Assembly: GCF_003550015.1 (NCBI RefSeq)
Contig: NZ_QXEV01000009.1
Span: 1-64,000, forward strand
Reading direction: 5' to 3'
Origin: Anaeroplasma bactoclasticum
Lineage (GTDB): Bacteria > Bacillota_I > Bacilli_A > Acholeplasmatales > Anaeroplasmataceae
DNA length: 64,000 nt
The translations under genes were made by a program, and so were the position numbers. Below, piece by piece: positions 1 to 64,000 of the stretch; within the stretch, counting starts at the first letter, position 1, and each line of letters begins with the position of its first letter. Under the pieces are notes generated by a model. That model ran no database searches. It saw nothing but the letters and a program-made list of their open reading frames with translations, and was not told the origin of the DNA.

Positions 1-1
1 T

Positions 2-106
2 GGATTGGTTGTTGCAGTTTCTGGCACTACAATTACAGTAGCCTTTAAAGCACCATTTGGTGTAAAACAATTAAATGGTAATCATCCATCTATAAGAAAA
101 ATATAA
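2..106 (+). CDS. pcrA: ATP-dependent DNA helicase PcrA, C-terminal fragment (partial)
   Basis: The window opens inside a reading frame that gives 34 residues and ends at TAA (104-106). The tail contains AFKAPFGVKQL followed by HPSIRKI. This fits the C-terminal Tudor-like domain of PcrA helicases, which typically ends in a 'GVK(R/Q)L...API' pattern. PcrA is a superfamily 1A helicase acting in repair and plasmid replication. Support comes from context: ligA lies 1.6 kb downstream, and pcrA-ligA is a classic Bacillota pair. Here two envelope genes sit between them. The fragment is short, so the call rests on weak motif similarity plus synteny. An unrelated protein end is possible. Confidence 0.6.
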   Translation, partial: GLVVAVSGTTITVAFKAPFGVKQLNGNHPSIRKI

Positions 107-111
107 GAACG

Positions 112-140
112 AAAAGATATGGAAAACCCATATCTTTTTT
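112..140 (+). terminator. Rho-independent terminator after pcrA
   Basis: An 11-bp stem (112-122 with 128-138, AAAAGATATGG / CCATATCTTTT) has a 5-nt loop and the arm ends in a T-run. It follows the pcrA stop by 6 nt. Confidence 0.8.
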
Positions 141-188
141 CAATACATTTTCATTCTTTTTGTTCCTTAAAAATATTATATTTCGTGA

Positions 189-194
189 TATAAT
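189..194 (+). promoter_or_regulatory. -10 box for the membrane-protein/lipoprotein pair
   Basis: A consensus TATAAT lies 26 nt before the preferred TTG start at 221. No convincing -35 is visible at 17 bp. Transcription from here would begin near 200, which excludes the in-frame TTG at 194 as a start codon. Confidence 0.5.
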
Positions 195-220
195 TGTTTT
201 CAAAGAGAGGAGATGGCACA

Positions 221-1168
221 TTGATTAAACATACATTAAAATGTTATTTATTATCTTTAAAATGGGCATGGATTCCTCTTTTGATAATGGCTTGCTGCTT
301 AGTTCCTGCAATTATCTATTTTATAATAGTATCTCAAGGTGCAATGGAAGAGATGAATTCTTCTTTATCAGAAGAGATAGGACAATTATCCTATACGATA
401 GAAGATATGATTAATCATATTTTTGATTCAGCCAAAAGCTTACCTTGGTCTACACCTTTTCAAGCGATAAAAAGAATTCTATTTGAAGGATGGCTAAGTG
501 AGGTAATTGAAGAATTTATTGCAGAAACAGAAGGATCTGTTTATGCTCAAGCAATGAGTGGTAATATAAAGGATACGGCTAATGCGATTGTTGGAGGTAT
601 GAGTGTATTTCCGATTGCGATTGTTGTAGGTCTTTTGGCATCCTATTTATTTACTGCATCCTTTTTAAGAAAAAAGAATTGTCCACGAAGTATATGGAGA
701 ACTATATTAAATGTTTTAATTGATTTATTCTTTACTACAGTATTACTTGCTGGTGTAGTATCCCTATTGGGACTTTGGGCAGCGTCAGTATTTATTTCAT
801 CTATAGTTATTGCTATTTTATATGGTTTTATATCTATTACAGAAGCATATATATCTCATAGAGATAAGGATATGAAATTTAAGGATATTGTAAATCCTAA
901 AACTATTGCATCCTTATTAATTTCCTATTTTATATTATTGATTTTTGCAATCGCAATTATTGCATTATTCTTCTTAATACCATATAAGATTATTAGTGTT
1001 TGCTTATCATTACCTGTTATTGTATTAACATTTATTAATTATAATTTAGCTGCAGAATCTTATGTTGCATCAAAAAGAAAAGAGCCATATAAGAAAATGC
1101 CTAGAAAGAAAAAAGAGAAAAAGAAAATTTCATCTGTTGAAGAAGATGAAAAGAAAGAGTCGGCGTAA
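221..1168 (+). CDS. Multi-pass membrane protein of unknown function, 315 aa
   Basis: I do not recognise the family. The protein has a hydrophobic helix near residues 14-36, an extracytoplasmic-looking stretch of about 90 residues, then roughly five more membrane segments. It ends in a strongly basic tail rich in KKKEK. The TTG at 221 is chosen because AGAGGAG sits 8-9 nt upstream. The earlier in-frame TTG at 194 overlaps the -10 box. It is followed after one base by a lipoprotein gene, so the two are almost certainly co-transcribed. The pair is inserted between pcrA and ligA, which are usually adjacent. A role in the envelope is an inference from topology only. Confidence 0.75.
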   Translation: MIKHTLKCYLLSLKWAWIPLLIMACCLVPAIIYFIIVSQGAMEEMNSSLSEEIGQLSYTIEDMINHIFDSAKSLPWSTPFQAIKRILFEGWLSEVIEEFIAETEGSVYAQAMSGNIKDTANAIVGGMSVFPIAIVVGLLASYLFTASFLRKKNCPRSIWRTILNVLIDLFFTTVLLAGVVSLLGLWAASVFISSIVIAILYGFISITEAYISHRDKDMKFKDIVNPKTIASLLISYFILLIFAIAIIALFFLIPYKIISVCLSLPVIVLTFINYNLAAESYVASKRKEPYKKMPRKKKEKKKISSVEEDEKKESA

Positions 1169-1169
1169 T

Positions 1170-1634
1170 ATGAAAAAACATGTTTTATTTTTAATGTCTA
1201 TATTAATGTTTGGACTTTGTTTTTTATTGTCTTCATGTCATTATGAAGAAGAGGTTGGGGTTTGGATTGTAAAAACAGAAAAGCCAATTGAGAATAACAA
1301 ACAATTTACTGATATTTCTTCCTTAGAGGAATATAGGATTTCTTTAGGCATTGAATATTATGTTGATGGTTATACTACAGAAAAAGCTATATCTCATTTA
1401 AATAGTGATGTAGAATTTTTCCATTCTATTACATTTACTGATGATATAAGAATCTATTATAGAATTGTAGATGTGGTACTTGAAAATGGAGTTTATACAT
1501 TACTTGTTGGAGAATCATTGATGCCTACGACATCGAATTTAAATGCATCAAATACTCTTACTTTTACTAGAACTGTAAAAGGATCTAAAGTATATATATT
1601 TATGCAATACATAAGGGATAAAAAAGAATCATAG
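1170..1634 (+). CDS. Small lipoprotein of unknown function, 154 aa
   Basis: The ATG at 1170 begins one base after the stop of the upstream membrane gene. It gives a clean lipoprotein signal peptide: MKKH, a hydrophobic core, and a lipobox LSSC with the lipidated cysteine at residue 23. The frame is also open upstream (from about 1062) over the basic tail of the preceding gene, but those extra residues would spoil the signal peptide, so I take the shorter form. The mature part is about 130 residues, rich in aromatic and acidic residues, with no recognised domain. It is probably anchored outside the cell next to its membrane-protein partner; function unknown. Confidence 0.75.
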   Translation: MKKHVLFLMSILMFGLCFLLSSCHYEEEVGVWIVKTEKPIENNKQFTDISSLEEYRISLGIEYYVDGYTTEKAISHLNSDVEFFHSITFTDDIRIYYRIVDVVLENGVYTLLVGESLMPTTSNLNASNTLTFTRTVKGSKVYIFMQYIRDKKES

Positions 1635-1656
1635 CCGTTCATTGAATGGCTTTTTT
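1633..1656 (+). terminator. Rho-independent terminator
   Basis: AGCCGTT-CATTG-AATGGCT forms a 7-bp stem (one G-T pair) at 1633-1651, followed by six T. It overlaps the lipoprotein stop codon and separates this pair from ligA. Confidence 0.8.
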
Positions 1657-1681
1657 CGTAGAAAAAAGAGAACTCATATGC

Positions 1682-1687
1682 TATAAT
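1682..1687 (+). promoter_or_regulatory. -10 box of ligA-uvrA
   Basis: A consensus TATAAT is followed by a predicted start near 1694. This makes the ATG at 1696 unlikely to be translated and supports ATG 1717. No good -35 is visible. Confidence 0.5.
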
Positions 1688-1689
1688 AG

Positions 1690-3693
<2,004 letters not shown>

Positions 3694-3714
3694 AGATTAA
3701 TTTGTGAGGTTTTT

Positions 3715-6537
3715 ATGAATGATAAGCTAATTGTTCGTGGAGCAAGGGAAAATAATTTAAAAAATCTTAATATAGAGCTTCCAAAGAATAAGCTCATCGT
3801 TATGACTGGTGTATCTGGTTCTGGTAAATCAAGCTTAGCCTTTGATACTATATTTCAAGAGGGTGAAAGAAGATTTATTGAATCCTTATCTAGCTTTGCA
3901 AGACAGTTTATAGGCTCTAATGAAAAGCCAGATGTGGATTCTATTGAAGGATTATCTCCAGCAATCTCTATTGACCAAAAGAGTGCATCTCATAACCCTA
4001 GATCTACTGTAGGTACAGTTACAGAGATTTATGATTACCTAAGAGTATTATTTTCAAGAGTTGGAACTCCATATTGTCCAAATCATCATATTCCAATTTC
4101 ATCCTTATCTATTGATCAAATTGTAGATAGGATTATGGAATATCCTTTAGGCTCTAGATTGTATATTACTGCCCCTGTTGTTTTCCGCCAAAAGGGAGAG
4201 CATAAGGGAGTATTTGAAAAATATTTAAAGGCAGGATATCAAAGAGCCTTAGTGGATGGAGAGATGGTAGAGCTTGAAGATGGAATCCCTGCCCTTGAGC
4301 GTAACAAGAAGCATAATATTTATATTGTGCTTGAGCGTATGATTATGAAAGAGGGAGTAAGAAGTAGAATCTTTGATGCGGTAGATTTAGCAGTTAAGGA
4401 ATCGGATGGATATTGTGTATTATATACAGATTCCAAAGAGGAATTCTTCTCTACTCGCTTTGCGTGTCCTGAATGTGGATTTTCTTTATCAAGCCTAGAG
4501 CCTAGAATATTTTCTTTCAATTCTCCTTTAGGAGCTTGTCCTGAATGTAATGGCTTAGGTAAGAAGCTATCTATTTCTGTGGATTTAGTTGTAGATGAAA
4601 ATAAAAGTATCAATAACGATGCCATTTTAGCTTATAAGAATTGGGAAAAGGATAATTTAACAAGAGTTGAATTATTACAAACCTGTGACCAGTATAAAAT
4701 CGATAGAAATAAGCCATTTAAGGATTTAACAGATAAAGAAAAGAAAATTATTTTATATGGTTCTCCTGATATTATTCATTTTAGAATGAATGCCTCCTCT
4801 GGTAGAAATCATGATAAGGATGAAAAATATGAAGGAGTAATCACTAATTTTGAAAGAAGATATAGAGAAACAAGCTCCGATTGGGTTAGAGAATGGCTTG
4901 AAGGCTATATGGTAGAATGTACTTGTGATGTATGTAATGGTAAAAGATTAAACCCTGGTATTTTGAATATTTTTATTGATGATAAAAGTATTGCAGACGT
5001 ATGTGATATGTCTATTTTAGAATTATATAATTGGTTTGGAACGTTAAAGTTATCTAAAGAAAAAACAGAAATCGCAAGACAAGCAATAAAAGAAATAAGA
5101 GACAGGTTACATTTTTTAATTAATGTTGGACTTGAGTATTTAACATTATCTCGTTCTGCAGATACCTTATCTGGTGGTGAGGCACAAAGAATTCGTCTTG
5201 CAACGCAAATTGGCTCTCAATTAACAGGTGTATTATATGTATTAGATGAGCCTTCTATAGGACTTCATCAAAGGGATAATCAAAGATTAATTAATACCTT
5301 AAAGGAAATGAGAGATTTAGGTAATACATTAATCGTTGTTGAGCATGATGATGAAACAATGAAGGCTGCAGATTGGCTTGTAGATATTGGCCCTGGTGCT
5401 GGTGAGCATGGTGGTAGGCTTGTTGCTGAAGGTACTCCAGAAGAGGTAATGAAAAATGAAAATTCTATTACAGGTAATTATTTATCTGGAAGAATGAAAA
5501 TTGACGTGCCAAATAAAAGAAGAGATTTAACTGGTAAATGGATAGAGATAAAGGGCGCAGAAGAAAATAATTTAAAGAAGGTTAATGTAAAGATTCCTTT
5601 AGGTGTATTAACTGTAATTACTGGTGTATCTGGTTCTGGTAAATCTTCTTTAATTAATGAGGTTTTATATAAAAATGCGTATGTTAAATTATATAAATCT
5701 CATAGAATTACTCCAGGAAAATGCGAAAAAATACTAGGCTTAGATAATATTGATCGTATTATTCAAATCTCTCAACAGCCTATTGGAAGAACCCCTAGAT
5801 CTAATCCTGCAACCTATACAGGAGTATTTGATGACATTAGAGATTTATTTAGTCAAACTACAGATGCGAAAATAAGAAATTATGATAAGGGTAAATTCTC
5901 CTTTAATGTAAAGGGCGGAAGATGCGAAGCCTGTGGTGGTGATGGTGTTAAAAGAATATCTATGCAGTTTTTACCAGATGTTTATGTACCTTGTGAGGTA
6001 TGTAAGGGTAAAAGATATACATCAGAAACTCTAGAAATAAAATTTAAGGATAAAAATATTGCGGATGTATTAGATATGAGAATCGAAGAAGCGTTAGAAT
6101 TCTTTGATGCAGTGCCAAAGATAAAGAAGAAGCTTCAAAGCTTATATGATGTAGGACTTGGCTATATGAAGCTTGGTCAATCGAGTGTGGAATTATCTGG
6201 TGGTGAGGCACAAAGAGTAAAGCTTGCAAACGAGCTTCAGTCTAAGATTTCATCATCCACATTATATATTTTAGATGAGCCTACAACAGGCTTACATGTC
6301 CATGATATTAAAAGATTAATGGAGGTTATTGGCCGTATTGCGGACCAAGGCGCAACCGTATTAATCATTGAGCATAACCTAGATGTTATTAAGCTTGCAG
6401 ATTATATTATAGATATGGGACCTGAAGGTGGAGATAAGGGTGGTACGGTTGTTTTCCAGGGTAGACCTGAGGATTTAATAAAATGTGAATCCTCTTATAC
6501 TGGAAAATATTTAAAACCTTTATTAGAAAATAAATAG
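3715..6537 (+). CDS. uvrA: Excinuclease ABC subunit UvrA, 940 aa
   Basis: UvrA is the damage-sensing ATPase of nucleotide excision repair and loads UvrB at lesions. Two ABC modules are visible, each with Walker A GVSGSGKSS and an ABC signature (LSGGEAQR). Zinc-binding CxxC pairs appear as CPEC/CPEC, then CDVC, then CEAC/CEVC. The insertion region 'FSFNSPLGACPEC' and the C-terminal 'GLGYMKLGQSSVELSGGEAQR' are diagnostic. Length matches the family (about 940). It lies 21 nt after ligA with a GTGAGG site upstream, forming a small repair operon. uvrB and uvrC are not in the window. It ends with TAG, one of the genes showing that amber is an ordinary stop here. Confidence 0.98.
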   Translation: MNDKLIVRGARENNLKNLNIELPKNKLIVMTGVSGSGKSSLAFDTIFQEGERRFIESLSSFARQFIGSNEKPDVDSIEGLSPAISIDQKSASHNPRSTVGTVTEIYDYLRVLFSRVGTPYCPNHHIPISSLSIDQIVDRIMEYPLGSRLYITAPVVFRQKGEHKGVFEKYLKAGYQRALVDGEMVELEDGIPALERNKKHNIYIVLERMIMKEGVRSRIFDAVDLAVKESDGYCVLYTDSKEEFFSTRFACPECGFSLSSLEPRIFSFNSPLGACPECNGLGKKLSISVDLVVDENKSINNDAILAYKNWEKDNLTRVELLQTCDQYKIDRNKPFKDLTDKEKKIILYGSPDIIHFRMNASSGRNHDKDEKYEGVITNFERRYRETSSDWVREWLEGYMVECTCDVCNGKRLNPGILNIFIDDKSIADVCDMSILELYNWFGTLKLSKEKTEIARQAIKEIRDRLHFLINVGLEYLTLSRSADTLSGGEAQRIRLATQIGSQLTGVLYVLDEPSIGLHQRDNQRLINTLKEMRDLGNTLIVVEHDDETMKAADWLVDIGPGAGEHGGRLVAEGTPEEVMKNENSITGNYLSGRMKIDVPNKRRDLTGKWIEIKGAEENNLKKVNVKIPLGVLTVITGVSGSGKSSLINEVLYKNAYVKLYKSHRITPGKCEKILGLDNIDRIIQISQQPIGRTPRSNPATYTGVFDDIRDLFSQTTDAKIRNYDKGKFSFNVKGGRCEACGGDGVKRISMQFLPDVYVPCEVCKGKRYTSETLEIKFKDKNIADVLDMRIEEALEFFDAVPKIKKKLQSLYDVGLGYMKLGQSSVELSGGEAQRVKLANELQSKISSSTLYILDEPTTGLHVHDIKRLMEVIGRIADQGATVLIIEHNLDVIKLADYIIDMGPEGGDKGGTVVFQGRPEDLIKCESSYTGKYLKPLLENK

Positions 6538-6541
6538 AAAT

Positions 6542-6572
6542 AAGCGAGTAAGCATTAGCTTATTCGCTTTTT
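6542..6572 (+). terminator. Rho-independent terminator after uvrA
   Basis: AAGCGAGTAAGC / GCTTATTCGCTT (6542-6553 with 6558-6569) has a 4-nt ATTA loop and a following T-run. Confidence 0.85.
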
Positions 6573-6633
6573 AAATAGACAAATTTGTAAATTTTGTTTT
6601 GAACACCGATAGCGTGTTAAATATTTATTTTGT

Positions 6634-6662
6634 TTGTAATTGGTATTTAATTATTATATAAT
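6634..6662 (+). promoter_or_regulatory. Promoter of the hprK run
   Basis: TTGTAA (6634-6639), 17 bp, TATAAT (6657-6662), upstream of the membrane-protein gene that leads the operon. A weak dyad AACAC/GTGTT (6602-6618) lies just upstream. Confidence 0.6.
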
Positions 6663-6686
6663 TAAGTATCTGAAAGTGGTGATGCT

Positions 6687-7217
6687 ATGCCAAAGAAGAC
6701 AAATTTAGATGAAAATAAGAAAAAAGAAATAGAAAATTTAATCGAAGAATTAAAGGATAATGCTACAGATATTACCAAAGCGGAAATTGAAGAACTAGAG
6801 TCTTTACTTGATGATGTTTTAAAGATGGAAAGTGAGCCTTGGTATAAAAAAATGGGGAAAGGATTTGGATTTTTCTCTTTACATTTTATCTTAATGTATT
6901 TGGTTTCTATTTTAACTTTTGGCTTATATTTTGAAGAAATATCTATAGAAAATAAGATGCTAGTATTCCTAATAGGAGGAATTGTAAGCATCATATTAAC
7001 TTTATTTGAGGATTTGCCTAGAAATCCATTAAGAAGGCATTTCGTCTCCATTAATTTAATGATTTTTGTAATCATTGTCATGGGAATATATATAATAAAC
7101 CGTGATATATATTCTGTATTTAATACTTCAATTACTTGGGTATTCTATTTATTTACGGTTGTTATAATTTATTATTTAATGGATTCCTTAATTACAAGAA
7201 AAATCCATTGGAGATAA
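6687..7217 (+). CDS. Four-helix membrane protein of unknown function, 176 aa
   Basis: The first 50 residues are charged and helical (many E/K, probably a short cytoplasmic coiled coil). They are followed by WYKKMGKGFGF and four membrane helices (about residues 61-82, 89-106, 119-138, 146-166). I do not recognise the family. It starts at ATG with AAGTGGTGATG upstream and is the first gene after a good promoter. hprK follows 10 nt later with a strong SD between them, so it leads the HPr kinase operon. B. subtilis hprK is not preceded by such a gene; a link to sugar signalling is guilt by association only. Confidence 0.7.
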   Translation: MPKKTNLDENKKKEIENLIEELKDNATDITKAEIEELESLLDDVLKMESEPWYKKMGKGFGFFSLHFILMYLVSILTFGLYFEEISIENKMLVFLIGGIVSIILTLFEDLPRNPLRRHFVSINLMIFVIIVMGIYIINRDIYSVFNTSITWVFYLFTVVIIYYLMDSLITRKIHWR

Positions 7218-7227
7218 GGAGGATTAT

Positions 7228-8151
7228 ATGAACGAATATGTAACAGTAAGAGAACTTATGGATGCGATGAAGCTTGAGCTATTAGCTGGAGCTGGAGGAT
7301 TAGATAAGAAAATCACTTCCGATATGATTTCAAGACCAGGACTTGAATTTGCAGGATTCTATGATTATTTTGATAATAAAAGAATGCTATTAGTTGGTTC
7401 TAAGGATGCAACATTCTTACATAAACAAGGACCTGAGGCAATTAAGAATAATCTAGATTATATCTTTTCTCATGATATTCCTTGTGTTGTATTCTCAAGA
7501 AATGTAATTATTAACCCAATCTTCTTTGAAATGGGGAATAAATATAATGTATCTGTATTACGTATGGATTTACCTACAACAGCTTCATCATCCAAATTAT
7601 ATGTATATTTACAGGATAAGCTTGCAGAAAGAGTTAGTGTTCATGGAACATTAATGGATATTGGTGGTATGGGAACACTAATTATTGGTAAATCTGGTAT
7701 TGGTAAATCAGAAACTGCTCACGACCTTATTAAAAGAGGTCATCAGCTTGTTGCCGATGACTTAGTAGAAATTATGGAGCGTGAACCAGGAAACCTAATT
7801 GGTACATCACCAAATGTCTTAAAAAGATATATGGAAATTCGTGGTATTGGTATTGTAGATGTAATTTCTATGTTTGGTGCTGCATCCTTCCGTGATAAGA
7901 AGATGATTCGTTTGGTTGTTGAGCTTGAGGCTTGGGATCAAAACAAGTATTATGATAGATTAGGAATTGATGAGCAAAAGGCCAAATACTTTAATACAGA
8001 GATTCCAAAGGTTACAATTCCAGTAATGCAAGGTAGAAACGTTGCATTACTTGTGGAATCTGCAGCAATGAATGAAAAGCTTAAGTATTTAGGTACAAAT
8101 GCTGCAAAGGAGTTTGTGGAGAAAATCAACCACAATGCTTCAGGAAGATAA
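7228..8151 (+). CDS. hprK: HPr(Ser) kinase/phosphorylase HprK, 307 aa
   Basis: HprK phosphorylates HPr at Ser46 when glycolytic intermediates are high and removes the phosphate by phosphorolysis, releasing pyrophosphate. P-Ser-HPr is the CcpA co-regulator in carbon catabolite repression. Walker A GKSGIGKS spans residues 154-161. The conserved His140 precedes it, and the HprK signature EIRGIGIVDV is at 203-212. Length is typical (about 310). An AAGGAGG site precedes the start. The next gene carries a PpaX pyrophosphatase domain, as in the B. subtilis hprK-lgt-ppaX order, which removes the pyrophosphate HprK makes. Confidence 0.97.
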   Translation: MNEYVTVRELMDAMKLELLAGAGGLDKKITSDMISRPGLEFAGFYDYFDNKRMLLVGSKDATFLHKQGPEAIKNNLDYIFSHDIPCVVFSRNVIINPIFFEMGNKYNVSVLRMDLPTTASSSKLYVYLQDKLAERVSVHGTLMDIGGMGTLIIGKSGIGKSETAHDLIKRGHQLVADDLVEIMEREPGNLIGTSPNVLKRYMEIRGIGIVDVISMFGAASFRDKKMIRLVVELEAWDQNKYYDRLGIDEQKAKYFNTEIPKVTIPVMQGRNVALLVESAAMNEKLKYLGTNAAKEFVEKINHNASGR

Positions 8152-8161
8152 GGAGAGAATT

Positions 8162-9739
8162 ATGTTTTTAGAAAAGATAGCCGAATCCTTTAGGATTGGT
8201 AATTTAGAAATCCATTGGTATGCGATTTGTATATTAATTGGTGTTGTTTTAGCTGTATGGCTAGGACTTAGGGAGGCCAAAAGACTTGGCATTGGTTCAG
8301 ATATTATTTATGTTGGTGTATTAATTACTGTTCCAATTGCGATTGTTGGTGCTAGACTTTGGTATGTTTTATTTAATTTAGATACCTTCCATAATTTTGG
8401 AGAGGTATTAGGCTTTAGAGGTGGTAAATTCCAAGGATTATCTGGTCTTGCCATTCAGGGTGGTGTAATATTTGCCCTTGTTACTGTATATATTTATTGC
8501 AAAAAAAGACAGGTTCCTTTATATATCATTATTGACCTTGTAGCTCCGGGCTTTTTAATTGGTCAAATCTGTGGTAGATGGGGTAATTTCTTTAATCAAG
8601 AATTATATGGTCCTATTATTCAAAACCCAAGCTTTATTAAAGCCTTCCCATTTATAGCGGATCAAATGTATATTAGTGCAAATGGAATTACTGCATATCG
8701 TCATCCAGTATTCTTATATGAATCCTTACTTAATTTATGTGGATTCGCATTTATGCTAATTGCTAGAAGAAAGATTAAAATCTTAGAATCTGGTGATTTA
8801 ATGGGTGTTTATTTATTCTGGTATGGAGTTGTTCGTATTCCATGTGAAATCCTAAGATTAAATTCTGGTGTTACATCAGACCCATTAATGCTAGGACCTA
8901 TTCCTGTATCTATCGCAACTGCCATATTATTCATTATTTTAGGTATATCCTTCTTAATTTTAAAGAGAACTCTATTTACAAAGTTTGCAAAAAGAAGACT
9001 ATATCAAGATATTTTGGAGAATGTAAAAGAAAATCATATTGATACTTTAATTTTTGATTTAGATGGTACTTTATTAGATACAAGATCATTAATTGATCAT
9101 AGCTTTATAGAAACATTTAGACATTTCCGCCCAGATTATGTTTTATCGGATGAGGAATTAGATTCCTTCTTTGGACCGACATTACAAACTTCCTTTAGTA
9201 GATATAGTGATGATCCTAAAGAAATTGAAGAAATGATTAAATACTATAGAGAATATAATTTAGCTCATCATGATGAGATGGTTATGGCATTTAAGGGTGC
9301 AAGAGAGCTATTAAAAACACTTGCTCATAAGAGGGGATATCGTATTGGTATTGTATCTTCTAAGAAAAAGGATTTAGTCGTTCATGGACTTGAATTCTGT
9401 GGAATGGATGATTATGTAGATGTTATATTAGGCTCTGAAGAGGTTACAAATCCAAAGCCAGATCCAGAGGGGATCCTTAAGGCTTTAGCTGAACTAAATG
9501 CGATTGATATGGATTTAGATGATAGCGATAAGCGTAAGAGAATGCCTAGAGATGAAGAAGAATATAAGAAGCATTCCTTATATATTGGTGATAATAAAGC
9601 GGATATAGAGGCTGCCAAGGCTGCAGGTATTCGCTCTTGTGGAGTTTTATATATTAAGCATCCTGAAATTATGCTAGATGCAGCTCCTGATTTTGTTATT
9701 AATAAGCTTTCTGAATTATTAAGTATTTGCGGAGAATAG
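8162..9739 (+). CDS. lgt-ppaX: Fusion of prolipoprotein diacylglyceryl transferase (Lgt) and pyrophosphatase PpaX, 525 aa
   Basis: Residues 1-275 are Lgt, which transfers diacylglycerol to the lipobox cysteine of prelipoproteins. It has about seven membrane helices, the Lgt signature GRWGNFFNQE (138-147), YRHPVFLYES and RIPCEILR. Residues 292-525 are a HAD phosphatase of the PpaX type: DLDGT (299-303) with nucleophile Asp299, the SSKK motif, KPDPEG and GDNKADI. The frame is continuous with no start or SD at the junction. In B. subtilis lgt and ppaX are separate genes of the hprK operon. The HAD part carries an extra charged loop (DDSDKRKRMPRDEEE) before GDN. The short linker places the phosphatase on the cytoplasmic face if Lgt topology holds. 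It ends in TAG; whiA follows after 3 nt. Confidence 0.93.
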   Translation: MFLEKIAESFRIGNLEIHWYAICILIGVVLAVWLGLREAKRLGIGSDIIYVGVLITVPIAIVGARLWYVLFNLDTFHNFGEVLGFRGGKFQGLSGLAIQGGVIFALVTVYIYCKKRQVPLYIIIDLVAPGFLIGQICGRWGNFFNQELYGPIIQNPSFIKAFPFIADQMYISANGITAYRHPVFLYESLLNLCGFAFMLIARRKIKILESGDLMGVYLFWYGVVRIPCEILRLNSGVTSDPLMLGPIPVSIATAILFIILGISFLILKRTLFTKFAKRRLYQDILENVKENHIDTLIFDLDGTLLDTRSLIDHSFIETFRHFRPDYVLSDEELDSFFGPTLQTSFSRYSDDPKEIEEMIKYYREYNLAHHDEMVMAFKGARELLKTLAHKRGYRIGIVSSKKKDLVVHGLEFCGMDDYVDVILGSEEVTNPKPDPEGILKALAELNAIDMDLDDSDKRKRMPRDEEEYKKHSLYIGDNKADIEAAKAAGIRSCGVLYIKHPEIMLDAAPDFVINKLSELLSICGE

Positions 9740-9742
9740 GTT

Positions 9743-10678
9743 ATGAGCTTTTCAAAGACAGTAAAGGATGACCTATTAAAAAAGTCAAATCCGGATTTAC
9801 TTTCTGATAAGCTAGAAATAGAAGCAATGCTAAGATTTGGTGGAGAGGTAATCTTAGGTAATCCCTTAAGATTATCCTTTACATCTAGTCTTATGATGGT
9901 TGTAAGACGCTTTGTTACTTTGGCGAAGAAGTATTATCCGATTGAATATGAAATTGAATCAAGAAAAATTGAACGATTAGATAGTCAATCGGTTTATACC
10001 TGTATTGTTGGTTTGGGAGCTGATTTGATTATCAAGGATTTAAATATGATTGGACAAGCCTCAAGCTATAGAGAAAAGACTCTTTCTGTTGAACAAAAGA
10101 CAGCTTATTTAAGAGGTGCATTCTTAGTTAGAGGTACTGTAAATGATCCTGCATCAAAATCCTCTCATTTAGAGATTTCATCTGTAAATGAAGGAGAAAT
10201 TGTATTCGTTCAAAAGATTATGAATTCCTTAGATTTTAATGCGAGAATCTCTAAAAGAAAGAATTATTTAATTGCCTATATTAAGGCAAAGAATACGATT
10301 GGTACATTCCTATATGCTATAGGAGCACAGGCTTCTATGGAATATTATGAGGATATGATTATTACAAAAGAAATAAAAGCAACTGCACTTAGAAGCGTTA
10401 ATTTGGATGTTGCAAACCAAGATAAGACGAATGAAGCTTCTAAGGAGCAGTTAAAATATATTCAGTTTTTGGAATATAATTATCCTTTAGGTGAATTAGA
10501 TTCTAAGCTTTTAATGGTAATGAAGGTAAGGAAGGATTATCCAGAGCATTCCTTAACACAGCTATTAGAGATTATCCATGAGGAATATGACCCTAAGCTT
10601 ACAAAATCTGGATTAAATCACAGATTTAGAAAGCTTAAGGAAATTGCGGTAGAGTTTAAAGAAAAACACAAACTATAA
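9743..10678 (+). CDS. whiA: DNA-binding protein WhiA, 311 aa
   Basis: WhiA is conserved in Gram-positive bacteria. It is a sporulation regulator in actinobacteria and is linked to division and chromosome segregation in B. subtilis. The protein starts with the typical MSFSKTVKDDL. It has the LAGLIDADG-derived domain with YLRGAFLVRGTVNDP (about residues 122-136) and ends with a helix-turn-helix containing LTKSGLNHRFRKL. Length is as expected. In B. subtilis whiA follows rapZ and yvcK; here those genes are missing and whiA sits between lgt-ppaX (3 nt) and metF (24 nt). Nothing suggests loss of function. Confidence 0.95.
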   Translation: MSFSKTVKDDLLKKSNPDLLSDKLEIEAMLRFGGEVILGNPLRLSFTSSLMMVVRRFVTLAKKYYPIEYEIESRKIERLDSQSVYTCIVGLGADLIIKDLNMIGQASSYREKTLSVEQKTAYLRGAFLVRGTVNDPASKSSHLEISSVNEGEIVFVQKIMNSLDFNARISKRKNYLIAYIKAKNTIGTFLYAIGAQASMEYYEDMIITKEIKATALRSVNLDVANQDKTNEASKEQLKYIQFLEYNYPLGELDSKLLMVMKVRKDYPEHSLTQLLEIIHEEYDPKLTKSGLNHRFRKLKEIAVEFKEKHKL

Positions 10679-10702
10679 GAAAACCTTTTTGGAGGTATGA
10701 AA

Positions 10703-11575
10703 ATGAAAATCGATGAGATTTTAAAAAAGAAAAGAACCCTATCCTTTGAGGTGTTTCCACCAAAGAAGGGCTCATTAGGTATTGAAAAAATTTTTAAAAC
10801 AATAGATGAATTAAAAGCTCTTAACCCAGATTATATTTCTGTAACCTATGGGGCAGGAGGATCTAATCGTAATTCAAATGTTGAAATTGCATCCTATATT
10901 AAAAACCAAGCTAAAATTGAAGCATTAGCTCATTTAACTGGTGGACCATCTAGCTATAGTGATATCGATGAAATTGTTAAAAAATTACATTCTGAGGGCA
11001 TTGAAAATATATTAGCCTTAAGAGGCGATAAGCCAATAGATTTTAATGATGATTATTGTAAAACATTTAAGCATGCTACAGATTTAATGGAATATTTAAA
11101 GGATGAGGATTTCACACTTGCTGGAGCATGCTACCCAGAAGGACATAATGAATGTGAATCCTTATATGAGGATTTAGCTCATATGAAGGAAAAGGAACAA
11201 GCAGGAGCTAAATTCTTTGTTACACAGGTTTTTTATGATAATGAGTATTATTATCGTTTAGTATCTGAAGCTAGAAAGGCAGGCATTAAATCTCCAATTA
11301 TTCCAGGTATTATGCCACTTGTATCTCACAAGAGTATTCCTTCTATAAAAAATATGTGTGGTGCATCTATTCCCCTAGATTTTAGAAATATGCTAGAGGT
11401 TTATAAGGATGATCCTGAGTTACTTGAGGAATTTGGAATTAATTATGCTGTTTATCAAATAGAAGATTTAATTGCGAAGGGAGCTCCCGGTATTCATTTA
11501 TATATTATGAATAGAGCATCTATTGCAAAAAAGATTTATGAAAGGCTAGAAAATGTCTTCAGTAAGCTATTCTGA
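10703..11575 (+). CDS. metF: 5,10-methylenetetrahydrofolate reductase MetF, 290 aa
   Basis: MetF reduces methylene-THF to methyl-THF, the methyl donor for MetH two genes on. The FAD-dependent TIM barrel is recognisable from FEVFPPK near the N-terminus, SVTYGAGGS, LALRGD, AKFFVTQVFYD and IPGIMP. ATG 10703 is preferred over ATG 10697 because GGAGG (10691-10695) is only 1 nt from the first but 7 nt from the second. The end overlaps the next gene by 23 nt, indicating translational coupling. It ends in TGA, evidence that UGA is a stop here. Confidence 0.96.
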   Translation: MKIDEILKKKRTLSFEVFPPKKGSLGIEKIFKTIDELKALNPDYISVTYGAGGSNRNSNVEIASYIKNQAKIEALAHLTGGPSSYSDIDEIVKKLHSEGIENILALRGDKPIDFNDDYCKTFKHATDLMEYLKDEDFTLAGACYPEGHNECESLYEDLAHMKEKEQAGAKFFVTQVFYDNEYYYRLVSEARKAGIKSPIIPGIMPLVSHKSIPSIKNMCGASIPLDFRNMLEVYKDDPELLEEFGINYAVYQIEDLIAKGAPGIHLYIMNRASIAKKIYERLENVFSKLF

Positions 11576-12176
11576 TATATCTCATATTGTATATTCCTAT
11601 TTGGGATATAGGAATTTATCAAGAGATGAAAAAATAGATAAATTAATTATCGAATGCTTAGAGGAAATTGAACAAATTTCCTCATTTAAATATATTTATC
11701 AGGAATATGATTATATCCTAGACTTTTTAAAGAAAAAGCAATATTTGGAATATTTAGGGGATTCTACATCCTATTTGATTTGTGCAACAACACTAGGTAG
11801 TCAAATCGATAAGAGAAGTAAATATTACCAAATGAAGGATATGGTTAAAATGTGTGTATTTGATGCGACAGCATCCGCATATTTAGAATATATGGCTGAT
11901 ATGTACGAAAAAAGCATAAGAAACGATTTAAGCTACCGTTTCTGTCCGGGCTACCAGAATACGGATGTAGCTGATATTCGTCCAATACATGAGCTTTTAA
12001 AGGCGGATAAGGTTATTGGTATAACCCTTTTAGATAGTAATTTAATGGTTCCCCAAAAATCCATGATTGGTATTGTTGGAATTAATTGTCACGCTAAAAA
12101 AAGCTGTAAGAATTGTTTTTTACTTGAGAATTGTGATTATAGAAAGGAAGGGATAAGATGCTATACGATAAAATAA
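11553..12176 (+). CDS. Stand-alone methionine synthase reactivation-domain protein, 207 aa
   Basis: The protein resembles the C-terminal SAM-binding activation domain of MetH, the part that re-methylates oxidised cob(II)alamin. The match is RFCPGYQNTD (about residues 129-138) followed by a region with IGITLLDSNLMVPQKSMIG. In canonical MetH the corresponding motif is R-x-S/C-P-G-Y and the 'M-P-x-K-S' strand. It ends in a cysteine cluster (CHAKKSCKNC...C...C), also seen in clostridial 'MetH activation' proteins and possibly binding a metal or cluster. It overlaps metF by 23 nt and metH by 19 nt. The metH product lacks this domain, so the two most likely form one enzyme in two chains. Confidence 0.85.
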   Translation: MSSVSYSDISHIVYSYLGYRNLSRDEKIDKLIIECLEEIEQISSFKYIYQEYDYILDFLKKKQYLEYLGDSTSYLICATTLGSQIDKRSKYYQMKDMVKMCVFDATASAYLEYMADMYEKSIRNDLSYRFCPGYQNTDVADIRPIHELLKADKVIGITLLDSNLMVPQKSMIGIVGINCHAKKSCKNCFLLENCDYRKEGIRCYTIK

Positions 12177-14500
12177 CCATTTTTGATGGTGGATTTGGTT
12201 CTGAATTAGATAGACTAGGACTTCCGACTTCTTGTCCTGAGGATTTAAATATCACAAATCCTTTAGATATTCAAAAGATTCACAATTCATATGCAGAATA
12301 TGCTGATTATATAACTACAAATACATTTGGATTAAACAAGATTAAATATCATGGTGCATATACCATTGAAGAGGTTTTAAAGGCTGCGATTAAAAATGCA
12401 AGAGTGACAAAGAAAAAGGTCTTCTTTGATATTGGACCTACAGGACAAATGCTAAAGCCTATGGGAACATTATCCTTTGATGAAGCATATGAAGCTTTTA
12501 AAGAAATTGCTTTATTATCTAAAGACTTAGTAGATGGATATATTATAGAAACATTTTCAGATTTATATGAAATAAAAGCTTGTATTTTAGCTTTAAAGGA
12601 AAATACAAGCTTACCAATATTTGCAACAATGACCTTCGATAAAACTGGAAGAACCCTAACAGGCTCTACCCCAGAAATCGTAGCGAATACTTTAACAAAT
12701 CTTGATGTTGATGCCTTAGGTGTAAATTGCTCCTTAGGCCCTGATGAGCTTTTAGATATTGTAAAAAGAATGGCTGAATATACAAATAAGCCTATTATTA
12801 TTCAACCAAATAGAGGATTACCAAAGATTAAAAATGGTAAAACCATTTATGATATGGATAAGGACCATTTTGTTAAATCTGTTGGTAATTACTTACCTCT
12901 TGGTGTAGTTATTTTAGGTGGATGCTGTGGAACTACTCCAGAATTTATAAAAGGTCTTGCAGATAATTATAAAGGCAAAGATGTAGTAAAAAGAGAATAT
13001 ATAAGAAGAACCTTAATCAATTCTCCAACCAAATTGGTTGAAATTGATTATGTTAGAGTTTGTGGTGAAAGATTAAATCCTACAGGAAAGAAAAAGCTTA
13101 AGGAAGCTTTAAAGAATGAGGATTACGATTATTTAGTATCCTTAGCCTTACAACAAGAGGAGAATTCGGATTTACTTGATTTAAACTGTGGCTTACCTGG
13201 AATTGATGAAGTTAGTGTTATGCAAAATGCAGTAACTAAAATTCAAGAATTTGTAGATTTACCACTTCAAATTGATTCTTCTAATTATTTAGCAATTGAA
13301 GCTGGCTGTAGATATTATAATGGTATTCCTTTAGTTAATAGTGTAAATGCTACTAAAGAAATTATGGATAAGGTATTCCCTATTGTAAAAAAATATGGTG
13401 CTGTCATTTTAGGTCTTGCGATGGATGAGGCCGGTGTACCTAAAACAGCAGAGGAAAGATATAATAAGGCAAAGCTTATTCTAGATACTGCCATATCTTA
13501 TGGAATTCCAAAGGAAAGAGTTATGATTGATACTTTGGTATTAACTGCATCTGCAGAACAAGAGCTTGTAAAAGAAACCCTAAAGGCACTTACTATGGTA
13601 AGAAGCTTAGGTGTAAAAACAGCACTTGGTGTATCGAATGTATCCTTTGGGTTACCCTTTAGACCATTATTAAATCGTACATTTTTAACAATGGCTATGT
13701 ATGCAGGATTAAATATGCCGATTATTAATCCATCGGATTTAGAAATGATTCATGCGATATATGCATATCGTGCATTACTTGGAATTGATCAAAATAGTAG
13801 TGATTTTATTAACCATTTTGCAGAAATGGAAGAGGTTAAATCTACTGTAGTAGCTAAAGGTACTGTAGAAAAGCAAGATTCTAATACCCTTGATTTATAT
13901 CAAGCAGTAAAAAAGGGATTAAAAAATATGGTTCCTAATCTTTTAAATAAAGAATTAGAAGAAAAAGAACCTATGGTAATTATTAATGATGTTTTAATTA
14001 AAGCTTTAAATGATGTAGGAGATGCATACGATAAGGGTAAAATGTATTTGCCACAGCTTATTGCCTCTGCAGAAGCTGCCAAAGAAGCATTCTCCATTAT
14101 ATCTTTAAAATTCCCATCCTCAGGTGAGGTAAAGGGAACTGTAGTTATGTGTACTGTAAAAGGAGATGTTCATGATATAGGTAAAAACATCTGCAAGGTT
14201 GTAATGGAATCTTATGGCTATAAAGTCATAGATTTAGGTAAGGATACTCCAATTGAGGCAGTAGTAGATGCTTATTATAAATATAATCCAGATGTCATTG
14301 GACTTTCTGCTTTAATGACAACAACAGTTATATCTATGGAGGATACAATTAAAGCTTTAAGAAAAATTGATTGTAAAGCGAAAATTATTGTTGGTGGTGC
14401 CGTTTTGACAAAAGACATCGCCGATAGGATTGGTGCGGATTATTATTCATCCGATGCATTAAGCTTGGTGAATTTACTTACTGAAATTATAAAGCACTAA
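12158..14500 (+). CDS. metH: Cobalamin-dependent methionine synthase MetH without reactivation domain, 780 aa
   Basis: MetH transfers a methyl group from methyl-THF through cobalamin to homocysteine. Domains in order are: homocysteine-binding barrel with zinc ligands Cys191, Cys256 and Cys257 (GVNCSLGP, GGCCGTTP); pterin-binding barrel starting near VCGERLNPTGKKK; cobalamin cap (about 600-650, KALNDVGDAYDKG and LPQLIASAEAA); and a cobalamin-binding Rossmann domain with DVHDIGKN, where His672 is the lower axial ligand, and GLSALMTTT. The protein stops there; the reactivation domain is encoded by the preceding gene. E. coli MetH is about 1227 aa, so 780 fits a split enzyme. A cobalamin riboswitch and apparent B12-uptake genes follow directly. 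Confidence 0.96.
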   Translation: MLYDKITIFDGGFGSELDRLGLPTSCPEDLNITNPLDIQKIHNSYAEYADYITTNTFGLNKIKYHGAYTIEEVLKAAIKNARVTKKKVFFDIGPTGQMLKPMGTLSFDEAYEAFKEIALLSKDLVDGYIIETFSDLYEIKACILALKENTSLPIFATMTFDKTGRTLTGSTPEIVANTLTNLDVDALGVNCSLGPDELLDIVKRMAEYTNKPIIIQPNRGLPKIKNGKTIYDMDKDHFVKSVGNYLPLGVVILGGCCGTTPEFIKGLADNYKGKDVVKREYIRRTLINSPTKLVEIDYVRVCGERLNPTGKKKLKEALKNEDYDYLVSLALQQEENSDLLDLNCGLPGIDEVSVMQNAVTKIQEFVDLPLQIDSSNYLAIEAGCRYYNGIPLVNSVNATKEIMDKVFPIVKKYGAVILGLAMDEAGVPKTAEERYNKAKLILDTAISYGIPKERVMIDTLVLTASAEQELVKETLKALTMVRSLGVKTALGVSNVSFGLPFRPLLNRTFLTMAMYAGLNMPIINPSDLEMIHAIYAYRALLGIDQNSSDFINHFAEMEEVKSTVVAKGTVEKQDSNTLDLYQAVKKGLKNMVPNLLNKELEEKEPMVIINDVLIKALNDVGDAYDKGKMYLPQLIASAEAAKEAFSIISLKFPSSGEVKGTVVMCTVKGDVHDIGKNICKVVMESYGYKVIDLGKDTPIEAVVDAYYKYNPDVIGLSALMTTTVISMEDTIKALRKIDCKAKIIVGGAVLTKDIADRIGADYYSSDALSLVNLLTEIIKH

Positions 14501-14514
14501 ATTATTCAGTTATT

Positions 14515-14668
14515 TATCTAGGCGTTTGGCGACAAACTTAATAAGGAATCGGGTGGAAGTCCTGAGCTGTACCAGCAACTGTAACATGGACAAAATCCAA
14601 TATGTCATTGGGAAACTGAGAAGACGGATTTTTGGTTGAAGTGAAGTCAGGAGACTTACCTAGTAAAT
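14515..14668 (+). ncRNA. Cobalamin (AdoCbl-type) riboswitch
   Basis: The conserved B12-box core is recognisable: AATAAGGAATCGGGTGGAAG at 14541-14560, then TCCTGAGCTGTACCAGCAACTGTAA split over 14560-14584. The 3' element GAAGTCAGGAGACTTACCT is at 14643-14661. This order (GGAA..GGTG..AA.CC..CTGTACC.GCAACTGTAA..AGTCAGGAGAC) is the cobalamin family consensus. It precedes a lipoprotein with a transcobalamin-like domain and an S-component gene, as expected for B12 uptake. No terminator is obvious between it and the start, so control may be at translation through sequestration of the SD at 14742-14747; that part is inference. Boundaries are approximate. Confidence 0.93.
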
Positions 14669-14749
14669 ATAAAATAAAAAAAAGGAATGTGGGATTATTT
14701 AAATGCTGCTGGGATACGGCAAGAAAATAATTACTACAAACAAGGAGAA

Positions 14750-16000
14750 ATGAAGAAGAAGTTATTTGCGGTTCCTCTAGCTTTGGGTATGGCTTTAGGA
14801 ATGGCAGGCTGTGGTAATGAAGCAGAAACTACAACCACTACTGAAAAAACAACTGTCGCTCCATACTATACTACAGAATGGCCTAAAACATATACAATTA
14901 AGGTATATGATATTGATGGTGAGCTTATTGGAGATAAGACAGTTGATTTAAAGGAATGCCCAACAGTTAATGACGCATTAGATAAATATTTTGATGTAAA
15001 AAAGAATGGAACTTTTATTACATCAATTAATAATTCTGTTGTAGATTCTAACTGGTATTTAAATATTTTAGAAAATGGTAAATCTTCACCAGTTGGCGTA
15101 GATGAATTAGAGGCTAACGATGGAGATGTATTTGAATTCAAGAGTGAATGCAGGAATACAAAAGCTTTGGATGAATATGATGTTTTAGTTGATAAAGCAA
15201 TTTATCATTATGCAAAGAATGGCTTAAAAACATCTTTAGCGGCTTCTAATAGCTTTTTAGATAGTTCATATTGGCAGGCTATGGCTGTTTATTTAATGGA
15301 AAATAACGGCTATGATAGTAATCTATTTAATAATACACTATTTACAGATGCATATAAGGCATCTTTATCTGGTGTTGATTTTAAAGATATGCCAAATCTA
15401 ACAGAATGGTCAACAGATGCAAATTATGCAAAATGGTATTATGCTGCAAGATTATTTGATGTAACTAATGAAGATTTTACATCAAACTTTTCTGCATATT
15501 TAGAGGGTTTAACAAAATATAGGGATGAATATTCCTTACCATTTACTTTATCTATTGCTAAAGAAATGAATTTGGACTCTAAAGTTTCAACTGAGTTATT
15601 AAATACAACATATCGTGCATCCGTAGAATATGGTACAGATGGATATACTTGGGAATTATGTGGTTTAGCATTATATAATACACTTTCTGATAGTGATTTT
15701 GAACCATTAACATTAGCAAATGTAGAAGCAGCTGTAAAACAAGGCTTAGCAGCAAAGGATACATCCTTAAGCTTATTCTTATTACCTTTAGCTGCAGCTA
15801 AGAAGAATGCTAGAGAATTTATGATTGAAGAGAATACAGATATCATCAAGTATCTATTTGACAATCATTTTGATAGTTATAACTATCAGTTTGATATGGA
15901 AAAGGCAGAGTATGATTATTCTTCCAATCAGATTTATGCTTCATTAATGGCATATAAGGTTCAAAGAGATAAAAACAAGGCAGTAGTCCTTTTTGCTTAA
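14750..16000 (+). CDS. Lipoprotein with DUF4430/transcobalamin-like domain plus helical repeat domain, 416 aa (putative B12-binding surface protein)
   Basis: The signal peptide ends in lipobox GMAGC, with lipidated Cys21, followed by a Thr-rich linker. Residues 47-132 fit a DUF4430 domain, which shares the fold of the beta domain of transcobalamin and intrinsic factor: a beta strand TYTIKVYDIDG, TVNDALDKYF, NWYLNILENG, then GVDELEANDGDVFEF. Residues 140-416 look all-helical with repeats resembling an alpha6/alpha6 barrel (NYAKWYYAARLF, YTWELCGLALY, and the end IYASLMAYKVQRDK...VLF). In human intrinsic factor the helical barrel comes first and the beta domain second; here the order is reversed. 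ATG 14750 gives the signal peptide; AAGGAG is only 2 nt upstream, an unusually short gap. Riboswitch control supports cobalamin capture. Confidence 0.8.
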   Translation: MKKKLFAVPLALGMALGMAGCGNEAETTTTTEKTTVAPYYTTEWPKTYTIKVYDIDGELIGDKTVDLKECPTVNDALDKYFDVKKNGTFITSINNSVVDSNWYLNILENGKSSPVGVDELEANDGDVFEFKSECRNTKALDEYDVLVDKAIYHYAKNGLKTSLAASNSFLDSSYWQAMAVYLMENNGYDSNLFNNTLFTDAYKASLSGVDFKDMPNLTEWSTDANYAKWYYAARLFDVTNEDFTSNFSAYLEGLTKYRDEYSLPFTLSIAKEMNLDSKVSTELLNTTYRASVEYGTDGYTWELCGLALYNTLSDSDFEPLTLANVEAAVKQGLAAKDTSLSLFLLPLAAAKKNAREFMIEENTDIIKYLFDNHFDSYNYQFDMEKAEYDYSSNQIYASLMAYKVQRDKNKAVVLFA

Positions 16001-17150
16001 AAAGGTAGGGAGGATACTTCTTGGTATCCTCCTTATTTCATTAATGGTATTCTCTTGCGTCTATGTTATTGTTAAAAATAAAAATACTACCTCGTCTAAG
16101 GCAGGTACAATTACAGTAATTGTAAATAATATAAATGATGAAGTAGTAGAAAAAAGACGTATTGAATATAAAGAGGATGATACCTTATTTGAAGTATTAA
16201 ATAATTCATACACATTAGTGTATAGCCAAACGACCTATGGTCATTTCTTACTGGGAATATCTAATGATACCTTTAAAATAGAAACGAATGGTAAAAGTTC
16301 ATGGATATGGCTTGAGGTTGCTTATTTAAAGGATACTCTAAGCTATTCTGATACCATTGATTTTAATGATTATGAAAAACAAAATGTAACTACAGGGATC
16401 GATGGAATTTCTTTAAAGGATAATATGATTATTGCATTAAACGAAAGAGATAATCAACATAATACATCAATGTTTAATGATCAAGTAGTATTCTATAATA
16501 CATCTATTTTAGATACTGTATTTCATATTATTGTTTATGTGGTTTCAGGACTATTTGTTTTAGGAATAATTATATTCTTAATTATCAATAGAAAAGGCAA
16601 AAATCCTATAACTATACCAGAATTATGTATATTAGCATTCATGACGGTATTACTATTTGTTCAAGAGGAGCTATTTTCATTTATACCAAATTTCCAATTT
16701 ACATTCTTATTACTTGCAGTATATGTAGTTGTCTTTGGATATAAAAAGACAAGCTTAATTATATTAGCTCATGTTTTATTAGATAATATGTTTATGGGAA
16801 GCCTAACTCCTATAGTTATGATACCTATGTGGATGGGCTATATGATATATACTGGAGTAATTTGGTTATTTAAGGATCAGAAGCTATGGATTTTAGTTTT
16901 AGGTGGAGCATTATCTGCTTATTTATACTGTATGCTATTCTTAGTTACTAATGCGATTTTCTTAGATATTAACCTATATGTTTATTGGATTAGTGATATT
17001 CCATTTGAGGTAATGCTAGTATCTTGTACTTCATTTACGTTAATATATTTGTATAAACCTTTATCTAAAAAATTGGGTGAACTTTGGCGACATGAGAATC
17101 CTTTAGATGTAAGTGATACTATAGATAATCAAGATAACGGAGAAATCTAA
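15993..17150 (+). CDS. Membrane protein with extracellular DUF4430-like domain fused to an ECF-type S component, 385 aa (putative B12 transporter)
   Basis: Residues 8-26 are a membrane anchor. Residues 38-150 look like a second transcobalamin/DUF4430-type domain (GTITVIVNN, DDTLFEVLNN, SSWIWLEVAYL, GIDGISLKDNMIIALNERD). Residues 175-198 form a membrane helix, and 205-358 contain five to six further helices resembling an ECF-transporter S component, the subunit that binds a vitamin for the shared EcfA/A'/T module. The TTG start at 15993 overlaps the upstream gene by 8 nt. A GGGAGG (16008-16013) follows this start but leads to no in-frame usual start codon. The ECF energising module is not in the window. 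I infer cobalamin import from the riboswitch and domain content; a B12-precursor substrate is possible. Confidence 0.75.
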   Translation: MLKKVGRILLGILLISLMVFSCVYVIVKNKNTTSSKAGTITVIVNNINDEVVEKRRIEYKEDDTLFEVLNNSYTLVYSQTTYGHFLLGISNDTFKIETNGKSSWIWLEVAYLKDTLSYSDTIDFNDYEKQNVTTGIDGISLKDNMIIALNERDNQHNTSMFNDQVVFYNTSILDTVFHIIVYVVSGLFVLGIIIFLIINRKGKNPITIPELCILAFMTVLLFVQEELFSFIPNFQFTFLLLAVYVVVFGYKKTSLIILAHVLLDNMFMGSLTPIVMIPMWMGYMIYTGVIWLFKDQKLWILVLGGALSAYLYCMLFLVTNAIFLDINLYVYWISDIPFEVMLVSCTSFTLIYLYKPLSKKLGELWRHENPLDVSDTIDNQDNGEI

Positions 17151-17168
17151 TGATTTCTCTGTTTTTTC
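17139..17168 (+). terminator. Rho-independent terminator of the B12 module
   Basis: GAGAAATC / GATTTCTC (17140-17147 with 17152-17159) overlaps the stop codon and is followed by TTTTTT. Confidence 0.85.
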
Positions 17169-17197
17169 TTGTATCATATACAAATTTATGATAAAAT
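17169..17197 (+). promoter_or_regulatory. Promoter for the anchored protein at 17243
   Basis: TTGTAT (17169-17174), 17 bp, TAAAAT (17192-17197). The predicted start near 17204 excludes the in-frame TTG at 17201 as a start codon. Confidence 0.65.
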
Positions 17198-17242
17198 AAT
17201 TTGAACTTTAAACGTGTAGTATTTTTTAAGGAGATGATTGAC

Positions 17243-18040
17243 TTGGCTACAATTAAAAGAAAAAAAGTTTCAGGAAAAGCCACACAAGGTCAGAAAAAGA
17301 ATGGTTTATTACATAATAAGATATTTTGGATAGTTTCTAGTATTGCATTAGTATTAATTATTGCAGCATCTATTACAATTCCTCTTGTTATTTCAAATAT
17401 GCAAACTACTGAAGAAAAAGTGGATTATGTTGGAAAAGAATATAGCTATAAAGAAGAAAAGGTTACTTTTACTAAGATGAGCTATGAGGGTGTATTAATG
17501 CATTCTAATTCCAATGATTATGATGAAGGTACTTATATTAAGCATATCTTCTTTGCAGCATTTGATTTTAGTTCCTTCTATCCAGATAAGTCTATTGATG
17601 ATGGCAAGAGCAAGGATGATTCTAGTGTGACATTCTATTATAATGAAGATCAAGATTTAGCTTTACAGGCTCTTGTTGAAATTCAGTATCATATCAATAA
17701 ATATAACGAAGACATCAAGAATGATGCAGATACATCTAATGATAATGATATTGCAGTATTATATTTAATTGATTTATCTAAGGGCAACAACAATAAGGTA
17801 ATCACAAGTGGATCCTTTGGTGGTTCTAGTGATTCCACAAATAGCTTTTCCTTTGGTTATATCGCAGGCGAAGATGGATTTAAAAAATCATATGAATATG
17901 ACTACGATAGCAAGAATGACCCTAAGTCTTGGGATATTTTCTTTACTGATTTTAGACAGCTTCGTACAGATTCCCGTCATGTAATTGAATTTATTACAGG
18001 AACTCCTAAGCATGACCCATTCCAATTAGAATTAGCATAA
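17243..18040 (+). CDS. Single-pass anchored extracellular protein of unknown function, 265 aa
   Basis: A basic N-terminus (KRKKVSGKATQ) is followed by one membrane helix (about residues 29-53) and a roughly 210-residue outside domain rich in Asp, Ser, Tyr and Lys. A Ser/Gly-rich run (SGSFGGSSDSTNSFSFG) lies in the middle. I do not recognise the domain. The TTG at 17243 is chosen because AAGGAG (17228-17233) lies 9 nt upstream, whereas ATG 17234 abuts that site. It has its own promoter and terminator, so it is a single-gene unit between the B12 module and tex. No cysteine-based or catalytic motif is evident. Confidence 0.7.
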   Translation: MATIKRKKVSGKATQGQKKNGLLHNKIFWIVSSIALVLIIAASITIPLVISNMQTTEEKVDYVGKEYSYKEEKVTFTKMSYEGVLMHSNSNDYDEGTYIKHIFFAAFDFSSFYPDKSIDDGKSKDDSSVTFYYNEDQDLALQALVEIQYHINKYNEDIKNDADTSNDNDIAVLYLIDLSKGNNNKVITSGSFGGSSDSTNSFSFGYIAGEDGFKKSYEYDYDSKNDPKSWDIFFTDFRQLRTDSRHVIEFITGTPKHDPFQLELA

Positions 18041-18041
18041 G

Positions 18042-18067
18042 ATAAGGCCATTTGGCCTTATTTTTTT
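18042..18067 (+). terminator. Rho-independent terminator
   Basis: ATAAGGCC-ATTT-GGCCTTAT (18042-18061) is followed by a run of T. Confidence 0.9.
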
Positions 18068-18089
18068 CAAAAATTAAAGGAGATTTAAT

Positions 18090-20276
18090 ATGGCAGAAAT
18101 AGTTTTAAATGAAAATGTATTAAAGGCAATAGAAGAGAAATTTCATGTAAAAGATAAAGAAATCAGTGCTGTTTTAGAAATGCTTGCGGATGAAAAGACT
18201 GTAGCATTCATTGCGAGATATCGTAAAGAGGCTACTGGTGGATTAGATGAAGAGGCTATTCGTGCGATTTCTGATGAATATAATTATGGGGTTGCCCTAG
18301 AAAAAAGAAAGGCAGATGTCATTCGTTTAATTGAAGAAAAGGGAATGATGAATGATGCCTTAAAGGAAGAAATCTTAAATGCTCCAAAGCTAATTGATGT
18401 AGAGGATTTATATCGTCCATATAAAGAAAAGAAAAAGACAAAGGCAACAGAGGCTATTGCCTTAGGCCTTGAGCCTTTAGCTGAAAAGATGCTAAAGCTT
18501 TATAACCAAGGCGATAAGCTTGAAATTGCTAAGGAATATGTAACAGATAAGGTTAAAACCCCAGAAGAAGCAATTGAAAAGGCTAAGTTTATTGTTGCAG
18601 AAAAGATTAGTGATAATGCAGAATTCCGTAAGCATATCCGTGATGCTGCATTAAAGTATGGTACTATCATTTGTAAGAAAAAGAAAAATGATAAGGACCC
18701 TGATGAAAAATATAAGAATTATTATGATTCAAGTGAAAAGACAGGTTGGATTAAGCCTCATAGGGTTTTAGCGATTAATCGTGCAGAGGATGAGGATGTA
18801 ATTAGTGTAACCTTAGAGCTTCAGCCAGAAAGAGATATTGAATATTTAAGAAAGTTTGTTACTAGAAATAGACCATCCTTATTTAAACAAGAGCTTGAGG
18901 AAGCTATTGATGATTCTTATAAGAGATTAATTGCTCCATCTATTGGTAGAGAAATAAGAAGTATTTTATCTGAAAATGCAGAAGAACAAGCCATTCATAT
19001 CTTCGCTTTAAATGTTAAAAATTTATTACTTCAGGCTCCAATGAAGGGACAGGTTGTTTTAGGTGTTGACCCAGCATACCGTACAGGATGCAAGCTTGCT
19101 GTAATTGATGAGAATAGTGGAGTTAAAGAAATTGGTGTTATCTATCCAAATGAAAGATCTAAGGATTCTAAGGTTGATCCTAGATTAGTAGAAGAATCTA
19201 AAAAGACAATTGTAAGATTAATTCAAAAATATAATGTATCTATTATTGCTATTGGTAATGGTACAGCCGGAAGAGAAACAGAAGCCTTTGTTGCAGATGT
19301 TATAAGAGAAAATAATTTAAATGCAAAATATGTAATGGTTAGTGAAGCTGGTGCTTCTGTATATTCTGCAAGTGAAATTGCAATTGAGGAATTCCCTGAT
19401 TTAACTGTTGAAAAAAGAAGTGCAATTTCTATCGCAAGAAGAATTCAAGACCCTCTTGCAGAGCTTGTAAAGATTGACCCTAAATCCATTGGTGTAGGAC
19501 AGTATCAGCATGATGTTACACAATCGAAATTAAATAAGGCATTAGACGATGTTGTATCTGATGCAGTTAATAAGGTTGGTGTAAACCTAAATACAGCATC
19601 TATTTCCCTATTATCCTATGTATCTGGTTTAACTAAGGCTGTATCTAAAAATATTATTCAGTATCGTGATGAAATGGGTGGCTTTAAATCTAGAGAGGAA
19701 TTAAAGAAGGTATCTAAGCTTGGACCTAAAACTTATGAACAATGTGTAGGATTCTTAAGAATCCTAAACGCTAAGGATCCATTAGATCAAACTCCAATTC
19801 ATCCAGAGTCCTATCCAAAGGCTAAGAAACTATTAAAATTGATGAATTTAGACGAGAATGCCTTAGGTACACCACTTATTAAGGAATCTATCCAAAAGCT
19901 TGATAAAAGCCAAATTTCAAAGGAATTAGACATTGATATGTTTACTTTGAATGATATATTAGAGGCATTTGAAAAGCCACTTCGTGATATTCGTGATAGC
20001 TACCCTGGATTAAAGCTTAGAAGTGATATTATGAAGTTTGAGGATATTAAGATTGGCGATGAGCTTGATGGTACTGTAAGAAACGTAGTAGACTTTGGTT
20101 GCTTCGTAGATTGTGGTGTAAAATATGATGGATTAGTTCATTTATCTAAAATGTCTTTAAATAAGATTAATCACCCATCCGATATGGTATCTGTTGGTGA
20201 TGAGGTTCATGTTTATGTTATTGATATTGATTATGCAAGACATAAAATGGCCCTATCCTTTATTAAACAACAATAA
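18090..20276 (+). CDS. tex: Tex-family RNA-binding transcription accessory protein, 728 aa
   Basis: Tex proteins bind nucleic acid and are linked to transcription and stress tolerance. The N-terminal helical region contains the hallmark TVAFIARYRKEATGGLDE. A YqgF/RNase H-like domain begins VLGVDPAYRTGCKLAV (about residue 325), helix-hairpin-helix motifs follow (NIIQYRDEMGGFKSREEL, KLGPKTYEQCVGFLRI), and a C-terminal S1 domain covers about residues 645-720 (VVDFGCFVDCGVKYDGLVHLSKMS). Length matches the family. An AAAGGAG site precedes ATG 18090. It is a lone gene between two terminators. Confidence 0.97.
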   Translation: MAEIVLNENVLKAIEEKFHVKDKEISAVLEMLADEKTVAFIARYRKEATGGLDEEAIRAISDEYNYGVALEKRKADVIRLIEEKGMMNDALKEEILNAPKLIDVEDLYRPYKEKKKTKATEAIALGLEPLAEKMLKLYNQGDKLEIAKEYVTDKVKTPEEAIEKAKFIVAEKISDNAEFRKHIRDAALKYGTIICKKKKNDKDPDEKYKNYYDSSEKTGWIKPHRVLAINRAEDEDVISVTLELQPERDIEYLRKFVTRNRPSLFKQELEEAIDDSYKRLIAPSIGREIRSILSENAEEQAIHIFALNVKNLLLQAPMKGQVVLGVDPAYRTGCKLAVIDENSGVKEIGVIYPNERSKDSKVDPRLVEESKKTIVRLIQKYNVSIIAIGNGTAGRETEAFVADVIRENNLNAKYVMVSEAGASVYSASEIAIEEFPDLTVEKRSAISIARRIQDPLAELVKIDPKSIGVGQYQHDVTQSKLNKALDDVVSDAVNKVGVNLNTASISLLSYVSGLTKAVSKNIIQYRDEMGGFKSREELKKVSKLGPKTYEQCVGFLRILNAKDPLDQTPIHPESYPKAKKLLKLMNLDENALGTPLIKESIQKLDKSQISKELDIDMFTLNDILEAFEKPLRDIRDSYPGLKLRSDIMKFEDIKIGDELDGTVRNVVDFGCFVDCGVKYDGLVHLSKMSLNKINHPSDMVSVGDEVHVYVIDIDYARHKMALSFIKQQ

Positions 20277-20282
20277 GCAACT

Positions 20283-20314
20283 GACTGTAACTGAAAATGT
20301 TACAGTCTTTTTTT
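20283..20314 (+). terminator. Rho-independent terminator after tex
   Basis: GACTGTAAC / GTTACAGTC (20283-20291 with 20299-20307), 7-nt loop, then seven T. Confidence 0.9.
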
Positions 20315-20324
20315 GTATATAAAG

Positions 20325-20350
20325 AAAAAAGGCAAGTTTGGAACTTGCCT
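20325..20350 (-). terminator. Terminator of the large lipoprotein pair (minus strand)
   Basis: GGCAAGTT / AACTTGCC (20331-20338 with 20342-20349). The A-run at 20325-20330 is the T-run on the minus strand. Confidence 0.85.
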
Positions 20351-20361
20351 AATTTGTTTTA

Positions 20362-23300
20362 TTACTTTGCTGGTCTATCCCAGTTGTAAGTACCATCTAC
20401 CCAAGATTCGTACTCAGGCTCTTCGCCATAGTTTGTAACTGTATTCTTGAAATATTCAACATCTAATCCAGCATTTGAATCCCATGTAGCAACCTTAGGA
20501 CCATTTGTGGCATCAATTTGAATATTTAACTTAGAAAGTAATAGGTAGGACTGGAAGTTTGAACCAGTGTACTTACTAATTGCACTATCAAATAATGTAG
20601 AGCATAAAGATGAAATATTAGATTCCAATGAAGAAGTAGCACTGTTTGCCTTCTGTACATAGTAAATGAAGAACTGGTTAAAGGAAATTTGATCAGTATT
20701 TTCATTCCATGCATCAGTATGTACTACAATAGATTCATCCTCATCAGTATCAGAATCATCAGTGATTAATGTAACAGAAATATCATTTTCCCAGCTTGAC
20801 TCATAATCAGATGGCTTCTTGTAGTCTGTAGAATCTGGACCACTATAGCTATTAACGATTAATAGGTGGTAGCCAAATACTGTTTTACATAAAGACTTGC
20901 TTGTAATTAAAGAAGCACTAGCTGCATCCTCAAGTACAGAACCTGTTTCAGTATCTTTATCATAAACATAGAAATTACCATCTTCGTCAATTTCTGTCTT
21001 GTTTGTGCTTAAAGCCTTATATACAGCTTTTACATATTCCTGGAATGGCTCTACAAAGTTATTTACAGAATCCTGAGTGATATCACCAGAAGAAGCTAAT
21101 TGTTCAACTGTTAATAAGAAACCAAATTGCTTATAATCATCCCAAGACTTTGTTGGGTCAGTCTTTAGCTTTGCACCCTCTTCATAAGCTGTCTTTAGAT
21201 AAGTTAAGATTGTATAGTAATCATTATCACCATATAAACCACTTGTAGCCTCTAAATATAATGCTTGAGCTAAAGATGCAACAGATGCTTCAAATTCATT
21301 CTTAGTAGTATCATCAAGATCCTTTAAGAACTTATCTGGATCATCTGGTGTACCATCACCATTTGCATCAATATTAATTAAGATATGATCTAGGTTAATA
21401 TTGAATAATTTAGAATAATTTGCATTACCAGATGTTAATAGGTTATATAAAACACCCTTAGTTTCATATTCGGAATTAATATCGTAAATGTTCTTTCCGG
21501 CTTCATCAGTCTTTGTCTGATTTAATACAGCCCAATCCTCAAATACAGTTTCAGCCATATATTTAGTTAAGCAAGAATTTGCATTAAAGTAATATTTTAC
21601 TACATCATCTCTATTTTCGTATCCATATGCGATTAATAAATAGTTTTCTAATCCCATAGAGGATGGATACTGAGAATTACCATTGTTGTTGAAATTAGAA
21701 ATTGCATCATCAACAGCAGTTTCATTAGAAGAAATTGTATCTTCATCAAGATATTTATCTAAGAAAGAATATGCATATTCTAATTCAAAGTAATTTGTAA
21801 GGATTTCAGTTGCATAAGTTGTAGCTGCATCCTTATAGAAATCATCTACTGTATAGTTCTTATTATCATAAGAGAAGATTACATCATTTTTGAAATCAGC
21901 CTTATCGATTAACTCATATACATCAGAATAAGAATTGTAATATTTATACTCAAATACTGGGTCATAAATCTTTAAATCATTATCCTTGTTATCATCATTT
22001 AAATTCTTATAAATGATAGATTTGTAATTTGTAGAAGCATAACTTGTTGCCTGACTTTCAATTGCATCCCATTTTGCTAGGATGTCATATTTAGCCTTTT
22101 GCTCATCAGTTAAATCATCATATTCAGTTTCTTCATCAGTTAAAGAAACATCATACTTAGTATCCATATGGTAAACCATATAATACTTATTAGATAGATT
22201 ACGAGGACTCTTGAAGAATTCACCTTTTTCTAATGTGTCTGTAACTGCAGTTTTTACAGAAGAATTTAGGTCATCTAATTCATTTTCTGATTTATTTACA
22301 GTATATGTGAATCTTTCATCTAATAAATCTGCAGCAGGGTCATAAGCATAGGTTGTGTTATATAATGCAAAATAATAGTTCTGAACATCTGCATCAGTAA
22401 TATTTTCTTTATCTAAGCTATAGCCTAAAGCAGCTGTTACAGCAGCAACGTTAGCTAATGCCTCACGTCTTGAGTTGAACTGAATAACTACAGCCTTATA
22501 TTCACCATATGTTTTATAATTTGACTCATAGCTTGATTTTAAGGAATCCTCTTTAAATAGATAATAAGAAGAATTCTTTGTCTTATCATCATTTTCAGTA
22601 TCTGCATCATATTCATAGATATATTCTTCATCAGCAATCTGATATAATGCATTCTTAGTTGAAAGCTTTTCAGCTTGAGTAATGATATAGCCTTCTACAA
22701 GAGCTCTATAGTTTTCAACAATATTCTTGAAGTTTGTGAATACAATGACATCTGTTTCATCTGTAGGTAATGTATATGCTAAGTCAGCCTTAGTAATATA
22801 GATACCCTTTCTTGATTGTGCCTCAATAAACTTTGTGTAATATGTTTCAATGTCATCAGCTTCCATTTCTTCAATTTTTTCTGCAGAGGATGCAGAGAAT
22901 AAAGAAGAAGATAGGGAAGATGAAATAGAATTGATAATATTACGACGAATATAATTGTAGTTGGAAAGATTACCAGTGTAATCTAATGTAGTCTCAGATA
23001 AGTTATATAAGCTTTCACCATTCTTAGTTAATGTAAGAAGTTCCTTTGTATCATTTGCTACATCAGCTAAATTCTCATGTAACAATAAATCAACAATTGC
23101 ATTATATTCCTTATTATAAATAGCCTTTTTAATGTTGTTTTGAACAACAGAGTTAGCAGAATATCTAAGTCTAGAATAGAACTGACCCTGTGTCATTTTC
23201 ATTGCTTCATTTGTAATATCATTTGTAGCAGTTGCGATTACAGTATCAGAATTGTACTTGTTATTCTCGCCATATGGAATACTTGAATTTCTTGAATCTC

Positions 23301-23376
23301 CACCACAGGATGCAAGTGTTAAAACCATTAATCCTGTTGAACCTGCAAGAAGCAGGCTTTTGAATGCTTTTTTCAT
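20362..23376 (-). CDS. Very large SurA/PrsA-like lipoprotein, 1004 aa (putative extracellular foldase, paralogue of the next gene)
   Basis: The signal peptide ends in lipobox LASC with Cys24. The N-terminal part reads like a SurA/PrsA chaperone domain (TNDITNEAMKMTQGQFYSRL followed by a helical region). LDHILINID near residue 680 and FGYHLLIVNSYSG near residue 850 resemble the first and last strands of a parvulin-type PPIase domain, but with a long insertion between them. HILI is followed by DANGDGTPDD, an EF-hand-like calcium loop. PrsA proteins are about 300 aa, so this is more than three times longer. It starts after AGGAGG, one base beyond the stop of its upstream paralogue. A role in folding exported proteins is inference; PPIase activity is unproven. 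Confidence 0.7.
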   Translation of the reverse strand: MKKAFKSLLLAGSTGLMVLTLASCGGDSRNSSIPYGENNKYNSDTVIATATNDITNEAMKMTQGQFYSRLRYSANSVVQNNIKKAIYNKEYNAIVDLLLHENLADVANDTKELLTLTKNGESLYNLSETTLDYTGNLSNYNYIRRNIINSISSSLSSSLFSASSAEKIEEMEADDIETYYTKFIEAQSRKGIYITKADLAYTLPTDETDVIVFTNFKNIVENYRALVEGYIITQAEKLSTKNALYQIADEEYIYEYDADTENDDKTKNSSYYLFKEDSLKSSYESNYKTYGEYKAVVIQFNSRREALANVAAVTAALGYSLDKENITDADVQNYYFALYNTTYAYDPAADLLDERFTYTVNKSENELDDLNSSVKTAVTDTLEKGEFFKSPRNLSNKYYMVYHMDTKYDVSLTDEETEYDDLTDEQKAKYDILAKWDAIESQATSYASTNYKSIIYKNLNDDNKDNDLKIYDPVFEYKYYNSYSDVYELIDKADFKNDVIFSYDNKNYTVDDFYKDAATTYATEILTNYFELEYAYSFLDKYLDEDTISSNETAVDDAISNFNNNGNSQYPSSMGLENYLLIAYGYENRDDVVKYYFNANSCLTKYMAETVFEDWAVLNQTKTDEAGKNIYDINSEYETKGVLYNLLTSGNANYSKLFNINLDHILINIDANGDGTPDDPDKFLKDLDDTTKNEFEASVASLAQALYLEATSGLYGDNDYYTILTYLKTAYEEGAKLKTDPTKSWDDYKQFGFLLTVEQLASSGDITQDSVNNFVEPFQEYVKAVYKALSTNKTEIDEDGNFYVYDKDTETGSVLEDAASASLITSKSLCKTVFGYHLLIVNSYSGPDSTDYKKPSDYESSWENDISVTLITDDSDTDEDESIVVHTDAWNENTDQISFNQFFIYYVQKANSATSSLESNISSLCSTLFDSAISKYTGSNFQSYLLLSKLNIQIDATNGPKVATWDSNAGLDVEYFKNTVTNYGEEPEYESWVDGTYNWDRPAK

Positions 23377-23377
23377 C

Positions 23378-26300
23378 TTAAGCCTCCTCCTTTAATAAAG
23401 CCTTAATACTATCCCACCAAGTAACTACGTTGCCGTGTTCGTCTTCGTAATCATATAGGTTAGATGTACCAGTTGTATCATTGTATAGGTAGCTATAGCC
23501 ATCTGCAGATCTTTCTGCGATTGCAACAAGCTTATCAAATACATCATTATATCCATCCTTAGTGAATGTAATATTATTATTTGTTATAGACTGGATATAA
23601 TTGATTAAGATAATTCTTTGAGTTTCGTTTCCAGCAAATCTAGTAACTACTGGGTTTACATATCTAGAGTAAGCAGTAGATAAACCTGTTGGAGCTAAAG
23701 TAGAAGAACCATTGATTGCATAATCTAATAAATAGAACTTAATCTGGTTATTATTTAATCTTTCATCATCGTTATAGATGTTTTCAATCTTAACAGGGTT
23801 CTCATTATACATTAATACGATGTTTTCTAAGATACCCTCATCATTATCTGTCTTGGTCCACTTTGCAGAAGCGGAAGTTGTACCAGATGTAACCATAATT
23901 AGGTTGAAGCCATCCTCAGTAGCAACAATTGTATCATCATCCTTAGATGTGATATTTGCGCTAGCTACATCAATTGGCTCAATGTAGCAAGTAGGATAAG
24001 TATTATTTAAGAAATACTCATAAGTCTTTCCATTATCACTATAGCCTCTTGCATAGTCGAATAGACGCTGCTTTAAGCTAAAGTCGATATCTGTTGTAGA
24101 ATTAGTTGCAGAGAAATCAGCAGTCTTAACATTTAATCCTAAATGTCTATAAACAGCCCAAGTGTTTTCAGCAGAAATTGGGTTATCCTCATATACAACC
24201 TTAGCACTTGCGTTAATTTCAGAAACTAAAGCAGTAGCTGCATCTGTATGAGACTGTGTAGAAGCACTAATCTTATTGTAGATTTCACAAATTAGTTGCT
24301 TAGCAACTTCACCAAATGTCTTACCAGCAAATACGCTTGTTGGATCATAATCAGATACTAGCATATCCTGCCAATCAGAAACATCATCAGCCTTGCCATC
24401 ATCATCAGCATCTAAATATACATATAAGCGAGTACCACCTAAGGAGAAGTAATTATCCTCAGCGATATCAACATACTTTTTAATGAATGAAACTAGCTTA
24501 TCAGAAGAATAGTCAGTTAATAGCTTGCCAGAAGCTACATTTACTCTATAGTAGTTATCAATGATTTCATCAACGCTTGCAGTATGGAAATATAACATTA
24601 AGAAGTTATACTTACCAATAGATGCTGGATAACCATTAGTAGAATAATAGTTGTTAGAGAAGCTTAATAGCATATTCTCAATATAACGATTATAGATTGC
24701 TCTATCCTTGTTTGTATCCTCATAAGCCTTTGTAGTCTTAATGATTTGCTTAGCAATTAAATCAATTGCAGTTGTTGTACCACTCTTAGCATTTAAGTAA
24801 TCAAATACACCAAATGGAGTAGTTGTACCTGGAACTAAAATGGAATTTTCATCATTAGGGTCTGCAACAATATTTAAATTCCATGTTACATCATCATAAG
24901 AGATTGTAGCTAAAATGTTATCATTGCCTGCACCAGATAATGCTTTAGAATAATTTTCATTTTCTGCAGCATACTTAATTTCTGTTGCCTCGTTATAAAT
25001 CTTTACACTTACATTATCTAATTCAGCACTTAAATAATTTGTAATTGCAGTAGAAGTAATATCTTGCTTCTTTAATAATTCTAAGATATCTGTTGCAAGT
25101 GCAGGATAAGTTTCAGTATCCTGTAATAATGCAGTAATATCAGAAGAACTTCTTTCCTCATCGTTATACCACTGTGTGAAATGAACTAAGTTAGCATCAG
25201 TAACCTCTTCCTTATCTACATAGTTTGTATATTCATCAAACTTATAAACTAAAGAAGTACCTAAGGATGTAGACTGTCCAGAGCTTGAATAACAAGTAGA
25301 GTTAGACTTAAGCTTTAATGTTTCATACATATAATTCTTAAATGTATCTCCATAATTATCCTTTAATTCCTTTGCAGTGAAATATGTTTCATTTTCGTTA
25401 TCTGCCTTTAATGTTGCTTTTGCTTCTTCTAGCATATCCTCAACAGTTTTACCAGGTGCTGGTGCAGCATAAGCTTCAAGGATTTCATCTGTTAATCTTC
25501 TTAGTTTGTTTAACTGAGTATAAGTTGTGCCAGTATAATTAGATGAAAGCTTTTCTCTATAACCACCATAAACATAATTATAAATCTGAATAAAGATTTC
25601 TAAGATCGCCTGAGAAGATACAACAGTAGCCATCTGGTTACCATCCTCATCACGACCATTGTTTAGGTTACTTGTAGCGAAATCATCATAATATTTGATG
25701 TAATCCTCATAAGTCATATATCCATCTGCATTTAGGGTATATGTCTTTGTATCCTTAGAATCATAAATATAATATAGATTCTTTCCGTTGAACTTTAAAC
25801 CAAATGCTCTTAGTGTATTCTGTAATTCAGAAGAATCAGCAAAGTTAATGATAACTGCACTCATATCATAATTATTTGTGTATTCATCCTTGAACTTAGA
25901 TACATAATCTGAAACAGAATAATAACCCCATTGATCATCATCGTCATCTGTGTCATCCTCTAAGGCATCAGCGATGTCTTGTTCCAAACCAGCATAAGCT
26001 AAAAGCTCTTTAGCGTATAGTGGGTAATAAATTTGGCTTAAGCCCATTGCAAGCTTTAAATAGTTTGCAGTGTTTTCTTCATAATTTTTGTGGTCTGCTT
26101 TTTTAATTAATGTACTAATTTCTTCTCCATCAATGGATTCAATTAAATACTCAGAATAGATTTCATCAACATATTTTGCTTCTAATGTGTCAATTTCAGT
26201 TTCTTCTAAAGAATCAAAATTGTCCCAATAGTTATCTGTTGAATAAGTGAAATTGTAGATATCCTGTACAACATAGTCTACAATTCTTTCTTTAAATGTT

Positions 26301-26662
26301 TCTTTAATCTTGTTGTAAGCATCATCGCTATAAACATTTTCCTCATTGAAGCCTAGATCTTCCTTATCCTTATCTGTTAAGGAAGAAGCATCCTTTGTAA
26401 GAACAATGTCAATACGATTGATATACTTGTTTAATACTACATTTGTAATCTGGTTATCTAATACATCATGTGTGTTCCACTTAAGCTCGTTCCAAATGTC
26501 ACCATAAGTAACAGAATATTCACCAGCTTCAGCGTAAACCTTGTCTTTTTCTAATAAACCAGTATTATCAGATGCAGCTGAACAAGATGCTAAAGATATT
26601 GCGAATGCGCCAGCAAGGGAAGCAGTAACCGCTCTGCGCAATGTTTTCTTTGTCATTGTCAT
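23378..26662 (-). CDS. Very large SurA/PrsA-like lipoprotein, 1094 aa (paralogue of the following gene)
   Basis: The lipobox LASC places the lipidated cysteine at residue 27. The N-terminus (VYAEAGEYSVTYGDIWNEL) resembles SurA/PrsA chaperone domains. An acidic run (EDDTDDDDDQWG) lies near residue 235. The C-terminal half shares an ordered set of motifs with the downstream 1004-aa protein: a 'NGYPASIGKYNFLMLYF' region, YVYLDADDDGKADDVSDWQD (calcium-loop-like), NTWAVYRHLGL, and DGFNLIMVTSG. I infer old paralogues. The HILI-type parvulin strand is degenerate here, so any PPIase activity is less likely than in its partner. AAAGGAG lies upstream of the first ATG. The minus-strand promoter at 26702-26730 drives both. 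Confidence 0.7.
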   Translation of the reverse strand: MTMTKKTLRRAVTASLAGAFAISLASCSAASDNTGLLEKDKVYAEAGEYSVTYGDIWNELKWNTHDVLDNQITNVVLNKYINRIDIVLTKDASSLTDKDKEDLGFNEENVYSDDAYNKIKETFKERIVDYVVQDIYNFTYSTDNYWDNFDSLEETEIDTLEAKYVDEIYSEYLIESIDGEEISTLIKKADHKNYEENTANYLKLAMGLSQIYYPLYAKELLAYAGLEQDIADALEDDTDDDDDQWGYYSVSDYVSKFKDEYTNNYDMSAVIINFADSSELQNTLRAFGLKFNGKNLYYIYDSKDTKTYTLNADGYMTYEDYIKYYDDFATSNLNNGRDEDGNQMATVVSSQAILEIFIQIYNYVYGGYREKLSSNYTGTTYTQLNKLRRLTDEILEAYAAPAPGKTVEDMLEEAKATLKADNENETYFTAKELKDNYGDTFKNYMYETLKLKSNSTCYSSSGQSTSLGTSLVYKFDEYTNYVDKEEVTDANLVHFTQWYNDEERSSSDITALLQDTETYPALATDILELLKKQDITSTAITNYLSAELDNVSVKIYNEATEIKYAAENENYSKALSGAGNDNILATISYDDVTWNLNIVADPNDENSILVPGTTTPFGVFDYLNAKSGTTTAIDLIAKQIIKTTKAYEDTNKDRAIYNRYIENMLLSFSNNYYSTNGYPASIGKYNFLMLYFHTASVDEIIDNYYRVNVASGKLLTDYSSDKLVSFIKKYVDIAEDNYFSLGGTRLYVYLDADDDGKADDVSDWQDMLVSDYDPTSVFAGKTFGEVAKQLICEIYNKISASTQSHTDAATALVSEINASAKVVYEDNPISAENTWAVYRHLGLNVKTADFSATNSTTDIDFSLKQRLFDYARGYSDNGKTYEYFLNNTYPTCYIEPIDVASANITSKDDDTIVATEDGFNLIMVTSGTTSASAKWTKTDNDEGILENIVLMYNENPVKIENIYNDDERLNNNQIKFYLLDYAINGSSTLAPTGLSTAYSRYVNPVVTRFAGNETQRIILINYIQSITNNNITFTKDGYNDVFDKLVAIAERSADGYSYLYNDTTGTSNLYDYEDEHGNVVTWWDSIKALLKEEA

Positions 26663-26701
26663 AATACTCCTTTATCTTAAAATTAAACTATAGCAAATAA
26701 T

Positions 26702-26730
26702 ATCATATCATTTATGAAATTAAAATGCAA
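26702..26730 (-). promoter_or_regulatory. Promoter of the large lipoprotein pair
   Basis: On the minus strand: TTGCAT (26725-26730), 17 bp, TATGAT (26702-26707), leading to the 1094-aa gene start at 26662. Confidence 0.7.
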
Positions 26731-26805
26731 CGAAATTATCAAAATGAAAAATGTGAAAAATAATACATAATTTCTTTTCTTTTTCTTTTAAGAAAAGATT
26801 TGTTA

Positions 26806-26814
26806 TGTTATAAT
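26806..26814 (+). promoter_or_regulatory. Extended -10 promoter of walJ-rlmH
   Basis: TGTTATAAT is an extended -10 (TGn) with a consensus hexamer at 26809-26814; no clear -35. The predicted start is near 26821, so translation must begin downstream, at ATG 26836. Confidence 0.6.
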
Positions 26815-26835
26815 GTCCTCCGTACGAGGTGGAAT

Positions 26836-27675
26836 ATGAAATTCAGCGTTTTTTCTAGTGGCTCTGACGGCAATTGTACGTTAGTTCAAACAGGCAAAGT
26901 AAATATATTAATTGATGCAGGTATCACTAGGAAGCAAATTTTAGAAAACCTAGAAAGATACAGTCTAAGTCTTAAGGATATTTCTGCCCTTTTGATCACT
27001 CATGAGCATATAGATCATATTAAGGCTTTACCTCAGCTATTAAAGGAATGCCATTTAAGAGTCTATATGTCTGGTGGGACATATATGGCAATAAAGGAAT
27101 CCTATAGTAGACCTGGGAAAGAAAAGGTTTATGAGCTTTTAGTTGAAAAGAAGAATAATGGTGACTTAATAATTATAAATAGGATAGAGAATTCTATTCT
27201 TTATCCATTCTTTATGGAGTCTGATTTAAGAATACAGGTATTACCTTTATTTCATGATGCCAAAGAATGTATTGGCTTTTCTTTTACTAATGAGGATAAA
27301 AAGCTTGTATATATTACAGATACAGGCTATGTACATCAAGCAATTTATAGTGAAATTGCAAATGCGGATGCATATGTATTAGAATCAAATCATGATCCTG
27401 AAATATTAATGCATTCTGAAAGACCATATATGCTAAAAATAAGAATTCTTGGAGATCATGGGCATATGTCTAATGAGGATTCTATGATTACCTTATGTAA
27501 TGTAATGGGACCTAAAACAAAGATAGTTTTACATGCTCATATATCTCAAGAATGTAATTTAACAGAAATTATTGAGCTTACAAGAGAGAAAGTATTTAAT
27601 GATTTTGGAATTGAGGCTAAAGGCGTTAAATTTGGTATATTAAAGCCTTATTTTAGTGGAGATTATGAAATATGA
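26836..27675 (+). CDS. walJ: Metallo-beta-lactamase-fold hydrolase WalJ (YycJ), 279 aa
   Basis: WalJ is the YycJ-type member of the metallo-beta-lactamase nuclease family, linked to DNA replication and cell-wall control through WalRK in Bacillota. The fold starts FSVFSSGSDGNCTLVQ. The two-metal motif THEHIDH is at about residues 57-63, and ITDTGY and LESNHD give the later metal ligands. GDHGHMSNEDS is diagnostic of YycJ. ATG 26836 is preferred because GAGGTGG precedes it and upstream codons fall at the promoter. It overlaps rlmH by 4 nt; the walJ-rlmH pairing is common in low-GC Gram-positives, though the walRK genes are not here. Confidence 0.93.
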   Translation: MKFSVFSSGSDGNCTLVQTGKVNILIDAGITRKQILENLERYSLSLKDISALLITHEHIDHIKALPQLLKECHLRVYMSGGTYMAIKESYSRPGKEKVYELLVEKKNNGDLIIINRIENSILYPFFMESDLRIQVLPLFHDAKECIGFSFTNEDKKLVYITDTGYVHQAIYSEIANADAYVLESNHDPEILMHSERPYMLKIRILGDHGHMSNEDSMITLCNVMGPKTKIVLHAHISQECNLTEIIELTREKVFNDFGIEAKGVKFGILKPYFSGDYEI

Positions 27676-28151
27676 AAATAACAATTGTTAGTGTAGGTAA
27701 TATTAAAGAAAAGTATCTTGTTGATGCTATAAATGAATATACAAAAAGATTAGGAAAATACACAAAGGTTGAATTTTTAAAGGTCTCTGATGAAGCTATT
27801 AATGACCATCCATCCGATAAGGAAATTGAGATGATTAAGAATAAAGAAGGAGATAAAATTTTAAAGGTTTTACCCTCGAATTCTTATAAGATTGCCCTAG
27901 ACTTAAAAGGTGAAATGCTATCTAGTGAGGCTTTAGCATCAAAGATGCTTGATATATTCTCTTATCATAACGCAAATATATCCTTTATTATTGGTGGCTC
28001 TTTAGGGATATCAAGAGCTGTTTTAGATCTTTGTGATTATAAATTATGCTTTTCAAAAATGACATTTCCACACCAGCTTATGCAGGTGATTCTACTTGAA
28101 CAAATTTATAGAGCTTTTAAGATAAATAATAATGAAACTTATCATAAATAA
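27672..28151 (+). CDS. rlmH: 23S rRNA (pseudouridine1915-N3)-methyltransferase RlmH, 159 aa
   Basis: RlmH methylates pseudouridine 1915 in helix 69 of 23S rRNA, using SAM through a trefoil-knot SPOUT fold. The N-terminal MKITIVSVGNIKEKYL, the SAM-binding FIIGGSLGIS, the SKMTFPHQLMQVILLEQIYRA block and the terminal ETYHK are all characteristic. Length (159) is exactly typical. It overlaps walJ by 4 nt (ATGA), so translation is coupled. Confidence 0.97.
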   Translation: MKITIVSVGNIKEKYLVDAINEYTKRLGKYTKVEFLKVSDEAINDHPSDKEIEMIKNKEGDKILKVLPSNSYKIALDLKGEMLSSEALASKMLDIFSYHNANISFIIGGSLGISRAVLDLCDYKLCFSKMTFPHQLMQVILLEQIYRAFKINNNETYHK

Positions 28152-28159
28152 AATTAAAA

Positions 28160-28183
28160 AAATGGCTTAATTAAGCCATTTAT
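28160..28183 (+). terminator. Possible terminator after rlmH
   Basis: A perfect 22-bp palindrome, AAATGGCTTAA / TTAAGCCATTT (28160-28181), sits 8 nt past the stop. The T-run after it is short (TTTATTA), so termination may be partial and pncC could be reached by readthrough. Confidence 0.55.
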
Positions 28184-28229
28184 TACAATTATGTATTTTG
28201 TTATTGAGATTTAAAAAAGGAGTTTTTAT

Positions 28230-28691
28230 ATGGAAAATGAAGTAGTTTTAAAACTCATAAATAAGAAGTATCATATCGCCTTTGCAGAGTCTTGTACAGC
28301 TGGATTATGTGCTGCAAAATTAGTTAATGTTGCTAGCGCATCTAAGGTTTTAAATGCCTCCTTTGTAACATATTCTAATGAGGCAAAAATTAAGTACTTA
28401 GGCGTAAAAAAAGAAACGATTGATACCTATGATGTCGTATCAAAGGAAGTCGCTTATGAGATGGCTTTGGGAGTTGCAAAAGAGACGAACTCTGAGGTTG
28501 GAGTTTCAGTTACTGGAGTGGCTGGCCCTACTGGTGGGACAGAGGCAATTCCCGTTGGAACAGTATGCTTCGGATTCTCTATTTTAGGTAAGGTTATTAC
28601 TGAAGAAGTACACTTTAATGATATTGGTAGAAATAATGTTAGAGATGAAGCTTGTTCATATGTTTTTAAGAGGTTAAATGAGCTATTATGA
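28230..28691 (+). CDS. pncC: Nicotinamide-nucleotide amidohydrolase PncC / CinA C-terminal domain protein, 153 aa
   Basis: The protein is a stand-alone CinA C-terminal domain that deamidates nicotinamide mononucleotide to nicotinate mononucleotide for NAD recycling. Motifs are FAESCTAGLCAAKL (residues 18-31, with the catalytic serine region ESCTAG) and VTGVAGPTGGTEAIPVGTVCFG (about 94-115). Length is typical of PncC rather than full CinA (about 415). A strong AAAAGGAG lies upstream. It overlaps the next membrane-protein gene by 4 nt. Confidence 0.94.
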   Translation: MENEVVLKLINKKYHIAFAESCTAGLCAAKLVNVASASKVLNASFVTYSNEAKIKYLGVKKETIDTYDVVSKEVAYEMALGVAKETNSEVGVSVTGVAGPTGGTEAIPVGTVCFGFSILGKVITEEVHFNDIGRNNVRDEACSYVFKRLNELL

Positions 28692-29083
28692 GCAAAAGAG
28701 GATTTTTTATAATTTGGCTATCGCTTATAGTAATAGCTATAAGCCTGGTAGTGTTTTTAATGGTATATTTTAAAATGGGCTATTGGTCTTTTATGGGAAC
28801 AATGATTGTAACATTATCCTATGGATTCTTGAATATTGTTTTGATGCTCATTAAGGTATTGCAAAGATATGAAATTAAAAGACTAACTGCAGCGGTATAT
28901 GCATCCTTAGTTGCGATAGGAGTTTTAGGCTATTACATCATAAAATACATTGGAAAATATGAGGATTTACGCCTCATATACTGGATAGTATATGCTATAG
29001 TTACAGTGATATCAGTTACCGTTCTTACAATTATCAATTTTAAGCTTGCGCCACAAAAGCCAGTGATGATGAGGCAAAAATAG
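28688..29083 (+). CDS. Small four-helix membrane protein of unknown function, 131 aa
   Basis: Four hydrophobic helices (about residues 7-29, 32-54, 68-86, 94-118) have short charged loops and a basic C-terminus ending QKPVMMRQK. I do not recognise a family. The ATG overlaps the pncC stop (ATGA), showing translational coupling, and a terminator follows at once. Function unknown. Confidence 0.7.
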   Translation: MSKRGFFIIWLSLIVIAISLVVFLMVYFKMGYWSFMGTMIVTLSYGFLNIVLMLIKVLQRYEIKRLTAAVYASLVAIGVLGYYIIKYIGKYEDLRLIYWIVYAIVTVISVTVLTIINFKLAPQKPVMMRQK

Positions 29084-29086
29084 CTG

Positions 29087-29115
29087 GAGGGAATATAATT
29101 CCCTCTTTTATTTTT
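29087..29115 (+). terminator. Rho-independent terminator
   Basis: GAGGGAAT / ATTCCCTC (29087-29094 with 29098-29105), 3-nt loop, followed by TTTTATTTTT. Confidence 0.85.
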
Positions 29116-29218
29116 CAAGTGTAAGCGTATTTATTTTTATTTTTACTATAAAAATACAACTTCTTGTGATAGAATAGTATAAGCGCTTATGCGTCCCTTT
29201 GGAAGAGAGGTATTTTAT

Positions 29219-31648
29219 ATGAAAGAATATAATCATTTGGAAATTGAAAAGAAGTGGCAAAAGTATTGGGAAGACAATCATACATTCAAAACAGATGTAT
29301 GGGATTTTTCCAAGCCAAAGTTCTACGCATTAGACATGTTCCCATATCCTTCTGGAGTTGGACTTCATGCAGGACATCCTGAGGGATATACTGCAACAGA
29401 TATCATCTCTAGAATGAAAAGAATGCAAGGATACAATGTATTACACCCAATGGGATATGATTCCTTTGGTCTTCCTGCAGAGCAGTATGCAATTCAAACA
29501 GGTAATCATCCTGAAGGCTTTACAGTAAAGAATATTGAAACCTTCACTAAGCAGCTTAAGGAATTAGGCTTTGATTACGATTGGGACAAATGTATTTCAA
29601 CATCCGATCCATCCTTCTATCACTGGACACAGTGGATTTTTAAGAATCTATTTCAGGATGGTTATGCAAAATATATCGACATGCCAGTAAACTGGTGTGA
29701 AGAATTAGGTACAGTATTATCTAACGATGAGGTAATTGATGGAAAGAGTGAGCGTGGTGGATTCCCTGTTATTCGTAAAAATATGAAGCAGTGGGTAATT
29801 GACCAGCCAGCGTTTGCTGAGGAGCTACTTGAGGGTCTTGATACTATCGATTGGCCAGAATCTACCAAGGAAATGCAGAGAAACTGGATTGGTAAATCTA
29901 CTGGTGTTGAAGTAGACTTCAATATCGTAGGTGGTGGTAAATTCTCTATCTTTACTACATGTATCGAAACCATTTATGGTATTACATTTATGGTACTTGC
30001 ACCTGAAGGACAGATTGTTCAGGATTTAATGGATCGAATTGAAAATAAAGACGAAGTAAATGCTTATATTAAAGAAACTGCAAGCAAGAGCGAACTTGAC
30101 CGTACAGAATTAAATAAGGGTAAGACAGGATGTCCACTAAAGGGCGTAAGCTGTATTAATCCTGTAAATGGTAAAGAGGTTCCAATTTTCATTGGTGATT
30201 TCGTATTAGCTTCTTATGGTACTGGTGCTGTTATGGCAGTTCCAAGCCATGACCAAAGAGACTTTGAATATGCAATTGCACATAAGATTCCTATGATTCA
30301 GGTTATTAGTGGCGCAGATGTATCCGAAGCTGCATATGAAAAATCTGGCTATTTAGAAAATCCAGAGGCTAAATTAATGAATTCTATGGAATTCGATGGA
30401 ATGTCTGTAATGGAAGCTAAAGAAGCTATCACAAAGAAGCTTGAGGCTATGGGTGTTGCAAGAAGAGTTGCAAATTACCGTTTCCGTGAATGGATTTTCG
30501 CACGTCAAAGATATTGGGGTGAGCCAGTTCCTGTAGTTCATACAGAAAATGGTGTATATGTATTACCAGATGAAGAATTACCACTTGTATTACCAGAGCT
30601 TGATGATTACAAGGGTAAGAATGGTAAGGCTCCACTTGAAAATGCGGAAGAATGGAAGCATTACAACAAGAATGGTGTAACTGGTTTAAGAGAAACATCT
30701 ACTATGCCAGGTTCAGCTGGATCCTCTTGGTATTATCTAAGATATATTGATCCAAAGAATGATAAAGAGCTTGCAAATAAGGAATTATTAAAGCACTGGA
30801 TGCCAGTTGACTTATATATTGGTGGACCAGAACATGCAGTAGGACACTTAATTTATTCTAGAATTTGGAATAGATACCTATACAATAAGGGTATTGCTCC
30901 TACAAAAGAGCCATTCCAAAAGCTAGTTCATCAGGGTATGATTTTAGGTGAGAATGGTATTAAGATGGGTAAAAGATTCCCTAAGTATGTTATTAATCCA
31001 TCCGATATTGTAAAGAATTATGGTGCAGATACACTTCGTTTATATGAAATGTTCATGGGACCACTTGAGGCATCTAAGCCATGGAATCCAAATGGTGTAG
31101 ATGGTGCAAGAAAGTTTATTGAACGTGTATATCGTTTAGTTTGTGCTGATGAATATGTTGCTAAACAGACTAAGGAATATGATAAGTCATTAGAAAAATC
31201 CTATAACAAGATGGTTCAAAAGGTTTCTGCTGACTTTGAAAATTTAGGCTTCAATACAGCAATCTCTGCAATGATGGTATTCGTTAATGATGCATATAAG
31301 GCAGATAAGCTATATATTGGATACCTAGAGGGCTTAGTTAAGCTAATTTCTCCAGTTTGCCCTCATTTAGGTGAGGAATTATGGGAAGCATTAGGTCATA
31401 AGGGAACAATCGCTTATGAGCCTTGGCCAACATATGATCCAGCTAAGCTTGTAGATTCTACAGTTAAATATCCTGTTTCTGTAAATGGTAAGCTAAGAGA
31501 TACTATTGAAGCAGATGTTGAAGCTACAAAGGAAGAGCTTGAGGCAATGGCACTTGCTTCTGAGCGTGTAAAGAAATATACAGAAGGCCATACGATTGTT
31601 AAGATGATTGTTGTTCCAAAGAAGATCATCAATATCGTTGTTAAGTAA
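29219..31648 (+). CDS. leuS: Leucyl-tRNA synthetase LeuS, 809 aa
   Basis: LeuS is a class I synthetase charging tRNA-Leu. The HIGH-type motif is in FPYPSGVGLHAGHPEGYT (HAGH at 50-53). An editing (CP1) domain covers about 220-400, with YGTGAVMAVPSHDQRDFEYA near 330-350. The KMSKS loop is replaced by KMGKR (582-586), a variant I recall from clostridial LeuS sequences. The C-terminal anticodon domain is complete, ending PKKIINIVVK. ATG 29219 is preferred over ATG 29189 because AAGAGAGG lies 8 nt upstream. No T-box leader is visible in the 100 nt before the start. Confidence 0.97.
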   Translation: MKEYNHLEIEKKWQKYWEDNHTFKTDVWDFSKPKFYALDMFPYPSGVGLHAGHPEGYTATDIISRMKRMQGYNVLHPMGYDSFGLPAEQYAIQTGNHPEGFTVKNIETFTKQLKELGFDYDWDKCISTSDPSFYHWTQWIFKNLFQDGYAKYIDMPVNWCEELGTVLSNDEVIDGKSERGGFPVIRKNMKQWVIDQPAFAEELLEGLDTIDWPESTKEMQRNWIGKSTGVEVDFNIVGGGKFSIFTTCIETIYGITFMVLAPEGQIVQDLMDRIENKDEVNAYIKETASKSELDRTELNKGKTGCPLKGVSCINPVNGKEVPIFIGDFVLASYGTGAVMAVPSHDQRDFEYAIAHKIPMIQVISGADVSEAAYEKSGYLENPEAKLMNSMEFDGMSVMEAKEAITKKLEAMGVARRVANYRFREWIFARQRYWGEPVPVVHTENGVYVLPDEELPLVLPELDDYKGKNGKAPLENAEEWKHYNKNGVTGLRETSTMPGSAGSSWYYLRYIDPKNDKELANKELLKHWMPVDLYIGGPEHAVGHLIYSRIWNRYLYNKGIAPTKEPFQKLVHQGMILGENGIKMGKRFPKYVINPSDIVKNYGADTLRLYEMFMGPLEASKPWNPNGVDGARKFIERVYRLVCADEYVAKQTKEYDKSLEKSYNKMVQKVSADFENLGFNTAISAMMVFVNDAYKADKLYIGYLEGLVKLISPVCPHLGEELWEALGHKGTIAYEPWPTYDPAKLVDSTVKYPVSVNGKLRDTIEADVEATKEELEAMALASERVKKYTEGHTIVKMIVVPKKIINIVVK

Positions 31649-31660
31649 ACATAAGTGAGA

Positions 31661-31700
31661 TTACAAAATGGAAAAGCACGATTGTTTTTCCATTTTGTAA
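31661..31700. repeat. 15-bp perfect inverted repeat between leuS and sufC
   Basis: TTACAAAATGGAAAA (31661-31675) and its exact reverse complement (31686-31700) surround a 10-nt loop. There is no T-run after the right arm on the plus strand (CGTTTAG follows), so it is not a standard terminator, although it lies where leuS transcription should end. A second small hairpin with a GAAA loop (GATAGA/TCTATC, 31729-31744) lies 35 nt before sufC. Confidence 0.6.
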
Positions 31701-31778
31701 CGTTTAGAAAATATAAACAAAATTGTTGGATAGAGAAATCTATCTTCGTAAATCAAAGAAAGAAAGTCAGGTAGACCA

Positions 31779-32606
31779 ATGAGTGACGTATTAGAAATAA
31801 AAGGCCTATGTGCCAGAGTAGAGGAAAAGGAAATCCTTAAGGGTGTTGATTTAACTATTCATACAGGAGAGGTTCATGCAATTATGGGACCTAATGGTAC
31901 AGGTAAATCAACTTTATCCTCTTGTATTATGGGTTCCCCAAGATATCAAATTACTTCCGGTGAGATTTTACTTAATGGAGAAAATATCTTACCCTTAGCA
32001 GTTGATGAGCGTGCTAGAAAAGGATTATTCTTAGCATATCAGTATCCTGCAGAGGTTTCTGGGGTAACTAATTCCGATTTTATTCGTGCTGCAATGAAGG
32101 CACAAACAGGTAAAAACCCTACATTATTCAAGTTTATTAAGGATTATGATAAAGCTTGCATGGAATTAAAGATGCCTGAGGATTTAGCCCATAGATATTT
32201 AAATGAAGGCTTTTCTGGTGGAGAAAAGAAGAGAAATGAAATTCTTCAGATGAAGATGCTAAAGCCAAAGTTTGCAATTTTAGATGAGATTGACTCCGGA
32301 CTTGATGTAGATGCCCTACGCATTGTAGGTGAAAATGTTTATAGCATGGTAAACGAATCCTTTGGATGCTTACTTATTACTCATTATGAAAGATTATTAG
32401 ATTATATTAAGCCAGATTTCGTACATGTTATGATTAACGGTAAAATTGTAAAAACTGGCGGACCAGAGCTTATTGCTAAAATTGATGCAGAAGGCTATGA
32501 TTGGGTTAAAAAAGAGCTTGGTATTGAGGATTTTGGAGACGATGAAGATAAGAAGACCCATATACTTCTAGGCTCCTGTGCTCGTAATACAGGTAAAAAA
32601 GCATAA
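31779..32606 (+). CDS. sufC: Fe-S cluster assembly ATPase SufC, 275 aa
   Basis: SufC is the ABC-type ATPase of the SufBCD scaffold. Walker A GPNGTGKST is near residues 37-45. The SufC-specific FLAYQYPAEVSGV, the signature GFSGGEKKRNEI and Walker B FAILDEIDSGLDVDAL are all present. The last 27 or so residues (after GIEDFG, including LLGSCARNTGKKA) extend past the usual SufC end. A 12-nt gap with AGGT separates the start from the leader. sufD begins inside the stop codon, so the two are coupled. Order sufC-sufD-sufS-sufU-sufB is the Bacillus type. Confidence 0.97.
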   Translation: MSDVLEIKGLCARVEEKEILKGVDLTIHTGEVHAIMGPNGTGKSTLSSCIMGSPRYQITSGEILLNGENILPLAVDERARKGLFLAYQYPAEVSGVTNSDFIRAAMKAQTGKNPTLFKFIKDYDKACMELKMPEDLAHRYLNEGFSGGEKKRNEILQMKMLKPKFAILDEIDSGLDVDALRIVGENVYSMVNESFGCLLITHYERLLDYIKPDFVHVMINGKIVKTGGPELIAKIDAEGYDWVKKELGIEDFGDDEDKKTHILLGSCARNTGKKA

Positions 32607-33397
32607 TGGATGAGGTAGTATTAGTTCCTGTTACTGCTTTGGGTCAAGCAGAGGATGGAAAGTATTACATTAATAAGACAAAAGATGAGATTTATTTAAT
32701 TGAATCTAGCTGTAATATTGTTGTTAAGGATGGCGTATTTGCCAAGTTTATTGATAAAACTAAAAACCAAGAGGTTTCTATTCTTGGTCTTAAGGATTCT
32801 TCTATTCAGTATTATGTTTTAAATAGTACATCTACAAAGAGGATCTTTGATATTCATGGAGAAGTCAATGTGTTAGAGATTTCTGTAGCAAATACAGAAG
32901 AATCTTTAAATATTAATTTATTAGAAGAAAATTCTATAGCTAATGTTGAAAACCTAAGCGTTTTAAGCAAGGTTTCTTCAACATATACACAAAGAATTGA
33001 TCATAAAATGGGACAGACATTTTCCAATATTAAAAATGTTGGTGTAGCAATGAATGGCTCTACTTTAGTATTTGATACAACAGGTAAAATTGAAAAGGGT
33101 ATGGCTAAGGCAAAATGTAGCCAGCTATCTCGTGGTGTTGTAATGGATAATGAATCTCAAATAACTGCAAAGCCTATTTTATTAATAGATGAATATGATT
33201 GTTTTGCAAATCATGGTGCATCTATTGGTAAGATGAGTGATGAAGATTTATTCTATTTAATGAGCCGTGGATTAACAAAGAAGGAAGCATTCCTTTTAAT
33301 CTTAGAGGGTATTGTTCGTCCATTTATTAATGCAATTCCAAAAGAAGAATTAAGAGTTCAAATGGAAAAAGAAATTTTTGAACGTTTGGGGGAATAA
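32606..33397 (+). CDS. sufD: Fe-S cluster assembly protein SufD, 263 aa (short form)
   Basis: SufD pairs with SufB in the cluster-building scaffold. The beta-helix core and the terminal MSRGLTKKEAFLLILEGIVRPFI region match the SufB/SufD family, with DNESQITAKPILLIDEYDCFANHGASIG as the most conserved stretch (its His lies in NHGAS). At 263 residues it lacks most of the N-terminal helical domain of standard SufD (about 430). The start ATG shares one base with the sufC stop. Position between sufC and sufS supports SufD rather than a second SufB. Confidence 0.9.
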   Translation: MDEVVLVPVTALGQAEDGKYYINKTKDEIYLIESSCNIVVKDGVFAKFIDKTKNQEVSILGLKDSSIQYYVLNSTSTKRIFDIHGEVNVLEISVANTEESLNINLLEENSIANVENLSVLSKVSSTYTQRIDHKMGQTFSNIKNVGVAMNGSTLVFDTTGKIEKGMAKAKCSQLSRGVVMDNESQITAKPILLIDEYDCFANHGASIGKMSDEDLFYLMSRGLTKKEAFLLILEGIVRPFINAIPKEELRVQMEKEIFERLGE

Positions 33398-33399
33398 GT

Positions 33400-34605
33400 A
33401 TGGATATTAATAAAATAAGAAATGATTTCCCTGTTTTAAGAAGCAATCCTAAGCTTGCTTATTTAGATTCTGCTGCAATGGCATTAAAGCCAGATTGTGT
33501 AATTGATGCAGTAGATGATTATTATAGAAGATTAGGTGTTAATGTACACCGTGGTGTATATCAATTATCCTATATGGCTACAGATTTATATGAAGAAGCA
33601 AGATCTACTATTGCTAAATTCATCGGAGCTGAATTTGATAATGTTGTATTCACAAGAGGAGCTAGTGCTTCTTTGAATTTAGTTGCTATGAGCTATGGTA
33701 TGACATTTGTTAATGAAGGTGATGAGGTTATTACAACAGAGCTTGAGCATCATTCTAGCCATATGCCTTGGATTAATGTATGTAAGGTAAAGGGTGCTAC
33801 ATTAAAGTATGTTCCCCTAGATAGTGATGGAAGAATTACTGTTGAAGCATTTAAGAAAGTTTTAACAAATAAAACAAAGGTTGTAGCTATTACACATGTT
33901 TCTAATGTAATGGGTTATGTTACTCCAATTAAAGAAATCATTAAGCTTGCCCATGAGGTTGGTGCAGTTGTTTCTTTAGATGGTGCACAGTCTGTGCCAC
34001 ATATGAAAATTGATGTTAAGGAATTAGATTGTGACTTTTTATCCTTTTCTGGTCATAAGCTATGTGGACCTACTGGAATTGGCGTATTATATGGTAAAAA
34101 GGATTTGTTAGAAAAAATGCCTCCAATTGAATTTGGTGGGGATATGGCAGATACTGTTTATACTCATGAGATGACATTTAAAATGGCACCTTATAAGTTT
34201 GAAACAGGAACTCCTATGATTGCATCAGCAATTGGTTTAGCTAAGGCTTGCCAGTATTTAGAATCTATTGGTTTAGATGAGATTAGTAAGCATGAGTATT
34301 ATTTAAAGAGCTTAGCAGTGGAAGGATTAAAGAAAATTCCTGGAATTACTATTTATAATCCAACTGCAGAAACTGGTATTATTTCATTTAATATTGATGG
34401 TGTTCATCCACATGATGCAGCATCAGTTTTTGATAACGATAGGGTTTGTATTCGTGCTGGACATCATTGTGCACAGCTAATTACACGCCATTTAGGTACT
34501 ATTGGTACAGTAAGAGCATCCTTCTATTTATATAATACAGAAGAGGATGTTCAAGTATTTGTAGAAGCTGTTAAGGATGCAAAGAACTTCTTTGGACAGT
34601 TTTAG
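33400..34605 (+). CDS. sufS: Cysteine desulfurase SufS, 401 aa
   Basis: SufS takes sulfur from cysteine with pyridoxal phosphate and passes it to SufU. The PLP lysine is Lys220 in SFSGHKLCGP. The catalytic persulfide cysteine is Cys357 in RAGHHCAQ. ELEHHSSHMPW and DGAQSVPHMKIDV are typical group II desulfurase motifs. Length is normal. It follows sufD by 2 nt and precedes sufU by 11 nt with a GGAGG site. Confidence 0.97.
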   Translation: MDINKIRNDFPVLRSNPKLAYLDSAAMALKPDCVIDAVDDYYRRLGVNVHRGVYQLSYMATDLYEEARSTIAKFIGAEFDNVVFTRGASASLNLVAMSYGMTFVNEGDEVITTELEHHSSHMPWINVCKVKGATLKYVPLDSDGRITVEAFKKVLTNKTKVVAITHVSNVMGYVTPIKEIIKLAHEVGAVVSLDGAQSVPHMKIDVKELDCDFLSFSGHKLCGPTGIGVLYGKKDLLEKMPPIEFGGDMADTVYTHEMTFKMAPYKFETGTPMIASAIGLAKACQYLESIGLDEISKHEYYLKSLAVEGLKKIPGITIYNPTAETGIISFNIDGVHPHDAASVFDNDRVCIRAGHHCAQLITRHLGTIGTVRASFYLYNTEEDVQVFVEAVKDAKNFFGQF

Positions 34606-34616
34606 GAGGATGTATT

Positions 34617-35060
34617 ATGGATTTAAACACTTTGTATAGAACCGTTATTATGGATAATTATAAAAATCCTAAAAACAAAGGTTTAAAGAAAACAGACGAT
34701 TATCATTTCGTACATTTAAATAACCCATCCTGTGGTGATGATATGAATGTCGAAATTAAGATAGAGGATGGTGTGGTAAAAGAGGTTTACCATGATGGAC
34801 ACGGCTGCAGTATTTGCTGTTCTAGTGCTTCTGTTATGAGTGAGACTATTACTGGCCACAAGGTAGAAGAAGCATTAGCTTTATGCCAGGATTTCTTTGA
34901 TATGGTTAAGGGTGAAGAGCCTAAATATGAAGAAGAGCTTGGCGAGGCAATTGCATATATGGGAGTTAGAGATTTCCCTGCTAGAATTAAGTGTGCCACC
35001 CTATCCTGGAAGGCTGTTGAACAGGCAATTAATGAGGTGACAAAAGATGGCAACAAATAA
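34617..35060 (+). CDS. sufU: Sulfur-transfer protein SufU, 147 aa
   Basis: SufU receives persulfide sulfur from SufS and delivers it to SufBCD. Zinc ligands Cys39, Asp41, Cys64 and Cys126 are present ([30 protein letters not shown]). CSICC has the SufU-type spacing. The insertion that separates SufU from IscU is present around [18 protein letters not shown]. It overlaps sufB by 14 nt. Confidence 0.96.
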
Positions 35061-36459
35061 TAAAGAAGAAGCAAATGAAATTGTTGGCGATTATAAATAT
35101 GGCTTTTCTACAGAAACAACACCTGTGTTAACCTCTGGAAAGGGATTAAATAGAGAGGTTGTTGAATTCATTTCAAAGGCCAAAAATGAGCCAAAGTGGA
35201 TGAGAGACTTCCGCTTAGCTGCATATGATGCCTTCGTAAAGCTAGAAAACCCAAGCTGGGGTCCAGATTTATCTGGAATTGATTTCCAAGAATATACTTA
35301 TTATATTAAGTCTGTTAAGGAACAGGGTACAAAATGGGAAGACGTTCCAGAAGAAATTAGAAATACCTTCGATAAGCTTGGTATTCCTGAAGCAGAAAGA
35401 AAATATCTTGCTGGATCATCTACTCAGTTTGAATCTGAGGTAGTTTATCATAATAATTTAAAGGAATTAGAGGATTTAGGGGTAATATTCTGTGATACAG
35501 ATACAGCAGTAAGAGAATACCCTGATTTAGTTAAAGAGTATTTTGGAAAAATTGTTCCTTATACAGATAATAAATATGCAGCATTAAATAGTGCTGTATG
35601 GAGTGGTGGATCCTTTATTTATGTTCCAAAGGGAGTTAAATTAAAGAAGCCAGTACAATCCTATTTCCGTATTAATTCCGAAAGGATGGGACAATTTGAA
35701 AGAACTTTGATTATTGTTGAGGATGATAGTGATATTCATTATGTAGAAGGCTGTACAGCTCCTCTATATTCTAAGGATTCCTTACATGCAGCAGTAGTTG
35801 AGATTTATGTTAAGAAAAGAGCACATTGTAGATATTCTACAGTCCAAAACTGGTCCAATAATATTGTAAACTTGGTTACAAAGAGAACCTTAGTTGATGA
35901 TTATGGTCATATGGAATGGATTGATGGTAATGTTGGTTCTGGCTTAAATATGAAATATCCTGCATGTGTACTTATGGGTAAGGGCTCTAAGGGTACTACA
36001 GTATCTATTGCATTCGCTGCAAAGGGACAGTTACAGGATACTGGAGCTAAGATGATTCATTTAGGTGAAAATTCAACATCTACAATCATTTCTAAATCTA
36101 TTTGCCGTGGTGGTGGTAAGGTAAACTACCGTGGTATGGTATCCTGTGGACCTAAGGCATTAGGTGCAAGAAGCCATGTAGAATGTGATACATTAATCTT
36201 GGATGATTTATCTACATCCGATACAATTCCAACAAATTCTGGTAAGAATGGTGATATGTATATTGAGCATGAAGCAACAGTTTCTAAGGTTAATGAAGAA
36301 CAATTATTCTATTTAATGAGTAGAGGCTTAACAGAAGCTGAAGCTACAGAAATGATTGTTATGGGATTCATTGAACCATTCAGTAAAGAATTACCTATGG
36401 AATATGCAGTTGAATTAAATCGACTAATTAAACTTGAAATGACAGACGCTCAAGGTTAA
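35047..36459 (+). CDS. sufB: Fe-S cluster assembly protein SufB, 470 aa
   Basis: SufB is the main scaffold on which the Fe-S cluster is built. The sequence has the SufB N-terminal region, the beta-helix with [39 protein letters not shown], and a conserved [16 protein letters not shown] near the C-terminus followed by [21 protein letters not shown]. Length is typical. The start overlaps the end of sufU, with GAGGTG upstream inside sufU. It is the last gene of the suf operon and is followed by a terminator. Confidence 0.97.
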
Positions 36460-36462
36460 AAT

Positions 36463-36487
36463 AAAAATCGGGGAAACCCGATTTTTT
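36463..36487 (+). terminator. Rho-independent terminator of the suf operon
   Basis: AAATCGGG / CCCGATTT (36465-36472 with 36477-36484) closes on a GAAA tetraloop and is followed by T. Confidence 0.9.
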
Positions 36488-36507
36488 AATCCTTTGTGGA
36501 GGAACTT

Positions 36508-37209
36508 ATGCAAATAACATCTTTAGAAAATCCTAAAATTAAATATTTAGTGAAATTAAACACATCTAAATTTAGAAAACAAGAAGGTAAATTCATTGTT
36601 GAAGGAAAGCATTTAGTAGATGAGGCAAGACGTCAAAATGTACTTATTGAAGCATATTCTACTATAGAAAAAGAAGATTACATCTTTATAACTCCAGCTA
36701 TAATGAAAAAAATATGCAATACAGATACTTTAGTAACTGAAATTGGATTATGCAAGATTCTTGATAAAAAGGAATTATCCAATAAATTATTATTACTAGA
36801 TGGAGTACAAGACCCAGGGAACATGGGTGCTTTAATGAGAAGTGCTAAAGCCTTTGGCTTTGACACAATCATTTTAGGGGATGGATGTTGTGATATTTAT
36901 AATGATAAGGTTATAAGATCAAGCCAAGGCGCAATATTTAAGCTTAATTTTGTTTCTTCTAATCTAAAGGAATTTATCCTATCCCATAAGGAATATAAGA
37001 TTTATGGCACAAACGTGGTTAATGGAATTTCTTTATCTGAGGTTTCAAATGATAATCTTATTGGGGTTGTTTTAGGTAATGAGGGTAATGGTATAAAGGA
37101 TGAAACATTCTCTGTAATTGAAAAGAATATCTATATTCCAATGGATAATACAGAATCCTTAAATGTATCTGTAGCTGGTGGAATTATAATGTATGAACTA
37201 AGAGGCTAG
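36508..37209 (+). CDS. TrmH/SpoU-family RNA 2'-O-methyltransferase, 233 aa
   Basis: This SPOUT methyltransferase probably modifies rRNA ribose. The N-terminal substrate-binding domain (SLENPKIKYLVKLN, GKFIVEGKHLVDEA) is followed by the SPOUT core: LLLDGVQDPGNMGALMRSA (motif 1), VVLGNEGNGIKDE (motif 2) and IPMDNTESLNVSVAGGI (motif 3). Exact target is not readable; TsnR/RlmB-like proteins share the layout. ATG 36508 is preferred over the in-frame GTG at 36496, because GTGGAGG at 36496-36502 is itself the SD. It is a single-gene unit. Confidence 0.92.
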   Translation: MQITSLENPKIKYLVKLNTSKFRKQEGKFIVEGKHLVDEARRQNVLIEAYSTIEKEDYIFITPAIMKKICNTDTLVTEIGLCKILDKKELSNKLLLLDGVQDPGNMGALMRSAKAFGFDTIILGDGCCDIYNDKVIRSSQGAIFKLNFVSSNLKEFILSHKEYKIYGTNVVNGISLSEVSNDNLIGVVLGNEGNGIKDETFSVIEKNIYIPMDNTESLNVSVAGGIIMYELRG

Positions 37210-37227
37210 AAAGCCTCTTAGTTTTTT
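37198..37227 (+). terminator. Rho-independent terminator
   Basis: CTAAGAGGCT / AGCCTCTTAG (37198-37207 with 37212-37221) overlaps the stop codon and is followed by six T. Confidence 0.9.
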
Positions 37228-37239
37228 AAAAAAAAATAA

Positions 37240-37268
37240 TTGCAAACTCTATATGTTTACCCTATAAT
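37240..37268 (+). promoter_or_regulatory. Promoter of the SHOCT-repeat membrane protein
   Basis: TTGCAA (37240-37245), 17 bp, TATAAT (37263-37268), 22 nt before the ATG at 37290. Confidence 0.75.
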
Positions 37269-37289
37269 TTATGGCTGGGAGGGATTTGT

Positions 37290-38690
37290 ATGAAAAAGTA
37301 TAAATTTGATTTTGTTTTATCTATATTTACTGGCTTGGCTGGTATAATGTCTATTATTATGCTTGCCTTAATTATCATGAACAGGGGAGAATTAGCCCCA
37401 TTAGAAATGATGCCTTTATTAGCACCTTTATTTTTCTTTTTTATTTATGGTTGTTTTTATTTTATTATTTTTGGCGAAAAATGGAGCTTGAAAAATAAAG
37501 TACCTAAGGCGTGCTATTTAATCTCTTTTTTACTTTTTGGCTTTTACACATTTGGTATATTAAGAACATATAGTGGGACTAGCTTTGTAGATGAGCCTCA
37601 AACATTAGCCATTGTAAGGATGGCTTGTGCAGTAGTTATAGGTTCTTTAAGCGCATTATTTGGTGCATTATCCTTTTCTGATAGATATATTGATGTTTAT
37701 GGAAATAGAAAAAGTGGAATTTTAGCAGTATTATCTAGCACAATAATGTTTGGAATCTTTTATAATGCATGTGTACAGGCACATTTCTTTTTCTCTAGCG
37801 GAGTAGAAGCATATGATTATATGGTCTTTGAAATTGCAGTATTAGTCTTTTCTTTGGGTGGTATTGCAATAAGCTTTACTTCTTTACTTTTTATTACAAG
37901 ATTAAAGGGAAATATGAAAAAGTATTTAAATATCTCATTAATTGGATATTTATTATATATTCCTGCAATCGCATTTATGACTTATAATATTGTAATTACA
38001 TCAGCGGTTAATGCAGGAGATATCTTCTTAATTCTATGCATGCTAATAAGCTTTGCTTTAAATCGTTTTGCTTATACAGATGCACCACAAGAGGAATTAC
38101 CTAAAAGGGAAGAGCCTATCCTAGAGGATTCATCTAATGATGAGGAAGATGAAGAAGACTATGACGATGAAGATTATGATTATGAAGAAGTTGATGAATT
38201 CTTAGAATGCTATGAAAAGCTAATTAAGCTTAAAGAGCTTTTAGATAAGGGCATCATGGACGTATCTGAATATCTAGAAATGGCTACTCCGATAAAGGAA
38301 GAGCTTAAAGATGAGGCTTCTTATGAAGAAGAGGACTATTTTGAAAGCGTTGAGGAAGCTAAAGAGGAATATCAAGAGGATTTCGATAATGCGATTGATC
38401 GATTAATCAAGCTAAAGGAGCTTTTTGATATGGGAATTCTTTTGAAAGAAGAATATCAAGAAATGTCAAACTGCTATAAGAATATATTAAAAGAAAATAC
38501 ATCTTATGAAGATGATGAAGAAGATGAGGGTGAAGACGAGGAAGATGAAGATGATGTTGATTTTTGGTTCCAAGTTTTCACAAGCGAATTAGTAAAGCTT
38601 AAGGATATATATGATAAAAGTATTCTTACAGATGAGGAATATTTATTAATGTCTAATTCCTTAAAAAATGAATTAAAGGATTTAAAATAA
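37290..38690 (+). CDS. Membrane protein with three C-terminal SHOCT-like repeats, 466 aa
   Basis: The first 260 residues form about eight membrane helices. A very acidic linker (DEEDEEDYDDEDYDYEE) leads into three similar units separated by further acidic runs. These are LIKLKELLDKGIMDVSEYLE (about 310-329), LIKLKELFDMGILLKEEYQE (about 370-389) and LVKLKDIYDKSILTDEEYLL (about 438-457). Each fits the SHOCT pattern 'L.kLkeL.d.Giit.eEf' that normally occurs once at a protein end. SHOCT domains are thought to mediate oligomerisation or nucleic-acid contact; role here unknown. GGGAGG precedes the ATG. The gene stands alone between promoter and terminator. Confidence 0.75.
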   Translation: MKKYKFDFVLSIFTGLAGIMSIIMLALIIMNRGELAPLEMMPLLAPLFFFFIYGCFYFIIFGEKWSLKNKVPKACYLISFLLFGFYTFGILRTYSGTSFVDEPQTLAIVRMACAVVIGSLSALFGALSFSDRYIDVYGNRKSGILAVLSSTIMFGIFYNACVQAHFFFSSGVEAYDYMVFEIAVLVFSLGGIAISFTSLLFITRLKGNMKKYLNISLIGYLLYIPAIAFMTYNIVITSAVNAGDIFLILCMLISFALNRFAYTDAPQEELPKREEPILEDSSNDEEDEEDYDDEDYDYEEVDEFLECYEKLIKLKELLDKGIMDVSEYLEMATPIKEELKDEASYEEEDYFESVEEAKEEYQEDFDNAIDRLIKLKELFDMGILLKEEYQEMSNCYKNILKENTSYEDDEEDEGEDEEDEDDVDFWFQVFTSELVKLKDIYDKSILTDEEYLLMSNSLKNELKDLK

Positions 38691-38706
38691 GGATGAATTA
38701 AAGGGT

Positions 38707-38737
38707 AAAAAGTGCCAAATTTTGGCACTTTTTTTGT
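38707..38737. terminator. Bidirectional terminator
   Basis: AAAAAGTGCC / GGCACTTTTT (38707-38716 with 38724-38733) with A-run on the left and T-run on the right. It serves the plus-strand membrane gene and the converging def gene. Confidence 0.85.
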
Positions 38738-38755
38738 GAAAGAAAAAGAGGAGAA

Positions 38756-39367
38756 TTACTCCTCTTCAACCTCAGCTTCACCTTGCTCATTAATTGTATA
38801 AAGTGGAACGATATCCTTATCTAATTCCTCAACCTTATACATTTTAGATGTATATAAAATACCATCTAAATGATCATATTCATGCTGGAATACAATTGCA
38901 GGATAACCTACAAGAAGTAAGGATATATTCTTAAGCTTTCTTGTATTGTAATCATATACAGTTCCTTTAACCTTAATAGACATATGTCTTGGAGTTACAA
39001 GACCTTCTGTAGATCTTTCTACAGATAAGCATCCTTCTCCACCAGGTAGGTATGTCATCTTTTGTGATTTCGCAACAATAGTTGGATTAATCCATGCATA
39101 GAAGTATTGTTTTTGTTCTTCATCTAAGAAATCCACACAATTCATCGCAAACATTCTTTTTTGAACTCCAACCTGAGGAGCTGCAATACCGACGCCTGGG
39201 CGAATTTTATATTTTTCCACTAACTCATCTACGGCAGAAACTACCATATAATCATATAATCCTCTAATACAAGCTTCATCATCACTAGATAGTGGTAAAG
39301 AAACCTTCTGGCAAACCTCATTTAAGCTTTTGGCGCCTTCTTTTACAATATCTTTTTCTAAGTACAT
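38756..39367 (-). CDS. def: Peptide deformylase Def, 203 aa (Bacillus/type II form)
   Basis: Def removes the formyl group from nascent proteins. All three motifs are present: GVGIAAPQVG (58-67), EGCLS with metal ligand Cys113 (111-115), and HEYDH with His162, Glu163 and His166. An insertion between the N-terminus and motif 1 (about residues 30-55) is typical of Gram-positive type II enzymes. The ATG at 39367 is preferred; the in-frame GTG at 39376 lies only 8 nt from the -10 box, where transcription starts. Even from the ATG the leader would be only about 10 nt. The gene stands alone. Confidence 0.96.
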   Translation of the reverse strand: MYLEKDIVKEGAKSLNEVCQKVSLPLSSDDEACIRGLYDYMVVSAVDELVEKYKIRPGVGIAAPQVGVQKRMFAMNCVDFLDEEQKQYFYAWINPTIVAKSQKMTYLPGGEGCLSVERSTEGLVTPRHMSIKVKGTVYDYNTRKLKNISLLLVGYPAIVFQHEYDHLDGILYTSKMYKVEELDKDIVPLYTINEQGEAEVEEE

Positions 39368-39383
39368 TTTTATCACCGGTGAT

Positions 39384-39411
39384 ATTATATCATAATATTA
39401 TAAAATTACAA
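39384..39411 (-). promoter_or_regulatory. Promoter of def
   Basis: On the minus strand: TTGTAA (39406-39411), 16 bp, TATAAT (39384-39389). The start falls about 10 nt before the ATG, giving a very short leader. Confidence 0.65.
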
Positions 39412-39415
39412 ATGC

Positions 39416-39444
39416 TTGAAAGAATACTTATAATTATATAGAAT
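39416..39444 (+). promoter_or_regulatory. Promoter of the YlbF-family gene (divergent from def)
   Basis: TTGAAA (39416-39421), 17 bp, TAGAAT (39439-39444). The -35 region almost abuts the opposing def -35, so the two promoters are back to back. Confidence 0.7.
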
Positions 39445-39461
39445 TATAAGAGGTGAGATAT

Positions 39462-39809
39462 ATGGAAGATTTAGCATTAGAATATGTAAATAATATTAAA
39501 AATACAAAAGAATTTCAAAGACTAATAGAACTTAAAAATATCATTAATAAGAAATATTCTTTATTAATTATTTCTTTTAAAACTGCGGAAGCGGAGTATA
39601 TAGAAGCTAAAGAAAGACCAGAAATATTCAATTTAGATGAAAAAAAGGATGCCTTCATTGAAGCAAAAACAAAGCTTTATTCTAAAGAAGAGGTTAAAGA
39701 ATATTTCTTATTAGAGGCTAAAATAAATGAAGAACTAGAAAATGATATGAATACCCTTAAAGAATCCATTTCTAATAAATTTAAGACATATCATTCTATG
39801 AAGCTTTAA
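39462..39809 (+). CDS. YlbF/YmcA-family protein, 115 aa
   Basis: The protein is all-helical with the family pattern 'A..l...ik.t.efq.l..a...i': ALEYVNNIKNTKEFQRLIELKNIINKK (split here as ALEYVNNIKN and TKEFQRLIEL), then VKEYFLLEAKINEELENDMN. In B. subtilis YlbF and YmcA partner with RNase Y and affect mRNA processing, competence and biofilm formation. ATG 39462 is used because AGAGGTGAG precedes it; the upstream in-frame GTG at 39453 lies at the transcription start. No FeS-type cysteines are present. Identity as YlbF versus a sister family is uncertain. Confidence 0.7.
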   Translation: MEDLALEYVNNIKNTKEFQRLIELKNIINKKYSLLIISFKTAEAEYIEAKERPEIFNLDEKKDAFIEAKTKLYSKEEVKEYFLLEAKINEELENDMNTLKESISNKFKTYHSMKL

Positions 39810-39819
39810 TTTGTTATTC

Positions 39820-39849
39820 TTGACTAACAAGAAATCTGTTTGTTAAAAT
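39820..39849 (+). promoter_or_regulatory. Promoter of the NiCo riboswitch and CDF exporter
   Basis: TTGACT (39820-39825), 18 bp, TAAAAT (39844-39849) with a TGn extension (TGTTAAAAT). Transcription should start near 39856, just before the aptamer. Confidence 0.75.
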
Positions 39850-39858
39850 TTAAATAAT

Positions 39859-39938
39859 AGATCAGGCGCATTGTATATGGCAGCCGGGCTTAGGCAACAG
39901 GATTACCTGTGGGACAAAATAGAAGTCTGCAGGAATTA
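39859..39938 (+). ncRNA. NiCo (czcD) riboswitch aptamer
   Basis: The sequence GATCAGGC, then GCAGCCGGGCTTAGGCAAC, then ACAGGATTACCTGTGGGACA (39861-39916) reproduces the conserved core of known Ni2+/Co2+-sensing czcD riboswitches: CAGGC...GCAGCCGGGC...GGCAACAG...CTGTGGGACA. It lies directly upstream of a cation diffusion facilitator, the usual target. A hairpin CTGCAGG/CCTGCAG (39927-39947) follows the aptamer and cannot form together with the downstream terminator. Metal binding would therefore switch the exporter on. Confidence 0.88.
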
Positions 39939-39967
39939 TACCTGCAGGGAAGGGCAGGTATTTTTTT
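39939..39967 (+). terminator. Regulated terminator of the NiCo riboswitch
   Basis: TACCTGC / GCAGGTA (39939-39945 with 39954-39960) is followed by seven T (39961-39967) running directly into the ATG at 39968. The left arm overlaps the competing hairpin, and the only SD-like sequence (GGGCAGG, 39952-39958) lies in the loop and right arm. Confidence 0.85.
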
Positions 39968-40891
39968 ATGGTTAGTGATAATGAATATAAAAAAGAGATT
40001 ACCAAGGTTGGCCTTATTACGATTCTTTTAAATTTCATATTAACAATAAGTAAGGTTATTGCGGGAATTTTAGCAAAATCCACATCCTTAATCTCCGATG
40101 GTATTCATAGTGCATCTGATGTATTATCTACAATCGTTGTAATAATAGGTGCTAAAATGGCTAAAAAACAAGCGGATAAGGAACATCCATTTGGACATGA
40201 AAGAATGGAATCTGTAGCCTTAGTTATTCTTGCCTTATTATTATTCTTAACTGCAGTTATGCTAGGGTATGGTGGAGTTATATCTATCATCTCCTTTGCA
40301 AAAGGAGAATATCAATATGAAAGAGGACTTTTAGCTTATATCGCACTAGGCTTTGCGATAACATCAATTATTGTTAAGGGTTGGATGTATTTTTATACAA
40401 AAAAGAAGGCTAAAATATTAAAATCAGAAACCTTAAGAGCTGATGCAATTCATCATTTAACAGATTCTATTTCCTCTATCGCATCTGTTTTAGGTATTTT
40501 AGGTTTAATATTAGGTGGAAATATTGTTATATTAGATCCAATAATGACTATAGTTATTGCATTATTCATTTTTAAGGTATCCTATGATATTTTAATGGAT
40601 GGTATAAATGAGCTTATAGATAAGGCTGCACCAGATGAATTTGTTAATGAATTAAAAAAAGATATTGAAGAATATCCTGGTGTATTAGAAATTAATTCTT
40701 TAAAAACTAGAATGTTTGGAAATAAGGTATATATTGAACTTGAGGTAGCTGTATTAGATTCCTTATCCGTAAAGGAAGGCCATGATATAGCTTTAGGATT
40801 ACATGATATGCTTGAAGATAAATATGATAATATTAAACATTGTATGGTTCATATAGATCCATATTCTATTTCTAGTGAGAAAGAAGAATAA
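39968..40891 (+). CDS. Cation diffusion facilitator (CzcD/MntE type), 307 aa
   Basis: CDF proteins export divalent metals in exchange for protons. Six membrane helices are visible. The transmembrane metal site is SDGIHSASD (helix 2) and DAIHHLTDS (helix 5); the His-Asp sets fit a Zn/Co/Ni-type exporter better than the DxxxD pattern of manganese exporters. A cytoplasmic C-terminal domain with EGHDIALGLHDML and CMVHIDP completes it. The upstream NiCo riboswitch points to nickel or cobalt efflux. The ATG directly follows the riboswitch terminator T-run. Confidence 0.93.
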   Translation: MVSDNEYKKEITKVGLITILLNFILTISKVIAGILAKSTSLISDGIHSASDVLSTIVVIIGAKMAKKQADKEHPFGHERMESVALVILALLLFLTAVMLGYGGVISIISFAKGEYQYERGLLAYIALGFAITSIIVKGWMYFYTKKKAKILKSETLRADAIHHLTDSISSIASVLGILGLILGGNIVILDPIMTIVIALFIFKVSYDILMDGINELIDKAAPDEFVNELKKDIEEYPGVLEINSLKTRMFGNKVYIELEVAVLDSLSVKEGHDIALGLHDMLEDKYDNIKHCMVHIDPYSISSEKEE

Positions 40892-40945
40892 TTAGGAAAT
40901 AACTTGTTTCTAAAAAAATTTAGTATAATGAAATAATAACAATGA

Positions 40946-40970
40946 AATCAGCTCTAGGGGCTGATTTTTT
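40946..40970 (+). terminator. Rho-independent terminator
   Basis: AATCAGC / GCTGATT (40946-40952 with 40960-40966), 7-nt loop, then T-run. A TATAAT at 40924-40929 lies just upstream and another at 40983-40988 just downstream, so the second probably serves the next gene. Confidence 0.8.
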
Positions 40971-41010
40971 ATCGTCTTATGATATAATCATAAGCGGTGA
41001 GGCGATTTAT

Positions 41011-41901
41011 ATGAAAACATACGAAGAAATCCGTAATTGCTTTAATGCAATAAAAAATAATATAATAACCTGTAACGAATTAGATAGTGATATGTTTAAT
41101 TATAGAACATATCCAGAGTGGTTAGCAGTTTACAAAAAAAGAAGTATGGGAATCCGTGAGATTTATAAGAAAAACACGGAAATGGTAGAAATCATTAATG
41201 AGTATTTAAAAAAGGATTTAAATGATGAGGAGCTTTTAGCATTCTATCAAGGCTATAGAGAATTAGAGGATAGAAATCTACATGATTCTTATTTAATCAT
41301 TAGTATTATCGATAAGCTAATTCCTCCATATGAGGCAAGGCATGATTATGAAAAGCTACTTCATTTATATACAGATTCTTGTTATGAGCTTGGTTGCTTC
41401 TTAAGATTAGATGATAAGTCCTTAGAAAGATTAAAAAAAGATTTACATAGAATTAAGAATTTGAGATTCCATTATAAGGAATTATCTAGTATTAGAGAAA
41501 GAAGATTAATCTATGTAGCTTATTATAATTTAATAAAAACATTACCAGAATATAGCCCTAAATATAATGAAGATATTATCCCTATGTTTAAGGAAGCTAA
41601 AGCTTTTTATCAAACAGAAGATATTAAGCTTATGGGAGATCAGGAATTTGCTCGTCATGAAGGTAATTTATTGAATATAATGCTATTACATAGCTTTATG
41701 TATTACTTAGATGATGGATTATCTCAGCAAATGGAATATACAGATTTAATTGATGAAATTAAGGATACATTTGAAGATGAAATGGATACAGATTTATGTA
41801 ATGCAGTATTAAATTATTTCCATGATCAAATGAATGATGAAGAATTTGTATATTATTTAAAGAATTATTTAGGATTCTATTTTGGTGAGGCAATAGCTTA
41901 A
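41011..41901 (+). CDS. Helical (TPR-like) N-terminal part of an HD-domain protein, 296 aa, apparently cut by a frameshift
   Basis: The product is all alpha-helical (YPEWLAVYKKRSMG, NDEELLAFYQGYRELEDRN, YEKLLHLYTDSCYELGCFL), resembling the TPR-like sensor region placed before HD domains in some Bacillota proteins I recall. The C-terminus breaks off at YFGEAIA. The -1 frame is open from 41889 and continues sensibly as LTFNESFDEIF into the HD-domain frame downstream. One missing T in the GCTTAAC region near 41898 would explain both. GGTGAGG precedes ATG 41011, and TATAAT at 40983-40988 is a candidate -10. I read this as the first half of a gene of about 606 codons. Confidence 0.65.
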   Translation: MKTYEEIRNCFNAIKNNIITCNELDSDMFNYRTYPEWLAVYKKRSMGIREIYKKNTEMVEIINEYLKKDLNDEELLAFYQGYRELEDRNLHDSYLIISIIDKLIPPYEARHDYEKLLHLYTDSCYELGCFLRLDDKSLERLKKDLHRIKNLRFHYKELSSIRERRLIYVAYYNLIKTLPEYSPKYNEDIIPMFKEAKAFYQTEDIKLMGDQEFARHEGNLLNIMLLHSFMYYLDDGLSQQMEYTDLIDEIKDTFEDEMDTDLCNAVLNYFHDQMNDEEFVYYLKNYLGFYFGEAIA

Positions 41902-41963
41902 CATTTAATGAAAGCTTTGATGAAATCTTTGTTAAGGCAGAGAATTTATTTAATACTGCCTTT

Positions 41964-42830
41964 ATGTTTTATGACTTCTTATGTCATTCTTATTTAAGTG
42001 AAGAAGATAGAAAAAGAGAATCTGTATTTGTAACAGAGGCTATCGCATCCTTCTTAAAGAGAATTCCACAGGATAAATATAATATTTATTTTGATGAAGC
42101 AGCATCAACTTTAATTCGTAAGGCTGCTCCATTTATAAAAACCATCTCTGAAAAAGAAAGATTATTAGGTGATATTTTAGTTAAAAATCAACCTAATAAT
42201 TATATTCACGCAAAGATGGTAGAAAAGCTTTCCTTAAGCATTTTAGATTATTTAAATAGAGCTAATGATTTATTATTAAATCAATTCTATCAAATTGGAT
42301 TTAATAATTATAATGAATTAAGAGATTATGTAGCAAGAGCAGCTAGACTTCACGATTTAGGTAAATCACTATCTACAGGATTAATTACCCAGCAAATTAG
42401 AAGTCTTACACCATATGAATATTCTTATGTGAAGATGCATTCTGAAAAAGGATTATCTGTTGTAGGAAAGGATAAGGAATTTGCTCCATATTTTGATATT
42501 ATGATAGGTCATCATAAGGATTATGATGGAAAAAATGGATATCCTTTAAGCTTTGATAATACAAAATCAAAATATAAGATTGTCATTGACTTAATAAGAA
42601 TTGCTGATGCAATTGATGCCGGAACGGATGTATATGGTAGAAATTATTCTATGGGAAAGAATTTTGATATGATTTTAGTAGAGCTTGTTAAGGGCGAGGG
42701 TGTAAAATATAATCCTTATTTAGTTGAATTCATTAAGAATCATTCGGATTTATTAAATGAGCTTAGATATGCTACTATCGATGGAAGATATGAGCTTATT
42801 TATAATAGTTATTTGAAACAGGAGAGATAA
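41964..42830 (+). CDS. HD-domain phosphohydrolase part, 288 aa (probable 3' half of the preceding gene)
   Basis: The HD motifs are intact: ARLHDLGKSL (H...HD pair), HSEKGLSVV, IMIGHHKDYDGKNGYPL and RIADAIDAGTDVYGR, close to the HD-GYP/response-regulator type of metal phosphohydrolase. A nucleotide or cyclic dinucleotide substrate is likely but not readable. ATG 41964 is simply the first ATG in frame and has no SD. The frame is open back to 41889 with coding-like sequence, so translation probably depended on the upstream half. See the frameshift finding. The C69 peptidase gene follows after 3 nt. Confidence 0.7.
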   Translation: MFYDFLCHSYLSEEDRKRESVFVTEAIASFLKRIPQDKYNIYFDEAASTLIRKAAPFIKTISEKERLLGDILVKNQPNNYIHAKMVEKLSLSILDYLNRANDLLLNQFYQIGFNNYNELRDYVARAARLHDLGKSLSTGLITQQIRSLTPYEYSYVKMHSEKGLSVVGKDKEFAPYFDIMIGHHKDYDGKNGYPLSFDNTKSKYKIVIDLIRIADAIDAGTDVYGRNYSMGKNFDMILVELVKGEGVKYNPYLVEFIKNHSDLLNELRYATIDGRYELIYNSYLKQER

Positions 42831-42833
42831 TAT

Positions 42834-44297
42834 ATGGCATGTACTACAATTTTAGTTGGTAAAAAGGCTAGCTATGATGGATCTACTATGGTAGCTAGAA
42901 ATGACGATGGTCATTTCGATACAAAGAAGGTTATTGTAGTAAATAAAGAAAATCAACCAAGAAAATATAAAAGTGTCATTGGTATGCTAGAAATTGATTT
43001 ACCAGATAATCCACTTAGCTATACAAGTGCTCCAAGCGTAGATACAAAAATGGGTATTTGGCCAGCAATGGGAATTAATGAAGCCAATGTTGGTATGACT
43101 GCAACAGAAACAATTACCTCAAACGCAAGAGTATTAGGGGCAGATCCTTTAGTTATTCCTAAGAAAAAGGAAAAAGAAGGAGAAGAGGATATTCCTGGTG
43201 GAATTGGTGAAGAAGATTTAGTTACTTTAGTATTACCATACATTACCACAGCAAAGGAAGGCATTATTCGCTTAGGTAGCTTACTTGAAAAATATGGTAC
43301 ATATGAAATGAATGGAATTGCATTCCATGATGAAAATGAGATTTGGTGGTTAGAATCTATTGGTGGACATCACTGGATTGCAAAAAGGGTTAAGGATGAT
43401 GAATATGTCATTATGCCAAATCAATTTGGTCTTGACCGCTTTGATTTAAAGGATGCTTTTGGAAATAAGAAGGAGAACATGTGTTCTTCCGATTTAATTG
43501 AATTTATTAAGGACAATCACCTAGATTTAAATAATGATGGAGTATTTAATCCTAGAAATATTTTTGGTTCTAGAACAGATTCTGATCATGTATATAACAC
43601 ACCAAGAGCTTGGTTTATGGGTAGATATTTCAATCCAACTACTTATAAGTGGGATGGGGAGGATGCATTCTTTAAGCCAGAAAGTGATAATATTCCTTGG
43701 GCATTAGTACCAGAAAAGAAAATTACTCCAGAGGATATAAAATATATCCTATCCTCTTATTATCAAGGAACACCATATAATCCATATCAAAAGGCCAATG
43801 ACCCTAAAAAAGGCATTTATAGACCTATTGGTATTTCTCGTACAGGTATTATGGCAATCACTCAAATTCGTCCATATTTACCAGATGAAATAAAGGCAGT
43901 AGAATGGTTAAGCTTTGGTTCTAATCCATTTAACTCAAGCTTACCACTATATACAAATGTATCTAAATTTCCTGAATATGTATCTAATGTTACACTAGAT
44001 GTATCTACAGATAATTTCTTCTGGGTAAATCGTTTAATTGGCGTTTTAGCTGATGAAAACTATGGTACTTGTATTCAATTTATTGAGCGCTATCAGCTTG
44101 CAGTTTCTTCTAAGGGACATCAAATTATCAATGAATATGATAAGAAATTCTTAGAAACAAAGAATGTAAAAATATTAGAAGAAGCAAATGAAAAGCTATG
44201 TGAAATGGCTAAGAAGGAAGCTCAAAATACATTAAATAAGGTTATGTATCAAGCATCCTTAGCTATGAAATGTGGCTATTCTAGAAGTGATAATTAA
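42834..44297 (+). CDS. C69-family dipeptidase (PepD type), 487 aa
   Basis: This Ntn-type cysteine peptidase cleaves dipeptides. Processing of the start exposes Cys3 (MACTTILVGKKASYDGST) as the N-terminal nucleophile region typical of the C69 family. MVARNDDG, AMGINEANVGMTATET and WWLESIGGHHWIAKRV are characteristic. No signal peptide, so it is cytoplasmic, as in lactobacilli. AGGAGAG lies upstream of ATG 42834. It follows the HD gene by 3 nt, and a terminator follows it. Confidence 0.92.
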   Translation: MACTTILVGKKASYDGSTMVARNDDGHFDTKKVIVVNKENQPRKYKSVIGMLEIDLPDNPLSYTSAPSVDTKMGIWPAMGINEANVGMTATETITSNARVLGADPLVIPKKKEKEGEEDIPGGIGEEDLVTLVLPYITTAKEGIIRLGSLLEKYGTYEMNGIAFHDENEIWWLESIGGHHWIAKRVKDDEYVIMPNQFGLDRFDLKDAFGNKKENMCSSDLIEFIKDNHLDLNNDGVFNPRNIFGSRTDSDHVYNTPRAWFMGRYFNPTTYKWDGEDAFFKPESDNIPWALVPEKKITPEDIKYILSSYYQGTPYNPYQKANDPKKGIYRPIGISRTGIMAITQIRPYLPDEIKAVEWLSFGSNPFNSSLPLYTNVSKFPEYVSNVTLDVSTDNFFWVNRLIGVLADENYGTCIQFIERYQLAVSSKGHQIINEYDKKFLETKNVKILEEANEKLCEMAKKEAQNTLNKVMYQASLAMKCGYSRSDN

Positions 44298-44300
44298 TAT

Positions 44301-44329
44301 TGGAAGGCTTATGCCTTCCTATTTTTTTT
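44301..44329 (+). terminator. Rho-independent terminator
   Basis: GGAAGGC-TTAT-GCCTTCC (44302-44319) is followed by TATTTTTTTT. Confidence 0.9.
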
Positions 44330-44342
44330 GCATATTTTAGTA

Positions 44343-44371
44343 TTGCCAAAACTCAATAACCGTATTATAAT
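44343..44371 (+). promoter_or_regulatory. Promoter of the GntR-ABC operon
   Basis: TTGCCA (44343-44348), 17 bp, TATAAT (44366-44371). Confidence 0.8.
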
Positions 44372-44374
44372 GGG

Positions 44375-44410
44375 GGTACAGTTGGGGCAGTTGGTACAAA
44401 TGGGGCAGGT
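44375..44410 (+). repeat. Tandem 18-bp direct repeat, probable GntR operator
   Basis: GGTACAGTTGGGGCAGTT (44375-44392) is followed at once by GGTACAAATGGGGCAGGT (44393-44410); 14 of 18 positions match. The pair begins 4 nt after the -10 box, covers the predicted start of transcription and ends inside the SD of the regulator gene. Its G-rich composition differs strongly from the surrounding AT-rich DNA. Autoregulation by the GntR protein is inference. Confidence 0.75.
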
Positions 44411-44419
44411 GATGGCAGA

Positions 44420-44755
44420 TTGCAAATCAACGGTAATGGAAATGTATATGAACAAATAATTAATTATTATAGAAAGTGCATTTCTCTTGGAGTTTTGAAA
44501 GCGGGGGAGAAGATGCCATCCTGTAGAGAACTAGCTGTCGAAATTGGGGTCAACCATAAAACGGTTGAAAGAGCGTATGGCGAGCTTATGAAAGAAGGAT
44601 TCATAGAGTCGATACCAAAAAAAGGATACTTCGTTTCCGGGAGTAAATCGAAGAATCCAATGATTAGGGAGATATTATCTAATCTAAAGGCTCAAGGCAT
44701 CTCTAAAGAAGAAATAGAGGATGCCTTGGCCGAACTATATGGGGAGGAGTTATAA
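44420..44755 (+). CDS. GntR-family regulator, YtrA type, 111 aa
   Basis: The winged helix-turn-helix is complete: VYEQIINYYRKCISLGVLKAGEKMPSCRELA (in parts), VNHKTVERAYGELMKEGFIES and KKGYFVSG. The short helical C-terminus (EILSNLKAQGISKEEIEDALAELY) is the YtrA-type dimer region, without a ligand-binding domain. TTG 44420 is taken as the start, with AGGTGA 7 nt upstream; no ATG fits. It is followed directly by an ABC ATPase gene (TAA then ATG), the usual partner of YtrA regulators. Confidence 0.92.
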   Translation: MQINGNGNVYEQIINYYRKCISLGVLKAGEKMPSCRELAVEIGVNHKTVERAYGELMKEGFIESIPKKGYFVSGSKSKNPMIREILSNLKAQGISKEEIEDALAELYGEEL

Positions 44756-45634
44756 ATGATAAGCATTAAAAATGTTTCAAAAGCCTTTGACCATCCTGTA
44801 TTATCCGATTTATGTTTAGATATAGAGGATGGTTCCGTTTTTGGCCTTGTTGGTATTAATGGTGCTGGTAAATCTACATTACTTAAGATTATGGCTGGAA
44901 TCATGAAGCCTAATTGTGGAGAGGTTTATTATGATAATAAACCAATATATGAAAATATAGAGATTAAAAATCAAGTATTCCTATTACCAGATGATCCATT
45001 TTACTCAAGAAATACAACGCCAACAAATTTAATTGATTTATATAAAGCATTTTATTCTGTAGATGAAATAGCATATTTTTCTTATCTAAATGATTTTGAA
45101 ATTCCAATTAAAAAGTCTATGTATAATTTCTCTAAGGGTATGAGAAGGCAGGTATTTTGTGCACTAGCACTTGCGATTAAGCCTAAATATTTATTCTTAG
45201 ATGAAGCATTTGATGGACTTGATCCTTTAGCTAGATTAAAGCTAAAGAAGGAATTATTAAAGGTACAAGAAGAAAACAATATGACTGTTGTAATTTCTTC
45301 TCACTCCCTAAGAGAGCTTGAAGATATTTGTGATTCTTATGGGCTTTTAGATTCAAAAAAGATCTCATCTAGTGGTGCAATCAACGAGCATTTAGAGGAA
45401 TATCATAAGTATATGATTGCCTTTGCGGAAGAACCAGATGAAGATATAAGTAAAATGAAAATATTCATTACTTGTAAGCAGGATAAGCGTATCTTCACTG
45501 TTGTAGCGAAAAAGCCATATGAAGAAGTAGTAAAAGAATTAGAGCATTTACACCCTCTAATTATTGATGAAATTCCAATTGATTTCGAGGAATTATTCAT
45601 CATCGAAGTAGAATCTAGGGGGTATATAAAATGA
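44756..45634 (+). CDS. ABC transporter ATP-binding protein (exporter type), 292 aa
   Basis: Walker A GINGAGKST (about 34-42), the signature region YNFSKGMRRQVFCALALA (a degenerate LSGGQ), Walker B YLFLDEAFDGLDPLARLK and a switch His in VISSHSLREL mark a complete ATPase of the YtrB/BcrA type. The roughly 80 C-terminal residues form an accessory domain. It overlaps the following permease gene by 4 nt. With the GntR regulator it resembles ytr-type systems responding to cell-wall or antibiotic stress; the substrate is unknown. Confidence 0.92.
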   Translation: MISIKNVSKAFDHPVLSDLCLDIEDGSVFGLVGINGAGKSTLLKIMAGIMKPNCGEVYYDNKPIYENIEIKNQVFLLPDDPFYSRNTTPTNLIDLYKAFYSVDEIAYFSYLNDFEIPIKKSMYNFSKGMRRQVFCALALAIKPKYLFLDEAFDGLDPLARLKLKKELLKVQEENNMTVVISSHSLRELEDICDSYGLLDSKKISSSGAINEHLEEYHKYMIAFAEEPDEDISKMKIFITCKQDKRIFTVVAKKPYEEVVKELEHLHPLIIDEIPIDFEELFIIEVESRGYIK

Positions 45635-46803
45635 AATCATTTTTAAAATATTTAATTAAAAAGAGATTTCCAGTATATTTATCCGCATTTGTTATATTCT
45701 TGATTCTATTCTTTTCAATCAATAATGTTCCAAATATGTTAAGGGAAACTAATTCTGAAAATGGAAAGATATACATTGTTTCAAGTGCTATTTTTCTTGT
45801 ATATATTATTTCCTTCGCGATAGCACTTGGAGTAATTGTTCCATTTGAATTTGCATTTAAAATGAAGAATATTACTGCAAATCAAGCGTATTCTTTACCA
45901 ATAAAAAGAGAAAGGCTTTATTTAACTAAGTTTATATTTGGCTTTTTAGAAATAGTAGTACCATTTACTTTAGCTTATGGTATATCAGTAGTTTCTTTAC
46001 TACCAATCCATCCATATGTAAATATGCTAGGTTTCTTAGTATTTTATGGACTACTTATCGTTATAGGATTATTATTCTATTCATTTGAAGTATTTGTTTA
46101 CTGTCAGGCAAATAATGTTGTTGATGGTATTATATTTATTGCTTTAGCAAGCATTCTACCTTTTGCAGTTGCCTTTGTGGTTTTATTTGATATCACAGGT
46201 ACAAGTACAGTAGCTTATCCATTTAATCCATCACATTTTTGTCCAGAGTATAGTTTTTCTATCGCGGATGATATTGCTAAATGTGTGCTATATCATAATC
46301 ATGTGTTTGCAGTAACATTCACATATGGATATGGTTATCATGATATAATCTATAAGTCAGTTTCATATAAATTTACTATGGATGCACAATATATAGTAGG
46401 TATTTGCTTCTTTGTAGCCTTAGGTATTGCATCCTTCATTGGTCAATTCTTTGCATCAAAGAATTATAAAAGTGAGGATGCAGGCCAAAGAAGTGAATCA
46501 TGGTTTGGATATAAATTATATATTCCTATAGTAATCATTTCATTTTCCCATATTATTGGAAATGCTTCTGTAGTTTTCTATTTTATTTGCTTAATTAGTG
46601 CATATTTATTATATGTATTATATAAAAGAAGCTTTAAGCTTAATAAAAAGACATGGATTATTCTTGCATGTGTATTAATAGGTGCAACAGTAGCTTATGT
46701 TGTTGGATTTACATCTCAAGACATCATACGTCATAATTACTATAATAAAAGATATGGTAATTATTATACAGAAGTATTATTTAATTCTATTTCACTAGCA
46801 TAG
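45631..46803 (+). CDS. ABC transporter permease-like membrane protein, 390 aa
   Basis: About eight to ten membrane helices. The N-terminus KSFLKYLIKKRFPVYLSAFVIFLILF and 'KNITANQAYSLPIKRERLYLTKFIFGFLEI' (residues about 86-115) resemble the membrane subunits of YtrC/ABC-2-type exporters. Translation is coupled to the ATPase through a 4-nt overlap. A loop of about 50 residues rich in aromatic residues (YSFSIADDIA...FTYGYGYHD) lies between helices 6 and 7. Substrate unknown. Confidence 0.8.
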   Translation: MKSFLKYLIKKRFPVYLSAFVIFLILFFSINNVPNMLRETNSENGKIYIVSSAIFLVYIISFAIALGVIVPFEFAFKMKNITANQAYSLPIKRERLYLTKFIFGFLEIVVPFTLAYGISVVSLLPIHPYVNMLGFLVFYGLLIVIGLLFYSFEVFVYCQANNVVDGIIFIALASILPFAVAFVVLFDITGTSTVAYPFNPSHFCPEYSFSIADDIAKCVLYHNHVFAVTFTYGYGYHDIIYKSVSYKFTMDAQYIVGICFFVALGIASFIGQFFASKNYKSEDAGQRSESWFGYKLYIPIVIISFSHIIGNASVVFYFICLISAYLLYVLYKRSFKLNKKTWIILACVLIGATVAYVVGFTSQDIIRHNYYNKRYGNYYTEVLFNSISLA

Positions 46804-46826
46804 CTATATATTGAATGGAGGTAAGT

Positions 46827-47714
46827 ATGAACAATAAAACAATTATTTTAGAAAGAGTTACATGGATTTTTTCTTTTGTAGTATCTTTATTAACATGTTT
46901 ATTTATAGTTTATATGTTCTTGGGCTTGGCCCTTCTAAATACAATATTACCAATGATTGTAATTCCTGCTGCTGTAGTTGCTAAATCTACTGAGGCACTA
47001 GAGAAGATGGATGGACAATTATTTATGGTTCCATTTTATATTATTATCGCTTTAGTATATATTTATGGTGCAGTAGTAGCAATTAAATCATTTGTTTATT
47101 ACAAAACAAGAAGAAAGAATGGAAATTATGCAAGATGTAGCTTAACATCCTTAGCATTTATGATTCCTGTTTTAGGTTTTACAGTAAATGACGGAGTGGC
47201 AGTATATGGAAATTTATTCATATATATATTTGTTTTGGATTATGTTTTAGTACTATTATCTTTAATAAATATTTATGCAAAAGAAGATAATAAAATAAAT
47301 TTATCTAAGCTATTTAATTTAGTTTCCTTACCAATTATCTTGGGTGGATTCTTGTATTATATAATGAATTATAGATTGTTAGATACATATGAATACTTTA
47401 GTGAAGTAGCAACAAGATATTCAAAAAATTGGACAATACCTAGTATCTATGCGTTCATTGGATTTGTAGCAGTATCTATTTATATGATGAATCTTACCGA
47501 TTTATATTTGGGAGAAAAAGCATCCTCTATATTTGGAATTCTATTCAGCTTATTCTTAACTCCAGCAATTACGCTTGCTTATTTTGAAGGCGATATAATC
47601 CCTGGAGTAATAATTACTTCATTCTTTATTGTAACTGTAGTATTAAATGTGCTTTCTATAATCAGTTATAAAGAAAAGAATAAGTGCCTTAATGAGTCAC
47701 TTGTAATTGAATAG
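46827..47714 (+). CDS. Membrane protein of the GntR-ABC operon, 295 aa
   Basis: Seven to eight hydrophobic helices, no catalytic motifs. The in-frame ATG at 46815 is rejected because GGAGGT (46817-46822) overlaps it and is the SD for ATG 46827. It lies 23 nt after the permease gene and before the operon terminator, so it is probably a second membrane subunit or an accessory protein of the same exporter. I do not recognise a named family. Confidence 0.7.
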   Translation: MNNKTIILERVTWIFSFVVSLLTCLFIVYMFLGLALLNTILPMIVIPAAVVAKSTEALEKMDGQLFMVPFYIIIALVYIYGAVVAIKSFVYYKTRRKNGNYARCSLTSLAFMIPVLGFTVNDGVAVYGNLFIYIFVLDYVLVLLSLINIYAKEDNKINLSKLFNLVSLPIILGGFLYYIMNYRLLDTYEYFSEVATRYSKNWTIPSIYAFIGFVAVSIYMMNLTDLYLGEKASSIFGILFSLFLTPAITLAYFEGDIIPGVIITSFFIVTVVLNVLSIISYKEKNKCLNESLVIE

Positions 47715-47722
47715 AAATATAT

Positions 47723-47754
47723 AAAAACTCAGGTGAATGAACCTGAGTTTTTTT
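47723..47754 (+). terminator. Rho-independent terminator of the GntR-ABC operon
   Basis: AAACTCAGGT / ACCTGAGTTT (47725-47734 with 47741-47750), 6-nt loop, followed by TTTT. Confidence 0.9.
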
Positions 47755-47761
47755 GAAATTA

Positions 47762-47790
47762 TTGAGAGAAATGTCATTTTTTTGTATAAT
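47762..47790 (+). promoter_or_regulatory. Promoter of the MacB/FtsX-type ABC pair
   Basis: TTGAGA (47762-47767), 17 bp, TATAAT (47785-47790). Confidence 0.75.
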
Positions 47791-47814
47791 TATAAAGAAT
47801 AAAGGATGATGAAT

Positions 47815-48519
47815 ATGAAAAGCATTGAGGTTAAGAATTTAGAAAAAGTATATAATGAGGGGCAAGAAAATGAGGTTAAAGCCTTAAACGGAATATCTTT
47901 TAGTATAGAGGCTGGCACATTTGCGGTAGTCCTTGGTCCATCTGGAGCTGGTAAATCCACATTATTAAATATATTAGGTGGTATGGATGATGCTACAAGA
48001 GGAGAATATTTAATAGGAGATATGGATGTTGCTAAATTTAAGAGTAAGGAATTATCCTTATTTAGAAGACAAACCATTGGCTTCGTATTCCAATTCTATA
48101 ACCTAATGCCTAATTTAACTGCTTTAGAAAATGTTGAGCTTGCAGCAAGTGTTGCAAAAGATCCTTTAGATCCTTTAGATATTATTAAAAGAGTTGGCTT
48201 AGAAAAAAGAATTAATAATTTCCCAAGCCAATTATCTGGTGGTGAACAACAAAGAGTATCTATTGCAAGAGCGGTAGTAAAAAACCCGGAATTATTGCTT
48301 TGTGATGAACCAACCGGAGCACTAGATAAAAAAACTGGTGCTACTATATTAAAGCTTTTATATGATATTGGTAAGGAATATAATAAAACAATTATTATTG
48401 TTACACATAATCAAAAGATTGCATCCTGTGCGGAAAGAGTATTTAGGATTTCCGATGGTAATATTATTTCTGATTCCATTAATGAAAACCCAATAAAGCC
48501 AGAGGAGGTTGAGTGGTAA
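47815..48519 (+). CDS. MacB/LolD-type ABC ATP-binding protein, 234 aa
   Basis: Walker [11 protein letters not shown] (about 40-49), Q-loop [18 protein letters not shown], signature [14 protein letters not shown] and Walker [13 protein letters not shown] are those of the MacB/LolD/FtsE subgroup that powers FtsX-type permeases. ATG 47815 is taken because AAAGGA (47801-47806) lies 8 nt upstream; the earlier ATGs at 47806 and 47809 fall in or beside that site. It overlaps the permease start by 1 nt. The pair belongs to the mechanotransmission or peptide/lipid export class; substrate unknown. Confidence 0.93.
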
Positions 48520-51020
48520 TGAAAACAAAAACCTTTCGGCTTTTGAGTAAAATGATGGTAAGAACAATTAAACAAAATCTAATGCAATTTATCGCAATTA
48601 TCGTTATTGGAGCCATTGCGGTAACCCTATTTGTTGGACTTCATGCGAATGCGGATGTATTTGAAGAAAGAGTAAATACCGTATATAGTGAAGGAAATTT
48701 GGCGGATTTATGGGTTACAACAAAAAGCTATGATAAAGAGGATATAAATAAAATAAAAACCTTCTTAGAAGAAGGAGAGAGTATTGAATCTAGATTATAT
48801 ATGCCTTCAGAATCAAGTGCACATTCTATATTTATTACAGTTGTGGATAAGATTCCAACTATTTCAAAGCCATTTGGAAAAATAGAAGAAAATAGTAATA
48901 ATACAATAGATGATTTTATCTATGTAGATAATGATTTAATGACAAATTCATCAGATTCCTATTCTACATTATATACCTTAGGTGGTGATTTCTCCTTTAC
49001 CTTTGACATTTCATCTTACTCCTTAGAGGGAGTAGCTGGATTATTAGAAGATTATGTAAAGGAAGGCGGAGAGAATATTTTTATGAAGGATTCTATAATG
49101 CTAACTACAACTGTAGATGGTACAATGGATCATCCTGAAAATATAACTAAGGCTTCTTATAATTATAGTGTTGTATTAATGAGTGAAAAAAGATTACAAA
49201 GAATATATAGAGAATTACTTGAAAAGAATTATGATGAATCTATAGTGGATACTTTATATAATTATTCTACTTTATTATTAGGATTTAATAATGAAGATGG
49301 TAAGCTATTTAGCCCAAATCAATATGTATTAAAGCTAAATTCTAATAGAGATATAGATAAATTAAAGGATCAAATAGAAAGATATTATGAATTAAAATCT
49401 AGTAATAATTTATATATGGTTACAGAAAGAAGTGGAATGCCTTTTTACATGACTATTTCTTCTGATGTATCTCAAGCAAGAAGCTTTACTTATGTATTTC
49501 CTTTTGTTTTCTTTTTGGTTGGTGTACTTGTTATATTAACTACTTTATCTCAAATGATATTAAAGGATAGAACTCAAATAGGTACTCTAAAGGCTTTAGG
49601 TGTTTCTAAAAGAATGATTATGATTCATTATATTTCTTTGACATCTACCTTGGTATTTATAGGTACTTTAATTGGAGAAATTATAGGTCCTATATTATTA
49701 CCTAAAATATTAGGTAAGAAATATGCAATTATATATAGATTGCCAGAAATGGGATACCATTTCCCTATACTTTATGGAATATTAACCCTTGTATTCTTTA
49801 TAGGAATAGCTATATTTGTTACTTATATTATTGCAAGAAAAGAAATTTCTTTAAAGCCTTCTGAATCTATGAGGCCTAAGCTTGTAAGCTTTAAAAAGCA
49901 TAGAAAAAATAGAAGCTTAAGGAAAACTAGATTCTTTTCTTTAAAGATGGCATATAGAAATATATCTATCAATTTAGGTAAATCCATAATGGTTATTGTG
50001 GGAGTTTTAGGCTGTACTGCCTTACTCGTTTGTGGATTTGGTATTGAGGATACCTGTAATTATGGTATTCAAAATGACTTAGATTTATTTTATAGCTCGG
50101 ATTTAACTATTGTTTTAAACAATTACAAAACAAAAGAAGAATTAGATAATGATATTTCAAAGCTAGAATTAGAATATTATGAATATAATGTTCATGCTGC
50201 AACAACAGCATATAAAACTCAGGATGCTACAATATCAACAAATGTTTATATTATTCCAGATGAATCTAAGGCTGTTAAAATAGATTTTCCAAAGGAAGGT
50301 ACAATGGTATCTAAAAGTGTTGCGGAAAGCTTGGACTTAAATATTGGAGATACAATTCATTTTACATATAATTCAATAGATTATAGTACCAAGGTAGTAG
50401 GTATATACCAAGCATTCTATTATAATGGATTTATTATTCATGAAGGCTCATCTATATTTAAAAATGCTTCAGATTTTAGATATACTATCATTGAAGCAGG
50501 AATGGTAGATGATACCAAAACGGAAGAATATTTAGATTATTTTTCAAGCCTATCCTATGTAAATGAGGCAAGAACTCCAAATCACTGGGTAGAGATGACC
50601 AATGATTTAATGAGTGGTATAAGGGTAATGACAAATGCTGTTAAGATATTTGCAATATTACTTGGTATTGTTGTAATTTATAATTTATCTTTGATGAATT
50701 TTAAAGAAAGATCTAGAGATATTGCAACACTTAAGGTATTAGGATTCAATCAGGGGGAAATCTTAAGGTCATTATTAATTGAAAGCTTATCCTTAACATT
50801 AATTGGAGTAGCTATAGGTCTTGTTTTAGGCTATCCATTTATGCTTGGGGTATTAGAAAATAATATAGTATCTTTGGTTTCTTATTTATATCATATTTAT
50901 TTTAAGACATATATATTTGCCTTCTTGTTAACATTTGGCGTTGCAGTGGCAATAAATATATTATTATCCTTACGTATAAGAGGAGTAAGGATGGTAGAAT
51001 CCTTAAAGAGTGTAGAATAA
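48519..51020 (+). CDS. FtsX-domain ABC permease, 833 aa
   Basis: This is the membrane partner of the preceding ATPase. The layout is duplicated: helix near residues 20-42, a large outside domain to about 320, and three helices (about 322-445) with ILKDRTQIGTLKALGVSKRM, the FtsX motif. It then repeats with a helix near 490, an outside domain and three helices with FKERSRDIATLKVLGFNQGEI. It ends in RGVRMVESLKSVE. GAGGAGG lies upstream of ATG 48519; GTG 48513 is closer to the SD than usual. FtsX permeases of this size in Bacillota often take part in envelope maintenance or peptide defence; the substrate cannot be read. Confidence 0.88.
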   Translation: MKTKTFRLLSKMMVRTIKQNLMQFIAIIVIGAIAVTLFVGLHANADVFEERVNTVYSEGNLADLWVTTKSYDKEDINKIKTFLEEGESIESRLYMPSESSAHSIFITVVDKIPTISKPFGKIEENSNNTIDDFIYVDNDLMTNSSDSYSTLYTLGGDFSFTFDISSYSLEGVAGLLEDYVKEGGENIFMKDSIMLTTTVDGTMDHPENITKASYNYSVVLMSEKRLQRIYRELLEKNYDESIVDTLYNYSTLLLGFNNEDGKLFSPNQYVLKLNSNRDIDKLKDQIERYYELKSSNNLYMVTERSGMPFYMTISSDVSQARSFTYVFPFVFFLVGVLVILTTLSQMILKDRTQIGTLKALGVSKRMIMIHYISLTSTLVFIGTLIGEIIGPILLPKILGKKYAIIYRLPEMGYHFPILYGILTLVFFIGIAIFVTYIIARKEISLKPSESMRPKLVSFKKHRKNRSLRKTRFFSLKMAYRNISINLGKSIMVIVGVLGCTALLVCGFGIEDTCNYGIQNDLDLFYSSDLTIVLNNYKTKEELDNDISKLELEYYEYNVHAATTAYKTQDATISTNVYIIPDESKAVKIDFPKEGTMVSKSVAESLDLNIGDTIHFTYNSIDYSTKVVGIYQAFYYNGFIIHEGSSIFKNASDFRYTIIEAGMVDDTKTEEYLDYFSSLSYVNEARTPNHWVEMTNDLMSGIRVMTNAVKIFAILLGIVVIYNLSLMNFKERSRDIATLKVLGFNQGEILRSLLIESLSLTLIGVAIGLVLGYPFMLGVLENNIVSLVSYLYHIYFKTYIFAFLLTFGVAVAINILLSLRIRGVRMVESLKSVE

Positions 51021-51045
51021 TACCGCGTTTGCGGTATTTTCTTTT
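51019..51045 (+). terminator. Rho-independent terminator
   Basis: AATACCGC-GTTT-GCGGTATT (51019-51038) is followed by a T-rich tail. Confidence 0.85.
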
Positions 51046-51060
51046 TAGATTAAATTTATC

Positions 51061-51088
51061 TTGACTATAAATATTTTAAGAGTATAAT
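51061..51088 (+). promoter_or_regulatory. Promoter of the zinc-uptake operon
   Basis: TTGACT (51061-51066), 16 bp, TATAAT (51083-51088). Confidence 0.8.
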
Positions 51089-51091
51089 AAA

Positions 51092-51110
51092 TTTGCAAAT
51101 CATTTGCAAA
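51092..51110 (+). promoter_or_regulatory. Perfect 9-1-9 inverted repeat, candidate Zur box
   Basis: TTTGCAAATCATTTGCAAA is a perfect 9-1-9 dyad placed 4-22 nt past the -10 box, over the predicted transcription start, and ending just before the SD (GAGGGA) of the Fur-family gene. Fur-family operators, including Bacillus Zur boxes, are 7-1-7 to 9-1-9 dyads. The sequence itself differs from the B. subtilis Zur consensus. Confidence 0.8.
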
Positions 51111-51121
51111 AGAGGGATAAT

Positions 51122-51538
51122 ATGGAAAAGAATTATAATACAAAACCAAAAGAGTATATATTAGAATTCCTAAAGAATCATAAGAATACAAGCTTTACTG
51201 TTCAAGACATTTATGATGAAATTATTGAATCTGGATATAGTATTAATCTTGCGACTGTATACAGAAATGTTGTTAAAATGACAGAAGCAGGTATGCTATT
51301 AAAGCATCAATCTGGCAATAGAAATTATGCAACATATCAGTATGTGGAATCTAAAAAATGTCTTACACATTTTCATTTTGAATGTAAAAAATGCGGTAGA
51401 GTTGTTCCTTTAGGAAATAATGAAACAAATGATTTTGTAGCTATGATTCAAAAGAAATTAGGTTTTACCATTGATCCCCAAAATACGTACCTAACAGGTA
51501 CATGTGCAAAATGTGGTGAGAGGTTTATATGTTTGTAA
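51122..51538 (+). CDS. zur: Fur-family metalloregulator, probably Zur, 138 aa
   Basis: The winged-helix part is FTVQDIYDEIIESGYSINLATVYRNV (in two pieces, residues 25-50). The metal part has a structural zinc site with Cys88, Cys91, Cys128 and Cys131 (CKKC, CAKC), and a regulatory region CLTHFHFEC with Cys80, His83 and His85. This pattern fits Zur-type sensors, and the next three genes encode a zinc-type ABC importer. ATG 51122 is chosen over TTG 51104: GAGGGAT lies 6 nt upstream, and the earlier start sits inside the operator. It overlaps znuA by 10 nt. PerR or Fur identity is less likely from context. Confidence 0.85.
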   Translation: MEKNYNTKPKEYILEFLKNHKNTSFTVQDIYDEIIESGYSINLATVYRNVVKMTEAGMLLKHQSGNRNYATYQYVESKKCLTHFHFECKKCGRVVPLGNNETNDFVAMIQKKLGFTIDPQNTYLTGTCAKCGERFICL

Positions 51539-52527
51539 TTAAAAAAATTCATTATGTATTATTTCTAGTTTTATTTTTAGGATTATTTTCTTTAACATCC
51601 TGTTCATCTAAGGATAGTGATATTATTTCTACAGTATATGCTGGATATGATTTATCTAATGCGGTTTTAGGTAAGGATTCAGAGTTATCTACAGAAATGC
51701 TTGTAAAGCCTGGTGTAGATATTCATAGCTTTGAGCCATCTGGTGTAACAATCCGCTCTATTTTAAATTCTAAATTGTTTATTTATGTAGGTGGAGAGGA
51801 TGATTCAGAGTGGGTAGAAAAAGAAATTTTACCTAGTTTAAAGGGAACTACTAAAGTAATTAATATGTTTGATTGTTTAAGAGATAAGGGAGTTAAGTTA
51901 CTTGGTGAAGAAGCCCCAGAATCTGCAGAGGAAGAAGCTTTAGAGGAAGAGGCGGAAGATGAAGAATATGATTCTCATGTATGGACTTCCCCTAAGAATG
52001 CAATTATAATACTAGAGGCTATTCGTGATGCCATAATTGAAATTGATAGTGTAAATAAGGATAAATATATTGAAAATACAAAGAATTATGTGGCTTCATT
52101 AAATACTATTGATTCTGAAATTAGAAATGTAGTTTCAACTGCAAGAACAAATTATATAGTAATGGGAGATAGATTCCCTTTATTATACTTCGTTAGGGAA
52201 TATGGTATTGAATATGATGCAGCATTTAATGGATGCTCTAGCAATAAGGATGCATCGAATAAGACAATTGTTTCTTTGTCTAATAAGGTAATGGAGCATG
52301 AATTATCTTATATATTTGTTATTGAAATGTCATCTTCTACAGTTGCAAATGCAATTAAAGAAACTATAGATTCTTATATTACAAATAATACATATAGCGG
52401 TAAAAGCCCTGATATTTTAACATTCTATTCTATGCAAAATATTGCAAAGGATGATTTTCAAAAGGGCTATACATATATAGATTTTATGAATAAAAACATT
52501 GAAGCATTAAAGCTTGCTTTAAATTAA
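51529..52527 (+). CDS. znuA: Zinc-type ABC transporter substrate-binding lipoprotein (ZnuA-like), 332 aa
   Basis: A lipobox LTSC (Cys25) anchors this cluster A-I metal-binding protein. Expected ligands His66 (DIHSFEPS) and His150 (DSHVWTSP) are present. Instead of the His-rich loop there is an acidic run (EEAPESAEEEALEEEAEDEE, 127-146) before His150. The third ligand position, His in typical ZnuA (HDAF), is Asp214 in GDRFPLLYFVREYG, followed by AFNGCSSNKDAS. I recall this D-R-F-P...GCS variant from Lachnospiraceae homologues, so it is a subfamily trait, not damage. Zur context favours zinc over manganese. Confidence 0.88.
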   Translation: MFVIKKIHYVLFLVLFLGLFSLTSCSSKDSDIISTVYAGYDLSNAVLGKDSELSTEMLVKPGVDIHSFEPSGVTIRSILNSKLFIYVGGEDDSEWVEKEILPSLKGTTKVINMFDCLRDKGVKLLGEEAPESAEEEALEEEAEDEEYDSHVWTSPKNAIIILEAIRDAIIEIDSVNKDKYIENTKNYVASLNTIDSEIRNVVSTARTNYIVMGDRFPLLYFVREYGIEYDAAFNGCSSNKDASNKTIVSLSNKVMEHELSYIFVIEMSSSTVANAIKETIDSYITNNTYSGKSPDILTFYSMQNIAKDDFQKGYTYIDFMNKNIEALKLALN

Positions 52528-52546
52528 TTAGAAAAGGGGTGTAACC

Positions 52547-53209
52547 ATGCTGGTTGATGTATCCAATTTATCACTTGGTTATGAAAAACAAACAGTTATA
52601 CATGATATATCCTTCCAAGTAGAAGAAAATGATTTTATTATTGTACTTGGTTCAAATGGTGTTGGTAAATCCACACTAATTAAGGGTATGCTTGGATTAA
52701 TTAAACCACTGGGTGGTTCAATTCAATATAATACAGAAAAAATTGGTTACATGCCTCAAGAAACTAGGGTAGATCCTAATTTCCCTGCTTCAGTAATGGA
52801 AGTTATTTTATCTGGTTTTGTAAATAAAATGGGACTACGTCCATTCCATAATAAAAAAGATAAAGAAAAAGCTTATGAAATTATGGAAATATTAAAAATT
52901 ACCCATTTAAAGAAAAAGTGCTTTTCAGAATTATCTGGTGGACAACGTCAAAAGGTTTTACTTGCAAGAAGCTTGTGTGCAACTGATAAATTATTAATAT
53001 TAGATGAACCTAGTAATAACCTAGATCAAAAATCTAAAAGTGAATTCTATACCATTTTAAAGCATTTAAATGAAGGACATCATATCTCTATTATTATGAT
53101 CACTCATGATATAGATAATGATTCCTTAATTGGAAATAAGGTATTAGCTTTAAGAACAGATGGTTATTACTTTGGTAAAACAGATGATTATATGGAGGCA
53201 GACTTATGA
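52547..53209 (+). CDS. znuC: Zinc ABC transporter ATP-binding protein (ZnuC-like), 220 aa
   Basis: Walker A LGSNGVGKST (about 34-43), YMPQETRVDPNFPASVMEVI (typical of metal-importer ATPases), signature ELSGGQRQKVLLARSL and Walker B LLILDEPSNNLD. At 220 residues it is somewhat shorter than the usual ZnuC (about 250). AAAGGGGTG precedes the ATG. It overlaps the permease gene by 4 nt. Confidence 0.93.
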   Translation: MLVDVSNLSLGYEKQTVIHDISFQVEENDFIIVLGSNGVGKSTLIKGMLGLIKPLGGSIQYNTEKIGYMPQETRVDPNFPASVMEVILSGFVNKMGLRPFHNKKDKEKAYEIMEILKITHLKKKCFSELSGGQRQKVLLARSLCATDKLLILDEPSNNLDQKSKSEFYTILKHLNEGHHISIIMITHDIDNDSLIGNKVLALRTDGYYFGKTDDYMEADL

Positions 53210-54021
53210 TATTAAATATCTTTGAAATGTTTAGCCTACCATTTTTCCAAAAAGCATTGATTGTAGGTATATCAATATCTATATGTGCAGCCTTATTAGG
53301 TGTATCTATGGTATTAAAAAAGAATTCTATGATTGGTGATGGCTTAAGCCATGTGGGCTATGGAGCAGCCGCAATAGCATCTGCCCTTAATTTTGCCCCA
53401 CTAGCGTTTGCGATGCCTATTGTAGTTATTGCATCTATATTTATTTTGAAGCTAACAGAAAAAAGCAAGATTCATGGAGATGCAGCAATCGCAATAATTG
53501 CCTCATCAAGCTTAGCCATAGGTTATACTGTAATTCATACTGCTGGAACGAATATAGATATTGAAAGCTATCTTTATGGTAGTATTAATTTTATTACAAC
53601 AGAAGAGCTTATTATAAGTGTTTCCTTATGCTTAATAGTTATTTTAGCATTCATTCTTTTATATAATAAGATATTTGCATTAACGTTTGATGAAACATTC
53701 TTTAAATCTACAGGATCTAAAAGCAGTATTTATTCTGTAATTATTGCAATATTATGTTCCTTAACTGTAGTTGTTGGAATGAAGATTTTAGGGGCGTTAT
53801 TAATTTCAAGCTTAATAATATTCCCAACAATTTCAGCAAGACAGGTATTTAAAACATATAAGAGTGTAATTATAGCAAGTGTAATTATTTCTGTTTTATG
53901 CTGCATGGTTGGAGTCATTATGAATTTCTATATTGATTTCCCTGCAGGTAGTACTATAGTAATTGTTAATTTAATTGTTTTATTAATCTTTATAGCGATT
54001 GGAAAGATTTTAAAAAGATAG
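53206..54021 (+). CDS. znuB: Zinc ABC transporter permease (ZnuB-like), 271 aa
   Basis: About eight membrane helices of the ABC-3 type. The diagnostic MIGDGLSHVGYGAAAIA motif is at about residues 44-60. Later family motifs are ALTFDETFFKSTG and KILGALLISSLIIFPTISARQ. It overlaps znuC by 4 nt and closes the zur-znuA-znuC-znuB operon before a terminator. Confidence 0.95.
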   Translation: MILNIFEMFSLPFFQKALIVGISISICAALLGVSMVLKKNSMIGDGLSHVGYGAAAIASALNFAPLAFAMPIVVIASIFILKLTEKSKIHGDAAIAIIASSSLAIGYTVIHTAGTNIDIESYLYGSINFITTEELIISVSLCLIVILAFILLYNKIFALTFDETFFKSTGSKSSIYSVIIAILCSLTVVVGMKILGALLISSLIIFPTISARQVFKTYKSVIIASVIISVLCCMVGVIMNFYIDFPAGSTIVIVNLIVLLIFIAIGKILKR

Positions 54022-54045
54022 AGTTTGAGAATTCTATCTTTTTTT
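54012..54045 (+). terminator. Rho-independent terminator of the zinc operon
   Basis: AAAGATAGA / TCTATCTTT (54014-54022 with 54033-54041) followed by T; overlaps the znuB stop. Confidence 0.85.
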
Positions 54046-54053
54046 GCTATAAT
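54045..54053 (+). promoter_or_regulatory. Extended -10 promoter of the 188-aa membrane protein
   Basis: TGCTATAAT is an extended -10 immediately after the zinc-operon terminator; transcription would begin near 54060. Confidence 0.55.
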
Positions 54054-54071
54054 TTCTTGGGGTGTTATAGA

Positions 54072-54638
54072 ATGAAGGGAAATAAAGTTATTTTAATAGT
54101 ACAAGAAGTACTAATGTATGTTGCGCAAGCACCATACTTATTAGCACTTATATTTTTATTTGCAAATGTAGATGTAGAAGGTTTTGTAGGAATATCTTTA
54201 ATTGTAGGTATGATTTCTAATTTAGTGATATTCCCGGTTGTAATAGTAAATGCAATACTTGCCTTTATAGGAATATTTAAGGGATTAAAGAGCCCTATTA
54301 AAACAACAATGATTGTAAAATTATCTTTAATTCCATGGTATGTAGTTAATTTTATTTTAGGATTCTGCTTTTTCGCAGCAGCCTTAAATCCATTCTTACT
54401 TTGGAGTATTCCTTTAGTTATAGGAATTATGGTATGCACAACATTTATGTATATGATATCTACAAATTTCCAAGTTTATTCTTATGTTATAAATAAACTA
54501 ATAAGAAGAGAAATAAGGATAGATGCATTACTGGTTTGGTCTATTGTGTTATCTTTTATTTTCTGTTTAGATATTGTATCATCTATATTATTGTTTTATA
54601 GCGAAAACAAACTAAATAAGACAGAAGGAGAAGCTTAG
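54072..54638 (+). CDS. Multi-pass membrane protein of unknown function, 188 aa
   Basis: Five hydrophobic segments (about residues 5-27, 38-64, 77-100, 105-128, 150-174) with few charged loops. ATG 54072 is preferred over the in-frame TTG at 54057, because GGGGTG there is the SD and transcription starts near 54060. I do not recognise a family. It is a single-gene unit between the zinc operon and the sugar locus. Confidence 0.65.
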   Translation: MKGNKVILIVQEVLMYVAQAPYLLALIFLFANVDVEGFVGISLIVGMISNLVIFPVVIVNAILAFIGIFKGLKSPIKTTMIVKLSLIPWYVVNFILGFCFFAAALNPFLLWSIPLVIGIMVCTTFMYMISTNFQVYSYVINKLIRREIRIDALLVWSIVLSFIFCLDIVSSILLFYSENKLNKTEGEA

Positions 54639-54650
54639 TTCTCCTTTTTC
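54625..54650 (+). terminator. Rho-independent terminator
   Basis: AAGGAGAA / TTCTCCTT (54625-54632 with 54639-54646), 6-nt loop containing the stop codon, followed by a T-rich tail. Confidence 0.85.
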
Positions 54651-54737
54651 TTTTCGAAAATGTACAGTAACAATATTATTTAGTGTTACAAAAGTAGACA
54701 TTTTGTGTAATAAATAAAAAATTTCGTAAAAAAATCT

Positions 54738-54785
54738 AAAACGTTTAAGTAAATCGTTTACAATCATAAAATTTGGTGGTAAAAT
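54738..54785 (+). promoter_or_regulatory. Promoter and two AAACGTTT-type operators of the MsmK-like ATPase gene
   Basis: TTTACA (54757-54762), 17 bp, TAAAAT (54780-54785). Just upstream lies AAAACGTTTAA (54738-54748); overlapping the -35 is the dyad GTAAA-TCG-TTTAC (54749-54761). Both resemble the operators at the GH94 and LacI promoters and also catabolite-responsive (cre) sites. Confidence 0.7.
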
Positions 54786-54824
54786 ATGGACGATAGAGGC
54801 AAATTTTAACTTGGAGGAATTATA

Positions 54825-56075
54825 ATGGCAAGTTTGAGTTTGAAGCACATCTATAAGGTTTATGATAATGGATTTAAGGCAGTTAGTGACTTTTCCATGG
54901 AAATCATGGATAAAGAGTTCATTGTTTTCGTTGGACCTTCAGGATGTGGAAAGTCAACTACGCTAAGAATGATTGCAGGATTAGAAGAAATCACTGCAGG
55001 TGAGTTGTACATCGGTGATAAGGTTGTTAACAACTATGCACCAAAAGACAGAGATATCGCAATGGTATTCCAGAGTTATGCGCTATACCCACACATGACT
55101 GTGTATGATAACATTGCATATAGCTTAAAGATTAATAAGGTTCCTTGTGTTGTTTATGATGAGGAAAATCATGAGCCTGTGTTAGACGAAAATGGTAAAC
55201 CAAAGGTTGAAATTAGAAAGCTAACAGCACAAGAAATTGATGACAGAGTTAAAGAAGCTGCTGAATCATTAAATATTACAGAATATTTAGACCGTAAGCC
55301 TAAGGCTTTATCCGGTGGTCAGCGTCAAAGAGTTGCTTTAGGTAGAGCTATCGTTAGACATCCTAAGGTATTCTTATTAGACGAGCCACTTTCTAACTTG
55401 GATGCAAAGCTACGTGGTTCCATGAGAAGTGAGATCACTAAGCTTCATCAAAGATTACAGACTACATTCATTTATGTTACACATGACCAGGTAGAAGCCA
55501 TGACCATGGGTACAAGAATTGTAGTTATGAAGGATGGTTTAGTTCAGCAGATTGATACACCAAAGAATATTTACAATTATCCAGCGAATAAGTTTGTTGC
55601 CGGATTCATTGGTACCCCACAAATGAATTTCTATAATGCAGCATATGAAATTGGTCAGGATGATATTTACTTAAAGATGAGTTTTGGTAAGATTCGTCTA
55701 TTAAAGGAATTCTTACCAAAGATTAAGGACCGTGTTATCGCACCAGGTAGAATGGTTTGCGTTGGTATTCGTCCTGAAAGCATCTTCTTATATGACGAAA
55801 AGAAAAAGAATGACAAGGTTGATGTATTAGAGGCAAGGGTAACAGTAGTAGAGGCACTAGGCTCTGAGACCATTGTTTATGCAGATCTTGATAAGGAAAA
55901 CGAAGGTAGCATTACAGATAACTTAACAGAAGTTAGAATTAAGATGCTATCTAATTTTGAGGTTAAGGTTGGAGATATCGTTAAGGTAGGCTTCGATTTA
56001 ACTAAGATTCATCTATTTGATATTGATACTGAAGAGGCTGTTATTCAGCGTATTCCTGAAAAATTCTCTAATTAG
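54825..56075 (+). CDS. Sugar ABC transporter ATP-binding protein (MsmK/UgpC type), 416 aa, followed by an in-frame amber codon
   Basis: This is the shared ATPase type for carbohydrate ABC importers. Walker A GPSGCGKSTT (about 37-46), Q-loop MVFQSYALYPHMTVYDNIAY, an inserted segment of about 40 residues (VYDEENHEPVLDENGKPKVE), signature LSGGQRQRVALGRAI, Walker B VFLLDEPLSNLDAKLR and a regulatory TOBE domain to about residue 410 are present. It stops at TAG (56073-56075), near the normal end of MsmK. Yet the same frame stays open for another 235 residues of coding-like sequence. GGAGGAA precedes ATG 54825. Two operator-like sites lie at its promoter. Confidence 0.93.
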   Translation: MASLSLKHIYKVYDNGFKAVSDFSMEIMDKEFIVFVGPSGCGKSTTLRMIAGLEEITAGELYIGDKVVNNYAPKDRDIAMVFQSYALYPHMTVYDNIAYSLKINKVPCVVYDEENHEPVLDENGKPKVEIRKLTAQEIDDRVKEAAESLNITEYLDRKPKALSGGQRQRVALGRAIVRHPKVFLLDEPLSNLDAKLRGSMRSEITKLHQRLQTTFIYVTHDQVEAMTMGTRIVVMKDGLVQQIDTPKNIYNYPANKFVAGFIGTPQMNFYNAAYEIGQDDIYLKMSFGKIRLLKEFLPKIKDRVIAPGRMVCVGIRPESIFLYDEKKKNDKVDVLEARVTVVEALGSETIVYADLDKENEGSITDNLTEVRIKMLSNFEVKVGDIVKVGFDLTKIHLFDIDTEEAVIQRIPEKFSN

Positions 56076-56783
56076 GGAACTGTTAAGGATGGAGTATTAA
56101 ATATTTTTGATTCTGCTGTATTATTACCACCAGCAATCTTAAATGAAGCTAAGGATGGCAAGGTTAATGTTAATGTATTAACAAGTGCTGTTGTTTTAGG
56201 TAACCAATTTGAAGGTACAATTGAGAAGAAGGAAGTAGTAGATCAGGAGAATCTATATTGGGTTCGTAGTGGTAAGAATGTTGTATTCTTAAAGACTCCT
56301 ATGGATGTTGAACTTTCTGGCAAGGTATCTTATGATATTAAGCTTGCTCAGATGAAATTAACCGGCAAGGATTTTGAAATTCCAAGAATTAGCTTATTAA
56401 CTAAGCTAGATTGTACTGCAGAGCTTGTTACTAAGGATAGATTAGTATTTAAGAATGGTACAATGACATTTGAAGTTCCATTTGATCTTGCACAAAGATT
56501 ATTCAATACTAAGGGTAAAAAGTTATTAAAGACTCATTTATCCGTATTATTTAATACAGATAATGAAGGTGAAAATGAATTTGTTGCTGAAGTATTAGAT
56601 GTTAAAGACTATGGCAATGAAAAGTATGCTTATGTTAAGTATAATGGCCAGATGTTCTATGTAAAGGATAATGGTTATCATATTAGAGATGCTGTTAAGG
56701 TTAAATTAGACCTAGAAGATGCATTGATTGTTGATGAGGATAATAATATTATCTTAGCTGGTAAAGCACCAAGAATCCTATAA
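56076..56783 (+). pseudogene. Orphan in-frame C-terminal extension of the MsmK-like ATPase (235 codons after the amber stop)
   Basis: Directly after TAG 56073 the same frame runs GTVKDGVLNIFDSAVLLPPA and on to TAA at 56781 with no other stop. The product looks like beta-rich OB/TOBE-type modules: DENLYWV-like strands, VELSGKVSYDIKLAQMKLTG, and DAVKVKLDLEDALIVDEDNN near the end. The first ATG, at 56301, has no SD and lies mid-domain. Codon use matches its neighbours. I read it as the 3' part of a 652-residue ATPase split by one nonsense change, or expressed by readthrough. A separately translated gene is less likely. Confidence 0.65.
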
Positions 56784-56806
56784 AAAACCTAACCAAATGA
56801 AAGATT

Positions 56807-56841
56807 ACAGGAGAACTCCTATTTCTCCTGTTTTCTTTTTG
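56807..56841 (+). terminator. Rho-independent terminator after the ATPase extension
   Basis: ACAGGAGAA / TTCTCCTGT (56807-56815 with 56823-56831) followed by TTTCTTTTT. Its position after 56783, not after 56075, supports one transcript covering both parts. Confidence 0.85.
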
Positions 56842-56928
56842 TCCAAAATCTAGTAAAACCATCGATTTTTGCGCATAATTTGCAGTTTTATTATGCTTAG
56901 TCATGTTATTCAGGTAAGTAGAATAAGC

Positions 56929-56966
56929 AAAAAAAAGGAATCAATTTTCATGATTCCTTTTTCTTC
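56929..56966. terminator. Bidirectional terminator between the ATPase locus and GH94
   Basis: AAAGGAATCA / TGATTCCTTT (56934-56943 with 56951-56960), 7-nt loop, flanked by A-run on the left and T-rich sequence on the right; works for the minus-strand phosphorylase gene as well. Confidence 0.75.
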
Positions 56967-57004
56967 TTTAATTGTTATTCACTTAAAACAAAAACAAGGA
57001 GAGA

Positions 57005-57046
57005 CCTTCTGCTTGAAAAGTATGAGAGAGAGAGAACGGCAGAAGG
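57005..57046. repeat. 8-bp inverted repeat with purine-rich loop before the GH94 3' end
   Basis: CCTTCTGC (57005-57012) pairs with GCAGAAGG (57039-57046) around a 26-nt loop containing GAGAGAGAGAGA. It lies between the GH94 stop and the bidirectional terminator. A weak open frame crosses it but has no support as a gene. Confidence 0.45.
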
Positions 57047-57056
57047 ATATGAAAAA

Positions 57057-59480
57057 TTATAAGTCAATAACAACCTTAAGCTGAGTTTGAGTTTTGTCGA
57101 ATGGTACTACTTTTCCATCGACTGGTTTACCATTTACTACCATTTGATATTTGCCAGTGGCATTATTATTGATAGTAATATTATAAGTGATTCCTCTAAA
57201 TACTCTTTGAACCTCTGCATGCTTGATTTCCTTAGGAAGATGTGGATCTATCTTAAGTCCATCATAATCAGGAACAATACCTAAGATTGCTTGGCTAGCA
57301 GCTACCATTGTCCATGAAGCTGTACCTGTAAGCCAACTATTCTTAGCCTCACCATAATTTTTAGCATCTCTACCTGCGATAGTCTGGCTATAGCAGTAAG
57401 GCTCAGTTTTATGAATCTCAGAAACTTCCTCTAAATAAGCAGGGCAGTTTCTCTTATAAATATCAAACGCTCTTTCGTTGTTACCGATAACTGTATTTGC
57501 AATAACAATCCAAGGATTGTTGTGGCAGAATACAGAACCATTTTCTTTGTATCCCATTGGGTAACTTGATACTTCACCAAGCTCAATGTGATATTCTTTG
57601 TAGCAAGGATGTAGAATTTCTACACCATAATCATTAGTTAAGTGCTTTTCAACAGAATCTAGTGCCTTTTTACCGAAGTCTAAATCCTCACCGATTCTAG
57701 CCATTGTACAGAAGCCCTGTGGTTCAACGAAGATTTGACCATCCTCGCATTCATGGCTTCCGACTTTATTACAGAAGGCATCATATGCTCTAACGAACCA
57801 CTCGCCATCCCAACCATATTTAATAGTTGCTTCTTCAACAGCCTTAACTTCTTTTAATACAATATCTGCTTCATTCTTATGATTAGATCTTCTTAAGATT
57901 TCAGCAAATTCTTTTCCATATAATACATACATACCTGCGATGAATACACTTTCTGCTTTACCAGATTCAAAATTAGAAGCGGTCTGGAAAGATTCACCAG
58001 GTGTTTTAGAGAAACAATTTAAATTTAAACAGTCGTTCCAATCGGCTCTACCAATTAATGGTAATCCGTGAGGACCCTTGTGTGTTGTAATATAATTGAA
58101 GGATGCTCTTAAATGATCAAGTAATGGCTTTTCGCTACCTGCTTCATTATTGAAAGGAGTAGGAGTATCTAAGATTGTATAATCTCCTGTTTCCTTAATG
58201 TATTGGCTTACAGCAGCAATTAACCAAAGCGGATCATCATTGAATCCTCCACCGATATCTGCATTACCACGCTTAGTTAGTGGTTGATATTGGTGGTATG
58301 TTGAACCATCCTGGAACTGAATAGAAGCAATATCAATAATACGCTCCTTTGATTTTTCTGGGATTAGATGTAAGAAGCCTAATAAATCCTGGCAGCTATC
58401 TCTAAAGCCCATTCCGCGTCCTGTACCACTTTCGTAGTAGGATGCAGATCTTGACATATTAAATGTAACCATACATTGGTATTGGTTCCAAATATTAACC
58501 ATACGGTCAAACTTCTTATTGTCGGATTCTACATGTAATGTAGATAATAGATTAACCCACTTGTTCTTAAGAGCAGTAAATGCCTTTTCAACCTGAGCAG
58601 GAGTAGCATATTTTTCTTGTAATTCATATGCCTTTTCTTTATTGATTACGCCAGGTGCAGAGAATTTCTTATCATCTTCATTTTCAACATAACCAGTTTG
58701 GAAGATGATTGTTTTAGACTCGCCTGGTTTTAATTCAATTTTAAACATATGGCAGCCAATAGGTGCCCATCCAGAAGCCATACTATTATAAGATTTAGCT
58801 TCTAATACTGCATTTGGATCACACCAGGAATTATATAATCCCATAAATGTATCTAAATCAGAATCAAATCCATCGTGAGGAATATTTGTATGGAAGAAGG
58901 AGTAATGATTACGTCTTTCTCTATACTCTGTTTTATGGTAGATTGTCTTATCATCTACCTCAACCTCACCAATATTCCAGTTTCTCTGGAAGTTTGTACT
59001 ATCATCTACAGCATTCCATAAACACCATTCAACTACACCGTGAAGAGTTACATTTTTAACCTCATTACTATTATTAGTTAAGGTAATCTGATTAATCTCA
59101 CATAAATCATTTAATGGAACGAATGCTAATAGTTCACATTTTAAGTTGTTTTTTTCACTTTCAAAGATAGAATAGCCAAGTCCATGTCTGCACTTGTAGC
59201 TATCTAGCTTAGTTTTTAGTGGAAGGAATCCTGGATTCCAGATTGTTCCTCCATCATTAATATAATAATAACGTCCTCCATAGTCCCTAGGTACATTATT
59301 ATATCTAAATCGAGTAATACGCCTTAGCTTAGCGTCCCTGTAAAACATGTAGCCCCCACATGTGTTACTCATTAAGCTAAAAAACCCGTCTTGACCAAAA
59401 TAATTTATCCAAGGAAGAGGCGTATTATAATTTGTAATTACATATTCGTACAAATTATCATCGAAATGTCCAAATTTCAT
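57057..59480 (-). CDS. GH94 phosphorylase, probably cellobiose phosphorylase, 807 aa
   Basis: GH94 enzymes split beta-linked disaccharides with phosphate, giving glucose 1-phosphate and a sugar. The whole fold is present: N-terminal beta-sandwich (MKFGHFDDNLYEYVI), a helical (alpha/alpha)6 barrel and a C-terminal beta region. GRGMGFRDSCQDLLGFLH (354-371) and GRADWNDCLN (477-486) are diagnostic; Asp483 is the expected general acid. Length and motifs favour cellobiose over chitobiose phosphorylase, but the substrate is not certain. No signal peptide, so it acts inside on imported sugar. GAGAGGAT precedes the ATG. It is divergent from the LacI gene, with an operator between promoter and start. 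Confidence 0.9.
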   Translation of the reverse strand: MKFGHFDDNLYEYVITNYNTPLPWINYFGQDGFFSLMSNTCGGYMFYRDAKLRRITRFRYNNVPRDYGGRYYYINDGGTIWNPGFLPLKTKLDSYKCRHGLGYSIFESEKNNLKCELLAFVPLNDLCEINQITLTNNSNEVKNVTLHGVVEWCLWNAVDDSTNFQRNWNIGEVEVDDKTIYHKTEYRERRNHYSFFHTNIPHDGFDSDLDTFMGLYNSWCDPNAVLEAKSYNSMASGWAPIGCHMFKIELKPGESKTIIFQTGYVENEDDKKFSAPGVINKEKAYELQEKYATPAQVEKAFTALKNKWVNLLSTLHVESDNKKFDRMVNIWNQYQCMVTFNMSRSASYYESGTGRGMGFRDSCQDLLGFLHLIPEKSKERIIDIASIQFQDGSTYHQYQPLTKRGNADIGGGFNDDPLWLIAAVSQYIKETGDYTILDTPTPFNNEAGSEKPLLDHLRASFNYITTHKGPHGLPLIGRADWNDCLNLNCFSKTPGESFQTASNFESGKAESVFIAGMYVLYGKEFAEILRRSNHKNEADIVLKEVKAVEEATIKYGWDGEWFVRAYDAFCNKVGSHECEDGQIFVEPQGFCTMARIGEDLDFGKKALDSVEKHLTNDYGVEILHPCYKEYHIELGEVSSYPMGYKENGSVFCHNNPWIVIANTVIGNNERAFDIYKRNCPAYLEEVSEIHKTEPYCYSQTIAGRDAKNYGEAKNSWLTGTASWTMVAASQAILGIVPDYDGLKIDPHLPKEIKHAEVQRVFRGITYNITINNNATGKYQMVVNGKPVDGKVVPFDKTQTQLKVVIDL

Positions 59481-59506
59481 AACTATAATCCTCTCATTTG
59501 CTTACA

Positions 59507-59516
59507 TAAACGTTTA
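59507..59516 (-). promoter_or_regulatory. Operator in the GH94 leader
   Basis: TAAACGTTTA is a perfect palindrome about 12-20 nt downstream of the predicted GH94 transcription start. It matches the core found at the LacI and MsmK promoters and also fits the middle of a cre site. Confidence 0.7.
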
Positions 59517-59534
59517 CGGAAGCCTTTTTTCTTC

Positions 59535-59563
59535 ATTATATATAGGAAAATAATGGAAATCAA
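59535..59563 (-). promoter_or_regulatory. Promoter of GH94
   Basis: On the minus strand: TTGATT (59558-59563), 17 bp, TATAAT (59535-59540). Confidence 0.75.
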
Positions 59564-59631
59564 GGGAAAAATGCAAAAAGTTTCAAAAAATTAACGAAAA
59601 AAATAAAAAAAATTTATTTCAAAAAAAAGTA

Positions 59632-59678
59632 TTGACATTTTTAAAACGTTTACATATAATAGAGGTACGAAAACGTTT
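59632..59678 (+). promoter_or_regulatory. Promoter and two operators of the LacI gene
   Basis: TTGACA (59632-59637), 17 bp, TATAAT (59655-59660), close to consensus. One AAACGTTT core (59644-59651) lies between -35 and -10. A second (59671-59678) begins about 5 nt after the predicted start; centre spacing is 27 bp. This placement would block RNA polymerase, consistent with autorepression. Confidence 0.8.
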
Positions 59679-59708
59679 AAGAAGCCTTGAAAGAAGTGGG
59701 TGATTTTT

Positions 59709-60719
59709 ATGGTAAAGATTAAAGATATCGCCGAGCGATGTGGATTATCAATTGCCTCTGTTAGTAAAGCATTGCACGGTGAATCCGATCTAAATCCAGA
59801 AACGGCTAAGCGTATCCGCGAGATTGCAGCGGAAATGGGGTATATTCCGAATGCATCTGCGAGATTGCTTAAAACAAAAAGGAGTTATAACATTGGAGTT
59901 CTATTCGTAGACGAAACAAGTTCTGGTTTAGAGCATGAGTATTTCTCCGCTATCCTTAATAGTATAAAGGATGAAGCTGAGAAGCACGGATATGATATAA
60001 CATTCATCTCTCACCATTTTGGTCACGACCACTTAAGCTTCTATGAACATGCAAAGTACAGAAACATGGATGGAGTAATCATTGCTTCAGTAGATTTCAG
60101 GGATCCCGAGGTAGTACAGTTAGTGGACAGCGAAATTCCTACTGTGACGATTGATTATGAATTCAATGATGTAGCATCTGTAGTATCCGATAATGTGCAG
60201 GGAGTAAAAGATATAGTAAACTACCTTGCGGAAATGGGACATAAAAGAATCGCGTTTATTACAGGTGATGATACATCCGTTACACAAAAGCGTGTTGCAA
60301 GCTTCTATAAAACGTGTGCTGAAAATGCAATTGAAGTAAATGATGAATATGTAAAGAAAGGAAGGTATCACATACCGAAGATAAGTGGCGAAGCGACAAG
60401 AGAATTATTATCACTAAAGGAAAGACCAACAGTTATAATGTATCCAGATGATTACTCCTTACTTGGAGGTATTACGGAAATTGAAAAACATGGTTTAAGG
60501 ATTCCTGAGGATATAAGCATTGTTGGTTACGATGGAATTAAGCTTTCTCGGTTACTAAGACCTATAATTACAACATATGTTCAGAATTCTACTGAAAAAG
60601 GTATTACGGCAACGAAAAAACTTATTAGTTTAATTGAAAATCCAAAGATCACCTTAGCGGATAGAACTTTGGTAAGTGGGAGACTTCAACAGGGGGAAAC
60701 TGTTAGAAGTTTAAAGTAG
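59709..60719 (+). CDS. LacI/GalR-family transcription regulator, 336 aa
   Basis: The N-terminal HTH is VKIKDIAERCGLSIASVSKA with the hinge region NASARLLKTKRSYNIGVLF, typical of the family. The periplasmic-binding-protein-like sensor domain follows (VIIASVDFRD, IPTVTIDYEF, GHKRIAFITGDD, IVGYDGIKLS). Sensing of a sugar or phosphosugar linked to the GH94 pathway is likely. ATG 59709 is taken because AAGTGGGTG lies upstream; GTG 59700 falls within that SD. Binding sites of the usual LacI type (AAACGTTT) flank its own promoter. CcpA identity is unlikely from its local-operon setting. Confidence 0.95.
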   Translation: MVKIKDIAERCGLSIASVSKALHGESDLNPETAKRIREIAAEMGYIPNASARLLKTKRSYNIGVLFVDETSSGLEHEYFSAILNSIKDEAEKHGYDITFISHHFGHDHLSFYEHAKYRNMDGVIIASVDFRDPEVVQLVDSEIPTVTIDYEFNDVASVVSDNVQGVKDIVNYLAEMGHKRIAFITGDDTSVTQKRVASFYKTCAENAIEVNDEYVKKGRYHIPKISGEATRELLSLKERPTVIMYPDDYSLLGGITEIEKHGLRIPEDISIVGYDGIKLSRLLRPIITTYVQNSTEKGITATKKLISLIENPKITLADRTLVSGRLQQGETVRSLK

Positions 60720-60812
60720 TTTTGATAAGTAATGGTGTCGACCATTTAAAAAATCGACAAAAATATTAAATAAGGGAAAAGTAATAGTATTTGCTGAAAG
60801 GACAAAAAAATT

Positions 60813-62183
60813 ATGAAAAAGAGTATTTTAACTGGTGCTGCAGTAGCAGCTTTAGGGGGACTAGCATTATTTGGTCTTGCATCTTGTGGAGGTGACTCCA
60901 ACACAAAAACTGCTGAAAAGCAGGAAGAAGGTAAGGTTTTAAACGTTAGAGTTTGGAACGACGAATTCATTTCTAGATTTAGAGATTATTATCCTGAAAT
61001 TAAGTCAGAAGACAAGAAGAACGAAGAGTTCACATTAAAGAATGGAATTAAAGTTAAATTCCAGATGACTTCAAATCAGGGTGGCGCATATCAGCAGGCT
61101 CTAGACCAGGCATTAACTGCAACTAACGCAAAGGCAGACGATAAGGTAGATATGTTCTTATTCGAAGCTGACTATGCATTAAAGTATGTTAACTCAAAGT
61201 ATACATTAGATGTTAAGGAAGTTGGTTTAACTGATAATGATACAGCTGATATGTATGAATATACTAAGACTATCGCAAAGGATTCAAATGGTAAGTTAAA
61301 GGGTGTTTCTTGGCAGGTAACTCCAGGTCTATTCGCTTATAGAACTGATATTGCTGATGCAGTATTAGGAACTCATGATCCAGATGAGGTTCAGGCATTA
61401 GTTTCTGACTGGACTAAGTTTGATGGTGTAGCTAAGCAGATGAAGGATGCAGGTTACTGCATGTTATCTGGTTTTGATGATGCTTACCGTGTATTCTCTA
61501 ACAACGTTTCTGCTCCATTAGTAAACAAGGATAAGAAGATTGTTATTGATAATCAGCTAAAGGCTTGGATTAAGCAGACTAAGGAATATACAGATAAGGG
61601 TTATAACAACCAGACATCTTTATGGAGCAAGGATTGGAACGCTCAGCAGACAATTAATGGTAATACTTTCGGTTTCTTCTTCTCAACTTGGGGAATTAAC
61701 TTCACATTAGCTAATAATGCAGCAGTTAAGAATGACGCAGGTAAAAACCTAGAAGGAAAATATAGAGTATGCTACGGCCCAGCTTCTTATTACTGGGGAG
61801 GTACTTGGATTGCAGCTGCAGCTGGTACTGATAACAAGGCAACTATCGCTGATATCATGAAGAAGTTAACTTGTGATGCTACTATTGCAGAAAAGATTAC
61901 TCGTGATACTTTAGATTATACTAATAACCAGACAGCTATGAACAAGTTAGCTAATGATCCTGAATATGGTTCAGCATTCTTAGGTGGTCAGAACCACATT
62001 AAGTTATTCGCAGAAGCTGCACCAAAGATTAATATGGATAATGTATCTGCATATGACCAGACAATCAACGAAAAGCTTCAGGAAGCTATGAAGGATTACT
62101 TCGTTGGTACTGTAGATGAGGAAACAGCTTGGAACAATTTCTATACTAAGGTTCTAGCTGCTCATGCAGAATTATCTAGATAA
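60813..62183 (+). CDS. Sugar ABC transporter substrate-binding lipoprotein, 456 aa
   Basis: Signal peptide with lipobox LASC (Cys25). The mature part is a family 1 extracellular solute-binding protein: NVRVWNDEFISRF, DMFLFEADYALKYVNS, LKGVSWQVTPGLFAYRTDIA, GFFFSTWGINF and SYYWGGTWIAAAAGTDNK, whose tryptophans probably stack on sugar rings. It follows the LacI gene by 93 nt with no strong promoter of its own visible; a dyad ATGGT-GTCG-ACCAT (60731-60744) lies in the gap. AAAGGA precedes the ATG. Cello-oligosaccharides are the likely substrate from the GH94 context. Confidence 0.93.
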   Translation: MKKSILTGAAVAALGGLALFGLASCGGDSNTKTAEKQEEGKVLNVRVWNDEFISRFRDYYPEIKSEDKKNEEFTLKNGIKVKFQMTSNQGGAYQQALDQALTATNAKADDKVDMFLFEADYALKYVNSKYTLDVKEVGLTDNDTADMYEYTKTIAKDSNGKLKGVSWQVTPGLFAYRTDIADAVLGTHDPDEVQALVSDWTKFDGVAKQMKDAGYCMLSGFDDAYRVFSNNVSAPLVNKDKKIVIDNQLKAWIKQTKEYTDKGYNNQTSLWSKDWNAQQTINGNTFGFFFSTWGINFTLANNAAVKNDAGKNLEGKYRVCYGPASYYWGGTWIAAAAGTDNKATIADIMKKLTCDATIAEKITRDTLDYTNNQTAMNKLANDPEYGSAFLGGQNHIKLFAEAAPKINMDNVSAYDQTINEKLQEAMKDYFVGTVDEETAWNNFYTKVLAAHAELSR

Positions 62184-62207
62184 TTAGTTTTTACAAGCAT
62201 TAAAAAA

Positions 62208-62230
62208 GGGGCAGGCCTCGTGCCTGCCCT
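62208..62230 (+). promoter_or_regulatory. Intercistronic GC-rich hairpin
   Basis: GGGCAGGC / GCCTGCCC (62209-62216 with 62222-62229), 5-nt loop. It is followed by TAATTTAAAG, not a T-run, so it is probably an mRNA stabilising or partial-terminator element that keeps the binding protein at higher levels than the permeases. Confidence 0.65.
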
Positions 62231-62257
62231 AATTTAAAGTAGGGTTGGTGATTATGT

Positions 62258-63229
62258 ATGGAAAATGCAAATGTTATTAAAAGAGAAACACTATCTACAA
62301 CCAGAAAAAAGGTCAATTATGCGAAGTGGGGTTATATTTTAATTCTTCCTTTCTTCGTAGTATATGCCATATTCTCCTTGTGGCCATTAATTCAGACCTT
62401 TTATTACAGCTTTTTGGAATATCGTCAAGAATTATTAGATGTTGTGGGACCTAACTTCATCGGGTTCCAGAACTATGCAACTTTGTTCTCTAAAATAGAT
62501 TTTTGGAAGTATTTATGGAATACTATCGTTTTATGGCTAATATGTTTTATTCCACAAATTGTAGTGTCTTTGTTATTAGCAGTATGGTTTACAGATAGAA
62601 GATTAAAAATTAAAGGACAGAGATTCTTTAAGACAGTCATTTATATGCCAAACTTAATTATGGCAGCCGCTTTCGGTTTCTTATTTATGACTTTATTATC
62701 AAGACAAGGACCAATTATGAGTCTATTAATGCAGTGGGGATGGATTAGTACGCCATATGACGTCTCCACAAGCGTTGAATGGAACCGTATAATGATTGGT
62801 TTAATTAACTTCATAATGTGGTTTGGTAATACTACATTATTATTAATGAGTGGTGTAATGGGAATTGATGAGGATATATTTGAGGCAGCTACAGTAGATG
62901 GAGCCGGTGCATTTAGAACCTTCAAGGACGTTACAATGCCATTATTAAAGCCAATTTTCATTTATGTATTTATTACATCATTAATTGGTGGTATTCAGTT
63001 GTTCGACGTTGCTGTTATGTTTAATAAGGCCGGTGGTCCAAACTTAACATCAAATACACTAGTTATGTATTTGAACCAGACTTTCTCAACTAGAAACTAT
63101 GGTATGTCTGGAGCTATTTCCGTTCTTATCTTTATCTTAACAGCGTCTTTAAGTGTTGTTGTTTACTTCGTTTCTTATAGAGATAAGCTACCACAGAAGC
63201 ATAAGAAGGTGATTGCTAATGGTAAATAG
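62258..63229 (+). CDS. Sugar ABC transporter permease (MalF/MsmF type), 323 aa
   Basis: Six membrane helices and the EAA loop EDIFEAATVDGAGAFRTFKDVTMPLLKP (in pieces, about residues 207-234), where the ATPase docks. The N-terminus contains KWGYILILPFFVVYAIFSLWPLIQTFYYSF, typical of the MalF class. GGTGAT lies upstream of ATG 62258. The stop overlaps the start of the next permease by 11 nt, so translation is coupled. The matching ATPase is probably the MsmK-like protein at 54825. Confidence 0.95.
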   Translation: MENANVIKRETLSTTRKKVNYAKWGYILILPFFVVYAIFSLWPLIQTFYYSFLEYRQELLDVVGPNFIGFQNYATLFSKIDFWKYLWNTIVLWLICFIPQIVVSLLLAVWFTDRRLKIKGQRFFKTVIYMPNLIMAAAFGFLFMTLLSRQGPIMSLLMQWGWISTPYDVSTSVEWNRIMIGLINFIMWFGNTTLLLMSGVMGIDEDIFEAATVDGAGAFRTFKDVTMPLLKPIFIYVFITSLIGGIQLFDVAVMFNKAGGPNLTSNTLVMYLNQTFSTRNYGMSGAISVLIFILTASLSVVVYFVSYRDKLPQKHKKVIANGK

Positions 63230-64000
63230 TATAGAAGATGTAAGAGTATTAGATACTAGAGGCTCTGGCCACGATGCTTTAAGTGCAAAAGCAAAAGCTA
63301 TATTAATTGTTCGTAGAATTGTTGCTTACACTGTATTGGTATTGTTATCATTTATTTGTTTATTTACACTTTATGTATTAATAATTAACTCAACAAAATC
63401 TCATAGCGAAATTCAAACCGGATTTAGCTTTTTACCAGGTACAAGCTTTGGTGATAACTGGCAGAAGATGTTAGATTCTCCACTTCCAGTTATTAATGGT
63501 ATGATCAACTCATTCCTTATCGCATTTGCTAGTGCATTATTATCATGCTATTTTAGTGCATTAACAGCATATGGAATTCATATGTACCAGTTCAAGCTAA
63601 AGAGAATCGCATTCTTATTCATTATCTTAGTAATGATGGTGCCATCTCAGGTAAGTGCAATCGGTTTAGTTATGATGTGTCAAGATATGGGCTTAATTTC
63701 TCCAAGTAGTGGAGCATTAGCTTATATTCCATTAATCGTTCCTGCAATCGCATCTCCAATTGTTTTCTTCTACATTAAGCAGTATCTTGATTCTATTTTA
63801 CCAAAGGAAATGGTAGAAGCAGCAAGAGTTGATGGTGCAGGTGAGCTTAGAATATTCCACGGAATGGTTTTACCTATTCTAAAACCAGCGTTAGCTATTC
63901 AGTTCATTTTCTCATTCGTATCTAGCTGGAACAACTACTTCGTTCCACAGCTAATCTTAGCGAATGCATCAAACGATTTAAAGACAATTCCGCTTGCATT
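63219..64000 (+). CDS. Sugar ABC transporter permease (MalG/MsmG type), partial, first 260 codons
   Basis: The gene starts at ATG 63219 inside the end of the previous permease gene, with AGAAGGTGAT upstream, and is cut by the window edge. Helices near residues 33-58, 95-117, 125-146 and 160-180 are visible, with the EAA loop KEMVEAARVDGAGELRIFH (about 203-221) and PALAIQFIFSFVSSWNNYFVPQL, both MalG-type. The N-terminus has about 30 extra residues before the first helix. Confidence 0.93.
   Translation, partial: MVNSIEDVRVLDTRGSGHDALSAKAKAILIVRRIVAYTVLVLLSFICLFTLYVLIINSTKSHSEIQTGFSFLPGTSFGDNWQKMLDSPLPVINGMINSFLIAFASALLSCYFSALTAYGIHMYQFKLKRIAFLFIILVMMVPSQVSAIGLVMMCQDMGLISPSSGALAYIPLIVPAIASPIVFFYIKQYLDSILPKEMVEAARVDGAGELRIFHGMVLPILKPALAIQFIFSFVSSWNNYFVPQLILANASNDLKTIPLA

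Follow-up and report, generated by a model that had tools for sequence, protein, structure and literature searches.

To our knowledge, ECF transporters are described as working without a separate capture protein, the S-component itself binding the substrate. For vitamin B12, the prediction of CbrT as such an S-component is said to go back to Rodionov and co-workers in 2009. CbrT is now an experimentally proven cobalamin transporter S-component (Santos et al., 2018, PMC5997447; PDB 6FNP), whose gene in L. delbrueckii lies in the order nrdJ-cbrS-cbrT-pduO. Together with the ECF module it transports B12 partner-free, and it carries cobinamide as well (PMC5997447).

Proteins resembling the animal B12 carriers have also been described in bacteria. 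Burroughs et al. (2007, PMC1796856) reported a transcobalamin-like clade of SLBB (beta-grasp) domains in secreted Gram-positive proteins, combined with an alpha/alpha toroid in either order. In the passages dealing with these proteins, the operons are said to include CbiO/CbiQ, and both B12 scavenging and a transfer to animals are predicted, so that carrier kinship and a B12-scavenging role in bacteria are already on record there. In human transcobalamin (TC), the isolated beta domain binds cobalamin (Cbl), and the two halves assemble only when Cbl is present (PMC5599065). In Bacteroides, the surface lipoproteins BtuG and BtuH take B12 ahead of an importer.

The locus described here lies in a window of 64,000 nucleotides from Anaeroplasma bactoclasticum (the window being the whole stretch of DNA analysed). 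The closest named relatives of this rumen bacterium are MAGs from gut and rumen that carry the labels Anaeroplasma or Acholeplasmatales. Judged from sequence and predicted structure, two overlapping genes within the window very probably serve to capture B12 at the cell surface and bring it into the cell. Our best explanation, in which we have considerable confidence, is that the locus encodes a cobamide uptake system repressed by B12, in which a lipoprotein clamp and a CbrT-type S-component fused to a beta domain (beta-S) serve import via EcfA-EcfA-EcfT for MetH. The features of the locus are as follows.

10697-11575, + strand: metF, methylenetetrahydrofolate reductase (PF02219, 268.8 bits; TIGR00676 above cut-off)
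11553-12176, + strand: separate MetH activation-domain protein, 207 aa (PF02965, 27.4 bits, just above cut-off)
12158-14500, + strand: metH without activation domain, 780 aa (S-methyl_trans, Pterin_bind, B12-binding_2 and B12-binding domains)
14502-14677, + strand: cobalamin riboswitch aptamer (RF00174, full-length)
14750-16000, + strand: lipoprotein, 416 aa, with signal peptide and lipobox, beta domain and alpha/alpha toroid (predicted model)
14888-15151, + strand: transcobalamin-type beta-grasp domain (DUF4430) of the lipoprotein, residues 47-134 (PF14478; Foldseek)
15173-15973, + strand: alpha/alpha-toroid domain of the lipoprotein, residues 142-408 (model helices; Foldseek toroids; profile link to a PF00432 protein)
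15993-17150, + strand: fusion protein, 385 aa, TTG start, with transmembrane (TM) anchor, beta domain, TM segment and ECF S-component (predicted model)
16104-16448, + strand: second transcobalamin-type beta domain, residues 38-152 of the fusion (Foldseek)
16614-17096, + strand: CbrT-like S-component domain, residues about 208-368 of the fusion (profile; Foldseek)
17136-17163, + strand: intrinsic terminator closing the unit (12-pair stem and T run; fold z-score -6.7)

The riboswitch starts two bases after the metH stop codon. The original prediction placed a cobalamin riboswitch at 14515-14668, and RF00174 was indeed found there with slightly wider limits, scoring 88.7 bits against a cut-off of 31.5 (E 1.5e-20, model positions 1-189). 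It is the only RF00174 match in the whole 2.2-Mb, 99%-complete assembly. The region 3' of the aptamer has a modestly stable fold (z -2.0), and a promoter scan gave fewer matches than shuffled sequences. Because no terminator was seen between the aptamer and the lipoprotein ATG (14750), translational control by the riboswitch is our guess, and only a guess.

The lipoprotein ATG lies about 70 bases 3' of the riboswitch and is preceded by AACAAGGAGAA, in which AGGAG is the ribosome-binding site. The cysteine of its GMAGC lipobox is invariant in 18 relatives. Two adjoining, very large lipoproteins (1004 and 1094 aa) with LASC lipoboxes are encoded on the - strand of the window at 20362-26662. The model of the 416-aa protein, predicted from a 21-sequence alignment, has a pLDDT of 86 and a pTM of 0.84, with beta strands at residues 47-134 and helices at 142-408; a beta domain at 47-132 and a helical repeat domain at 140-416 had been proposed, with near-identical limits. 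Pfam detects DUF4430 (PF14478) above cut-off, with 28.4 bits over residues 72-131, and in the PDB Foldseek ranks 3u7z (DUF4430) and structures of the human transcobalamin beta domain (5no0, 5np4) first for the beta domain, all with prob 1.0.

The second half of the lipoprotein is less clear-cut in its relationships. A fold other than an alpha/alpha barrel had been named as evidence against the reading; residues 142-408 were modelled as an alpha/alpha toroid, which leaves the reading standing. Foldseek matched this part to YteR, drimenyl diphosphate synthase, intrinsic factor (3kq4, prob 0.96), the complement thioester domain and RabGGTase, matches that are low-scoring and to generic toroids, all with E-values above 0.001, the hydrolase YteR being the best. 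Searched by sequence, the toroid had no match in the PDB and one weak match to PF00432, the prenyltransferase alpha-alpha toroid family. A profile of the alpha domain finds the operon counterpart in locus L192 (E 6.8e-5), and since that protein carries PF00432 above cut-off, the toroid assignment gains sequence-based support. Sequence homology between the toroid and the alpha domain of intrinsic factor (IF) and TC was not detected by hhalign (probability 2.8%). The proposal that the lipoprotein holds both halves of intrinsic factor thus stands for the homology of the beta domain and for the toroid fold, with homology of the toroid to the IF alpha domain in particular only a possibility. The proposed reversal was borne out, with beta (47-134) preceding toroid (142-408), and because of this order a sequential aligner is unable to match both halves to the animal proteins together.

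The fusion gene (TTG 15993) overlaps the lipoprotein gene by 8 nt. Its product has no significant Pfam match, and its model (pLDDT 86, pTM 0.64) consists of a TM anchor, a beta domain, a second TM segment and an S-component fold, in agreement with the expected overlapping gene combining a second DUF4430-like domain with an S-like membrane part. For its beta domain, Foldseek ranked the human TC beta domain first, in holo and apo forms (5np4, 5no0; prob 1.0). The kinship of DUF4430 with the TC and IF beta domains, already invoked by the original prediction, is also seen at the profile level, where hhalign aligned the beta-domain family of these operons with the IF/TC beta domains (probability 94.9, E 4e-8). 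The membrane domain matched TmRibU, 4huq_S and ThiT (prob 0.97-1.0), and also BioY. Comparison with known S-components, which had been suggested as a check, places it nearest to CbrT: a profile of the S part run against PDB sequences had 6FNP chain A as its best match (E 1.3e-5), with no other S-component listed. S proteins of more distant Bacilli match CbrT with E 4e-12 and 2e-10.

The relationship to CbrT extends to gene order. On annotated plasmid DNA of Lactobacillus intestinalis, nrdJ, a DUF4430 gene, a CbrT-like S gene (product 59% identical to 6FNP) and cobalamin adenosyltransferase are consecutive. As this parallels the published nrdJ-cbrS-cbrT-pduO order, CbrS is very probably a DUF4430 protein with a transcobalamin-type beta domain. 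One Enterococcus faecalis plasmid carries CbrT with no DUF4430 gene listed alongside, and the pairing is therefore not universal. The present locus and ECF-CbrT of L. delbrueckii thus have in common a sequence-related S-component, a shared EcfA-EcfA-EcfT module and, in Lactobacillus, the DUF4430 gene beside CbrT. They differ in that DUF4430 is here fused to the S-component, that a toroid lipoprotein and a riboswitch are added 5', and that import is here predicted. Since CbrT and the ECF module transport B12 without a partner (Santos et al., 2018), the beta and alpha parts may, by analogy, be accessory to the S-component.

Human transcobalamin, intrinsic factor and haptocorrin share with the locus the beta fold, its profile homology and an alpha/alpha toroid as the second half. 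In A. bactoclasticum, by contrast, beta precedes alpha, the protein has a lipid anchor, its toroid has no sequence link to theirs, and the target is an ECF S-component in place of receptor endocytosis. With the SLBB-toroid scavengers of Burroughs et al. (2007) the lipoprotein shares export and the combination of DUF4430 with an alpha/alpha toroid; the passages on those proteins make no tie to a CbrT S-component or a riboswitch and describe no SLBB-S fusion (PMC1796856). The operons reported there contain CbiQ/CbiO, whereas the unit in the window is without EcfT and EcfA genes; one relative (L194) has EcfT-EcfAA in its unit. BtuG and BtuH are likewise surface lipoproteins, but their folds are unrelated, BtuG being a beta-propeller (PMC6977713), and their route is of the outer-membrane TonB type.

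The neighbourhood and the rest of the genome suggest a need for B12. The MetH had been called split, correctly, since its activation domain (PF02965) is on its own gene upstream of the 780-aa protein, in which the TIGR02082 match covers positions 39-847 of 1182. No MetE was found in the genome, which makes MetH the sole methionine synthase detected and upholds the proposed link between the import module and this B12-dependent enzyme. The genome has an ECF module, with one EcfT adjoining two EcfA genes and truA, on another contig than the window. BtuCDF-type import was rejected, as no FecCD/BtuC match in the genome was over cut-off and the best was sub-threshold (20.4 against 26.5 bits), and the CbrT-like S-component is the sole B12 importer found. 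The sub-threshold FecCD gene, at 53206, adjoins an ABC ATPase and a metal-binding-like lipoprotein, and this group (51529-54021 of the window) resembles a zinc/manganese (ZnuABC-type) importer.

The distribution of the module was followed at two scales. Of 60 relatives, 39 have the S domain and 20 the lipoprotein. Beta and S are two adjacent genes in most of these relatives and are fused in eight genomes, A. bactoclasticum included, which ties the two functionally. Where a relative lacks the riboswitch, the module comes directly 3' of metH, its lipoprotein gene running up to or over the metH stop, so that the module is tied to B12 either by the riboswitch or by the metH operon. Across Bacilli, an S profile scan of 395 genomes gave matches in 119, and 87 clear S matches were analysed. 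The original prediction looked to a non-B12 riboswitch in other genomes for its refutation; what was found is RF00174 (within 3.5 kb upstream of the S gene, same strand) for at least 65 of the 87, against roughly 0.1% per gene by chance, and the reading is not refuted. In two further loci (L136, L138) RF00174 was found by direct scan, additional to the 65.

The gene order riboswitch, alpha lipoprotein where present, beta and S is strongly conserved across Bacilli. A beta ORF is directly 5' of S or fused to it in 54 of 54 loci (one weakly), and in 30 of 33 other loci, which come partly from the same genomes as the 54. Two loci have the order riboswitch-toroid-beta-S (L191, L192), and L194, with riboswitch-toroid-beta-EcfT-EcfAA-S, is a complete dedicated ECF operon. 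Many genomes carry beta-S without an alpha protein, making the lipoprotein dispensable as a class.

Some variants of the lipoprotein were also observed. In MAGs (Ca. Izimaplasma, Bacilli; L089:6552-7538, L093:70-1014) a C-terminal domain of another, non-toroid kind comes after the beta domain of the module's lipoprotein. Lipoproteins of 634-636 aa with two beta domains per chain lie 5' of beta and S with a B12 riboswitch (L134:1607-3514, L145:1490-3391). The lipoprotein gene is duplicated in tandem at L056:5549-8109, with both copies between the riboswitch and beta-S. A second beta-toroid lipoprotein at L198:1563-2939 is not near an S gene and adjoins a trans-sulfuration-type PLP enzyme, with the riboswitch absent there.

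Capture and import of B12, the function originally proposed, is well supported by the riboswitch, the TC-type beta domains, the CbrT-like S-component, the ECF module, the lack of a clear BtuC and of MetE, and the conserved order. Binding of the ligand, its transport and the direction in which it is handed over are inferred from these. When B12 is scarce, the riboswitch would permit expression of the lipoprotein and beta-S. The lipoprotein would then display a predicted B12-binding clamp built like intrinsic factor from a beta domain and a toroid, in reversed order, and a second transcobalamin-type beta domain would be carried on an extracellular loop of the CbrT-type S-component. On the outside of the cell, lipoprotein and S-linked beta domain would bind B12 and hand it over to the S-component; together with the shared EcfA-EcfA-EcfT, the latter would import it for MetH.

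In this scheme a relay from the lipoprotein to the S-linked beta domain is presumed, and its main competitor is a single clamp formed in trans, with no relay, in which the toroid of the lipoprotein closes over B12 held on the S-linked beta domain. This competes with the relay step alone and not with B12 import, and the probability given to it overlaps that of the best explanation. The behaviour of the human TC halves, which join in trans only with Cbl (PMC5599065), would fit both arrangements, and toroid-only lipoproteins accompany a separate beta domain beside S in four loci (L064, L084, L086, L138), as a trans clamp would have it. On the other hand, it would make the lipoprotein's own beta domain redundant in the window, where the protein fits a relay better, and we consider a trans clamp possible but rather unlikely. 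Were it true, the ECF transporter would gain a true high-affinity capture partner. An extension of the idea, that of a split intrinsic factor docked on the transporter, closing around one B12 molecule in trans as the halves of intrinsic factor do in cis and loading the S-component directly, with the animal carriers descending from the bacterial toroid-beta part, is a tentative suggestion that we would favour no more strongly.

Alternatively, beta-S alone might import B12, the toroid of the lipoprotein having another surface role such as adhesion, glycan binding or an enzymatic activity related to alpha/alpha-barrel hydrolases. YteR as best structural match, and the missing sequence link to intrinsic factor, agree with this. 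Genomic position argues against it, as 47 of 55 toroid matches are less than 1.5 kb upstream of S and six of the eight others are in units under RF00174, and so does the company of a TC-type beta domain, located before alpha in 78 of the 79 proteins that have both in cis; such a role is therefore improbable. It is very improbable that the imported substrate is a corrinoid precursor (cobinamide) or a lower-ligand base (dimethylbenzimidazole) and not complete cobalamin, for although B12 riboswitches control precursor uptake too and CbrT carries cobinamide, the S-component is closest to CbrT and the units adjoin MetH or NrdJ with adenosyltransferase, which need the complete cobamide.

Among the open-access papers searched we found no report of the beta-S fusion, of a toroid-only lipoprotein paired with a separate beta domain, of class-wide riboswitch statistics for the module, or of CbrS as a transcobalamin-type beta domain. 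The preferred reading, B12 capture and import by lipoprotein and beta-S, offers a likely role for cbrS, the hitherto unexplained neighbour of the gene for the proven transporter CbrT. Here an S-component is encoded together with a predicted capture protein whose shape recalls the animal B12 carriers, and in eight genomes the beta domain and the S-component form one polypeptide. This small system opens the question of how large, scarce vitamins get to ECF S-components, and with it that of the origin of the animal intrinsic-factor family in genes for bacterial uptake.
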